Shown piece after piece: positions 1 through 35,775 of a DNA stretch of 35,775 nt. The position numbers were made by a program, and so were the translations under genes. The notes under the pieces are model-generated. The model did not search any database. It saw only the letters and a list, made by a program, of their open reading frames with translations, and was not told the DNA's origin. The first letter of the stretch is position 1, and each line of letters begins with the position of its first letter. Source of the stretch: a virus; the IMG/VR virus record IMGVR_UViG_3300030117_006207, positions 1 through 35,775 of that record; one strand, given 5' to 3'.

Positions 1-362
1 TTCTGTTTCAACCAACTTGGTAAATTTGCGTGCATTACTCTTACTTTAGTTACTAAGTTTTTAGCAGTATCTTGTTTGGTGGCAATTACCAATATGTTTT
101 TATCACTATGAAATGTCATCATCCACAATGAATATCCAGCAGTTAGTGTTGATAATCCTAACTGACGAGCTTTTAGTATAATGTTAAACCTATGATCTTC
201 AAAGGTTTGTAACGATTTCTCCTGATACTCATAAAGATGAAAAGGAACTTTACCCTTCATAGGGTGCTGAACCATACAATACTTTTTCATAAAGTATGCG
301 GGATCTTTAGCACACATAAGGTATTGTTTTTTTATTACCTCTTTTAATGGAGCAGGTTTCAT
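1..362 (-). CDS. terL: Terminase large subunit, gp17-like (N-terminal part; cut by window edge)
   Basis: Reading the minus strand from the ATG at 362 gives an open frame of 120 codons that runs off the left edge. It begins MKPAPLKEVIKKQY and carries ILKARQLGLSTLTAGYSLW around residues 62-80. This is the Walker A-like ATPase motif typical of T4 gp17-type terminases (ARQLGxST). It is followed by a beta-strand-like NILVIATKQ. The family packages DNA into proheads as an ATP-driven motor and cuts concatemers with a C-terminal nuclease, which lies outside this window. The start overlaps the stop of the upstream gene as TAATG, and AGGAAAG precedes it as ribosome binding site. Family assignment is strong; only the N-terminal third or less of a usual protein is present. 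Confidence 0.9.
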   Translation of the reverse strand, partial: MKPAPLKEVIKKQYLMCAKDPAYFMKKYCMVQHPMKGKVPFHLYEYQEKSLQTFEDHRFNIILKARQLGLSTLTAGYSLWMMTFHSDKNILVIATKQDTAKNLVTKVRVMHANLPSWLKQ

Positions 363-718
363 TATATCTTTCCTAAAATAAATCCAATACCTAACCAAAG
401 ATATTGATTTTCATACCATTTCGGTTCAACTAATTTTACTAACTTCTCATTCATTTCATCACGAGCTTTTAATAATTTGATTTGAGAGTCTTTAGCCTCT
501 ATTAATAGTGAATCAACATTTGTTGATTCCTCTAGTTTTACCACCAATCCTTCACAATCACTAATCACTACCTTTTGAGACTCAATAAGAGAATCGGCTT
601 TTGCCAATTTTCCTTCCCATTGAGCATCACGAGCTTTTATCATTTCTAAAGCTTCTTCTTCTGTAAATGTTGTTTGTGCTAACAAAGGTGCTAATAGTAA
701 TATCCAAAAATATTTCAT
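362..718 (-). CDS. Small exported/membrane coiled-coil protein, unknown
   Basis: 118 aa. The first 14 or so residues (MKYFWILLLAPLLA) look like a signal peptide or membrane segment. Residues 19-97 are charged and probably coiled coil, and the C-terminus (about 102-118, YLWLGIGFILGKI) is a second hydrophobic segment. The predicted topology is a periplasmic rod anchored at one or both ends. There is no lipobox cysteine after the signal; the only Cys is near residue 55. Its stop overlaps the terminase start and its start abuts the next coiled-coil membrane gene, so the two are co-transcribed. A spanin-like or other envelope role is possible from architecture alone. No homologue is recognised. 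Confidence 0.7.
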   Translation of the reverse strand: MKYFWILLLAPLLAQTTFTEEEALEMIKARDAQWEGKLAKADSLIESQKVVISDCEGLVVKLEESTNVDSLLIEAKDSQIKLLKARDEMNEKLVKLVEPKWYENQYLWLGIGFILGKI

Positions 719-1029
719 TATTTACTCTTCGCAAATTTTCTTAAAAAATCTTCAGCAGATTCTACTTCATCATTATCATAAGCTTCTTGCATTTTTTGTG
801 TTTTCTTTTTACTATTAGTTAGTTTTCTTTTTAAATTACCAACTTCTTTTTTAGAAGCAGTTTTAGCTTCTTCTAATTCCTTAATTTGCTTTTCAACTTT
901 CTTTTCTTCTTTTTTGTTTTCTTTTATAACCTTTTTAAGTTCTTTTACTTTTTTACTTTTAGTAGCATTAACTGCAAAAAGACCACCAACCAAACCAAAA
1001 AATCCAAGTATTAATTTCCAAACTTTCAT
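718..1029 (-). CDS. Small membrane-anchored coiled-coil protein, unknown (i-spanin-like architecture)
   Basis: 103 aa. An N-terminal hydrophobic segment (residues 4-21, WKLILGFFGLVGGLFAVN) is followed by a Lys/Glu-rich coiled coil over about residues 25-85 and an acidic/basic tail. An inner-membrane anchor with an extended coiled coil is the layout of Rz-type i-spanins, but many phage proteins of unknown role share it. It starts with an ATGA overlap of the preceding zinc-ribbon gene (1026-1029) and has GGAG upstream. Its end touches the start of the next membrane coiled-coil gene. The pairing is suggestive; the function is an inference only. Confidence 0.7.
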   Translation of the reverse strand: MKVWKLILGFFGLVGGLFAVNATKSKKVKELKKVIKENKKEEKKVEKQIKELEEAKTASKKEVGNLKRKLTNSKKKTQKMQEAYDNDEVESAEDFLRKFAKSK

Positions 1030-1556
1030 TCTTCATTCTCCAGTTTTTCTAAAGTTTCTGTAAATTTTTCAATAGCTTCATCTGCTTCTTTATGAACTTT
1101 TTTCATATCAATATCCCATTTTTCTTTTTCTAATTCAGGATAATTTACACCAACATTGTTATAAAATTCTGGACCTTTTATTTCTTTCCATTCTGTTATA
1201 GCTTGTATTTGATCTTTTATAAAAGATATTTTATTTTCTCTTATTTTATTTTTTTCCCACTCTTCATACTTTCCTTCAATACGAAGTTTATTTTCTATGG
1301 TTATTTGACAATCAAAACAATGTCCGAGCTTCATCCAAAATTTACTATCAAGTCTTTTCTTCATTACTTTTTTACATTTAGGACAAAACCAAGGCATTCT
1401 GGCTTCTTTCATAACATCACTTAAATGACTTATTTTATCACCAGATTTTTCTTTTTTTCCATCATAGCCAACCATTACTCTTTTTTCAGGTGTTTTACCT
1501 GCCAGTAAATCTCCTAATACTTTATTTTGTCTTTCTGCTTCTTTACTATATCCCAT
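1026..1556 (-). CDS. Zinc-ribbon protein of unknown function
   Basis: 176 aa. Residues about 58-83 hold CPKC, then about 20 residues, then CFDC, a classic four-cysteine zinc-ribbon spacing. The rest is highly charged and helical, with a long Glu/Lys-rich C-terminal half that may form a coiled coil. The start at 1556 has AGGAG 5 nt upstream. It sits between the nucleotidyltransferase-ligase gene and two small membrane genes, just ahead of terminase. A nucleic-acid or protein contact role in head or packaging functions would fit, but nothing in the sequence names it. Confidence 0.75.
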   Translation of the reverse strand: MGYSKEAERQNKVLGDLLAGKTPEKRVMVGYDGKKEKSGDKISHLSDVMKEARMPWFCPKCKKVMKKRLDSKFWMKLGHCFDCQITIENKLRIEGKYEEWEKNKIRENKISFIKDQIQAITEWKEIKGPEFYNNVGVNYPELEKEKWDIDMKKVHKEADEAIEKFTETLEKLENEE

Positions 1557-1564
1557 TATAACTC

Positions 1565-4500
1565 CTATACGAATTTTAACATTCCTAATATTTGGTTTGC
1601 TGGTGCAAATGCTCCAGTATACTTATACAATTTACCCTTAAACATAAATGTAATACCTTCACTTGGTACAACAGCATCTAACCCACCGATAGCATTTAAT
1701 CTATCCAACTGAGTTTTTAATGTATTTAATACTTTTGGGTCTGTAGACTTTTTAACTTTATTAATAGCACTAGCTAAATCTTTTTTCATTTTTTGTGCAG
1801 CAGCAGATGGATTAGCAGCTATAAAGTCTTTAAGGTTAGAAAGTATTTCGGCACCCAATTCAAAGAAAAGAACTTCCCAATCTCTAATATGTTGTTTTTG
1901 TAATTTTGCATGATCTGTTTTATCTGTTGTTAAGAACCAATCTAAAAATTCAGGATAGTCTTTTAAATCTTTTCTAATTTGTGGCACTTTATAAGACTTA
2001 TCAAAAAATGCCCACCTCTTTGTTAAATTCATTAGAATATCATTTGATGGGTTTGGATAGTCTGTCTGTTTAGCACCATTGTAAATATACTCCATCCAAT
2101 ACGCTTGATGATAATCAGCCAATGTATCAGTATCAGATAGTGCAAATTCATTTTGTAATTTAGCTAACTTACCTAAAAAGTAATTCTGTTTTTCATCAAA
2201 GTTTTTAGCCTTTGGTAAACTAGTTACAAATGGTTTTGTAATACTGTAAGTCTTTTGTATATTTTTATTTATCTGTTTTATCATACCAGCTAACATTCTC
2301 GCACTACCTCTTTCTGAACCAATTGGTGAGCCATTGGCATCATACTCAATAGTTCCGTGAAACTGTAATAGAGATTTATCATAAGGAACTACATTTGCTG
2401 TCTTTGGATATATTACTTCTAAAGACATAAATTTTTTACCTTCTGCAAATATCTTATCTTTTTGTTTATTACTTAATCCACTAATTGCATTTTGTAAATC
2501 TTGCATAGCAGATACAAATGCTTTTTCAATATCACCTCTACCAGCAAACATATTTTGTACACCCTTAATATCTAATGCGTTAGCACCAAAGTTTTTAATA
2601 TGTCCTTTGTTGCGAGCTGCGATAAGTTTTCCATTCTTCCAACTTATCATTATATTTTGACCATCTGTTTTTTCTGTAACTACGCCTTCACTACTAAGAT
2701 TACCTTGTAATGTATTAATAATTAGTGTTTTGAAATCCCCGAATGTTAAATTTTTATTGTCAAAGGGATGATTTAGGTGTCCGTAAGCTCCACCCATAAG
2801 TAATAACTCCTTTTGTTTACTTCTTTGTTTTAATTTATTTTTAGGATTAATTTGTTCAAATAAATCTACATCGTAAGAATCTCCATCAGCACCAGCTGAA
2901 AATAGTGTTCCGATTACATTATCAATAGCTGCTTCAGTACCCATCCAATTTACAACTTCCCAACCCAATGGTTTTACAACATCTGTCATCCAATTTTTAT
3001 ATTTATTTACAGCTCTAGTTGAACCTTTTGCTTGTCCATGATCTAAATAAGTTAATGGTACAGATGTATAATGTTCATCGCCTGATTTTCTTCGAGTATG
3101 TACATCATCTGCTTGAGCTACATTATCTTCAGGATTTATAATACCTTCATCAAACATATAATCTATAACCTTCCAACCTGCATCTGAATATAAGGAATCT
3201 AACCAAGCCTTAGAATCTTTTTTATAAGCATTTAAACTCTTATAGTATGTTGAAGGACCATCATCTAAATTTCCAGCAGGTGTGCCTGAAGATTCTAATA
3301 AAAACTCTTCTATCAATTCATCTGATAAATTATATGTTTCAAATAACTTTTTAAATTTATTAGACATCATATTATACACACCATCATCAAAATATCCAAA
3401 TGTTTTTTTGAAAAGTTTTTTTCTTTCACTATCATCAATTTTTGGATTACCGAGTAAGTTCCGAACCTTAGTTCCACTAATACTACCTGCTTGTGGAGCA
3501 GTTAAGATATATCCATGTTTATCAAAACCTTCCATATCCTTTGTATACTTTTGAAAATACTTACCGCCCAATCTACCTGCATCCTTTTCACCTACAAGAT
3601 AAACAACTGCTGTGGTTTCAGGATCATATTTCTTTAATAAATTTTTTGCAACATAAGGAGACTTTTCCATAACAATACGATTTGATGGAACACCCATTTT
3701 TGTCATGTGACGAACCTTCTCTTTAAAGTTCATTGGATGTCGAGGTGGTTGTTTAATATTAGATGTCGTTATGAAAGCATCATCAACTCTTTTACTTAAC
3801 CATTCGTAAGATGCCAAATGACCAGGATGAAATGGTTGAAATCTACCACCAAATACACCAATAACTTTCGTAATGCGTGAATTTTCCACTATAGAATATA
3901 CAACATTTTCCAGGTGTTTGTCAAGACTTTCTTTTATTTTTTTTCCAGTTTCAGTTTTTGTAAATGGTCCTCTTCTCAATGTTGAAAATTTTACAGGCGT
4001 TTCCATACCAAATAAATTCTTAGGTGCTATAATTCTTAACTTAACCATCTTTGAACTATTATCAACACCCAATGTTTCAAATTCTATTTCTTTATATTTC
4101 TTACCTTTCATAGTAAGATTGTGACCTGTAATAAATTTTGATACTTTACTACCTTTGACAGCATTTGCTTCACTTACTTTTTTATATCCACTACCATAAG
4201 GAACAGATGTGTTTCCTTTCTTCTTCATCTTCTTTACTGTTTTACGGCTTGGAGATGGTAAAAATCCTTTGGGTGCTCCAAACTCTTCAAAGACACTACC
4301 TACTTTACCACCACCAGCAATCAGTTGATATTTTCCTTTTGGATCTTGCTTTCTAGCTTTTTTTAATTGTCTACGAACATCACGTTTTGAGCCTCTGAAT
4401 TGAATTACTTTCTTACCCTTTATAACTTTATAATATCCATAATGTGTAGATGGTTTTATAACCTCATTCTTTTTTTTAGTTTTCTTTTTCATCTTATTGA

Positions 4501-4957
4501 TGTAAGCTCTATAGACAGCAGCTTGTGAAGCCTTACCCATTTCTTTAGCTCTCTGTTCCATAGCTACAGCGGCTTGTATCTTATGTGCGTGAGATTTACC
4601 ACTTCCGTTTATTTTACTAACAGATGCTTTGGCATCCTTAACTGTAGCAAACTTTAATCCTTTGATTGTTCCCTTTGGATTCTCATCTGTATATAAATCT
4701 GAATGACTTGATGATTGTCTGTGTTGTCCTTTTTTACGAGGTTTTCTTGGTGCTTCATTCACTTTCTTTACTATTCTAAATTTTAGTGCAGGTCTACCAT
4801 TAATAAGTAAGTCTCCCTTATCATTAAAATCAATGGTTTTCACCACCACTTTTTTATTCTTAAATCTACCCATAAGTATGGTATCACCCACATCTACAGG
4901 TATTTTTACATCCTCTGTTAGAAAAGGCTTTATAAGTTCTTTTGTAAGTTTATTCAT
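1565..4957 (-). CDS. Multidomain protein: NMNAT/cytidylyltransferase-like domain fused to KxDG polynucleotide-ligase-like domain
   Basis: 1130 aa. Residues 1-65 form a small basic beta domain. Residues 85-160 include DENPKGTIKGLKFAT and a Lys-rich helix. Residues 366-500 are a nucleotidyltransferase fold with GRFQPFHPGH (371-380) and ISGTKVR (493-499), as in NMN adenylyltransferases and cytidylyltransferases. Residues 757-1130 carry ligase-family motifs: TEKTDGQN (761-768, candidate nucleotidyl lysine K763), LEVIYP (846-851), EGITFMF (1100-1106) and KLYKYTG (1109-1115). About 250 residues separate motifs IIIa and IV, implying an inserted helical region. RNA repair, NAD metabolism or a packaged head-associated enzyme are all possible. 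The chosen ATG has no Shine-Dalgarno and lies 4 nt after an ATATTTAT element. Domain calls are firm; the combined role is unknown. Confidence 0.85.
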   Translation of the reverse strand: MNKLTKELIKPFLTEDVKIPVDVGDTILMGRFKNKKVVVKTIDFNDKGDLLINGRPALKFRIVKKVNEAPRKPRKKGQHRQSSSHSDLYTDENPKGTIKGLKFATVKDAKASVSKINGSGKSHAHKIQAAVAMEQRAKEMGKASQAAVYRAYINKMKKKTKKKNEVIKPSTHYGYYKVIKGKKVIQFRGSKRDVRRQLKKARKQDPKGKYQLIAGGGKVGSVFEEFGAPKGFLPSPSRKTVKKMKKKGNTSVPYGSGYKKVSEANAVKGSKVSKFITGHNLTMKGKKYKEIEFETLGVDNSSKMVKLRIIAPKNLFGMETPVKFSTLRRGPFTKTETGKKIKESLDKHLENVVYSIVENSRITKVIGVFGGRFQPFHPGHLASYEWLSKRVDDAFITTSNIKQPPRHPMNFKEKVRHMTKMGVPSNRIVMEKSPYVAKNLLKKYDPETTAVVYLVGEKDAGRLGGKYFQKYTKDMEGFDKHGYILTAPQAGSISGTKVRNLLGNPKIDDSERKKLFKKTFGYFDDGVYNMMSNKFKKLFETYNLSDELIEEFLLESSGTPAGNLDDGPSTYYKSLNAYKKDSKAWLDSLYSDAGWKVIDYMFDEGIINPEDNVAQADDVHTRRKSGDEHYTSVPLTYLDHGQAKGSTRAVNKYKNWMTDVVKPLGWEVVNWMGTEAAIDNVIGTLFSAGADGDSYDVDLFEQINPKNKLKQRSKQKELLLMGGAYGHLNHPFDNKNLTFGDFKTLIINTLQGNLSSEGVVTEKTDGQNIMISWKNGKLIAARNKGHIKNFGANALDIKGVQNMFAGRGDIEKAFVSAMQDLQNAISGLSNKQKDKIFAEGKKFMSLEVIYPKTANVVPYDKSLLQFHGTIEYDANGSPIGSERGSARMLAGMIKQINKNIQKTYSITKPFVTSLPKAKNFDEKQNYFLGKLAKLQNEFALSDTDTLADYHQAYWMEYIYNGAKQTDYPNPSNDILMNLTKRWAFFDKSYKVPQIRKDLKDYPEFLDWFLTTDKTDHAKLQKQHIRDWEVLFFELGAEILSNLKDFIAANPSAAAQKMKKDLASAINKVKKSTDPKVLNTLKTQLDRLNAIGGLDAVVPSEGITFMFKGKLYKYTGAFAPANQILGMLKFV

Positions 4958-4961
4958 ATTA

Positions 4962-4969
4962 ATAAATAT
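4962..4969 (-). promoter_or_regulatory. Candidate late-promoter-like element (ATATTTAT)
   Basis: On the minus strand the gap reads TTAATATTTATTAATATG, sharing the ATATTTAT core with four other gaps that precede minus-strand blocks. Here the core ends only 4 nt before the ATG of the 1130-aa gene. If it were a -10 element the transcript would be essentially leaderless, which agrees with the missing Shine-Dalgarno. Assignment rests on recurrence only. Confidence 0.3.
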
Positions 4970-4990
4970 TAAGTTTTGTAAAATATAGTA

Positions 4991-7900
4991 TTATACCTGC
5001 ATCCAAATAATTTTTCCAGCACGACCAGTTTGACCATTTTGACCAGTACCACCTACACCATTACTGCTTACTTCTGTTCCGCCCGATCCGCCTGATCCAG
5101 CTGCTCCACCGTTAGCTAAAGTGGTCATACCTGCATTGTTTACAGCTGTTAGATTTGAAGTGGTACATACGATAAGAACTCCTCCAGTACCTCCACCGCC
5201 TCCGCCGCCTCCACATGCAGAATTTCCTGATGCTATGGTGCTAGCACCCATTTTTCCAGCAGTACCACCTGCAGCGCCGGTTCCTGAATTTATACATAAT
5301 GTTTCATCCGTTCCATCATTTCCAGCACTTCCTTGATTTATACTACCAGCACCTTTAGTTACTGCACTATGACCACCACCACCGCTACCAGCACCAGCTC
5401 CTGGTCTTAATCTGGCTGCAGTTTCTGCACTATCCATAACATCTCTGACCATTTGTACAATGTGTGGATCAATAACATCAATTCTTGTTATAGCTGCTGA
5501 AGCCCCACCAGTACCACCAGCAGCTGGACCAATTGTAAAATCAAAAGATGCTGCCTGAATACCACTTCCTACAGTTCCTGTAGGAATTGTAAAAGAGTCT
5601 CCACCACCAGAATTTCCTGGTCCACCTTGTCCACCATTACCACCATCACCACCATTAGCTCGTATAACTCCTGTTCCAGTAATTATTTTTGCATAAATTA
5701 AAACAATGCCACCACAACCACCGCTTCCACCGCCAGCGCCTCCTTGACCTATAACATTTACTGAACCTTCTGCTCCATTTCCACCTGCCACACCAGCTAC
5801 TCCACCACGTAAAGTGCCTGTAGCAGAAGCTGCTCCTGCACTACCGCCTGCAGCGGCACCTGCTGTCTCAGCACCATTAGCGCCGTTTCCACCATCACCA
5901 CCATCGTTGTGAATATGTCCATTGTTAGTTAAAGTACCAAATACAAATAATCTGAATCCGTTTGTTTTTAAGATAACACTTGAATCTATCGTTAAATCAA
6001 AAAAGTATAAATCTTTACCTAATGTATAAGTGGCGCTTGATCTTGTAAATGCGCCTGTACCACCATTAGCATCTGTAAAACTAGTACTACTAGCCTTTGT
6101 ACCGCTTCCATTACCACCATCAGCAACTGTATAATCACCTGTAGACATCACCACAGTTCCATCTGCACCAAAACCAAATAGTCTTGAACGTTCTATAAGA
6201 AAATCTTTTGAAGTTATATCCCCACTCTGTTCAAATGTAATCAGACCACCAGCAAAAACAGCATCACCTGCTGGTTTTAAATGATAACCAGATGAACTGA
6301 TTTCTAAATTACCATTACTACCGCTTACATAGTTTGCATTTATATCACCAAGTATAAATTCAGGTGTTTCTAATTTAATTTGAGAACCTGATAAGAAAGC
6401 TACTTCGCTCATCAAACCAAAACCTGTAAATCCTGATGGTACATTTCGTGTACCTGCAACACCACTTAAATCACCAAGTCTTGCCTTTAATGCCACATCG
6501 TAAATTCCACTGCCTGTTCTTTCAACTATATCTATGTAAGGAGTGGCTTTATTATTTGGATTAGCATTTAATCTCATATAACCAGTTCCAACAGTATTTT
6601 CGCCAGTTCCACTTATATGACGACCTGTACTTACTAAAACCTGACCTTCGGTATAGCTTGCTAAACCACCGATTGGATCTCCTACTGATCCACTCTCTCC
6701 TAATTGTGCTGTTAAAGTTGTTCCTTGATCTATAGCACTTAGAGATGCAGTATAGTTTGATATAGTGATTCCTTTTGGTTCAGTTACGCTACCAGCACCA
6801 GCTGGCACAAGTGATCCTGCTACTCCATCACCGGAATCTATAAAACAGTAGTCTAATTTAAATCCATTTGAATCGGAATCCTGACCTACTACCCTAAATG
6901 TAGTTGATGCACCGGCTGTTCCTGGATCTTCCACATCTCCAATATCATCTAAAATTCTCTTTCCATTTTGAAAAACACAAAATGTTGAAGTTCTTCGATA
7001 ATGTATTTCAAAATTATCACCTGCGCGATGTGGGTGGGGCCCTCCGCCGCTTACATTGTCATCTTGAACTCCATTTCTTATATCATATGTTGCGTTACCG
7101 TTAAACCTTAAAAAGCCAAACATATTTGAATGTTCTGAATCTGTTCCAGCATTGTTATTTCCAAGACCAACACCAGCTGTTTTATCTGTAAAAGTAGGAG
7201 CAAATCTTACTATATACTCATTTGAAGAGCTTCTAACACCACCGCCTGAAGGAGCTCCATGACCAGTTGCTCTACCATCGTTTCCTGATAATATTATAGA
7301 CCCATGAGGTGTATCAACAGTTGCATCTGTTGTATTAAAATTAAAAAGAGTAGCGTTATTAGCAGTACTTTCAGAGACTATTAAATGAACTGAAACTTTA
7401 TCAGCTGCTGGATTAGCTCCAAACCCATCATAAAATGATCTTGGAACAATAAATATTTTTTCGTAATCTCCAGCTGCATTTTTAGTTTGAGCAGTATTAT
7501 CTCCTTCCATTAGTGTAAAGTTAACACCTGATCCACCAGTTGGTAAAGAGCTACTCACAACAGCTTTTATGGTTGCTGAATTTGCATTTACTGTAAAATT
7601 ATTCTTAAAAACCATTGAACTGGTTATAAGTAAATTATGACTCATATCAGCGCCAATAGGATTACCGCCGCCAATTCCTGTATGATGATATTTAGAACCT
7701 GATCTTAAAGGAACTGCCGAAGCTGATATGTAACTACCAGAGTGTTGCCCGACATGAAAGAAATTATTTAATCTGTAGGGTTGTGAACCAAGACCTCTTT
7801 CTACAAAAATCTCACCGCTTAAATTATCAGGATCACCACTACCAAATGATGAGGAAACTAATCTAACATATTCTGTGTTAAATCCTGTGTTGTCAACCTT

Positions 7901-10900
7901 TTTTATTAATAATACTTCACCAGCCGCAAAACCTGTGGCATTTACAACTGACATTGATGTTGCTGTAACTTCTGCAGCAACACCTCCTGAACCTGTTATC
8001 GCAGTTGAGTTAGCTACAAAAAGTTGACCACCAACTGCATTTACACTTTCCTTTTCAAATGTAGTTGTTGCGAGAGTTCCCCTTACTTTTATATTTTCAA
8101 ATTCTGCGTATCCATTTTCTTGAGCAGTTATAATAAATCCTGATTGATCATTTACATAATCGGTTGATCTTATAAAACCTTCCTTTCCTAGTATTAAATT
8201 TCCACCTCTAATTTGAGATTCGTTTACAGTCCAACCACCAACAGATGCTGATACAAATTTTGCAAATCCACTACTATCTATTGAAGAGGAAGCGTTTTGA
8301 GCAGTTGATGGAGAACCAGCTATGGTAGATGGTGTTCGTATATTATCAACTGATAGATTACCTTGTACAGTTAATTGATTTCCTACAAATTGTAAAAATT
8401 GACCACCACTTTTACTACCTAATAAAATTGAACTAGCAGTTACTTCTCCACCTGGCGTTAGATGAAAATCAGATGAACTTATTTCTATATTTCCACCCGA
8501 ACCACTTATGAATTGAATGTCTTGTCTACCTACAAAAAATGAATCTGCTCTAACATCAAAAAGACTTGGCTGTGTTCTAAATTTAAATGAACCACTTTCT
8601 CCAACTAATTCTAAACCAACACCATTATAATTATCTCCACTATCTGGTAAAACAGAACCACTATACATCATAAATCCATATGAACCTGATTGAGCTGATG
8701 CTGATATAAATCCTTGATATCCAACTGACCTTAAAAATCCTGAGCCAGTAGCACCATCTTTTCCAGTTTCAGGTAGTTTAGAATCCTTACCACCAAAATG
8801 TACACCACTTGAAGTAGAATCTCCACCAAGAAATAAATCTCCTGATATAACATTATCAGTACCAGTTATGCTTAAATTAGAACCTTCAAAATTTACATTG
8901 GGTTGATAAATAATTGTTTCTGATATATTGTTGTTTATATCATAAAACTCAACAAGAAACTCAAATTTTTCAGGTCTTTTCTGTTGTAAGTTTGAAGGCA
9001 TTTCTTTTAAAAATGTAAAAAAACTTGGAGAAAATCCAATATCATTTGCGGGTTGAATAGATATATCTGATATATTCCACCTACCCGTAACATTTCTAAA
9101 TTGTATAATTCCGCTACCACTTACATCTGATGCGAAATTTGTTTCTACTAAACCAAAATCTTTCTGTGATTCATCTGCAGCATCTACTCTTAAAACTCCT
9201 ATTCTCTTACCATAAACTCCTGGTTCTTGTATTTTATTTTTTCCAAATTCATCAAAAAATAATTCTTTAGATGGTTTCATTGATGAACCTGAAACATAAA
9301 CCATTAACAAAGCGTTATCTGATAAACCAACATTACCAACAGCATTAAAAGATAAATTGTAATCAACTTCAGGTCTTAAATCAAATTGGTATTGATTTTT
9401 TAATTGAAATCTAACATCTGAAGCGAGACTGCCCGATAGCTGTACAGAATCTATTAAAACATTATTATTATATGATGCAGATACCGATAAAGCAGATGCA
9501 GCTGGCATTTGATTTAATCCATTTGCTCCACCAAAAGTATCATAGTAAATATCTGAATCGGATTGTGATATAAAATAACCAGTTCTTTCACCTGTACTAA
9601 CAGAGTTATTGTCTACGAGTAGTTCATTACCCTCTAATGGAACATCAGCCACTAAAGTATAATCGTCAAGTCCACCTTCTGGTTTTGCATATATTTTTGT
9701 TTTAAATACATCTCCTGAAAATGTTCTTAAATTGTGTAATTGCACATTTGCATGAGATATTAAGTTAACCTCTGAATTTGAGGCTGTAGGAAGTGCTTCA
9801 AAAACAACCTGTCCTTGACCAAATATTGGTAAAACTATATTTTCCTCTTCTACATTTTTATTTGTAAATGGTACATCAACTAATACAGTTTTCTCATTTA
9901 CTATCTCAACTATTGAAGCTGAATAGAAACTAGGAGATTGATTAATTATAGATGGAATTTTAGTAATATCAAAAGATAAATCTGATCTGTTTAAATTGGC
10001 GCTTTGTAATTCTTCATCTGAATAAAAAGTTTGATTGTTAAAAAGATTTTGTCCGACAGTATTTCCATCACCATCTGTAGTTGTGATCGCACCAGCAGAT
10101 GATGCTGTAAAAAAATTTACAGTTCCACCTAAGTGATGAGAACCAAATGTAAAGGTTTCATTTCCATCAAATTCTCCTATTTTTAGTAAATAAGGAAAAT
10201 CAATTGGTGAATTTTTTTTAGTAACTAAACCAGCTCTTTTAGCAACACTATTTTTTCTTATACCTTTTTTATTTTTTAGTTTATTTTGCTCAATAAAAGA
10301 TTGTACATTTTTTTCTTTTTTTGGCTTTGATGTTTCAGATTCTCCTTTTAAATCTCCTTGTACCGTAAGATCTTCATCGATAGCTCCAAATGGTTGAAAA
10401 AGTAAATTTGTATCCGTTGGTAATCCCTCTATGTTAAATCTAGAGCTACTTAAAAAACTTGTAGCCTCAGTTCTAATCATAGTTCCTCTTCTATCTTCTG
10501 AAATATGAACGGATGGTTGAGTAAAAAATTTAATAGGTAATGTGTTAGGTATTGTGGTATTTATCGTAAATTCTTTTATCAATCTAACATTATAATGGCC
10601 AGCGAAGTAAGATGGTACGGGTTCTGAATCACTAAATTGTGTTGCGTCAATTGGTACTGAATCAAGCTCTCCAACTATTATAAGAGTCGCGGTTCCTGGT
10701 GCTACATCACTATAAACTTCGAGACTAACTCTTCTTGCAGTTCCTTCTAAATAGTCATCTACTACCTCAGTATAGATACTATTACCATCAGAGTCTATAC
10801 AATCTATTTGAAATTCTGTATTTTCTCTTATATAAGGTGAAGCTTCTATTAAAAAAGAACTTTTTCCTTGCGGTATCACATCAGGAAAATCGGATACTAT

Positions 10901-10987
10901 AATGTGTCTTGAAGTTCCAACCTCATCAATAAGAACATCAATTTCATCTAAATCTAAAAGCTCTTTGAATTTTTTTACTACTGACAT
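4991..10987 (-). CDS. Giant tail fibre / adhesin with glycine-rich C-terminus
   Basis: 1998 aa. The N-terminal 200 residues look like Ig-like beta structure (ASPYIRENTEFQIDC, about 49-63) and probably attach to the tail. The middle is Ser/Gly/Asn-rich beta material with a repeated module: GNIEISSSDFHLTPGG near residue 835 and GNLEISSSGYHLKPAG near 1560. Residues about 1690-1990 are extremely glycine-rich, with runs such as GGGGGGGGTGG, and the protein ends GKIIWMQV. Glycine-rich tips occur in receptor-binding adhesins of T4-like phages (for example gp38-type polyglycine domains), so host recognition is inferred. AGGA precedes the start. The opposite-strand proline-rich frames in the glycine region are shadows. 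Fibre or adhesin is likely; the receptor is unknown. Confidence 0.8.
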   Translation of the reverse strand: MSVVKKFKELLDLDEIDVLIDEVGTSRHIIVSDFPDVIPQGKSSFLIEASPYIRENTEFQIDCIDSDGNSIYTEVVDDYLEGTARRVSLEVYSDVAPGTATLIIVGELDSVPIDATQFSDSEPVPSYFAGHYNVRLIKEFTINTTIPNTLPIKFFTQPSVHISEDRRGTMIRTEATSFLSSSRFNIEGLPTDTNLLFQPFGAIDEDLTVQGDLKGESETSKPKKEKNVQSFIEQNKLKNKKGIRKNSVAKRAGLVTKKNSPIDFPYLLKIGEFDGNETFTFGSHHLGGTVNFFTASSAGAITTTDGDGNTVGQNLFNNQTFYSDEELQSANLNRSDLSFDITKIPSIINQSPSFYSASIVEIVNEKTVLVDVPFTNKNVEEENIVLPIFGQGQVVFEALPTASNSEVNLISHANVQLHNLRTFSGDVFKTKIYAKPEGGLDDYTLVADVPLEGNELLVDNNSVSTGERTGYFISQSDSDIYYDTFGGANGLNQMPAASALSVSASYNNNVLIDSVQLSGSLASDVRFQLKNQYQFDLRPEVDYNLSFNAVGNVGLSDNALLMVYVSGSSMKPSKELFFDEFGKNKIQEPGVYGKRIGVLRVDAADESQKDFGLVETNFASDVSGSGIIQFRNVTGRWNISDISIQPANDIGFSPSFFTFLKEMPSNLQQKRPEKFEFLVEFYDINNNISETIIYQPNVNFEGSNLSITGTDNVISGDLFLGGDSTSSGVHFGGKDSKLPETGKDGATGSGFLRSVGYQGFISASAQSGSYGFMMYSGSVLPDSGDNYNGVGLELVGESGSFKFRTQPSLFDVRADSFFVGRQDIQFISGSGGNIEISSSDFHLTPGGEVTASSILLGSKSGGQFLQFVGNQLTVQGNLSVDNIRTPSTIAGSPSTAQNASSSIDSSGFAKFVSASVGGWTVNESQIRGGNLILGKEGFIRSTDYVNDQSGFIITAQENGYAEFENIKVRGTLATTTFEKESVNAVGGQLFVANSTAITGSGGVAAEVTATSMSVVNATGFAAGEVLLIKKVDNTGFNTEYVRLVSSSFGSGDPDNLSGEIFVERGLGSQPYRLNNFFHVGQHSGSYISASAVPLRSGSKYHHTGIGGGNPIGADMSHNLLITSSMVFKNNFTVNANSATIKAVVSSSLPTGGSGVNFTLMEGDNTAQTKNAAGDYEKIFIVPRSFYDGFGANPAADKVSVHLIVSESTANNATLFNFNTTDATVDTPHGSIILSGNDGRATGHGAPSGGGVRSSSNEYIVRFAPTFTDKTAGVGLGNNNAGTDSEHSNMFGFLRFNGNATYDIRNGVQDDNVSGGGPHPHRAGDNFEIHYRRTSTFCVFQNGKRILDDIGDVEDPGTAGASTTFRVVGQDSDSNGFKLDYCFIDSGDGVAGSLVPAGAGSVTEPKGITISNYTASLSAIDQGTTLTAQLGESGSVGDPIGGLASYTEGQVLVSTGRHISGTGENTVGTGYMRLNANPNNKATPYIDIVERTGSGIYDVALKARLGDLSGVAGTRNVPSGFTGFGLMSEVAFLSGSQIKLETPEFILGDINANYVSGSNGNLEISSSGYHLKPAGDAVFAGGLITFEQSGDITSKDFLIERSRLFGFGADGTVVMSTGDYTVADGGNGSGTKASSTSFTDANGGTGAFTRSSATYTLGKDLYFFDLTIDSSVILKTNGFRLFVFGTLTNNGHIHNDGGDGGNGANGAETAGAAAGGSAGAASATGTLRGGVAGVAGGNGAEGSVNVIGQGGAGGGSGGCGGIVLIYAKIITGTGVIRANGGDGGNGGQGGPGNSGGGDSFTIPTGTVGSGIQAASFDFTIGPAAGGTGGASAAITRIDVIDPHIVQMVRDVMDSAETAARLRPGAGAGSGGGGHSAVTKGAGSINQGSAGNDGTDETLCINSGTGAAGGTAGKMGASTIASGNSACGGGGGGGGTGGVLIVCTTSNLTAVNNAGMTTLANGGAAGSGGSGGTEVSSNGVGGTGQNGQTGRAGKIIWMQV

Positions 10988-11007
10988 TTTTATCCTATTA
11001 TTATATA

Positions 11008-11015
11008 ATAAATAT
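11008..11015 (-). promoter_or_regulatory. Candidate late-promoter-like element upstream of fibre gene
   Basis: The minus strand reads TTGATATTTATTATATAATA about 20 nt before the fibre start codon, followed by AGGA as ribosome binding site. The ATATTTAT core is shared with the other minus-strand gaps. The divergent plus-strand gene has a near-copy 18-25 nt away on the other strand. Confidence 0.35.
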
Positions 11016-11032
11016 CAAAAACAAAAAAATTA

Positions 11033-11040
11033 GTATTTAT
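11033..11040 (+). promoter_or_regulatory. Candidate promoter-like element for the RHH gene
   Basis: The plus strand reads TTAGTATTTATTATATATAC, nearly the same as the minus-strand element at 11008-11015 but facing the plus-strand gene. This agreement of orientation with transcription favours a directional promoter over a simple AT-rich spacer. Evidence is pattern only. Confidence 0.3.
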
Positions 11041-11069
11041 TATATATACAATATATGGAGATTATCGGT

Positions 11070-11240
11070 ATGAAAAAGAAATATTCTTTTACTATAGAAG
11101 AGGGCTTAGTAGACTGGTTTAGAACATATGTTAGAGAAGAAAGTACTACAATGTCTGCAGTACTTAACCAACATATACTAAAGCTTAAAAGGTCTACTGA
11201 AAAACCTAAAAAATTACTTACTAGTCAAAAAATACATTAG
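11070..11240 (+). CDS. Ribbon-helix-helix (Arc/MetJ/CopG-type) small DNA-binding protein
   Basis: 56 aa, one of only two plus-strand genes. KKYSFTIEEGLVDWF gives the beta strand and helix A. REESTTMSAVLNQHILKLK gives the turn and helix B, the usual RHH fold, and a basic tail follows. The start at 11070 is chosen because GGAG (11057-11060) lies 9 nt before it; the in-frame ATG at 11055 itself overlaps that GGAG and has no site of its own. RHH proteins bind operators as dimers, so local repression of the divergent fibre promoter or of itself is a natural inference. Its last 20 nt overlap the end of the convergent Mre11-Rad50 gene. Confidence 0.7.
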   Translation: MKKKYSFTIEEGLVDWFRTYVREESTTMSAVLNQHILKLKRSTEKPKKLLTSQKIH

Positions 11241-14200
11241 AAAAATTATTCTCTTTCTTTATTTCTAAGAGAGTATCTACAGCATCTCTCATAGAATCTA
11301 TATGAGAAACAATCATCGTAAACTGAAATTGTGATTTCAGATATTGGAACAGATTGTAGACAGAGTTCAAATTGTCTGAATCCATAGTTCCCCAACCTTC
11401 GTCAATTGCCAGAAAGTTAGCAGCTGGTAAGTTACTTACATTTACTAATCCCACCCGTATGGCTAGAGAGGAGATAAATCTCTCCATACCGCTAGATAAT
11501 TCAAGAGGCCATACATTGTCATCATCGTACACTATGTAACAATTAATATTCTTACCATCCATTTCCAATATCATAGAAAAGTCTACTATCTGTGCTAGTA
11601 TATCGTTTACAGCACCCTCAACAGTTGGAAGTGCTTTAGATATTAACTCATACGGAATACCATCTCTTTTTATAGCATCCATATAATATTGGTAAGCAGC
11701 ATATTTATCCTCTAACTCTTCTACTTTCTTTATGTTCTGCATAATAGTTTTTCGTTGAGTTTCTAAGACTTTTATTTCACCATTTACAGATTGAAGTTTT
11801 TTATCTCTATCTTCTATAATATCTTCTATTATATCAGATTGTTGTTGTGCATCTTCAATTTTATTAGTTAGCTTTCTATTAAATATGATATCCATTTCTT
11901 GTTCGTGGTATAGATTAATCTTATCTTCTATGATTGCTAATTGACTAATCAGATTCTTTCTTTTTTCAGTAGTAAGTTTCTTCTCACTATCTAATTTACT
12001 GATATTGGTTGTTAACAAACTCAGGCTATTTATAGACTCATCCATCTGTTCTTTGTGTGCAGTAATATGAGATAAACCATTTATAATGTCATCCAAGTTA
12101 TCAGATTGTTTTACAAAAGTATCTGCTAACATTTTATCATCATTTAGCTTTTTTCTTGTTTCCATAGCATCTAATGTAAACGGATTTGCCATGCAGTAAG
12201 AGCAATTAGAATCGTATTCTAAATTACCAAGCTTTTCAATCTTATCTAACTTATTCTTTACTTCTATTTTTAGTTTGTCAATTTCAATTTGATTATTACT
12301 CTTATCTAATTTATACTGTTCTAATTGAGCAAACTTCTTATCAATCTCATTTTCTCTGTAGATTTTTATCTTTTCATTTAGTTCAGTTTCCTCTACAGAA
12401 AATTGTTCTGATAATGTGGCAATCTCACCAACTCTTTCATCTACTTTATTTAGAGAATTTGTTAGATTAATTTTTCTTTCTTGTAACTCATCTAAACTTT
12501 CAGCAGTTTCATCAACCTTTTTAAGTTGTTTAGTAAGTTCAATAATTTTTTTATCATATTTTTTCTTATCGGAAACTAACTCTTTTTTCTTAGCAGTTAA
12601 TTCTTTAGAATCTTTTTTCATATCAACTAATTCTGTTTTAATTTCTGCTAAATCCTTATCGTAATTATTTTTAGAAAATGATTTAAGAAGTGATTGTACA
12701 TCGTGAATTTCATCAGCAGCTAAATTATATAATTGGTCAAATACACCAATACCCATAAATTGTGCTAGTAAGTCTTTTCTTTCTTTTTGTGTCTTATCAA
12801 TAAAAACAGTTGAGTTAGATTGTAAAGATAATGAGGTCATAATAAAATCTTCGTATGTACCAATTACCTTACGAATATTTACATCCGTTGTTCTTCTTTG
12901 ATCTCCATTCATAGAAATTTTTTCACCATCATCAGCAAATGTATAGAAATCCACATTAACTTTTACATGACCATTTCTCTGTTTTTTGCCTGTCCTTTCT
13001 ATAAAGTATTCTACACCATCTACTTCTAATGTAGCCTTACAATAGAAATTATCTTTTTTACTATTAAGGACATTTATAGCTTTGTAAGCTCTAGAAGATG
13101 TATCGAATAAACAAAATGAAAGAGCATCTAATAATGAAGATTTACCACTTGCGTTTGGTGCGAACATTCCGATTATACCACTTAGTTTTGTGAAATCAAC
13201 CACATTGTTTTCTCCATAACTAAACATATTATCAAACTCAAACTTTTTGACTTGCCAGGTTACACCTCTATTTACATTATCCTCAGGTAATTTGACATTG
13301 AGTTCTTCATTGATTTTCTTAATATCGATAAGTGTATTTTCATCAACAAAATGATTTGTTTTGAGATATTCTTCTATTAAGCCGTACTGATAATCAGCAT
13401 CTCTAATATTTCCTACTGTAATTCTCTGACCACGTACCTTTTCTATAGCTGAAAATGAGTCTGTTTTTGTAACCGATACTTCTTTTATTCCATACTTACT
13501 ATGGATAAGAGTCATAGCTTTCTTTAACTGTGATGGTGTAGTTTCAGAAACCCTAACTCTTAATCGAGCCTTCTTTGGCATATCAGGACACTCGGGAACT
13601 TGCCCATCTTTTATATCTAAAGTATAATAGCCGTAGTCATTTGGTATTTCAATATACTCTGACTTTCTCTTTGGAACATCCCACAATAAATAACCGTGGC
13701 TCAGTCCTTCACCATGATTTTGTTGAACTAAACTACCACAATAGGATATGGTTTCTTTTTTATTAAGATGCTGTCTTTTGTGGATGTCACCTAGCAATCC
13801 CAAATCGTAACCTTTGAACTTAGAGATTTTAACATCAGATGGTAAGAAAAATCCTAAGTCCGTTTCTGACTTATCAACTGTTCCGTGAAAAAGAACTACC
13901 TTAGTATCACCATCAAAGTCTTTAGCTTCTATATAATCATCTTCTTTTTCCCATACATCCCATACAACAAACTTTACATCAGCACATTTGTATACACCAC
14001 TACGCTTTAAGTAGTGTAAATCAGAATGTTGTAGGTTGTTTACGATAGGAGAAAGAACATCCATTCGAGATAGATTATTTAAATTACAATCGTGATTGCC
14101 TGCAATAATAATTGTAGGACATATATCTGCCAGATTCTTAAATAATCGTGAGAGCTGATCGACTAATTCAGGCGACATTTCGGTTTTAGAGTGAGCTATA

Positions 14201-14376
14201 TCTCCACCAATATAGACTACGGCATTATCTTTATGTTTTTTTACTTCTTCGTATGTACGTTCAAATACTTCTTCATATTCTATGTGTCGCTTTAGATTAC
14301 GGATTTGAATGTCCGAAATATGGTGTATGTATTTTAACTTACGAAAAGGTACTTTAACAACATTTTCTTTAATCAA
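11221..14376 (-). CDS. 47-46: Single-chain Mre11-Rad50 (gp47-gp46) recombination nuclease fusion
   Basis: 1051 aa. Residues 1-260 are a Mre11/SbcD metallophosphoesterase: HISDIQI (19-25), GGDIAH (57-62), AGNHD (92-96), FHG (163-165) and GDIHKRQ (196-202). Residues 374-1051 are a Rad50/SbcC ATPase: Walker A APNASGKSS (406-414), a long coiled coil split by a CSYC zinc hook (725-728), signature LSSGMERF (960-967), Walker B FLAIDEGW (988-995) and VSHID (1023-1027). In T4 and in cells these are two genes whose products form a complex that resects DNA ends for recombination-dependent replication. The start is TTG with AAGGA 6 nt upstream, overlapping the previous stop as TTGA. The first Walker A glycine appears replaced by alanine. 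Confidence 0.93.
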   Translation of the reverse strand: MIKENVVKVPFRKLKYIHHISDIQIRNLKRHIEYEEVFERTYEEVKKHKDNAVVYIGGDIAHSKTEMSPELVDQLSRLFKNLADICPTIIIAGNHDCNLNNLSRMDVLSPIVNNLQHSDLHYLKRSGVYKCADVKFVVWDVWEKEDDYIEAKDFDGDTKVVLFHGTVDKSETDLGFFLPSDVKISKFKGYDLGLLGDIHKRQHLNKKETISYCGSLVQQNHGEGLSHGYLLWDVPKRKSEYIEIPNDYGYYTLDIKDGQVPECPDMPKKARLRVRVSETTPSQLKKAMTLIHSKYGIKEVSVTKTDSFSAIEKVRGQRITVGNIRDADYQYGLIEEYLKTNHFVDENTLIDIKKINEELNVKLPEDNVNRGVTWQVKKFEFDNMFSYGENNVVDFTKLSGIIGMFAPNASGKSSLLDALSFCLFDTSSRAYKAINVLNSKKDNFYCKATLEVDGVEYFIERTGKKQRNGHVKVNVDFYTFADDGEKISMNGDQRRTTDVNIRKVIGTYEDFIMTSLSLQSNSTVFIDKTQKERKDLLAQFMGIGVFDQLYNLAADEIHDVQSLLKSFSKNNYDKDLAEIKTELVDMKKDSKELTAKKKELVSDKKKYDKKIIELTKQLKKVDETAESLDELQERKINLTNSLNKVDERVGEIATLSEQFSVEETELNEKIKIYRENEIDKKFAQLEQYKLDKSNNQIEIDKLKIEVKNKLDKIEKLGNLEYDSNCSYCMANPFTLDAMETRKKLNDDKMLADTFVKQSDNLDDIINGLSHITAHKEQMDESINSLSLLTTNISKLDSEKKLTTEKRKNLISQLAIIEDKINLYHEQEMDIIFNRKLTNKIEDAQQQSDIIEDIIEDRDKKLQSVNGEIKVLETQRKTIMQNIKKVEELEDKYAAYQYYMDAIKRDGIPYELISKALPTVEGAVNDILAQIVDFSMILEMDGKNINCYIVYDDDNVWPLELSSGMERFISSLAIRVGLVNVSNLPAANFLAIDEGWGTMDSDNLNSVYNLFQYLKSQFQFTMIVSHIDSMRDAVDTLLEIKKENNFSNVFFD

Positions 14377-14591
14377 GTATTATCCTTTAAGAACTTTTTA
14401 ACTTTATCAATTTTATTATTTGGCACTATGACATCCCAAGCTGTTTCTTTAGAAAGTCTACCACTTTCGTAGTATATAGTAGAACTGTCCAAGCCAAAAA
14501 CATCGTAGAGTTTTTTAAGAGTGTCGTTATCGCTAATGTGAACTTTCCATTCATCATCATTAAATTTCCATATATTTTTTTGTTTTGCCAT
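14373..14591 (-). CDS. Small protein of unknown function in replication cluster
   Basis: 72 aa, MAKQKNIWKFNDDEW onward, mixed charge, with Trp/Tyr-rich segments and a Lys-rich end; no motif recognised. AGGATGAAGTTAAATG supplies a ribosome binding site. Its start lies 32 nt inside the end of the primase gene and its stop overlaps the TTG start of the Mre11-Rad50 fusion, so it is translated between them. A small accessory factor of replication or recombination is a guess from position alone. Confidence 0.65.
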   Translation of the reverse strand: MAKQKNIWKFNDDEWKVHISDNDTLKKLYDVFGLDSSTIYYESGRLSKETAWDVIVPNNKIDKVKKFLKDNT

Positions 14592-15498
14592 TTAACTTCA
14601 TCCTAATTAAATCTGAAAAGGAAGTTTTTGATGATTTTTTTATAACATCAATAACCTTCGTAAATCCCATTTCAGATGGATCTTTGTCTTTCAATCTTAT
14701 TAATTGAACATCGATTCCATTTCTCATAAGCACATCTGTCATCTTTATCGAATCCCAATACGCATCACTATCTAATAATATATATATAGTTTTAACCTGT
14801 TTTTCATATATTTTTTTCATTAATTTTTTTGGTATGGTTTTTCCGAAAAGTGGGATTACATTTCTCTTTATTGCTATAGCATCAAAAACACCCTCGCATA
14901 ATATAATAGGTTCATCCCAATTTATGAATAACTCAAATCCTATAACATTTTTACTGATAGGTGGATTCTTATATTTCATTCCCTCTTTGTAAATATTTCT
15001 ACCTACGAAGTAATTTAATTCACCTTTGGCATCATAGCTTGGTATTATAACTCTATTGGAATATAAACCCTCACTACAATATCCAATACCATATCTCATA
15101 ACATCTGCTTTTGTAATTCCCCTATTCTGTAGATATACCCAAGAATGTCTTTGAATTATCCCATCTCCATTTCCCCATATGGGCTTAAATTCTTTTGGAA
15201 GCCTCAATATCTGTTTTTTGTCGGAAGTTTGTGATGATAGTGATTTAGAGGGTTTACCTACTATATCACCTAACTCTGTAAATTGTTCCCTACTGGCTTT
15301 TAATTTTTTGAGTAACTGAAAGAGATTGTGGCCACCTTGATTGGATACCCAACAATGCCATTTGCCAGTCTTTACATTAATCTGTAATTTTGGTTTATGA
15401 TGTGAAGTGAAAGGAGACCAATACATATATTCATCGGCCTTTTTTAATCGTCTACCACGATTTCCTATTACTCTATTTAGAAGATTTATTATTTTCAT
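14560..15498 (-). CDS. DNA primase, DnaG/TOPRIM type with degenerate N-terminal zinc domain
   Basis: 312 aa. The TOPRIM core shows ILCEGVFDAIAI (199-210, catalytic E202) and ILLDSDAYWDS (240-250, DSD metal ligands). It is preceded by the RNA-polymerase-like part with YGIGYCSEGLYSNRVIIP and FVGRNIYK, typical of DnaG primases. The N-terminus (25-62, including WSPFTSHHKPKLQINVKTG and WHCWVSNQGGHNLF) aligns with the CHC2 zinc domain, but the usual cysteines are mostly replaced and only C49 stays. It would make RNA primers for lagging-strand synthesis. It is shorter than bacterial DnaG and has no visible helicase-binding domain. It overlaps the nuclease gene by 26 nt. No strong Shine-Dalgarno is seen, so coupling is likely. 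Confidence 0.88.
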   Translation of the reverse strand: MKIINLLNRVIGNRGRRLKKADEYMYWSPFTSHHKPKLQINVKTGKWHCWVSNQGGHNLFQLLKKLKASREQFTELGDIVGKPSKSLSSQTSDKKQILRLPKEFKPIWGNGDGIIQRHSWVYLQNRGITKADVMRYGIGYCSEGLYSNRVIIPSYDAKGELNYFVGRNIYKEGMKYKNPPISKNVIGFELFINWDEPIILCEGVFDAIAIKRNVIPLFGKTIPKKLMKKIYEKQVKTIYILLDSDAYWDSIKMTDVLMRNGIDVQLIRLKDKDPSEMGFTKVIDVIKKSSKTSFSDLIRMKLNGKTKKYMEI

Positions 15499-15826
15499 TT
15501 ATCAATTCTATAAATTTTTCAATGTTAATTACAGCGTATGTTTTACTTCTGTTTCTTTTAAATATCAAAACAGGAGAGTAATCACCACTATTTTCTTCTG
15601 CTTGTTTCAATGAATCCCATACATTAAGTTTTTCTTGATTTTTACATTCTATTGCAAATGGTATAAGTTTTCTAGCTGCTGGTGATAATTGTAAATCCTC
15701 ACCTGATACACCCATTGATGTACTTCTGATATCATCGGGTTCTAATTCTGTAAATGTTTCTAAAAGTAAGTCTCTGACTTTTTGTTGTAGTCTCCGGCCT
15801 TTGGCCTTCGCTGAAGAAGTTTTCAT
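15473..15826 (-). CDS. PD-(D/E)xK Holliday-junction-resolvase-like endonuclease
   Basis: 117 aa. The run SAKAKGRRLQQKVRDLLLE, then DIRSTSMGVSGEDLQLSP and FAIECKNQEKLNVW, matches a phage family annotated as putative Holliday junction resolvases or endonucleases. The acidic residues of GED and the ECK triad are the metal-binding site of the PD-(D/E)xK fold. A final RNRSKTYAVINIEKF strand completes the domain. It is first gene of the DNA-processing cluster, ahead of primase and Mre11-Rad50, which suits a role in trimming branched replicative DNA before packaging. No Shine-Dalgarno is evident at the ATG. Family placement is confident; the precise substrate is not. Confidence 0.8.
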   Translation of the reverse strand: MKTSSAKAKGRRLQQKVRDLLLETFTELEPDDIRSTSMGVSGEDLQLSPAARKLIPFAIECKNQEKLNVWDSLKQAEENSGDYSPVLIFKRNRSKTYAVINIEKFIELINENNKSSK

Positions 15827-15986
15827 ATTATAATGCTTTATTACTTATTTGCTTAATGCTTAATTGCTTTTTACTTGTTAATACTTAATTGATATTATTT
15901 AATTCAGGACGTAAATAGTTTATTAAAAAACCTATCAGAATTTTTTATAACTAAATTAAATGTCAACATTAATAATATATATAAGG
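15827..15986. other. 160-nt intergenic region with iterated TTAAT elements
   Basis: The longest non-coding gap in the window, between the metallopeptidase stop and the nuclease start. TTAAT recurs at 15853, 15860, 15878, 15885 and 15899, two pairs being exactly 7 nt apart. The ATATTTAT element of the structural blocks is absent. A minus-strand TTGACA (15961-15966) resembles a -35 box, but no well-spaced -10 follows. It probably holds the promoter of the nuclease-primase-Mre11/Rad50 group, under a control different from the late genes. Confidence 0.35.
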
Positions 15987-16955
15987 TTAAATCTTGTTAT
16001 TCAAATATTTCTTTATTTCTTTTTCTGCAAATCTTTCTGCTTTCTCTTCCCACTTATTATCATCGTGAGGATCTAATCCACCATGTGCAGCCATTGTACC
16101 AGCTTGATTGTATTTTTTTATAAACTTTCTCTTACCTAAGTTATCAGCATCTAAAGCATGTTGTATTTCATGCAATACAGTCATTAAGAATTCTCTGACT
16201 GATTTGTAAGATGGTCTTATTGTTATTGTATCGGTTTCAGGAACGTAATCACCAAAGTTTTTACCTGAACCCATCTTTACCTTAGATTTCAGATTGTACT
16301 TTTTTACCAATTGTTTTGCTGTATCCATATAATCTATTCTTTCCAATAATACACCTTCTTTTACTTGTATTTTTGATTTATAATTTCTCAGAACTTTTTT
16401 AGCGCCTATTCCAATTCCAGCATCCATCATTCTTTGAGTGATTTCATATTTATCTTTACCTAAATCTTTAATGAAGTAATCTGCCTTACCTACTCTACCG
16501 CTATCCATTTTTCTATCCAACATTTGTTTTACTATCTTTTTATCTTTAGCAGTTAGATGGCCTGATAAAACTTTTATTTTAATTTCAGTTAAAAGATTAC
16601 CCATAATTTTTTTATAATTTGATTCTTTAATTGTATTTTGAACCTCATAATTTTCATCAGCAACCCAATCTTCCCACTTTTCAAATTCAGCTTCAAACTG
16701 CTTATCTATTTTATTGATATAAGCTTTTTTCCTAACAGAGTATTGTTCATCTTCACCTTTACCATAAACATAGTCAGCTTTAGGAAAATGTACTTGTTTA
16801 TAACCACCTCTTTCATACCACGGTTCAGGTTTACCAGCTAATGTTCCAAGCTTTCTTTTTTTACCACCTCTGATAAATCCTGTATCTGGCTCGCCTTCAT
16901 CAGCACCATATTTGATATTGGATGATATCTCCATTATTTTTTTAAACTTACCCAT
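15987..16955 (-). CDS. Zinc metallopeptidase-like protein (HExxH)
   Basis: 322 aa. The zincin motif lies in VLHEIQHALDADNLG (HEIQH at 262-266), with a downstream glutamate in KWEEKAERFAEKEI (301-314) that may be the third zinc ligand. The strand TDTITIRPS (241-249) before it fits the edge strand of such domains. Residues 1-200 are basic and of unknown fold, with GFIRGGKKRKLG near 27-38. It is the last gene of the tail module and overlaps the preceding gene by one base. It might process virion proteins or act on the host cell surface. Catalysis is predicted from the motif; the target is unknown. Confidence 0.72.
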   Translation of the reverse strand: MGKFKKIMEISSNIKYGADEGEPDTGFIRGGKKRKLGTLAGKPEPWYERGGYKQVHFPKADYVYGKGEDEQYSVRKKAYINKIDKQFEAEFEKWEDWVADENYEVQNTIKESNYKKIMGNLLTEIKIKVLSGHLTAKDKKIVKQMLDRKMDSGRVGKADYFIKDLGKDKYEITQRMMDAGIGIGAKKVLRNYKSKIQVKEGVLLERIDYMDTAKQLVKKYNLKSKVKMGSGKNFGDYVPETDTITIRPSYKSVREFLMTVLHEIQHALDADNLGKRKFIKKYNQAGTMAAHGGLDPHDDNKWEEKAERFAEKEIKKYLNNKI

Positions 16956-18055
16956 TATGCGTCAAACCTCACTACAAAACCTAAAGCTAAATCTTTATCA
17001 TTCTTAATTGGAGATGATAATTGTCCTATAGCAATTAATTCATTAAAATCATTATATAAACCTACTTTAGTAACATACGGAGCAAAATCAGAGTGAGTTA
17101 CAAATCCCGCATATTCTGTAGCAGCTGCATAATGATGTTTATAAGAACCTGATTGATACTTCGCATCACCAGGCGGAAAGTGTCTCCAAGCATCAGAGCC
17201 TGAAACAGTTATACTACCACTTAATTGAAAAGTAGCTGATTTATTTGTAGTTGAATTAAATTCATTTTCTCCTATAACACAAAAATAAGAATACTCATTT
17301 AAAGTAACTTGAGCTTTATAATTAAGAATAAATCCATCTGTATCAGTTCCCTGCCCAACATCTATAAATTTTGAACCTGTATTTGTAATTACCATAATTC
17401 CTTGATCATAAAATACATTTCCTGCAAAACTTCCTGTTGCTTTTTCCATATCAACAAATCCACCAGAAGCAAATGCAGCAAAACTTGAAGAAAGATCAGT
17501 ATCATATAGATTTCCATTACCATCATCAACTAAAGTTACTGTAGCTGATGTACTGTCATCATCTAATTCTATTGATTTAGGTTTTATCCGCTCACCATAT
17601 AAATCTTTAGGAATTGATATTATAGAAGCTGATTGATGAAGTAATCTATATTGATTAGGATTATTTGAAGCAAAGTTATTATATGGGTTTACAGGCATTG
17701 TAGTTACTAAATTACCAGCTTGCACATTACTATCTTTAGTGTCTTGACCAGCTAAAGCTAAAGGACCTTTTTTAGCAGAACTTTCTACTTTTTCATTAAT
17801 ACTTGGTCTTTCTGCACCTGAACCATTTTGTCTATAGTACCTATGATTTAATAAAAACCATGCAGGTCTACTATAAAAACTAGATGATGGGAAAGTTTTT
17901 ACTATATCATTTACTTTATTATAATTTCTGTGACTACCACTTATCGCACGAAAAGAATATACAAAACTACCGCTGTCATTATTAGTAACAGTAAACTGCT
18001 TATATACTTTAAATGGAGTTTTATCTACATCGCTTGGGTCTAGTCTTTTAAACAT
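16955..18055 (-). CDS. Tail/baseplate structural protein, paralogue of the upstream gene
   Basis: 366 aa, Ser/Thr/Gly/Asn-rich beta protein. The last 110 residues share a domain with the 377-aa gene next to it: YFCVIGENEFNSTTNKS and VTKVGLYNDFNELIAIGQLS here against YFCRIPNKEFNFSSNPS and ITQVGLYNDAGELLAVAKLS there. The middle also matches (DQGIMVITNTGS against DLGILIFNGPVL). GGGAG precedes the start. Placement in the baseplate/tail operon and this composition indicate a virion protein; no T4 counterpart is recognised. Confidence 0.75.
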   Translation of the reverse strand: MFKRLDPSDVDKTPFKVYKQFTVTNNDSGSFVYSFRAISGSHRNYNKVNDIVKTFPSSSFYSRPAWFLLNHRYYRQNGSGAERPSINEKVESSAKKGPLALAGQDTKDSNVQAGNLVTTMPVNPYNNFASNNPNQYRLLHQSASIISIPKDLYGERIKPKSIELDDDSTSATVTLVDDGNGNLYDTDLSSSFAAFASGGFVDMEKATGSFAGNVFYDQGIMVITNTGSKFIDVGQGTDTDGFILNYKAQVTLNEYSYFCVIGENEFNSTTNKSATFQLSGSITVSGSDAWRHFPPGDAKYQSGSYKHHYAAATEYAGFVTHSDFAPYVTKVGLYNDFNELIAIGQLSSPIKNDKDLALGFVVRFDA

Positions 18056-18073
18056 GACTATTATCTCCCAAAA

Positions 18074-19207
18074 TTAGAAGTCTAATTTAACTTTTATAAT
18101 AGCTTCTCTTGAATAAGATTTCAATAAAGGTTTACTTAACTTAGCTACTGCGAGTAATTCACCAGCGTCATTATACAATCCAACTTGAGTTATAAAAGTT
18201 TTTGGATTTTTGAAAAATGTTGGCTGTGTAAACGATCCATCAGATGCAGTTGCAAAAGAAGGATTTGAACTAAAGTTAAATTCTTTATTTGGTATTCTAC
18301 AGAAATAGTGTTGTGAAGTTATGACTTCCTCTCTACGAGCAGCAAAGTAAGGTGTTCCTGCAGCCACACCAGCCGCGGAAGCTGAAATAGCACCATAAAA
18401 CTTTCCTACATTACCACCTTCTAAATTTGAAGCTAGGTTAGTTTCATAAGCCATAGCATGTGATCCAGCAGCTTCATCTGTACCATGATGTAATGATGCT
18501 GATCCATTTAGAACAGGACCATTAAATATTAAAATACCTAAATCAGGATAGAATAGTCCAAAACCACCACCTGGCTGATTAGCTGCGGTTGTTTTAATAT
18601 CAGAAGTACCACCTGAAATAGAACCACTAACGATGTTAAATACTCTACCACCTTGATTTACAGTTGGATTTGTAGTAGCCGCACTATCGTCAATAAATTT
18701 TATCACATCAGATTCTGCATCAGATGCAGTTACACTAGCACTCATATGTAATTCCCAATTGCCTGGATCCATCTTTTCACGAAGTTGTCCTCTAGCAATA
18801 GAAATAGCATATACATAGTCGGGTTGAATATTAGTTCCTGTTCCAGCGAAAGTAAACCTTTCTTCATTAGGACCTAACAAAGTTTGTGACAATTGTCTAT
18901 ATATAGCAGCTGAAGCTCTATTTCCAACAACACCTTTTGTTCCAGCAGAACCACTTCCAAAAATGTGACCATAAGCCACAGAGAATTGAACTTTAGCACT
19001 TGAATCAACTGCAGGATTAGTAGCGTAAACATCTAAATAATGATTGGCGCTACTAGCAGATTGTACTGATGATGTAAAAAATGAGGTCATTGTGGCAGCA
19101 CCATTTTCCCACATTCCTGAAGATACTATGTCTTTTACATTACTTATTACATCACTAGATTCTGGTGAATCAGCAGCTGCTATGTTAAAATTTTTAAATA
19201 TTGCCAT
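18074..19207 (-). CDS. Tail/baseplate structural protein, paralogue of the downstream gene
   Basis: 377 aa, beginning MAIFKNFNIAAADSPESSD and rich in Ala/Ser/Gly. It shares the C-terminal YFCxI...EFN...VGLYNDxxEL(L/I)A...LSxP domain with the 366-aa protein 18 nt downstream, so the two probably arose by duplication. Its N-terminal 250 residues differ in detail but keep the same order of beta-rich segments (FYPDLGILIFNG matches FYDQGIMVITN). GGGAG lies 9 nt before the ATG. It is likely a multimeric structural protein of the tail or baseplate; exact position is unknown. Confidence 0.75.
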   Translation of the reverse strand: MAIFKNFNIAAADSPESSDVISNVKDIVSSGMWENGAATMTSFFTSSVQSASSANHYLDVYATNPAVDSSAKVQFSVAYGHIFGSGSAGTKGVVGNRASAAIYRQLSQTLLGPNEERFTFAGTGTNIQPDYVYAISIARGQLREKMDPGNWELHMSASVTASDAESDVIKFIDDSAATTNPTVNQGGRVFNIVSGSISGGTSDIKTTAANQPGGGFGLFYPDLGILIFNGPVLNGSASLHHGTDEAAGSHAMAYETNLASNLEGGNVGKFYGAISASAAGVAAGTPYFAARREEVITSQHYFCRIPNKEFNFSSNPSFATASDGSFTQPTFFKNPKTFITQVGLYNDAGELLAVAKLSKPLLKSYSREAIIKVKLDF

Positions 19208-19220
19208 ATTCTTTTACTCC

Positions 19221-19904
19221 CTAAAATAATGTTCCGTCACCGCCGCCACCACTTAGCACAACATTATTGGTTACGGTTATTGAAGTTGTAGCACCAGTAT
19301 CGTTACCTACCACAGTTAATGTAGTAGCTGCACCTGTGCTTGTGGTGTTAGATGATAATGGTAATACACCAATACTAACTGTAGCAGCAACAACTGTTTT
19401 ACTATTTGGAACATCATCTTCTCCTAAGAAAAATGGTGTCGTAGCTGTACTAGCATTACCGCCAGCTGGATTTTGTACTGTCATAGTCGCAACACTTTGA
19501 TTATGTAATATAAATGTATAAGAAGTATCTGCGACATTTGCAGTAGTTGGATTTACAGTAACATTTGGTTGATTTAGTCCACCACCAGCAGAAAATGTTA
19601 TCGATGTTGGTTGTACATTTAAAACAGGCATTTTTTGAGTATTTTTTGGAAGAGTTACTAATTTGTATCTCATTACATGATTTTCATCAGGAAAAGCTTC
19701 TAATAGTGGCATAGCTTCTAAAACCGCGCCATAGAAATCAGTTCCATTTGGGTGTGAAGTGTCATATAATCTATAATCTATTTCATCATCAGCTAATGCA
19801 AATTTTGTTATATTAAATGCGTTTGTTCCTTGTGCTAATAACTCTCGACCTTTTTTAGTTAATACAGCATCTACGGTAACTGTTGTATTATTCAGAAATC
19901 CCAT
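19221..19904 (-). CDS. Phage structural protein with conserved TKKGRELLAQG N-terminal domain
   Basis: 227 aa. The N-terminus, NNTTVTVDAVLTKKGRELL followed by ITKFALADDEIDYRLYD, is a domain seen in tail/baseplate proteins of several large marine phages. Residues about 95-215 are Thr/Val/Asn-rich, probably an Ig-like or immunoglobulin-fold extension, ending in a GGGGDG run. It starts with AATAGGAG upstream and is preceded by an ATATTTAT element 47 nt before the ATG, so a transcript may begin here. It probably links the giant upstream protein to the two paralogous proteins downstream in particle assembly. Confidence 0.72.
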   Translation of the reverse strand: MGFLNNTTVTVDAVLTKKGRELLAQGTNAFNITKFALADDEIDYRLYDTSHPNGTDFYGAVLEAMPLLEAFPDENHVMRYKLVTLPKNTQKMPVLNVQPTSITFSAGGGLNQPNVTVNPTTANVADTSYTFILHNQSVATMTVQNPAGGNASTATTPFFLGEDDVPNSKTVVAATVSIGVLPLSSNTTSTGAATTLTVVGNDTGATTSITVTNNVVLSGGGGDGTLF

Positions 19905-19951
19905 AAAAAGCTCCTATTTTAATTTTTTGGATTTTATAATTTGATTCATAT

Positions 19952-19959
19952 ATAAATAT
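19952..19959 (-). promoter_or_regulatory. Candidate late-promoter-like element
   Basis: The minus strand reads GTAATATTTATATATGAATC in the 82-nt gap upstream of the 227-aa structural gene, 47 nt before its ATG. The ATATTTAT core is shared with the other gaps. The complementary strand reads TATAAATA, the canonical T4 late promoter sequence, but facing the wrong way for these genes. Confidence 0.35.
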
Positions 19960-19986
19960 TACCATTTTGATTTTTTATTAAAAAAA

Positions 19987-22900
19987 TCATTTACTTCCTT
20001 TACTATCGGAGTTGCTTTTATCAACCTTATCATCAGTTTTATCTACTCCCTTTTCTTTACCATCGGTTTTACCAGAAAAGTCTTTTTGATTATCCGTAAC
20101 AGTACCATCTTTGTTTACAATACTACTACCCTTTTCACCTGTTTTACTTTCCTTTTCAAAATCGCTTATTACTTTATTGGTTTCATCTAATGTTAAAAAA
20201 TCTCCTTTTACTTCTTGAGCTTTTTGTATAGCATCATCTTTTGATTTAGCTGTTTGAGCTATTTCTTTAGAAAAACCACCTTTCTTTTTCGTCTTTGTTT
20301 TTCTAAATTTAGAAGCTAATCCTTCACCAGTATCTAAAGTAGAATCTCCTGTTTCTTTTTTGACCAACTTTGTTGGAGCTACTTTTATAATTTGTACAGG
20401 AGGCAACTTATCAGTAGTGGTTTTTTTAGTTTGTTTACATCCCTCATAATATAAATTAGTAAAAGCTTGACTTTCAAAAGCTAAATTGTCTATATCTACA
20501 TAGTGAAGTGAAGAAGAGTCGGCTAAACCTTTATTAGCAGCAGCGGATGTATTATAAAATTTTCTTAATTTTTGATTATTATTTCTTATTCTAGAACCAC
20601 TTATAAAAGGCATCAAAACTTCGGTTGGTTTAAAATCTCCAAAAGACATTGTTACATCAGAGTAAAACTCACCTGGTTGATTTATTCTTTTCCAAAGAGA
20701 TCCCTCTGCTTGTCTATCTGAAAATTCTGTTATACTAGAGGTAAACAATGGAACTGCGCCACTAGCAGATATGACAGAAGATCCTGTTTCATAACTAAAC
20801 ATATCAATTCTAGCATCATAAGCAGTATAACTATCCACACCATAATTTTCGTTGTTATATGAGCCCGTAATTACAATATACTCTATTGATGCATCAATTG
20901 AAGAACTATAATGATTTTCTTCAAATTTTGGTTTTCTTGATAAGAGCTCTTTTGGCCTTTCAAATATATTGGGTTCTACTAATATTCCCAAATTAGCTTT
21001 TGCTCTAGCAGGTATCATTTTTCTAATTTGTGGAAAAATAGACTGATCATAGTACTTTATTATTCTAATATAATCCCAAAAGTTATTTGGAGATGTATAT
21101 TTTTGCCAGTATTTATCAGATATTCCTTTTAACCCACGATAGTTACGTTCTTGTAAATCTCTTGGATCACCTAAATAGTTATCAAAATTTAAATTAGCAA
21201 CAGATTCAATTATATCATTATTTATTACATCCGTAGGAGCAAAAAATACACCAACTTTATTTGAATCATTTGGAGCTGTATCATATGCACTAACAGTAGC
21301 TCTATTGTCTACATGCAGATTAAAACCAGGCTTTAATTTATTATCTTCAATTCTGACTTTGTTTGTAACTCTTCTTAATGCTCCAATACTAGGTATGTTA
21401 GTTTTAGTTTCATCAACTACACTACTAAAAAAATTACCTGTAAAACCACTATGAGAGCCTGAATATGTTGTGGTTTGATTAGAACTAACATCACGAATAC
21501 CATCTGTATCTGTGCTTAAATCCATATTATCATCAAAAGAGTAACGTAAAACTAAATTATTATATGAAGATGATATTGTATTACCATTGTAAGCTTTTGG
21601 ATTTCCAATATGATTTTTAAATGAACCCGTATTTAAAACCTCTGTCCAATGTCTATATTCCATCATAGAACCACTAAATCTAATACCAACTAATGGATCA
21701 TCAGCATAACCACCTATGTACATTTCACCATCATTTTCCCAAGTTTGATTATATGAAGATGAAGCTACAATATCAGTTGTCATAGTTGATGTAGAATACA
21801 TATGTACCTTACTTCTACTGGCATCATACTTACCAACAGATAGTTCAAATGATTGTGAAACATTTCTATTATCACTACCAGAAGTTCTACGAACCATAAC
21901 AGAATAAAATTCATTATCATACACAGGAAAATTAGAGGATGAAATTTCCTTTAATCCATCCGATCCACTTATTTGAAATGATACAAAACCATAATCATCA
22001 ATTGAATTATTGTCTTTTAATCTAATGTAAAAACTAGAGGAAACATTGTTAGTTTCTGTTGATTTTTTTTCTACTAATATTTGATTTGAGCCAGTTGGTG
22101 TTCTAAATCTAAATTCAATCGTATCTGGCTTTCTGTTTGTAGATGAATCATCTGACCAAATAGTTTTTACATATTGCTGACTTCTAAAATTTAAAGACTT
22201 TGTAAATTTTCTAGAAATTTCAAATTGTGGTGAAGCATCATCTGGTAAATCAGGTCCTCCATATTCTTTAACTCTAAGAATAGTCTGTGGTATTCCGTAT
22301 AAACCTATTAAAGCTCTTAGTGATCTAATAGTTCCTTTATGTTTCAATAGAAATGGCATGTTGTTTATTATACGACTCCAAACTTCACGAGATATATCAC
22401 GTTCAGATGTAGCTGAATAATTAGAATATCCTGATCCTGTAACTTCTTTTCCTAATGCATATCTAGCTAAGCTTACTCTATCTTTTCCATCATTTAATTT
22501 CCAACCTAAAGATTTACCAACCTCATATAATAAGTCTCTAGATATACCTTCCGTTAGTTTTTCTCTTCTGTCAAAAGTATCACCCATAGCTTTTATATAA
22601 ACCCAAATATTATCGAAATGATGACCAATCATATCTGTCATTGTTAAGTAAGTTTCATTACTACTATCTATTTTAATGTGATTTGGTAGTAAAGAGCTGA
22701 GTTTGTTTAAGCTTTCATTATCATATAAAGAAGCACTATTAACAGCATTACTAAACCAATTTACAGCTTGTGAAGAAGTGGTGTGTGCTAGAACATATCT
22801 GTTATTTACATCACCTGTTCCTGAAGTTTTTGGCCACGCATTATCAAAAAATTGTCCTAATGAACTAGTTACATAAGATGAACTTTCAAAATACATATAC

Positions 22901-25900
22901 TTTTCAAATCCATCAAAATTATTTTTAATTTGTTTGATGCTACTATGTTGTAGAGACAAATCTGCTTCAGAACCGCTAACTCCTATATAAGAAGCGCTTG
23001 TTACTGTAAAACCTTCAATTAATTCTAATTTACTTTTAAAATTTCTAACTCTTTTTTCAACTGAGCTAAAGTTTACGAAATTTTTATATTTAGAATAATC
23101 CACATTTATTTCAGCACTATCTAAACTTTGACTTAAAAATTCATTTTGCAACTCATCAGAAATTAAAGCATCTGACGATAATATATCAGTTTGATTTTTA
23201 TAGTCTGTTGCTTTTGGTTGAATAGGACTATCGATATTCATAATATCAGGCGATTTCAAAACCATATTAGGAACATCATTATCTACAAATTCTACAATCT
23301 CTACATTTTCAGTAATAGGATTCATCATTTCTTTTACAATAGAACATTCACTCAATCTTCTTATTTCTTGAGGTAATGGATCATATAATTTATAAACTAA
23401 TGAAAAAGGATAATTTGAAGCAGATGCATCTTTTTTAAAATTCGTTGTTAAAAACATTTTTCTACCAAATTTTAAATAAGTTCTTAAATCATAAGGATTA
23501 TAAATTAAGTAAGAAAGTTGAAACTTTGTAAATTCTGGTTGCTGTGAGTCATCTAAAAGTTCTAGTATTTCAGGATTTTCTTCTGATAAATTTTCAGCAA
23601 CTGATTGAATATTTCTACTTAATTGTACAATAGTACCTTCTGCTTGAACTTGTGTTATTGTAGCTGTAAATGGTCTTTTTACTGGTATAATTTGTGTTTG
23701 TGTAGTTAGAGTAAAATCACCAAAAAAGTTATCAACCCAAACAATACCATGACCATCTCCAGCTTCTGATGTAAATGAATTGTGACCATTAATAGCTAAA
23801 TACCAAGGTCCTAGTGGATTCCAATCATCGGGCACTTCCATTTCTAATTCATAATTATTCCATTGACCAGCAACAGTTGCGAAAACTTCCATTGTAAGAG
23901 AATCATTATAATTAAAAGAGCTAGCTCCTACTATGGTTATCCAACCAGTATCAAGAGTACCACTCCACTGCCATTGTCCACCTGGACTAATAGTTCCAGC
24001 CATATCACTAGCGTCAGGAAAATCAAATGATGCTAAACCATTATCATATATGGGTTCTTGCCCTCCATTTACAGTACCATCATCTGGATCAAAAACACCA
24101 AAATTATTTGCTGATGGATTTCTTACACCATATGTTAATGGAGCACCTTGTGTACCAACCTCACCAGTTCTGTAACACAGTTGATCCCAAGGTTTCGTGT
24201 AAGCTGGTGCTCCTTGACTATCGCTATGAATCCAAACTAAATTATCACTTCCTTCACTTTCTAAAGCCATAATATCGTAATTACTCCATGTAGCACCACT
24301 ACTACCTATATTATAACCAAAACCATCTATAACAGTTATAGAATTTGGCATACCAATAAATCCTACATCTCCCCAACCCTTTGGAGTGTCATCATCAAAA
24401 AATTCACCATCACGCAATTCATAATGATCGCTATCACCATCCGCTTGTCTCCACCAATATTGATAACCAGGAATAATATAGTAGTATTGCCAAACATCAT
24501 CGCCATCATTTTTACGTTGAATGGTAACTAACTGATTACCATATTCATTTAATAAATTATTAAATCCTTGATCTAAATCTGCCCAATATCTAACTCCTTG
24601 ATTCTCCTCATATATACCCTCTACTAAATCAACCTCACCTTTTTTTACCATAAACATTTTATTTTGTCTTTCATCTCCAGTTCCATCACAATACCAAATT
24701 ATAAAAACATCATCAAGCACCGTGTTATCAGTTTCTCTAGTTCTTCCGATAGACTGAACAAACCCAAATTCAAAAATATCTTGATAAAGAGTTTTTCCGG
24801 CTTCTCTTTCTCCATCAGGAAAAACATAATTCTGTATGGCTGGAAAATAATCAGTTATTTGAGTAAGGGTTATTTCATTACTATTTGTTGTATACTCAGT
24901 TTTTGTTGTCCAAATTAAATCATCTTTTATTAAAAGAATTCCGTCAGCACCAATCCATGTAGCAGCTTGCCAACCTTTATTTTCTCCTCTAAGAGTATTT
25001 CTTGAAAATTTAGGAAATCCTTGACCTTCTGTTTGATAAGGGTGTCCATTAACAGCTGTTGGAAATTCTAGTAAATTAACAGAATCAGCTGGAGGTGTTG
25101 GAGATAAAAAAGAATCATTGGGCACCCATGCAGTTCCATCCCACACCCATTCATTTTCTGGACTTAACTCTCCTGCCATTTGATAAAGTGGACCTAAATT
25201 AGGACCCCAAGTATATACAGGAATTGGCTGAGTTGCGGGTATGGATGTTATTTTCCAAATACCCTCGCCATTTGGTTGAACTATCGTATTTGGAAAATCA
25301 GCACTAGTATCACCAACTTGACCATTATAATTTTGAAGTCCGTATGTACCTATCACTTCTCCTTGATTATTTGGTGGAGCCGCTTCCATACTAGAAGCAT
25401 TTCCAGCAGTGTTAGCCATATATCCAGTTGGCGGTGAAGTTGGAATTGGTTCTGTTGGAGATGGATTATTTGGATCAAAAAATCCTGCAGGTGGATTATC
25501 AGGTGCTGGTTCATTTTCAACACCTATAGGATAAAAAATCTGCACTTCAACACCCTTACCAATAACCGTACTTTTCATATCAAATGATATGTTTAATATA
25601 TCACCAGAATCAGCACCTAAAGCACTTATATCTAACATTTGTTGTTTTGTAGACATTGGTCTGTGATTACTACCATTAATTGGACCTGGCCACCAAGAAT
25701 AAGTGTCAAAAACATTATTTTGATCTATAAATTTTAGACAAGTTCCACCTTGATTTCCTTCGTTTCTAACAAACTGAGCATGGTATCCAACTCCAGCACT
25801 ACCATTCCAAGGACTTGGAGTTCCAAATGCATCAAAGCCGGATGTCCAACCCACCACTTTAACAGCCATATTATGTAAACTAGAATCCCATGCAGCATCA

Positions 25901-26859
25901 ATAATAGCTGGAGTACCAGCTACATCATCCATTACAATTTCTTCTAAATTAGGATTAGTAAAAAAATTCTGTTCGGTTCTTTGTTGTACCTCAATATTTC
26001 CGACATTGAAAAATTCTTCTATTGTTATACTTCCTCCAACCATATTTGGAGTAAAAATAAAATCGCCTTCATTTGGAGTTATCTTTATCGTATTTGAAGT
26101 GTCATAAACTGTAATAATTGTTGGAGGATTCAAAGGATCTGCTCCAGTCATATCCATTTCTTCATCACCCATAAAAACAGCAGATACATTTTCTATATTT
26201 TCTACTCTTACACCTTCTTGTAGTTTTAAAAAATCATCTATATATTGAGCAGCTAATCCATTTGGATCAGTAGTAGCTATTTCCGGTATACCTATTTGAT
26301 TAGTTCTTATATCTTTAGCTTTTAATCTAACTTCTGTTCTTGATGATGAAATTTTATCAACATCATATTTGTAACTAGTTAGCGTTAATTGTTCTGGAGC
26401 TAAGCCTGATGGACTACCCCCACTAAGATAATTTTCTTCACTTCCAACAAATATTTTTCCATCATTTCTAACAAATATATTTGATGCATCATCATTTACT
26501 TGATAAACTTCACCTTCAAAACCTTCTCTTGTTCTTACTAAAACAGGACTATCACTACCACCTAAATTTCTTAAAAATTTATATCTTATTTTGAATTTAC
26601 CTCTTTTAAATCCAAATGCTTGTAGGTGTAAACCAGGTTTTAATTGAACATGATCTTCATCTATTATTACTAAAGAATCAGCTAAAGATAGATTTTTATA
26701 TTCTATTAAATTACCAATATCATCGTATAGTTCTACGCAAACAAAATCACGAACTACATCAGTACCCCAATAACCATTTTCGTATGGCTTGTCACCTACT
26801 TTTTTTGTAAGCCCTTTTAGTATTCGTTCTCTGTCTTGTAATGATAATTGACTAGACAT
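19987..26859 (-). CDS. Giant tail/baseplate protein (2290 aa) with LamG-like and carbohydrate-binding-like regions
   Basis: 2290 aa. Residues 1-280 form a conserved-looking beta N-terminus (VRDFVCVELYDDIGNLIEYK). Residues about 290-1060 are Trp/Pro/Gly/Asn-rich (TYSWWPGPINGSNHRP, PGYQYWWRQADGDSD) and resemble carbohydrate-binding jelly-roll insertions. Residues 1060-1545 are baseplate-like. Residues about 1546-1753 form a LamG/concanavalin-like module (KSLNFRSQQYVKTIW and later GEMYIGGYADDPLVGIRFSG). The last 160 residues are a Lys/Asp/Ser-rich, probably unstructured tail. Its start overlaps the stop of the 101-aa gene. Size and neighbours suggest a tail fibre or baseplate arm with glycan contacts. 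No T4 equivalent is recognised. Confidence 0.75.
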   Translation of the reverse strand: MSSQLSLQDRERILKGLTKKVGDKPYENGYWGTDVVRDFVCVELYDDIGNLIEYKNLSLADSLVIIDEDHVQLKPGLHLQAFGFKRGKFKIRYKFLRNLGGSDSPVLVRTREGFEGEVYQVNDDASNIFVRNDGKIFVGSEENYLSGGSPSGLAPEQLTLTSYKYDVDKISSSRTEVRLKAKDIRTNQIGIPEIATTDPNGLAAQYIDDFLKLQEGVRVENIENVSAVFMGDEEMDMTGADPLNPPTIITVYDTSNTIKITPNEGDFIFTPNMVGGSITIEEFFNVGNIEVQQRTEQNFFTNPNLEEIVMDDVAGTPAIIDAAWDSSLHNMAVKVVGWTSGFDAFGTPSPWNGSAGVGYHAQFVRNEGNQGGTCLKFIDQNNVFDTYSWWPGPINGSNHRPMSTKQQMLDISALGADSGDILNISFDMKSTVIGKGVEVQIFYPIGVENEPAPDNPPAGFFDPNNPSPTEPIPTSPPTGYMANTAGNASSMEAAPPNNQGEVIGTYGLQNYNGQVGDTSADFPNTIVQPNGEGIWKITSIPATQPIPVYTWGPNLGPLYQMAGELSPENEWVWDGTAWVPNDSFLSPTPPADSVNLLEFPTAVNGHPYQTEGQGFPKFSRNTLRGENKGWQAATWIGADGILLIKDDLIWTTKTEYTTNSNEITLTQITDYFPAIQNYVFPDGEREAGKTLYQDIFEFGFVQSIGRTRETDNTVLDDVFIIWYCDGTGDERQNKMFMVKKGEVDLVEGIYEENQGVRYWADLDQGFNNLLNEYGNQLVTIQRKNDGDDVWQYYYIIPGYQYWWRQADGDSDHYELRDGEFFDDDTPKGWGDVGFIGMPNSITVIDGFGYNIGSSGATWSNYDIMALESEGSDNLVWIHSDSQGAPAYTKPWDQLCYRTGEVGTQGAPLTYGVRNPSANNFGVFDPDDGTVNGGQEPIYDNGLASFDFPDASDMAGTISPGGQWQWSGTLDTGWITIVGASSFNYNDSLTMEVFATVAGQWNNYELEMEVPDDWNPLGPWYLAINGHNSFTSEAGDGHGIVWVDNFFGDFTLTTQTQIIPVKRPFTATITQVQAEGTIVQLSRNIQSVAENLSEENPEILELLDDSQQPEFTKFQLSYLIYNPYDLRTYLKFGRKMFLTTNFKKDASASNYPFSLVYKLYDPLPQEIRRLSECSIVKEMMNPITENVEIVEFVDNDVPNMVLKSPDIMNIDSPIQPKATDYKNQTDILSSDALISDELQNEFLSQSLDSAEINVDYSKYKNFVNFSSVEKRVRNFKSKLELIEGFTVTSASYIGVSGSEADLSLQHSSIKQIKNNFDGFEKYMYFESSSYVTSSLGQFFDNAWPKTSGTGDVNNRYVLAHTTSSQAVNWFSNAVNSASLYDNESLNKLSSLLPNHIKIDSSNETYLTMTDMIGHHFDNIWVYIKAMGDTFDRREKLTEGISRDLLYEVGKSLGWKLNDGKDRVSLARYALGKEVTGSGYSNYSATSERDISREVWSRIINNMPFLLKHKGTIRSLRALIGLYGIPQTILRVKEYGGPDLPDDASPQFEISRKFTKSLNFRSQQYVKTIWSDDSSTNRKPDTIEFRFRTPTGSNQILVEKKSTETNNVSSSFYIRLKDNNSIDDYGFVSFQISGSDGLKEISSSNFPVYDNEFYSVMVRRTSGSDNRNVSQSFELSVGKYDASRSKVHMYSTSTMTTDIVASSSYNQTWENDGEMYIGGYADDPLVGIRFSGSMMEYRHWTEVLNTGSFKNHIGNPKAYNGNTISSSYNNLVLRYSFDDNMDLSTDTDGIRDVSSNQTTTYSGSHSGFTGNFFSSVVDETKTNIPSIGALRRVTNKVRIEDNKLKPGFNLHVDNRATVSAYDTAPNDSNKVGVFFAPTDVINNDIIESVANLNFDNYLGDPRDLQERNYRGLKGISDKYWQKYTSPNNFWDYIRIIKYYDQSIFPQIRKMIPARAKANLGILVEPNIFERPKELLSRKPKFEENHYSSSIDASIEYIVITGSYNNENYGVDSYTAYDARIDMFSYETGSSVISASGAVPLFTSSITEFSDRQAEGSLWKRINQPGEFYSDVTMSFGDFKPTEVLMPFISGSRIRNNNQKLRKFYNTSAAANKGLADSSSLHYVDIDNLAFESQAFTNLYYEGCKQTKKTTTDKLPPVQIIKVAPTKLVKKETGDSTLDTGEGLASKFRKTKTKKKGGFSKEIAQTAKSKDDAIQKAQEVKGDFLTLDETNKVISDFEKESKTGEKGSSIVNKDGTVTDNQKDFSGKTDGKEKGVDKTDDKVDKSNSDSKGSK

Positions 26860-27164
26860 TAAAGCTCTCTTATATTTCTATTAATTATATCATTTATTGA
26901 ATCATCATCTTTTAATTGTTCTACAGTTCTTGAAACAAACAATATTGTTGTTTCGTCATCATACAATTCTCCAGTATAAGGATCTTGATATAATTCAATA
27001 GCTCCTGAAGAATTTCTTGTAAGTAATGATCCGTCATAAGCAGATCCTGATATGGCTAGTGCTAATTGAGCTTGTTCTCTTTTTACCAAATATTTTTGTT
27101 CTTCTTCATTGATTAGATTTTGGTAAAAAGCTAATTCATTAAGTTCTTCTGGAGTATACGGCAT
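26859..27164 (-). CDS. Small protein of unknown function in baseplate operon
   Basis: 101 aa, acidic, MPYTPEELNELAFYQNLINE then a Gln/Ala-rich helix and LYQDPYTGELYDDETT. No known motif. GGAG precedes its start, which overlaps the ferredoxin stop by one base (TAATG), and its own stop overlaps the start of the 2290-aa gene. Tight coupling to both suggests a structural or assembly partner, but this is inference. It begins MPY like the ferredoxin and the gp6-like protein, which may be coincidence. Confidence 0.65.
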   Translation of the reverse strand: MPYTPEELNELAFYQNLINEEEQKYLVKREQAQLALAISGSAYDGSLLTRNSSGAIELYQDPYTGELYDDETTILFVSRTVEQLKDDDSINDIINRNIREL

Positions 27165-27466
27165 TAATTCATCTCCAAATTAAAAAAGTCGTAATTCTTT
27201 TTAATATAATGCTCCCATTCAGCGGGCATTTCACTTTCTTCAAAGATAGCCTCAACAGGACATTCAGGCTCACAAGCACCACAATCAATACATTCTTCAG
27301 GATTTATATAAAGTGAATCGGTTTCTTTGGGTACAAACCCATCTTCCTTTGCTTCAGCTCCAGCACCTTCCGTATCGTAAGGCCCGTGAATACAATCAAC
27401 AGGACAAACCTCTACACAGGCTGTATCACAAGTTCCAACACAAGGTTCTGCTATAATGTATGGCAT
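27164..27466 (-). CDS. fdxA: FdxA-type bacterial ferredoxin, [3Fe-4S][4Fe-4S] or 2[4Fe-4S]
   Basis: 100 aa. Cysteines at 9, 13, 17, 21 and 25 (EPCVGTCDTACVEVCPVDC) and at 59, 62, 65 and 69 (ECIDCGACEPECPVEAIF) follow the pattern of Azotobacter-type seven-iron ferredoxins. In those, the Cys equivalents of 9, 17 and 69 would bind a 3Fe cluster and 21, 59, 62 and 65 a 4Fe cluster; C13 is an extra candidate ligand. A short insertion (about 27-50) lies between the halves, and the long C-terminal extension of FdxA is cut to about 25 residues. It is a soluble electron carrier in cells. Here it lies between the DNRLRE-like protein and the giant tail gene, 1 nt from the former and overlapping the 101-aa gene by one base. 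An electron-transfer or structural role in the virion are both possible. Confidence 0.93.
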   Translation of the reverse strand: MPYIIAEPCVGTCDTACVEVCPVDCIHGPYDTEGAGAEAKEDGFVPKETDSLYINPEECIDCGACEPECPVEAIFEESEMPAEWEHYIKKNYDFFNLEMN

Positions 27467-27467
27467 T

Positions 27468-28607
27468 TTATCTCACCACTTTAAATGTAAAATTATCATC
27501 AAAGTATTCTACAGTTTCATCGACAGTTCCACTCCCACTAACCACTTTAAATTCAAATTTATAAAACCTTTCAGCTTGAAACCCATCCATCCAAAGATTA
27601 AAATAGTTTCCTGTTGAATCACAGCTAATTAGAGAGCCAGAACCAAACGGAACTATAACATCATCTGTATCCGCATCTAAAACAGAATAGTAAGCACCAT
27701 CACCACCTATACTATCAATACTACCGCTTGGTAGATATTTTACAGTTAAATACTCTGACGATGTGTTTGAATAAGATTTTGTAGGATATCTTTCTCTACC
27801 AACTACTCTAAATTTTACTTTTGATGATTCTTTATATTCAGGCCTTAATGATTTCATATAAAATTGTAAATCTTCTAAATCTGTTGATGATAAAGCTTCT
27901 AAAGAACCTGTACTCCATTTTGTATCGTACCACTCAACTTCTAACTTCGGTGGATATATGGTATTAGTTTGTCTTGAAAAAAATGAAAAGTTTCCTAACA
28001 TTTTAGTATTACCTTCATCACCATCTCCGCTTGGTGTAGGAGTTACTAAACTACCACTTCTTTTTAATATAAATCCTTCATTTTCGTAAGTTTTATCTAA
28101 CCATTTATTAACAATTGGAGTTACATCCATTCTCATATCTTCAGTTCCCCAATTAAATGATTGAGAAGAATATACATCATTATGCCAGGTACCACCTTGA
28201 TTGTAAGATTGTGAGTTTTCTAATCTCCAATAATCCTCTTCTTCAGCACCTGTTTTAAAATCCCAACTAGCACCTTGTTGAGTTACAGGATCGTCATGAT
28301 CGAATCCTTCACCAACCACCCAACTTTGACTTACAGGCCAAGCCCATAACGATTGACTGTATGATAGATTAGTTGGATTGGCATCATATAAATTTAAGTA
28401 AAATTTTGGGTTTGTTATTGTACCTCTAACCATAGATGATGATATGTAAGACAAATCAAATTTCATTAAAATGCGAGAAACACCGATCATTGTACCATCA
28501 GATTTTTGATCTTTTCTAATTTCTAATATTTGATCAAGACCTGTGTTTTTACTTCCTGTTCGTGAGTACAAAGTAGTATCAATTTCTGGAAAAATAAAAT
28601 AATGCAT
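27468..28607 (-). CDS. Baseplate-operon protein with DNRLRE/CBM-like beta domain
   Basis: 379 aa. VSRILMKFDLSYISSSM, a Trp-rich middle (LWAWPVSQSWVVGEGFDHDD) and MRMDVTPIVNKWLDKTYENEGFILKRSG resemble DNRLRE-type extracellular jelly-roll domains, which carry FDLS...DVT.IV..W...N.GF.LK. The C-terminal 150 residues are further beta structure. In such phages this would be a structural baseplate or fibre protein able to touch surface polymers. Its start overlaps the last base of the gp6-like gene, with GGGGG upstream, and its stop is 1 nt from the ferredoxin start. Similarity judged by eye only. Confidence 0.65.
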   Translation of the reverse strand: MHYFIFPEIDTTLYSRTGSKNTGLDQILEIRKDQKSDGTMIGVSRILMKFDLSYISSSMVRGTITNPKFYLNLYDANPTNLSYSQSLWAWPVSQSWVVGEGFDHDDPVTQQGASWDFKTGAEEEDYWRLENSQSYNQGGTWHNDVYSSQSFNWGTEDMRMDVTPIVNKWLDKTYENEGFILKRSGSLVTPTPSGDGDEGNTKMLGNFSFFSRQTNTIYPPKLEVEWYDTKWSTGSLEALSSTDLEDLQFYMKSLRPEYKESSKVKFRVVGRERYPTKSYSNTSSEYLTVKYLPSGSIDSIGGDGAYYSVLDADTDDVIVPFGSGSLISCDSTGNYFNLWMDGFQAERFYKFEFKVVSGSGTVDETVEYFDDNFTFKVVR

Positions 28608-30607
28608 TAGTAATTACCCCCTTGACCTGTTTCTGATGTTCCAGTAGAATCACCAATAACTCTTCCCTCAATATCACTAGCAGGAAATTTTAGTTCAAAA
28701 ATACTAGGATCAGCTGATGGGTAGACTATTCCATTTTTTGTTGCAGTTTTTATATCATATAAGTTACCTGAATATCCAGCAGTTGAAGTAAATTTGTTTA
28801 TTACTTGTATAACTGGTTTGTCTTGTACACTAGATTCTTCACCATTTTCTTCAGGAGGAACTATTGCTGAAACACCATCTACTAAAGATAATTGATAAGC
28901 TAAGTCAGCTATTACTATTGGTTGTCCGATTTGCCATTTATCTATATCAAAATATTCCTTTACCTTTTCTATCGATTTTAACAAAACTTCTTCTTTATTA
29001 TAACCAACTCTAGTTAGTATATTAAATTTTATACCAATATTAATTATAAATGCATTTTTTATATTTATAGCATCTGTTATCATTCTAAATTGAGTCAAAT
29101 AAGTTTGAATATTTTCTTTTACGGCTTGATTTACATTAATTAATTTTTTATTAGCATTATATCCTAACACATAAAAATTCATAGCTAATGGATTAAAAAT
29201 TCTATTAGCTGTATTAACTTCATCTGTTGTAGTAGCAGGATCTATTTGACTGTCTTGAACTATATGAGCCTTTGCTATGTTACCAAATCTTGGTGGCATT
29301 GAATAAACTCTAGTTATATAATCTTCTTTTGTAACTGCTCTTGATTGTGCCTGAAAATAAGCTAATGTATTTTGCTTTACATCAAAAACACTCTCTTCTC
29401 CACTACCACCTGTAGTAGGAGCTGGATTAGTAACTTTAACAGAAGATATAGTGTCAGCCAATAAATCTTGACCTAAACCAGTTGAATTTGCTACTGATGA
29501 ATTTATAGAAACTATTTCTCTTATTGAATTAGCTTTTGAATTATGATCTACACCACCACCATATCTATAAGTTATAACCAAAGTTGTATTTGATGGTGCT
29601 TGTCCATAACTTCTTGTTTTTAAAAAATTAGATGGGTCTAGAGCTTCTCCTAATTTTGATGGTGAGCCAGGTAAAGAAGATCCAACATTTTCAGGATTTG
29701 GAACAATTTCTTCATCTGGAGAATCTGATATACCAGCACCAAATCTCATTTCTGTTCTACCATCCGTTCTTATGAAAGTGGTAAATCTACGAGAGGTTTT
29801 AATTAATCTTAATAAATAAGGAGCTGAATCTGAAAAAGTTCCTAAATCAGGATCATTTAAACCATCATTTTCCATATCAGAAAAAACACTATCTTGAGCT
29901 AAGTATCCGACTTCATACCAATTATTACCATCATCATCTGTACAAGAAATAATTTCTGTAATATTTCTTTCGGCTAAAGCTATTGTAGAATATTTCGCTG
30001 CATCAGTAAAACTAAAATATTCTGTTTTAACTTCACCACTTTCTATTTTAGCTGATTTTTTTAATAAGTATGTTACAGGAACATTTCCTGTACTTTCAAA
30101 AACAGATACTTTCATTGGATCAAATGAGCTAGAAAATTTAAAATTTACATCCTCAGTAGTTCTAAATTGTGTTCCATTTGTAGAATTTAATCTCATACCA
30201 GCTGATATTTTTAAAGCATAACTTAAATCAGGTTTTACTGTATAACCAGAACCAACTCCAACTGCAACAGCAGGAACTGTTTGAAACACATCAACTCTAC
30301 CCAAAGATGGAGATGCTAGTTTTGGTTTGTAACCAAAAGATTGAGCCATATTATATACAGTTCTTTTTTCTTGAGCAAAAGCTAACAATGATTCTTTAAA
30401 TTGATTATCTATATAATATGAAAGTACATCACCGACATAAGATGCCATTTCAATAAACATCATACCTGGCGATGCTTCATTAAAATCATTATAGGTATTT
30501 GGAAAATAAATTTTAGCAAATTCAATTAGATTATCTTTAAACGATGTAAAATCTTTATTTAAATATCTAACCTCTTTTGCTGTATTTTTAGGTGCTGTAT
30601 ATGGCAT
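28607..30607 (-). CDS. 6: Baseplate wedge protein, gp6-like
   Basis: 666 aa, close to T4 gp6 (660). The N-terminus VRYLNKDFTSFKDNLIEFAK (about 13-32), then EASPGMMFIEMASYVGDVLS and YYIDNQFKESLLAFAQ, is the hallmark of gp6/baseplate-J-like wedge proteins. The C-terminal half has the family's strand/helix pattern (FIINIGIKFNILTRVGYNKE, IADLAYQLSLVDGVSAIV). gp6 dimers clamp the inner baseplate ring and drive sheath contraction. It follows gp25 by 10 nt, as in many contractile tails, with AGGAG before the ATG. High confidence. Confidence 0.9.
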   Translation of the reverse strand: MPYTAPKNTAKEVRYLNKDFTSFKDNLIEFAKIYFPNTYNDFNEASPGMMFIEMASYVGDVLSYYIDNQFKESLLAFAQEKRTVYNMAQSFGYKPKLASPSLGRVDVFQTVPAVAVGVGSGYTVKPDLSYALKISAGMRLNSTNGTQFRTTEDVNFKFSSSFDPMKVSVFESTGNVPVTYLLKKSAKIESGEVKTEYFSFTDAAKYSTIALAERNITEIISCTDDDGNNWYEVGYLAQDSVFSDMENDGLNDPDLGTFSDSAPYLLRLIKTSRRFTTFIRTDGRTEMRFGAGISDSPDEEIVPNPENVGSSLPGSPSKLGEALDPSNFLKTRSYGQAPSNTTLVITYRYGGGVDHNSKANSIREIVSINSSVANSTGLGQDLLADTISSVKVTNPAPTTGGSGEESVFDVKQNTLAYFQAQSRAVTKEDYITRVYSMPPRFGNIAKAHIVQDSQIDPATTTDEVNTANRIFNPLAMNFYVLGYNANKKLINVNQAVKENIQTYLTQFRMITDAINIKNAFIINIGIKFNILTRVGYNKEEVLLKSIEKVKEYFDIDKWQIGQPIVIADLAYQLSLVDGVSAIVPPEENGEESSVQDKPVIQVINKFTSTAGYSGNLYDIKTATKNGIVYPSADPSIFELKFPASDIEGRVIGDSTGTSETGQGGNY

Positions 30608-30617
30608 TTAATTTCTC

Positions 30618-31079
30618 CTAGTATCCACCGCCGCCGCCTGAATCACCAGTTCCAGAACCACCCGCCTCTTCATCAGCTGTGGCTAAATCTAAATCTAATG
30701 TTTGAACTGACTGATCTACATTTACAGAAAATTGAAGTCTGACGCGCATTAGATTAGGATTTCTTGGAGATGGTGTTACAGTTATATCTCTAATTTTTAC
30801 AAAAGGCATCCATTCATCCATAGAAGATCTAATACTTTCTTCAATTGCTGCTTCAAAATCATCGTTTTGTGGTTCAAAAAGAAGCCTCATTAAATCACTA
30901 CCAAATGTGGGATTTCCTAGTCTCTCACCTCTAATAGTTAATAAGAGATTTTTTACATTACTTTTAGTCTGTTCTAAAAAAGTTTTTGTTTTATTAAAAA
31001 ATCCTTGCCTACCATATTCTAAAGGTAAAGATACTCCTATAAATACATCTGGATTTAAATCTTTTTCAATTATTGACAT
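30618..31079 (-). CDS. 25: Baseplate wedge protein, gp25-like
   Basis: 153 aa. Residues 41-70 (NVKNLLLTIRGERLGNPTFG then SDLMRLLFEP) contain the diagnostic gp25/GPW lysozyme-like-fold signature, including the GER and FEP motifs. IRSSMDEWMPFVKIRDITV follows as in the family. A glycine-rich tail (GGSGTGDSGGGGGY) is an addition beyond the usual domain. gp25 binds gp6 and nucleates the sheath. The overlap with the previous gene (TAATG at 31079) and the gp6 start 10 nt downstream place it in the wedge cluster. Confidence 0.92.
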   Translation of the reverse strand: MSIIEKDLNPDVFIGVSLPLEYGRQGFFNKTKTFLEQTKSNVKNLLLTIRGERLGNPTFGSDLMRLLFEPQNDDFEAAIEESIRSSMDEWMPFVKIRDITVTPSPRNPNLMRVRLQFSVNVDQSVQTLDLDLATADEEAGGSGTGDSGGGGGY

Positions 31080-31567
31080 TATATTTTTCCATCTTTTTTA
31101 TCTAATGCTTTCATTACACCTCTGTAATCTTTTGTTAAGTCCTGCATTACATTTTGAACTGCTTCATTATTCGTATCAGCTCCTGCTGCTTGTGCAGTTT
31201 GTATAGCTGCTTGTTTTCTACGACTTTCAGCATCACCCATCGTCATATTACCATACCCTATAGCTTCAGCCATTCTTGTACTATCAAAAGTTTTACCAGT
31301 CATTGTTGGATACTCTTCATATTCATCAGTTCCAGCATTTGCAGTTTCATTTAGAATATCATTCAATACAGGATTTTTGGTATAGGTAACTTGTTTTTTA
31401 GACTTTGGTTTTCTTTTAGGTAAAACCTCTACTACATCATTTTTAGAAATATTTTCAGTAACAGACTTTATACCTTCTTTAATAAATATCTCTGTTAGTT
31501 CTTTTTTGACTTCTTGTCTAACTAATTCTTTTATTAAACTAACTAATTTATTTGATTTTTTTGCCAT
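31079..31567 (-). CDS. Protein of unknown function ahead of gp25
   Basis: 162 aa. A helical N-terminus (LVSLIKELVRQEVKKELTEI) is followed by a basic linker KRKPKSKKQ, an Asn/Thr-rich middle with YTKNPVLNDILNET, and an Ala/Gln-rich helix near the end. No catalytic motif. AGGAG precedes the ATG and an ATATTTAT element lies 18 nt upstream, so this may be first gene of a gp25-gp6 transcript. A baseplate assembly factor or minor structural protein is possible. Confidence 0.65.
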   Translation of the reverse strand: MAKKSNKLVSLIKELVRQEVKKELTEIFIKEGIKSVTENISKNDVVEVLPKRKPKSKKQVTYTKNPVLNDILNETANAGTDEYEEYPTMTGKTFDSTRMAEAIGYGNMTMGDAESRRKQAAIQTAQAAGADTNNEAVQNVMQDLTKDYRGVMKALDKKDGKI

Positions 31568-31585
31568 AATAGACTCCTATTTTAT

Positions 31586-31593
31586 ATAAATAT
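31586..31593 (-). promoter_or_regulatory. Candidate late-promoter-like element
   Basis: The minus strand reads TTATATTTATATAAAATAGG, 18 nt before the start of the 162-aa gene and just ahead of its AGGAG. It carries the same ATATTTAT core as the other gaps. As at 19952 and 33851, the opposite strand contains TATAAATA. Confidence 0.35.
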
Positions 31594-31599
31594 AATATT

Positions 31600-32124
31600 T
31601 TAATTTATTTCACCTCTTCCTAACTGACGATCTCTTTCAGCTTTAGCTTCTTGTTTTTCTTTATTTTTTCTTAAAGCTTCATCTAAATCTTTTTTTAATC
31701 CTTTAACATTTTTTCCTAACTTTTGTAGAGCTGGTCCAACACTATCTATAGCACTTTTTGCATCCTCTACTTCTTCATTAAATTTTTCTATTAGTTTTTC
31801 TTGAACTATTGAAATAGCCGCAGCTGCTGGATTTAATGCTGATCCTATAACAGAAGCTTCTCTTGTAGCTGTTGCTGTTTTTCTTAAAGAATCAGCAGCT
31901 TTTAGTACCGTCTGCACTTGACTTCTAACTGAATCGATTTGTTCCCCACCAGATTGTAACTCATCCAATTGATTTTTAAAATCCTCAGCTTTCTGTACAT
32001 CGGCAGACTGACCACCTCCTTGTCTTATAGATTCTATTAATTTTTTAATATCTGCTTGCTTATCTTTTATAGGACCCAATATCAATGAATCTAATTTTGC
32101 TCTTATTTTATCTCCTGCTGCCAT
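31600..32124 (-). CDS. Coiled-coil protein following gp5-like gene, unknown
   Basis: 174 aa with start at 32124 (MAAGDKIRAKLDSLILGPIK). This start shares bases with the gp5-like stop (TAATG) and has AGGAG/AGAGGA upstream; the open frame reaches back to 32202 but that extension lies inside gp5. The protein is almost wholly helical: residues about 15-75, an Ala-rich segment (SALNPAAAAISIV), and a Lys/Glu-rich end. No family recognised. Its place after the hub gene suggests a hub, tape-like or assembly component. Confidence 0.7.
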   Translation of the reverse strand: MAAGDKIRAKLDSLILGPIKDKQADIKKLIESIRQGGGQSADVQKAEDFKNQLDELQSGGEQIDSVRSQVQTVLKAADSLRKTATATREASVIGSALNPAAAAISIVQEKLIEKFNEEVEDAKSAIDSVGPALQKLGKNVKGLKKDLDEALRKNKEKQEAKAERDRQLGRGEIN

Positions 32125-33422
32125 TATCCTCTTACTCCTGCAGTTGGTGTTATTCTTTCTACTTCGTAACCATCGGTTGTAACATCTTGTATCTCTTCCC
32201 ATACTGCATTATCCCACATGGAATCTAAATCTAATTCATCATCACCTCCCTCTTTTGTAACTTGATTGTTAAGCTCTTGTGTTACATCAGGAGGATTGTG
32301 ATTCTCACGAATAAAAACTTTATTACTGTGAAAAGTAGCATTCCCTTCAAGCTCTTCAATTCGATCTTTTAAGCTATCTCTTAATTCATCGTAAGCTTTA
32401 TCTTTATCTGCTGTCGCAGTTGCTTTCATCACAGAAGATGCAAAATCATCTATATCATTTACAAGTTGTTTTAGAAAATCTCTTAACTGGTCACCCAACA
32501 CCATAGGATTATTAGTTTTAGAGTCCCCTAGTTTTATCTCTCCAAACTCAGATTCTAAATTTATAGAGCTCATCGCTGCTAAATTTATATTTCTTTGAGC
32601 AAATGCAGACACATCTCCCTCTCTGGCATTTATAGCTTGAGTGTCGGCATTAGAGACTATAGCAGTTTGAAAATTACCACCTAAAGTTTTTTGTTTCATT
32701 TCGCTAGGAGCTCCAGTAGCTAATCCTGTGTGTTCATTTGTTGTCATCCAAATATTAGCACCATCGGCATTTATATTTGGTATGTGAGGAAAAAATTGAT
32801 TTTTACCTTTTGAAATAATAGTATTTTGATTTTTATTTTGACCACAAGAAATTCTTAAAAAGGGTTCTTTATGATCTCTATCACTACCAAAATGAATTGT
32901 AGAACCAAACCTACTTTGAATTACAGTATCTCCTTCCTCTGCTACCATTGGTCTTACAAATTTTGTACCGCTTTCAGTAACTTTATCTTGTTCAGTTCTA
33001 CCTGGCATTTTATTTAAATTTACTTTATTCAAATAATTTAACGGATTAAAATAATAATATTCATCAGCATAGAGTGCTACATTTACTATTTCACCTATTA
33101 CAGGATATTGAATCATAGCTCTAGAAAATGGTTTTACAAGCTCATCAAACGTTGCACCATCATTATTGGTATGTAAAAGACTAACCTCACAATATCCAAG
33201 TTTACTTAAATCAGGAATGCCTGTTTTAGATATTTTTGGAAAACTATCTGCTTTAGGATCTAAGTGGCAAATTACCACCTCTGCAGGTTCTATTTCATAA
33301 AATTCTATATCTTGTGTATATGTTTTTATTAACTCAATACATTCAGCTTTATTTACATAACCTGTTTCAGTTCCATCATCTGGTATGTAATCTACATTAT
33401 TTCTAGTGTATCCAACAGACAT
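32124..33422 (-). CDS. 5: Baseplate hub/spike protein, gp5-like OB-fold
   Basis: 432 aa. Residues about 75-190 form the OB-fold of gp5-type proteins: FSRAMIQYPVIGEIVNVALY (99-118) and the hallmark EGDTVIQSRFGSTIHFGS (163-180). Later, INLAAMSSINLESEFGEIKLG (about 280-300) resembles the start of a spike beta structure, followed by a helical stretch and an acidic C-terminus. Unlike T4 gp5 it shows no lysozyme domain. It would form the central trimer of the membrane-piercing device. AGAGGA lies before the start; it is 1 nt from the upstream gene and overlaps the next one. Confidence 0.85.
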   Translation of the reverse strand: MSVGYTRNNVDYIPDDGTETGYVNKAECIELIKTYTQDIEFYEIEPAEVVICHLDPKADSFPKISKTGIPDLSKLGYCEVSLLHTNNDGATFDELVKPFSRAMIQYPVIGEIVNVALYADEYYYFNPLNYLNKVNLNKMPGRTEQDKVTESGTKFVRPMVAEEGDTVIQSRFGSTIHFGSDRDHKEPFLRISCGQNKNQNTIISKGKNQFFPHIPNINADGANIWMTTNEHTGLATGAPSEMKQKTLGGNFQTAIVSNADTQAINAREGDVSAFAQRNINLAAMSSINLESEFGEIKLGDSKTNNPMVLGDQLRDFLKQLVNDIDDFASSVMKATATADKDKAYDELRDSLKDRIEELEGNATFHSNKVFIRENHNPPDVTQELNNQVTKEGGDDELDLDSMWDNAVWEEIQDVTTDGYEVERITPTAGVRG

Positions 33423-33423
33423 A

Positions 33424-33813
33424 CTATTCCTCTAAAAAATTTACATTATCAGATACTTTATCTGAGTGTTTTTGAACATCATTTGCTACATCTTCAACAG
33501 CAGCCATCAATTGTTCTTTTTCAGAATCACTCAAACCAAATTCTTCCTCTGATGATCCTTTAGATTCCGTAGCTATCATTCTTTGAACAATAGCAGCTAC
33601 CTTAACTAATTGGTCATCATTCTTTACATTGATTTCTAAGTACTCTTTCAACATAGGAATTATCTGTACAGCAGTATCACCATCTTTTATAAAACCAACA
33701 ACTTCTTGCATTAAAACTTCAAGCTGCTTTTTATTTCTTTCTGTATTATCGTATATATCTTTGAATAAGCCAGATAACGACTTACCTTCAAATATTTCGT
33801 AATCGTTAGCCAT
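33424..33813 (-). CDS. Small acidic helical protein ahead of gp5-like gene
   Basis: 129 aa, acidic and mostly helical: SLSGLFKDIYDNTERNKKQL, VQIIPMLKEYLEINVKNDDQ, and a Ser/Glu-rich linker before a final helix. No recognised motif. It is first gene of the baseplate block, with AGAGG before the ATG and an ATATTTAT element 37 nt upstream. A role as a hub assembly factor or small structural protein is inferred from position only. Confidence 0.65.
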   Translation of the reverse strand: MANDYEIFEGKSLSGLFKDIYDNTERNKKQLEVLMQEVVGFIKDGDTAVQIIPMLKEYLEINVKNDDQLVKVAAIVQRMIATESKGSSEEEFGLSDSEKEQLMAAVEDVANDVQKHSDKVSDNVNFLEE

Positions 33814-33850
33814 TATTATACCTCTTTTATTTTAGGGAGTTGTTACATAT

Positions 33851-33858
33851 ATAAATAT
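33851..33858 (-). promoter_or_regulatory. Candidate late-promoter-like element at head of baseplate block
   Basis: The minus strand reads CAAATATTTATATATGTAAC, 37 nt before the first baseplate gene. The complementary plus strand carries TATAAATA at 33850-33857, which could equally serve the divergent plus-strand membrane gene with a start near 33863. Direction is therefore unsettled here. Confidence 0.35.
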
Positions 33859-33890
33859 TTGATTTATTATTTTTTAATAATATATATGAT
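33859..33890 (+). promoter_or_regulatory. Possible promoter of the plus-strand membrane gene
   Basis: TTGATT (33859-33864) is followed 16 nt later by TATATA (33881-33886), a sigma-70-like pair upstream of the 73-aa gene. In such AT-rich sequence chance matches are common, so this is weak. An alternative is the T4-late-like TATAAATA at 33850-33857. Confidence 0.25.
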
Positions 33891-33901
33891 AATTATATAT
33901 A

Positions 33902-33921
33902 GGGAAGAAGTTCCCTTTTTT
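33902..33921 (+). terminator. Leader hairpin with U-tract before the plus-strand membrane gene
   Basis: GGGAA (33902-33906), loop GAAG, TTCCC (33911-33915), then six T: an intrinsic-terminator-like hairpin on the plus strand, about 20 nt before the GGAG and ATG of the 73-aa gene. The stem is only 5 bp. It may stop read-through from upstream, attenuate the gene or protect its 5' end. On the minus strand no U-tract follows, so it does not end minus-strand transcripts. Confidence 0.5.
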
Positions 33922-33942
33922 GTTAACTAATGGAGAATAAAC

Positions 33943-34164
33943 ATGAAGGAAGTAATAACAATGGTAAAAGGCTATGTAGATGATATCTCTCATTTATTAA
34001 TGTCTTTTGTAGCTATAGGTGCTGTATCAGAGGTAATATTTGGTACTGGTGTCTTTGGCGTCAACGTTATTGGTAACCTGACATCAATCATAAACACATT
34101 CGGCGAATCTGGTTTCGCTGGACTCGTCGCGTTGTTGGTGTTGGTGGGTTTGTTTCGTAAGTAG
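33943..34164 (+). CDS. Small hydrophobic membrane protein, unknown (holin-size)
   Basis: 73 aa, one of two plus-strand genes. Two hydrophobic stretches are visible, about residues 17-43 (LLMSFVAIGAVSEVIFGTG and on) and 57-70 (GFAGLVALLVLVGLF), with a terminal RK. GGAG (33932-33935) lies 7 nt before the ATG. Its second half is visibly more GC-rich than the surrounding genes (for example the GTC/GCG/CTG codons at 34095-34145). It has a hairpin in its leader and a strong terminator 15 nt after its stop, so it is a one-gene transcription unit. Size and topology suit a holin or a small virion membrane/coat-like protein; neither is shown. Confidence 0.7.
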   Translation: MKEVITMVKGYVDDISHLLMSFVAIGAVSEVIFGTGVFGVNVIGNLTSIINTFGESGFAGLVALLVLVGLFRK

Positions 34165-34173
34165 TTCTAAAAC

Positions 34174-34205
34174 AAAAAAGGGGATTGAAAAATCCCCTTT
34201 TTTTT
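34174..34205. terminator. Bidirectional intrinsic terminator
   Basis: Stem GGGGATT (34180-34186) and AATCCCC (34191-34197) closed by a GAAA tetraloop, flanked by six A on one side and eight T on the other. It works in both directions: it follows the stop of the plus-strand membrane gene by 15 nt and lies directly after the TAA (34206-34204) of the convergent late sigma factor gene. Confidence 0.88.
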
Positions 34206-34968
34206 ATTCATCTCTTATTAGAGAGCCGGTGTAGGAAATATCAACCACACCTTTTTTATCAAATTCACTATATAGTCTTTTGTTATATTTTTTCATCATA
34301 TTAACTATACGAGTAATGTGTTGAGTATTTGAGCCAGTCATTTCACGAATAAGAATATATAGAGCTTTCTTATTGAAGTTTTCTATATTTTCTTTCATCC
34401 TAAACATATGTAGAACAGCATCAGCAACCCTTATATCTTTATCCCTACGAAAGATGTTAGTAAGATTATATTCCCAAAATCTTAATAATTCATCTGTAAA
34501 GAGAGAATTGACTTCAGATCTATCACCATCATTAACTTCACCTATAATGTTTCTTTTGTAATCCAATACATCAATTTTATCGTGAATTTTACCCATCTTA
34601 TAATTCTTATTGTTATTAAGAATAAGATAGTTTTTGGCAACAATACTAAAGTAAGAAAATGCTTTTCCTTTACCAGCTTTGAATTTGTGCATATTCATAA
34701 CTAAAAAAGAAACCACTTCATTTTTTACTTCTTCTGAATTGGTATCAAAGTAATAAAATTTAAAAGTATGAATTATATTTTCTGCTAATTTACTAAATGC
34801 AAACTTAATATGTTCATTGTAAATTTTATTTCTTAAATGATGATTGTCACTATTATTATATCTGATTATTGCTTTCTCAGTACCTTCGTGAAAGTAATAA
34901 TTTTTCTTTTTCTTTTTTCTCTTACGAGTTTTTTTAACTGATGAACCTGATACTTGTGCTGATGGCAT
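34204..34968 (-). CDS. 55: Late-transcription sigma factor, gp55-like
   Basis: 254 aa, longer than T4 gp55 (185). A very basic N-terminus (KKTRKRKKKKK) is followed by LRNKIYNEHIKFAFSKLAEN (45-64) and KFKAGKGKAFSYFSIVAKNY (95-114), the sigma region 2 core that in T4 recognises the -10-like TATAAATA of late promoters. The C-terminal half (about 140-245) is helical and may hold extra DNA- or clamp-contact elements. No T4-like short hydrophobic clamp-binding tail is obvious. It is preceded by AAGGAG and ends at a strong terminator, closing the operon with the HD hydrolase and a membrane protein. It would switch the host polymerase to the structural genes downstream. Confidence 0.82.
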   Translation of the reverse strand: MPSAQVSGSSVKKTRKRKKKKKNYYFHEGTEKAIIRYNNSDNHHLRNKIYNEHIKFAFSKLAENIIHTFKFYYFDTNSEEVKNEVVSFLVMNMHKFKAGKGKAFSYFSIVAKNYLILNNNKNYKMGKIHDKIDVLDYKRNIIGEVNDGDRSEVNSLFTDELLRFWEYNLTNIFRRDKDIRVADAVLHMFRMKENIENFNKKALYILIREMTGSNTQHITRIVNMMKKYNKRLYSEFDKKGVVDISYTGSLIRDE

Positions 34969-35228
34969 TATTGTTCTTCTCCTTTGAAGTTATCTAGTTG
35001 TTTAATTGTATTTTGTATTTCTTTGAAGATTACACCCACCTCATCATCTGCTTCAAAATAACCTTTGTAATCTATTTGTTTTAAATCAAAATTTACTTTT
35101 TCTATTGTCTTTATAAAATCTGAAATCCAATCTTCTAGCATTTCTAATTTAGTTGTTAAGTTCCATATTATATAACAAGAAGTTACGAATAAAAGAACCA
35201 TAAAAACAAGACTTATTTCTAAAAACAT
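34968..35228 (-). CDS. Small membrane protein with coiled-coil domain
   Basis: 86 aa. One N-terminal transmembrane segment (residues 2-23, FLEISLVFMVLLFVTSCYII) is followed by a soluble helical, acidic portion (about 28-80). GGAG precedes the ATG; it is directly after the HD hydrolase and overlaps the gp55-like start by one base. Probably an inner-membrane protein with its tail in the cytoplasm or periplasm. No function can be assigned from sequence. Confidence 0.68.
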   Translation of the reverse strand: MFLEISLVFMVLLFVTSCYIIWNLTTKLEMLEDWISDFIKTIEKVNFDLKQIDYKGYFEADDEVGVIFKEIQNTIKQLDNFKGEEQ

Positions 35229-35775
35229 TTATTTATCTCCAAATAACTCATCAAATAAAGTTTGTGATTTTTCACTTAATTTAGGCGATGGTTGTTTAGT
35301 TTCAGTTTTAGTTTGAACTGCAGATTTAAATTTATTACTTACCTCTTCATCTTGTCGCTGCCACTCATCAAACTCAATATGTGTTGCCATCATATCGGCT
35401 TGGTGAAGTATGTATGCTATATTACTTTTTAAACTCCAATCAGGATTATATGAGATGTAGTAAGACTTGTTACCTTCTTCATACATACCATCAGTTAATT
35501 TTAATCCGATATATTCCCATTCCGACATTTGGATACCAAAATGATTAAGAAGATAAATCGCTCTATCGGTAACGGTCATGTATTGAAGATTCGGATTGTG
35601 TTTAAATATCTCACCTCTATTCTTACGATGCCATTCGGAGTCTTGTGGTATATAATAATCTTTATCTAAGTCACCAACCTTACCTAAGTCGTGATGTAAA
35701 GCAGCGAATACCAGTTCTTCATCGGTGAAGTTGATGGTAGCTCCATTAGACTCCCACAGCTTTTTAATTTGAAGA
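35229..35775 (-). CDS. HD-domain phosphohydrolase-like protein (N-terminus beyond window)
   Basis: The open frame enters from the right edge and continues in frame through the ATG at 35579, so that ATG is internal. The part before it contains LVFAALHHDLGKVGDLDKDY, the HD metal-binding motif (H-D) of HD/HDIG phosphohydrolases. SNIAYILHQADMMATHIEFD supplies the later conserved Asp-containing helix. About 35 C-terminal residues (KTETKQPSPKLSEK) look disordered. Such enzymes act on nucleotides or cyclic nucleotides; here it may serve nucleotide supply or signalling control. It is 1 nt upstream of the small membrane gene. Missing: the first conserved histidine, presumably upstream of the window. 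Confidence 0.8.
   Translation of the reverse strand, partial: LQIKKLWESNGATINFTDEELVFAALHHDLGKVGDLDKDYYIPQDSEWHRKNRGEIFKHNPNLQYMTVTDRAIYLLNHFGIQMSEWEYIGLKLTDGMYEEGNKSYYISYNPDWSLKSNIAYILHQADMMATHIEFDEWQRQDEEVSNKFKSAVQTKTETKQPSPKLSEKSQTLFDELFGDK

Follow-up and report, generated by a model that had tools for sequence, protein, structure and literature searches.

Is a long late gene of a marine T4-like phage the template of one bifunctional enzyme, or of a chain of proteins to be cut apart? The window analysed here is the whole 35,775-nt stretch of IMG/VR record IMGVR_UViG_3300030117_006207, in which a verified ORF on the minus strand (positions 1565-4957, ATG start) encodes 1130 residues. A preliminary description had read this chain as an NMNAT-like nucleotidyltransferase (NT) fused to a KxDG ligase-like domain (LIG). 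The ORF and both motif sets stand; a single bifunctional chain is not supported as proposed. NT and LIG belong to a mosaic whose modules shuffle, and the evidence favours a precursor cut into separate products. The best reading, to which we give a probability of about 0.7, is a polyprotein processed in the prohead that would deliver RNA-repair or NAD enzymes at DNA entry.

A mosaic of exchangeable modules

Two separate pattern scans of IMG/VR yielded 245 and 559 relatives of the 1130-residue protein; thus, the pair of motifs is not due to chance. An assembly artefact was rejected as the source of the fusion because independent contigs and samples show the same arrangement. Hundreds of these relatives are built from common modules in varying order: small basic modules, the NMNAT-like NT, the ligase-like module and, in some, a P-loop kinase (profile matches to PSTK at 1.9e-4 and to 4mde-type chains at 0.0018), a CCA-adding enzyme (PF01743, E=1.1e-29) or an HD domain. 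The module map is given in Table 1, which also places the gene next to terminase, in a late region as had been proposed.

Table 1. Modules of the 1130-residue protein and two other features of the window
Feature	Positions	Strand	Residues	Remarks
Terminase large subunit, N-terminal part	3..398	(-)		downstream of the 1130-residue gene; phrog_5989, E=3.7e-30
LIG, KxDG ligase-like nucleotidyltransferase	1568..2854	(-)	702-1130	K763, R782, E847, E1100, K1112
M9, LDDGPSTYY domain of unknown fold	2855..3292	(-)	556-701	ends DLFE
Spacer TYNLSDELIEEFLLE	3293..3337	(-)	541-555	several hydrophobic-x-E sites
NT, NMNAT-like nucleotidyltransferase	3338..3883	(-)	359-540	H377-P-G-H380; S494-G-T-x-x-R499
Short spacer SLDKHLENVVYSIVE	3884..3928	(-)	344-358	predicted site after E358
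M5, predicted beta module	3929..4168	(-)	264-343	ends KIKE
M4, PSPSRK..KKMKKKG	4169..4282	(-)	226-263	ends KVSE
M3	4283..4462	(-)	166-225	ends VFEE
M2, basic helical module HSDLYTDENPKGTIKGLKF	4463..4753	(-)	69-165	
M1, small predicted beta module GDTILMGRFKNKK	4754..4912	(-)	16-68	ends KVNE
Predicted capsid-targeting sequence MNKLTKELIKPFLTE	4913..4957	(-)	1-15	ends F-L-T-E
Second likely mosaic virion protein, 322 aa	15987..16955	(-)		N-module, NLLTE/, QVKE/, VLLE/, then zincin-like metallopeptidase

Most modules are found elsewhere in another place or on their own. M1 varies in position and stands alone as a 60-aa protein in relative L004; M2 (73-75% identity to cyanophage proteins of the head gene region) also occurs as stand-alone proteins of 101-115 aa with T4-like N-termini such as MKTFREFTE/A, and adjoins terL or gp23 in Bellamy and P-TIM68. 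M3 is optional between M2 and M4, M4 shifts place relative to M2, M5 and NT (M4 and M5 are swapped in L080), and M9 sits before NT in L134, L138 and L249. In L003, L071 and L020 modules are encoded as separate genes, with LIG forming a 421-aa gene in L003. NT and LIG themselves are paired in nearly all relatives, including the distant L250 (in reversed order), L251 and L253. The fused gene also occurs in an isolate, Microcystis phage Mel-JY01, whose product (WWT39297) has 639 aa.

Junction glutamates, predicted targeting sequence and protease

The mosaic carries a signature at its joints. Hydrophobic-x-Glu lies within three residues of a junction in 108 of 131 distinct contexts, compared with 10.6% of random positions, and P3 is L/I/V/M/F in 94 of 127 contexts, compared with 34% of positions preceding all glutamates; these contexts share descent, and statistics on them overstate independence. 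Glutamate occupies exactly P1 in all distinct contexts upstream of the kinase (13/13, each ending in hydrophobic-x-Glu), the HD domain (4/4) and the CCA-adding enzyme (2/2), and in most of those upstream of M1 (8/9) and M5 (7/9). A scan of breakpoints, made independently and controlled with each of the 20 residues, showed the motif 3.8-fold enriched at well-supported breakpoints, and no residue came near the enrichment of Glu except the rare Cys, with few counts. In the 1130-residue protein the predicted junction glutamates include E15, E68, E343, E358, E540/E555 and E701; M2 ends in KKKNE, with Lys at P3 instead of a hydrophobic residue.

The prohead protease gp21 of T4 cleaves after L/I-x-E (PMC9026906), and, judged by sequence, the junction signature is the cleavage motif of this enzyme. 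The motif alone is insufficient to define a site, since it is also present in folded parts (E413, E839 and E1033). In the full-length structure model every module-junction glutamate lies within a low-pLDDT stretch or at its border; among these stretches are the linker at the end of M1 and residues 323-360, which span the short spacer before NT; this is weak evidence, as the model is poor (pLDDT 58.9, partly owing to the mosaic alignment) and was used for linker positions only.

The signature could instead be a relic of fusion or recombination, for instance of ATGA start/stop overlaps giving Asn-Glu, rather than a set of protease sites. Asn-Glu is indeed common at junctions, and some relatives are split with 4-nt overlaps, as in L020 (8315/8318). 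This split, however, lies inside M5, away from any Glu junction, and many different residues occupy P2 (K, N, D, R, Q, F, V, T, S, E), in contrast to a hydrophobic P3 and a Glu at P1. The ATGA origin was rejected because of this variability of P2, and we regard the relic explanation as very improbable.

The N-terminus points to the head as well. T4 directs proteins into its head by short N-terminal capsid-targeting sequences (PMC9026906), and T4 internal proteins begin with MKTYQEFIAE/A. Residues 1-15 of the 1130-residue protein resemble such a sequence and are a predicted tag; its pattern, M.KLT..L..PFL.E, is common to relatives ahead of different modules (M1, M2, kinase, M4 and NT). The bare N-terminal motif is unspecific: it occurs in 45/69 polyproteins and, only modestly less often, in 113/262 other ORFs. 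A gene of the gp21 family (Peptidase_S77) is present in 9 of 12 relatives' records, in all nine of them on the strand of the polyprotein gene and 5.8-7.3 kb downstream of it; none occurs in the 35.8-kb fragment that carries the 1130-residue gene.

Cyanophages offer a parallel from purified virions. The protein SSM1_190 (T4-GC190, a 'cytidyltransferase' of phrog_395, the PHROG of NT) starts with the targeting-like MKKFSAFLNE/A, its gene follows a KxDG gene (DUF6267), and it was detected in virions purified from S-SM1 (PMC3037559); other proteomes of cyanophage virions repeatedly contain NMNAT-like proteins (PMC9602691, PMC10665884). The match of SSM1_190 to NT is at profile level only (hhalign E=0.0016; phrog_395 2.3e-6). 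DUF6267 had no detectable sequence similarity to LIG by hhalign, and its profile gave no credible match to PDB, so that only its motifs point to a ligase. The two cyanophage genes are separate, whereas their counterparts here form one chain. There is good indirect support for the earlier guess that the protein may be packaged, and its packaging and cutting are well-supported predictions.

The closest T4 analogues are IPI-III and Alt (PMC9026906), with which the protein shares a short predicted targeting sequence at the N-terminus with hydrophobic-x-E at its end, a nearby S77 gene among its relatives, a late head-region context and predicted entry with DNA. Each T4 protein, in contrast, is one gene with a single N-terminal cut (in Alt also a C-terminal one), while the 1130-residue protein strings together many modules, with repeated sites and exchange of cassettes.

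The two nucleotidyltransferase-like modules

CTP_transf_like (PF01467) was the sole domain matched in a Pfam search of the 1130-residue chain (residues 368-499, E=3.9e-10; score 40.5 bits, cut-off 21). It contains GRFQPFHPGH (371-380) and ISGTKVR (493-499), i.e. the HxGH and (I)SxTxxR motifs of NMNATs (NadM/NadR-like). Profile searches against solved structures returned NMNAT chains at 8e-8 to 2.8e-7, the archaeal NMNATs being the best, and the NMNAT-like assignment is thereby borne out. NT is predicted to be NMNAT-like, NMN and other substrates being inseparable by sequence. It resembles phage NMNAT/NadV salvage systems in its HIGH-type nucleotidyltransferase and differs from them in lacking a Nudix or nicotinamide riboside kinase fusion, in its ligase-like partner and in its predicted packaging.

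LIG had no sequence match in Pfam, PHROG or PDB, so direct family assignment failed, and hhalign against T4 RnlA was not significant (E=0.47). Its motifs are those noted earlier: TEKTDGQN (761-768, with K763), LEVIYP, EGITFMF and KLYKYTG. Among 45 diverse homologues K763, D765, G766, R782, E847, E1100, G1101 and K1112 are invariant. An AF2 model of LIG (pLDDT 84.7, pTM 0.80) has a mostly helical insertion of ~220 residues between motifs III/IIIa and IV, in agreement with the long insertion proposed from sequence. The best solved folds found by Foldseek were nearly all RNA/DNA ligases, with T4 Rnl1/Rnl2 and an archaeal RNA ligase at the top, though the matches are weak (E 0.025-0.5, TM ~0.2). 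The ligase-type motifs are borne out; LIG is a putative ligase, with RNA as its putative substrate.

One near counterpart is T4 RNA ligase 1 (Rnl1) with the polynucleotide kinase PseT. The motifs KxDG, K/R-x-K-G-x-I-K, E-x-x-x-P, EG and K follow in identical order, with the motif I Lys, motif III Glu and motif IV EG conserved, and a Pnk-like kinase partner occurs in relatives. The differences are in motif V, where LIG has an invariant K1112-x-T1114 in place of the K-I-K of T4 Rnl1, in the 220-residue insertion and in the phosphatase domain, which was not seen here.

Proposed processing and delivery, and alternative readings

From these observations we infer targeting, cutting and delivery. The N-terminal sequence of ~15 residues would carry the chain into the prohead, where a gp21-type protease would cut after hydrophobic-x-Glu sites in the linkers between modules, releasing small basic proteins, the NMNAT-like nucleotidyltransferase and the ligase-like one. 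The products would remain with the DNA and accompany it into the infected host, where the enzymes would most likely act at once on NAD or on RNA that anticodon nucleases of the host have cut. Relatives would exchange cargo cassettes (P-loop kinase, CCA-adding enzyme, HD domain) at identical sites. Both RNA and DNA repair had been proposed; the partners swapped in among relatives, a CCA-adding enzyme and a P-loop kinase that resembles RNA kinases, favour the former. RNA repair by the released enzymes is itself a tentative assignment, with the odds slightly against it. No support was found for NAD-linked capping or for action on packaged DNA.

An uncleaved bifunctional late enzyme, with NT and LIG working on RNA/DNA ends and the basic N-terminus simply binding nucleic acid, would explain why the pairing of the two is kept in almost all relatives, even distant ones, which suggests joint function. 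Yet the modules are separate genes in some relatives and separate neighbours in cyanophages, the junction glutamates would have no role, and a repair enzyme made late would come too late against early defence; we consider this enzyme unlikely. Of much the same low likelihood, perhaps a shade higher, is that NT refills NAD emptied by host defences and LIG is an inactive or structural passenger. Among solved structures archaeal NMNATs match NT best, and NAD systems are established counter-defences of phages (PMC7824862). However, the catalytic-type residues of LIG are invariant, whereas HxGH is replaced by GxHH in about one-third of NT relatives (the 1130-residue protein itself has H377PGH380), which suggests that catalysis constrains LIG more tightly than NT.

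The protein could also be a polyvalent protein that is injected intact, or one processed by a zincin or host protease, as proposed for such proteins by Iyer et al. 2017 (PMC5512222), the only relevant paper in our literature search on phage polyproteins cut by prohead protease. Like such proteins, it comes from a head-region gene with at least two unrelated enzymatic domains (NT and LIG; kinase, CCA-adding and HD domains in relatives), virion-associated and injected by prediction, and the window encodes a zincin with weak MPTase-PolyVal similarity. But the zincin is a separate gene, absent from the chain; the junction motif matches gp21 and is not known for zincins; and all nine S77-bearing records have that gene nearby. 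Pfam found no domains of the polyvalent network (zincin MPTase, ArdC, ART, MuF and others) in the chain, nor was a relaxase or a C-terminal assemblin domain found; neither a cargo of NT and ligase nor an exchange of modules at sites of the prohead protease is described in the accessible text of PMC5512222. The polyvalent reading is accordingly improbable, the prohead-processed polyprotein having a separate gp21-type enzyme as its protease.

A more specific version of the polyprotein reading, speculative and improbable in our estimate, makes it a magazine of cassettes exchanged at prohead-protease sites, with a chemical coupling of its two constant enzymes, in which NT would produce A(5')pp-X (e.g. 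NAD) and LIG would use it: LIG might be an NAD-dependent RNA ligase with NMN recycled, or it might move pX from AppX to RNA 3' ends at infection. The idea of AppX use draws on the chemistry of T4 Rnl1. Should the polyprotein reading be true, a very common group of phages, the marine T4-like ones, would pack a cuttable protein string rather than single internal proteins, evolution would swap cargo at protease sites, and the string would offer a natural design for loading multiple proteins into phage heads.

The 322-aa protein that contains the zincin is probably a second such mosaic. Its metallopeptidase matches MPTase-PolyVal (PF18818) at E=7.5e-4, below the cut-off of that family. Its N-module is also found beside other polyproteins, and its C-terminal part has 44% identity to that of the M2/M1 polyproteins of L104, L107, L109 and L130.

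Two enzyme-like modules in one chain

The Pfam search placed a clear CTP_transf_like domain in the NMNAT-like nucleotidyltransferase module (NT; residues 368-499, E = 3.9e-10), and a profile built from 35 relatives matched NMNAT structures at 8e-8 to 3e-7. The NT modules of several relatives (L072, L100, L114, L121, L126, L134 and others) carry GxHH (GRFQPFGPHH) in place of HxGH; the SGTxxR motif is invariant even there.

For the KxDG module (LIG), searches of Pfam, PHROG and PDB sequences matched no family or solved ligase. Residues K763, D765, G766, R782, E847, E1100, G1101 and K1112 are unchanged across 45 diverse LIG sequences. The AlphaFold model of LIG is confident (pLDDT 84.7), and its top solved-structure matches in Foldseek, weak as they are (E 0.025-0.5), are nearly all ligases: archaeal RNA ligase, T4 Rnl1 and T4 Rnl2; viral RNA ligases come next in a viral-library structure search. 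On these grounds, the second half of the protein is likely to be 'ligase-like'. We withhold the label 'RNA ligase 1 family' because motif V of LIG is K-x-T and sequence kinship to T4 RNA ligase 1 is undetectable.

Module mosaic and junction signature

Two scans of IMG/VR yielded 245 and 559 relatives. Segments of the window protein mapped on them (M1, M2, M3, M4, M5, NT, M9, LIG) are present or absent in variable order: L134 reads M9-M4-NT-M1-...-M2-LIG, in L250 LIG precedes NT, and L003 (a 421-aa ligase), L071 and L020 have separate genes for parts. Some relatives add a P-loop kinase (Pfam AAA_33/Zeta_toxin), a CCA-adding enzyme (PF01743, E = 1.1e-29) or an HD domain. The kinase profile, compared with solved structures, is nearest to seryl-tRNA kinase and to 4mde-type chains, which we take to be bacterial Pnkp 5'-kinase. 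NT and LIG are joined even in the very distant L253 (400-kb rumen contig), and this persistence argues that the two work together.

L253 and L254, both 400-kb rumen MAG contigs and probably huge phages binned with bacteria, hold distant LIG relatives (25-26% identity); NT stands ahead of LIG in L253, and LIG of L254 is stand-alone with a targeting-like N-terminus. At L060:7140-10798 the polyprotein is broken within LIG into two overlapping ORFs, by a frameshift or an assembly error.

Residues ahead of module starts share a signature, glutamate last and a hydrophobic residue two before it, irrespective of the preceding module. In non-redundant contexts the glutamate occupied the exact junction position for kinase (13/13), HD (4/4), CCA (2/2), M1 (8/9) and M5 (7/9). 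Hydrophobic-x-E lay within three residues of the junction in 108/131 cases (nine module types) vs 10.6% of random positions, and P3, the third residue back from the predicted cut, was L/V/I/M/F in 94 of 127 junctions vs 34% ahead of glutamates generally. An alignment-breakpoint test independent of how the modules were defined, in which each of the 20 residues served as a control, also singled out Glu. Junction p-values are not literal because contexts share ancestry; the effect is large despite this. L/I-x-E is the cleavage motif of T4 prohead protease gp21 (PMC9026906). In the full-length model, which is poor, the regions with pLDDT <50 take in E15, E68, E165, E225, E263, E343, E358, E555 and E701; E540 borders one such region.

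Targeting-like tag and proposed packaging

Residues 1-15, MNKLTKELIKPFLTE, form a tag that in relatives precedes differing modules (M1, M2, kinase, M4, NT). T4 internal proteins start MKTYQEFIAE/A (T4 record; slash, cut or predicted cut), of which MKTYQEFIAE is the capsid-targeting sequence cut off by gp21 (PMC9026906). A stand-alone M2 protein of L143 starts MKTFREFTE/A. Of 12 relatives' records tested, 9 carry a gp21-family protease gene (Peptidase_S77), each time 5.8-7.3 kb downstream; it is absent from the window, a 35.8-kb fragment ending in terL. In L088 a 419-aa protein (2026-3285) directly follows the S77 protease, where T4 has its scaffold, and combines mosaic segments with an HNH-like segment common to L151.

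The mosaic, junction signature, tag and protease gene in relatives are the observed parts of the case. The chain would be loaded into the prohead and cut at the junctions, and the released pieces would enter the host, the packed enzymes being ready ahead of any phage gene expression. We put packaging plus cutting of the polyprotein at a probability of about 0.7. That its chief function is RNA repair is more tentative, at slightly under even odds. A ligase-like enzyme with a kinase, sometimes joined by a CCA-adding enzyme, forms the tool set for tRNA repair: as annotated in the T4 record, T4 relies on the kinase PseT and the ligase RnlA in restrictive prr hosts. NT may serve to provide NAD or a different product of the A-pp-X type.

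Packaged internal proteins and polyvalent proteins are already known in kind: T4 has single internal proteins with targeting sequences, and PMC5512222 describes multi-domain injected polyvalent proteins. What would be new here is a cargo string separated by prohead-protease sites, at which evolution exchanges cargo; the open-licence literature searched yielded no such arrangement.

Cyanophage relatives and other genes of the window

The core-gene 'cytidyltransferase' T4-GC190 was found in purified S-SM1 virions (PMC3037559), and S-SCSM1 and S-CREM2 virions contain NMNAT-like proteins (PMC9602691, PMC10665884); these reports are the closest published virion data. T4-GC190 starts MKKFSAFLNE/A in the S-SM1 record, and its PHROG, phrog_395, is also matched by the window NT module. 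Immediately before its gene, in both S-SM1 and Syn9, lies a DUF6267 gene (SVK(W/Y)DGAPA and EGFV...K), so NT beside a KxDG protein is a cyanophage arrangement; there the two are neighbours, whereas the window holds a fused counterpart. In L145, DUF6267 is fused behind kinase and M2. DUF6267 is a function-unassigned cyanophage family with motifs typical of covalent nucleotidyltransferases.

Features of the window and of cyanophage relatives
Feature	Position	Strand	Remarks
1130-residue ORF	window 1565-4957	minus	NT and LIG in one chain
SbcD-like metallo-phosphoesterase + SbcC-like ATPase	window 11221-14376	minus	one 1051-aa chain
Second likely mosaic protein, 322 aa	window 15987-16955	minus	junction-like sites NLLTE, QVKE, VLLE
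Ferredoxin-like protein, 100 aa	window 27164-27466	minus	4Fe-4S motifs, PF00037 E = 3.8e-10
M1			module of mosaic; GDTILMGRFKNKK
M2			module of mosaic; HSDLYTDENPKGTIKGLKF
DUF6267 gene, S-SM1	L258:27296-28270		KxDGAPA + EGFV...K motifs
DUF6267 gene, Syn9	L255:1800-2762		KxDGAPA + EGFV...K motifs

The window also encodes a second likely mosaic, with a zincin-like peptidase: the 322-aa protein has a weak MPTase-PolyVal/zincin domain (E = 7.5e-4), and parts of it are common to M2/M1 polyproteins elsewhere. The SbcD-like and SbcC-like parts are fused in a single chain, whereas S-SM1 has two genes, gp47 and gp46. The ferredoxin-like gene sits within the tail/baseplate gene cluster.

Follow-up and report, generated by a model that had tools for sequence, protein, structure and literature searches.

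The established role of gp46/47 in phage T4 is the processing of DNA ends for recombination-dependent replication. These homologues of Rad50 and Mre11, zinc hook included, are products of two genes lying in the order Mre11 then Rad50, and SbcD and SbcC of Escherichia coli likewise come from two genes. A single-chain version has nevertheless long been on record: R555 of Mimivirus was recognised as an Mre11/Rad50 fusion together with twelve more such fusions in a Bacillus phage, bacteria, plasmids and eukaryotes (Yoshida, Claverie and Ogata 2011; PMC3175470). The same authors put the linker length sufficient for fusion at 9-12 residues, described in R555 a GDxxH motif and an Asp (Asp242) in place of the His206 equivalent, and ascribed many marine R555 homologues to phages on the basis of size fractions, read counts and neighbouring phage genes, including primases (PMC3175470). 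The preliminary description of the locus considered here had taken two genes to be the rule in T4, bacteria and eukaryotes alike, and had thereby implied that the fusion was novel; neither point survives comparison with this literature, in which the architecture was published in 2011 (PMC3175470).

The locus lies in a stretch of 35,775 nucleotides (IMG/VR record IMGVR_UViG_3300030117_006207; hereafter the window) and is a phage homologue of the kind predicted in 2011, because its linker has about 12 residues, it carries both GDxxH and GDIH, all 70 loci with enough flank have a primase gene directly before the fusion, on its upstream side, and its contig belongs to a tailed phage, with baseplate wedge genes present. 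The minus-strand frame 11221-14376 is open throughout and encodes 1051 residues, Mre11 followed by Rad50 in one chain; its start codon is TTG and shares bases with the TGA of the preceding 72-residue ORF. The parts of the fusion and its neighbours are as follows.

11221..14376, minus strand: Mre11-Rad50 fusion gene, 1051 aa (open frame, family matches, fused frame kept in relatives)
13642..14376, minus strand: Mre11 catalytic domain, residues 1-245 (alignment of 128 fusions, alignment with Thermotoga Mre11, structural matches to Mre11/SbcD)
Within residues 1-245: Mre11 motifs SDIQ (21-24), GDIAH (58-62), GNHD (93-96), HG (164-165) and GDIH (196-199)
14305..14307, minus strand: codon of Gln24, which replaces the motif I His of DxH (128-fusion alignment)
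13786..13788, minus strand: codon of Asp197 in GDIH, which replaces the first His of GHxH (Asp in 128 of 128)
13447..13641, minus strand: Mre11 capping domain, residues 246-310, approximate (model, and Mre11 match to residue ~303)
13294..13398, minus strand: predicted helix-loop-helix, residues 327-361 (model helices 327-341 and 346-361)
13258..13293, minus strand: linker, residues 362-373 (362-372 without secondary structure; least constrained region)
12697..13257, minus strand: Rad50 N-lobe, residues 374-560 (model residue 374 equals E. coli SbcC residue 1; motif counts)
12193..12204, minus strand: zinc hook C-S-Y-C, residues 725-728, at the tip of the coiled coil, 561-900 (CxxC invariant)
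11224..11676, minus strand: Rad50 C-lobe, residues 901-1051 (motif counts; structural matches to Rad50/SbcC)
14373..14591, minus strand: 72-aa ORF between primase and fusion (ORF list; present in 32 related loci)
14560..15498, minus strand: DnaG-type primase (PHROG 47, E 1.1e-38)
15473..15826, minus strand: RusA-like/PDDEXK resolvase-type nuclease (PHROG 244, E 7.5e-21; Pfam PDDEXK_15)

Family searches divide the product in the same way. Pfam places Metallophos at residues 17-168 and AAA_23 at 382-623, PHROG 77 (SbcC-like) spans 374-1048, and Pfam, PHROGs and NCBIfam together give an N-terminal calcineurin-like phosphoesterase and an SbcC/Rad50 ATPase from about residue 374 to the end. With the frame open, these families in place and the relatives fused too, the earlier reading of Mre11 and a complete Rad50 (residues 374-1051, CSYC zinc hook included) as one polypeptide in one frame stands. 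That the fusion fixes a 1:1 stoichiometry also follows from the single chain, although the two-gene Mre11/Rad50 complex is 2:2 as well. Elsewhere in the window (4991-10987) lies a gene for a 1998-residue protein, probably a tail fibre, whose C-terminal part is very glycine-rich and to which similar sequence occurs in 55 related loci.

An AlphaFold2 model of the fusion (mean pLDDT 79) has a pTM of only 0.50 and so does not fix how the halves lie with respect to each other. In the model, residues 10-303 align with Mre11/SbcD structures at Z ~23 (Thermotoga Mre11, E. coli SbcD) and residues 374-1051 correspond to Rad50 (Z 28.5 against the E. coli SbcC head), residue 374 pairing with residue 1 of SbcC in the structure alignment; long helices flank the C-S-Y-C hook on both sides. 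The capping region had been thought to join the Rad50 N-lobe directly, whereas the model puts between them two helices (327-341 and 346-361) followed by an unstructured stretch up to residue 372, that is, a helix-loop-helix and a linker of about 12 residues. By analogy with the Thermotoga maritima complex, the source for the role of such an element at the base of the Rad50 coil (PMC3175470), the helix-loop-helix 327-361 is expected to bind there. Among viral proteins, the best structural matches come from giant viruses, namely Tupanvirus (E 1e-70, 1379 aa), Harvfovirus, Yasminevirus and Catovirus; these long proteins align over almost their entire length, and such near full-length matches point to a common ancestry with R555. 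What ties the window protein to R555 itself is the set of motifs published for R555, together with the structural matches to R555 relatives. Both proteins have an N-terminal Mre11 and a C-terminal Rad50, GDxxH, Asp for the His206 equivalent and a short linker; they differ in host entity (giant virus versus phage), in length (1351 versus 1051 residues) and in motif I, where R555 has DxH and the window protein Gln.

How widespread is this arrangement? Viral contigs were scanned twice, with 79 and at least 80 loci as the outcome, some contigs being common to both, with 594 true relatives among the 600 candidates listed in the second, and a scan of genome contigs added four further loci. A full-length fused single frame was present in 77 of the first 79 loci and in 82 of the 84 later ones; all four exceptions reach contig ends, and no viral-contig relative with the entire gene on its contig departs from the single fused frame. 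There are at least 128 distinct full-length fusion proteins, 38-95% identical to that of the window, and the alignment with T4-type gp46/gp47 originally proposed for gauging the spread of the fusion finds T4 and CBB unfused and XacN1 fused. The fusion is common to hundreds of aquatic phages, occurs in giant viruses too and is ordinary for its group. A megablast search of phage records returned nothing close to this region, and a plasmid search gave weak partial matches only. A cultured counterpart is WWT39521.1 of Microcystis phage Mel-JY01, a full-length fusion with ~39% identity and the same order of primase, small ORF (57 residues in the place of the 72-residue ORF) and fusion; unlike the window protein it has kept the motif I His, and its annotation reads no more than 'AAA domain containing protein'. 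In each of ten long sequences (nine contigs plus complete Mel-JY01) the fusion is the only AAA_23 match. It is also the only Metallophos match in the 190-kb Mel-JY01 genome, which lacks a separate Mre11/Rad50 pair, and three of the long contigs have extra Metallophos proteins of 219-271 residues without a Rad50 partner.

Both halves are under strong purifying selection as protein. Across 27 close sequences, dN/dS is 0.037 in the Mre11 catalytic domain and in the Rad50 C-lobe, 0.079 in the N-lobe, 0.14 in the coil and 0.19 in the linker. In the same sequences, synonymous variation at codons 41-60 (window 14196-14256) is only 0.25-0.37 against a gene mean of 0.63, and these codons look as if they overlapped some signal. 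An interrupted copy occurs in LR756508.1, a 484-kb uncultured phage (L084:5959-10184), where the gene is broken just past motif V (GDIHKRQ) by an ORF of 305 residues that includes a TnsA-like endonuclease domain; the N-terminal portion stops and the remainder resumes in another frame, resembling a mobile intron, and an Rfam search of this copy matched no known intron family.

The Rad50 half is complete in its motifs, with Walker A (APNASGKS, residues 406-413), Q-loop, signature (LSSGME), Walker B (FLAIDE), D-loop (GWGTMD), His switch (VSHI) and the CxxC hook, the two Cys of which are invariant among relatives. The Ala noticed in place of the first Gly of Walker A is genuine, but with Ala in 124 of the 128 fusions and Ser in the other four it is no peculiarity of the window; T4, cyanophage S-BM3, a T5-like Vibrio phage and E. 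coli have Gly there. The general P-loop pattern [AG]-x4-G-K-[ST] permits Ala in the first position.

The Mre11 half is less regular, and the claim that all its motifs are present holds only in part: D22, D59, N94, catalytic H95, H164 and H199 are there, and two His ligands are Gln and Asp. HMMER pairs GDIH of the window with GHIH of Thermotoga Mre11, which also carries GDxxH. Motif II GDxxH, motif V GDIH and GNHD are each invariant in the 128 fusions, and motif I is DIQ in 53 (52 relatives besides the window protein), the remaining 75 having D[IV]H. The DxQ form is thus specific to a lineage and GDIH common to the whole family; as motif I varies within a single clade, the DxH of R555 is not treated as diagnostic of R555-like fusions. 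The replacement of DxH by DxQ is patchy on the tree, His members sitting among Gln members, which suggests that it may have occurred more than once. Since Gln24 and Asp197 take the place of two metal-ligand His, the nuclease could be altered or weak, and the DxQ metal site is the least explained part of the fusion. Might the Mre11 half then have lost or changed its nuclease chemistry and serve mainly as a DNA-binding, dimerising scaffold for the Rad50 half? Of the seven ligands to be expected (D, H, D, N, H, H, H), two are replaced, which speaks for this; yet Gln and Asp are able to bind metal, the six residues listed above are invariant in the alignment of relatives, most family members keep DxH, and the catalytic domain is as constrained as its dN/dS value indicates, and we regard a mere scaffold as unlikely.

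A second alternative, that T4-type gp47 and gp46 were fused recently in the window phage, bears on origin. The order of the halves is that of T4-like phages, and there is a precedent in Xanthomonas phage XacN1, whose ORF305 (L089:3473-6772; 1099 aa, annotated merely as recombination endonuclease subunit) is also an Mre11-Rad50 fusion and whose nearest relative in the set, the T4-like jumbo phage CBB, is unfused. In a FastTree phylogeny of the concatenated domains, however, the window falls in a large fused clade that also contains the 735-kb huge phage LR756501 (support 1.0) and stands apart from the clade of T4, S-BM3, CBB and XacN1 (0.999), in which XacN1 groups with CBB (0.996); and its motif V is GDIH, not the GHFH of T4 and XacN1. 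T4 differs further in its Walker A (GRNGGGKS) and E. coli SbcD/SbcC, which share the folds of the window protein, in their canonical metal ligands. A recent fusion of this type is accordingly very improbable. Because the window clade and XacN1 fall in separate clades, phages have made the fusion at least twice, that of XacN1 having arisen independently within the T4/CBB clade. Deep branches of the tree are uncertain, the sequences being very divergent. How a fusion can happen is illustrated by CBB, where the two genes share a frame with 12 nucleotides from stop to start.

Such a pair could be joined by a single error, but that a sequencing or assembly error near residues 340-380 of the window hides a stop and a start is next to inconceivable, given that the viral-contig relatives complete on their contigs are all fused in many independent assemblies, that the isolate Mel-JY01 is fused as well, and that the junction carries no constrained start signal. 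An internal start for a free Rad50, or a hidden stop and restart, is rejected on the same ground: synonymous variation at codons 330-400 (0.59-0.87) is not lowered relative to the gene mean, and nothing there hints at a second start.

We are therefore left, with considerable confidence, with the reading that the window protein belongs, as a phage representative, to the R555-like Mre11/Rad50 fusion family; its most likely function, by analogy with T4 gp46/47, would be to resect DNA ends for recombination-dependent replication. One chain would bear both halves of the MR nuclease, and two chains would pair via Mre11 and via the ATP-bound Rad50 heads to give the usual M2R2 complex, the helix-loop-helix 327-361 docking onto a Rad50 coil at its base and the linker of 12 residues bridging the C-terminus of Mre11 to the N-terminus of Rad50. 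ATP binding would shut the heads over the nuclease and hydrolysis would open them, allowing Mre11 to cut DNA ends; the 3' tails thus exposed may feed recombination-dependent replication and repair together with the neighbouring primase and resolvase. A bolder proposal, which we offer as possible though rather doubtful, is that a large marine phage lineage has a single chain as its sole Mre11/Rad50 machine, in which the DxQ and GDIH site shifts metal preference or cutting chemistry relative to characterised Mre11. The literature searched contains no biochemistry for any member of the fusion family.

What, then, is gained from this locus? The fusion architecture was already known and the fusion as such is no new principle; what is new is a phage member with good gene context. 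A single-chain MR complex lends itself well to structural studies, as the preliminary description had suggested, and two independent fusions can be tested in phages already in culture, Mel-JY01 and XacN1. The prediction made in 2011 from short scaffolds, that the abundant marine R555-like fusion genes are largely those of phages, is now given a phage gene context.
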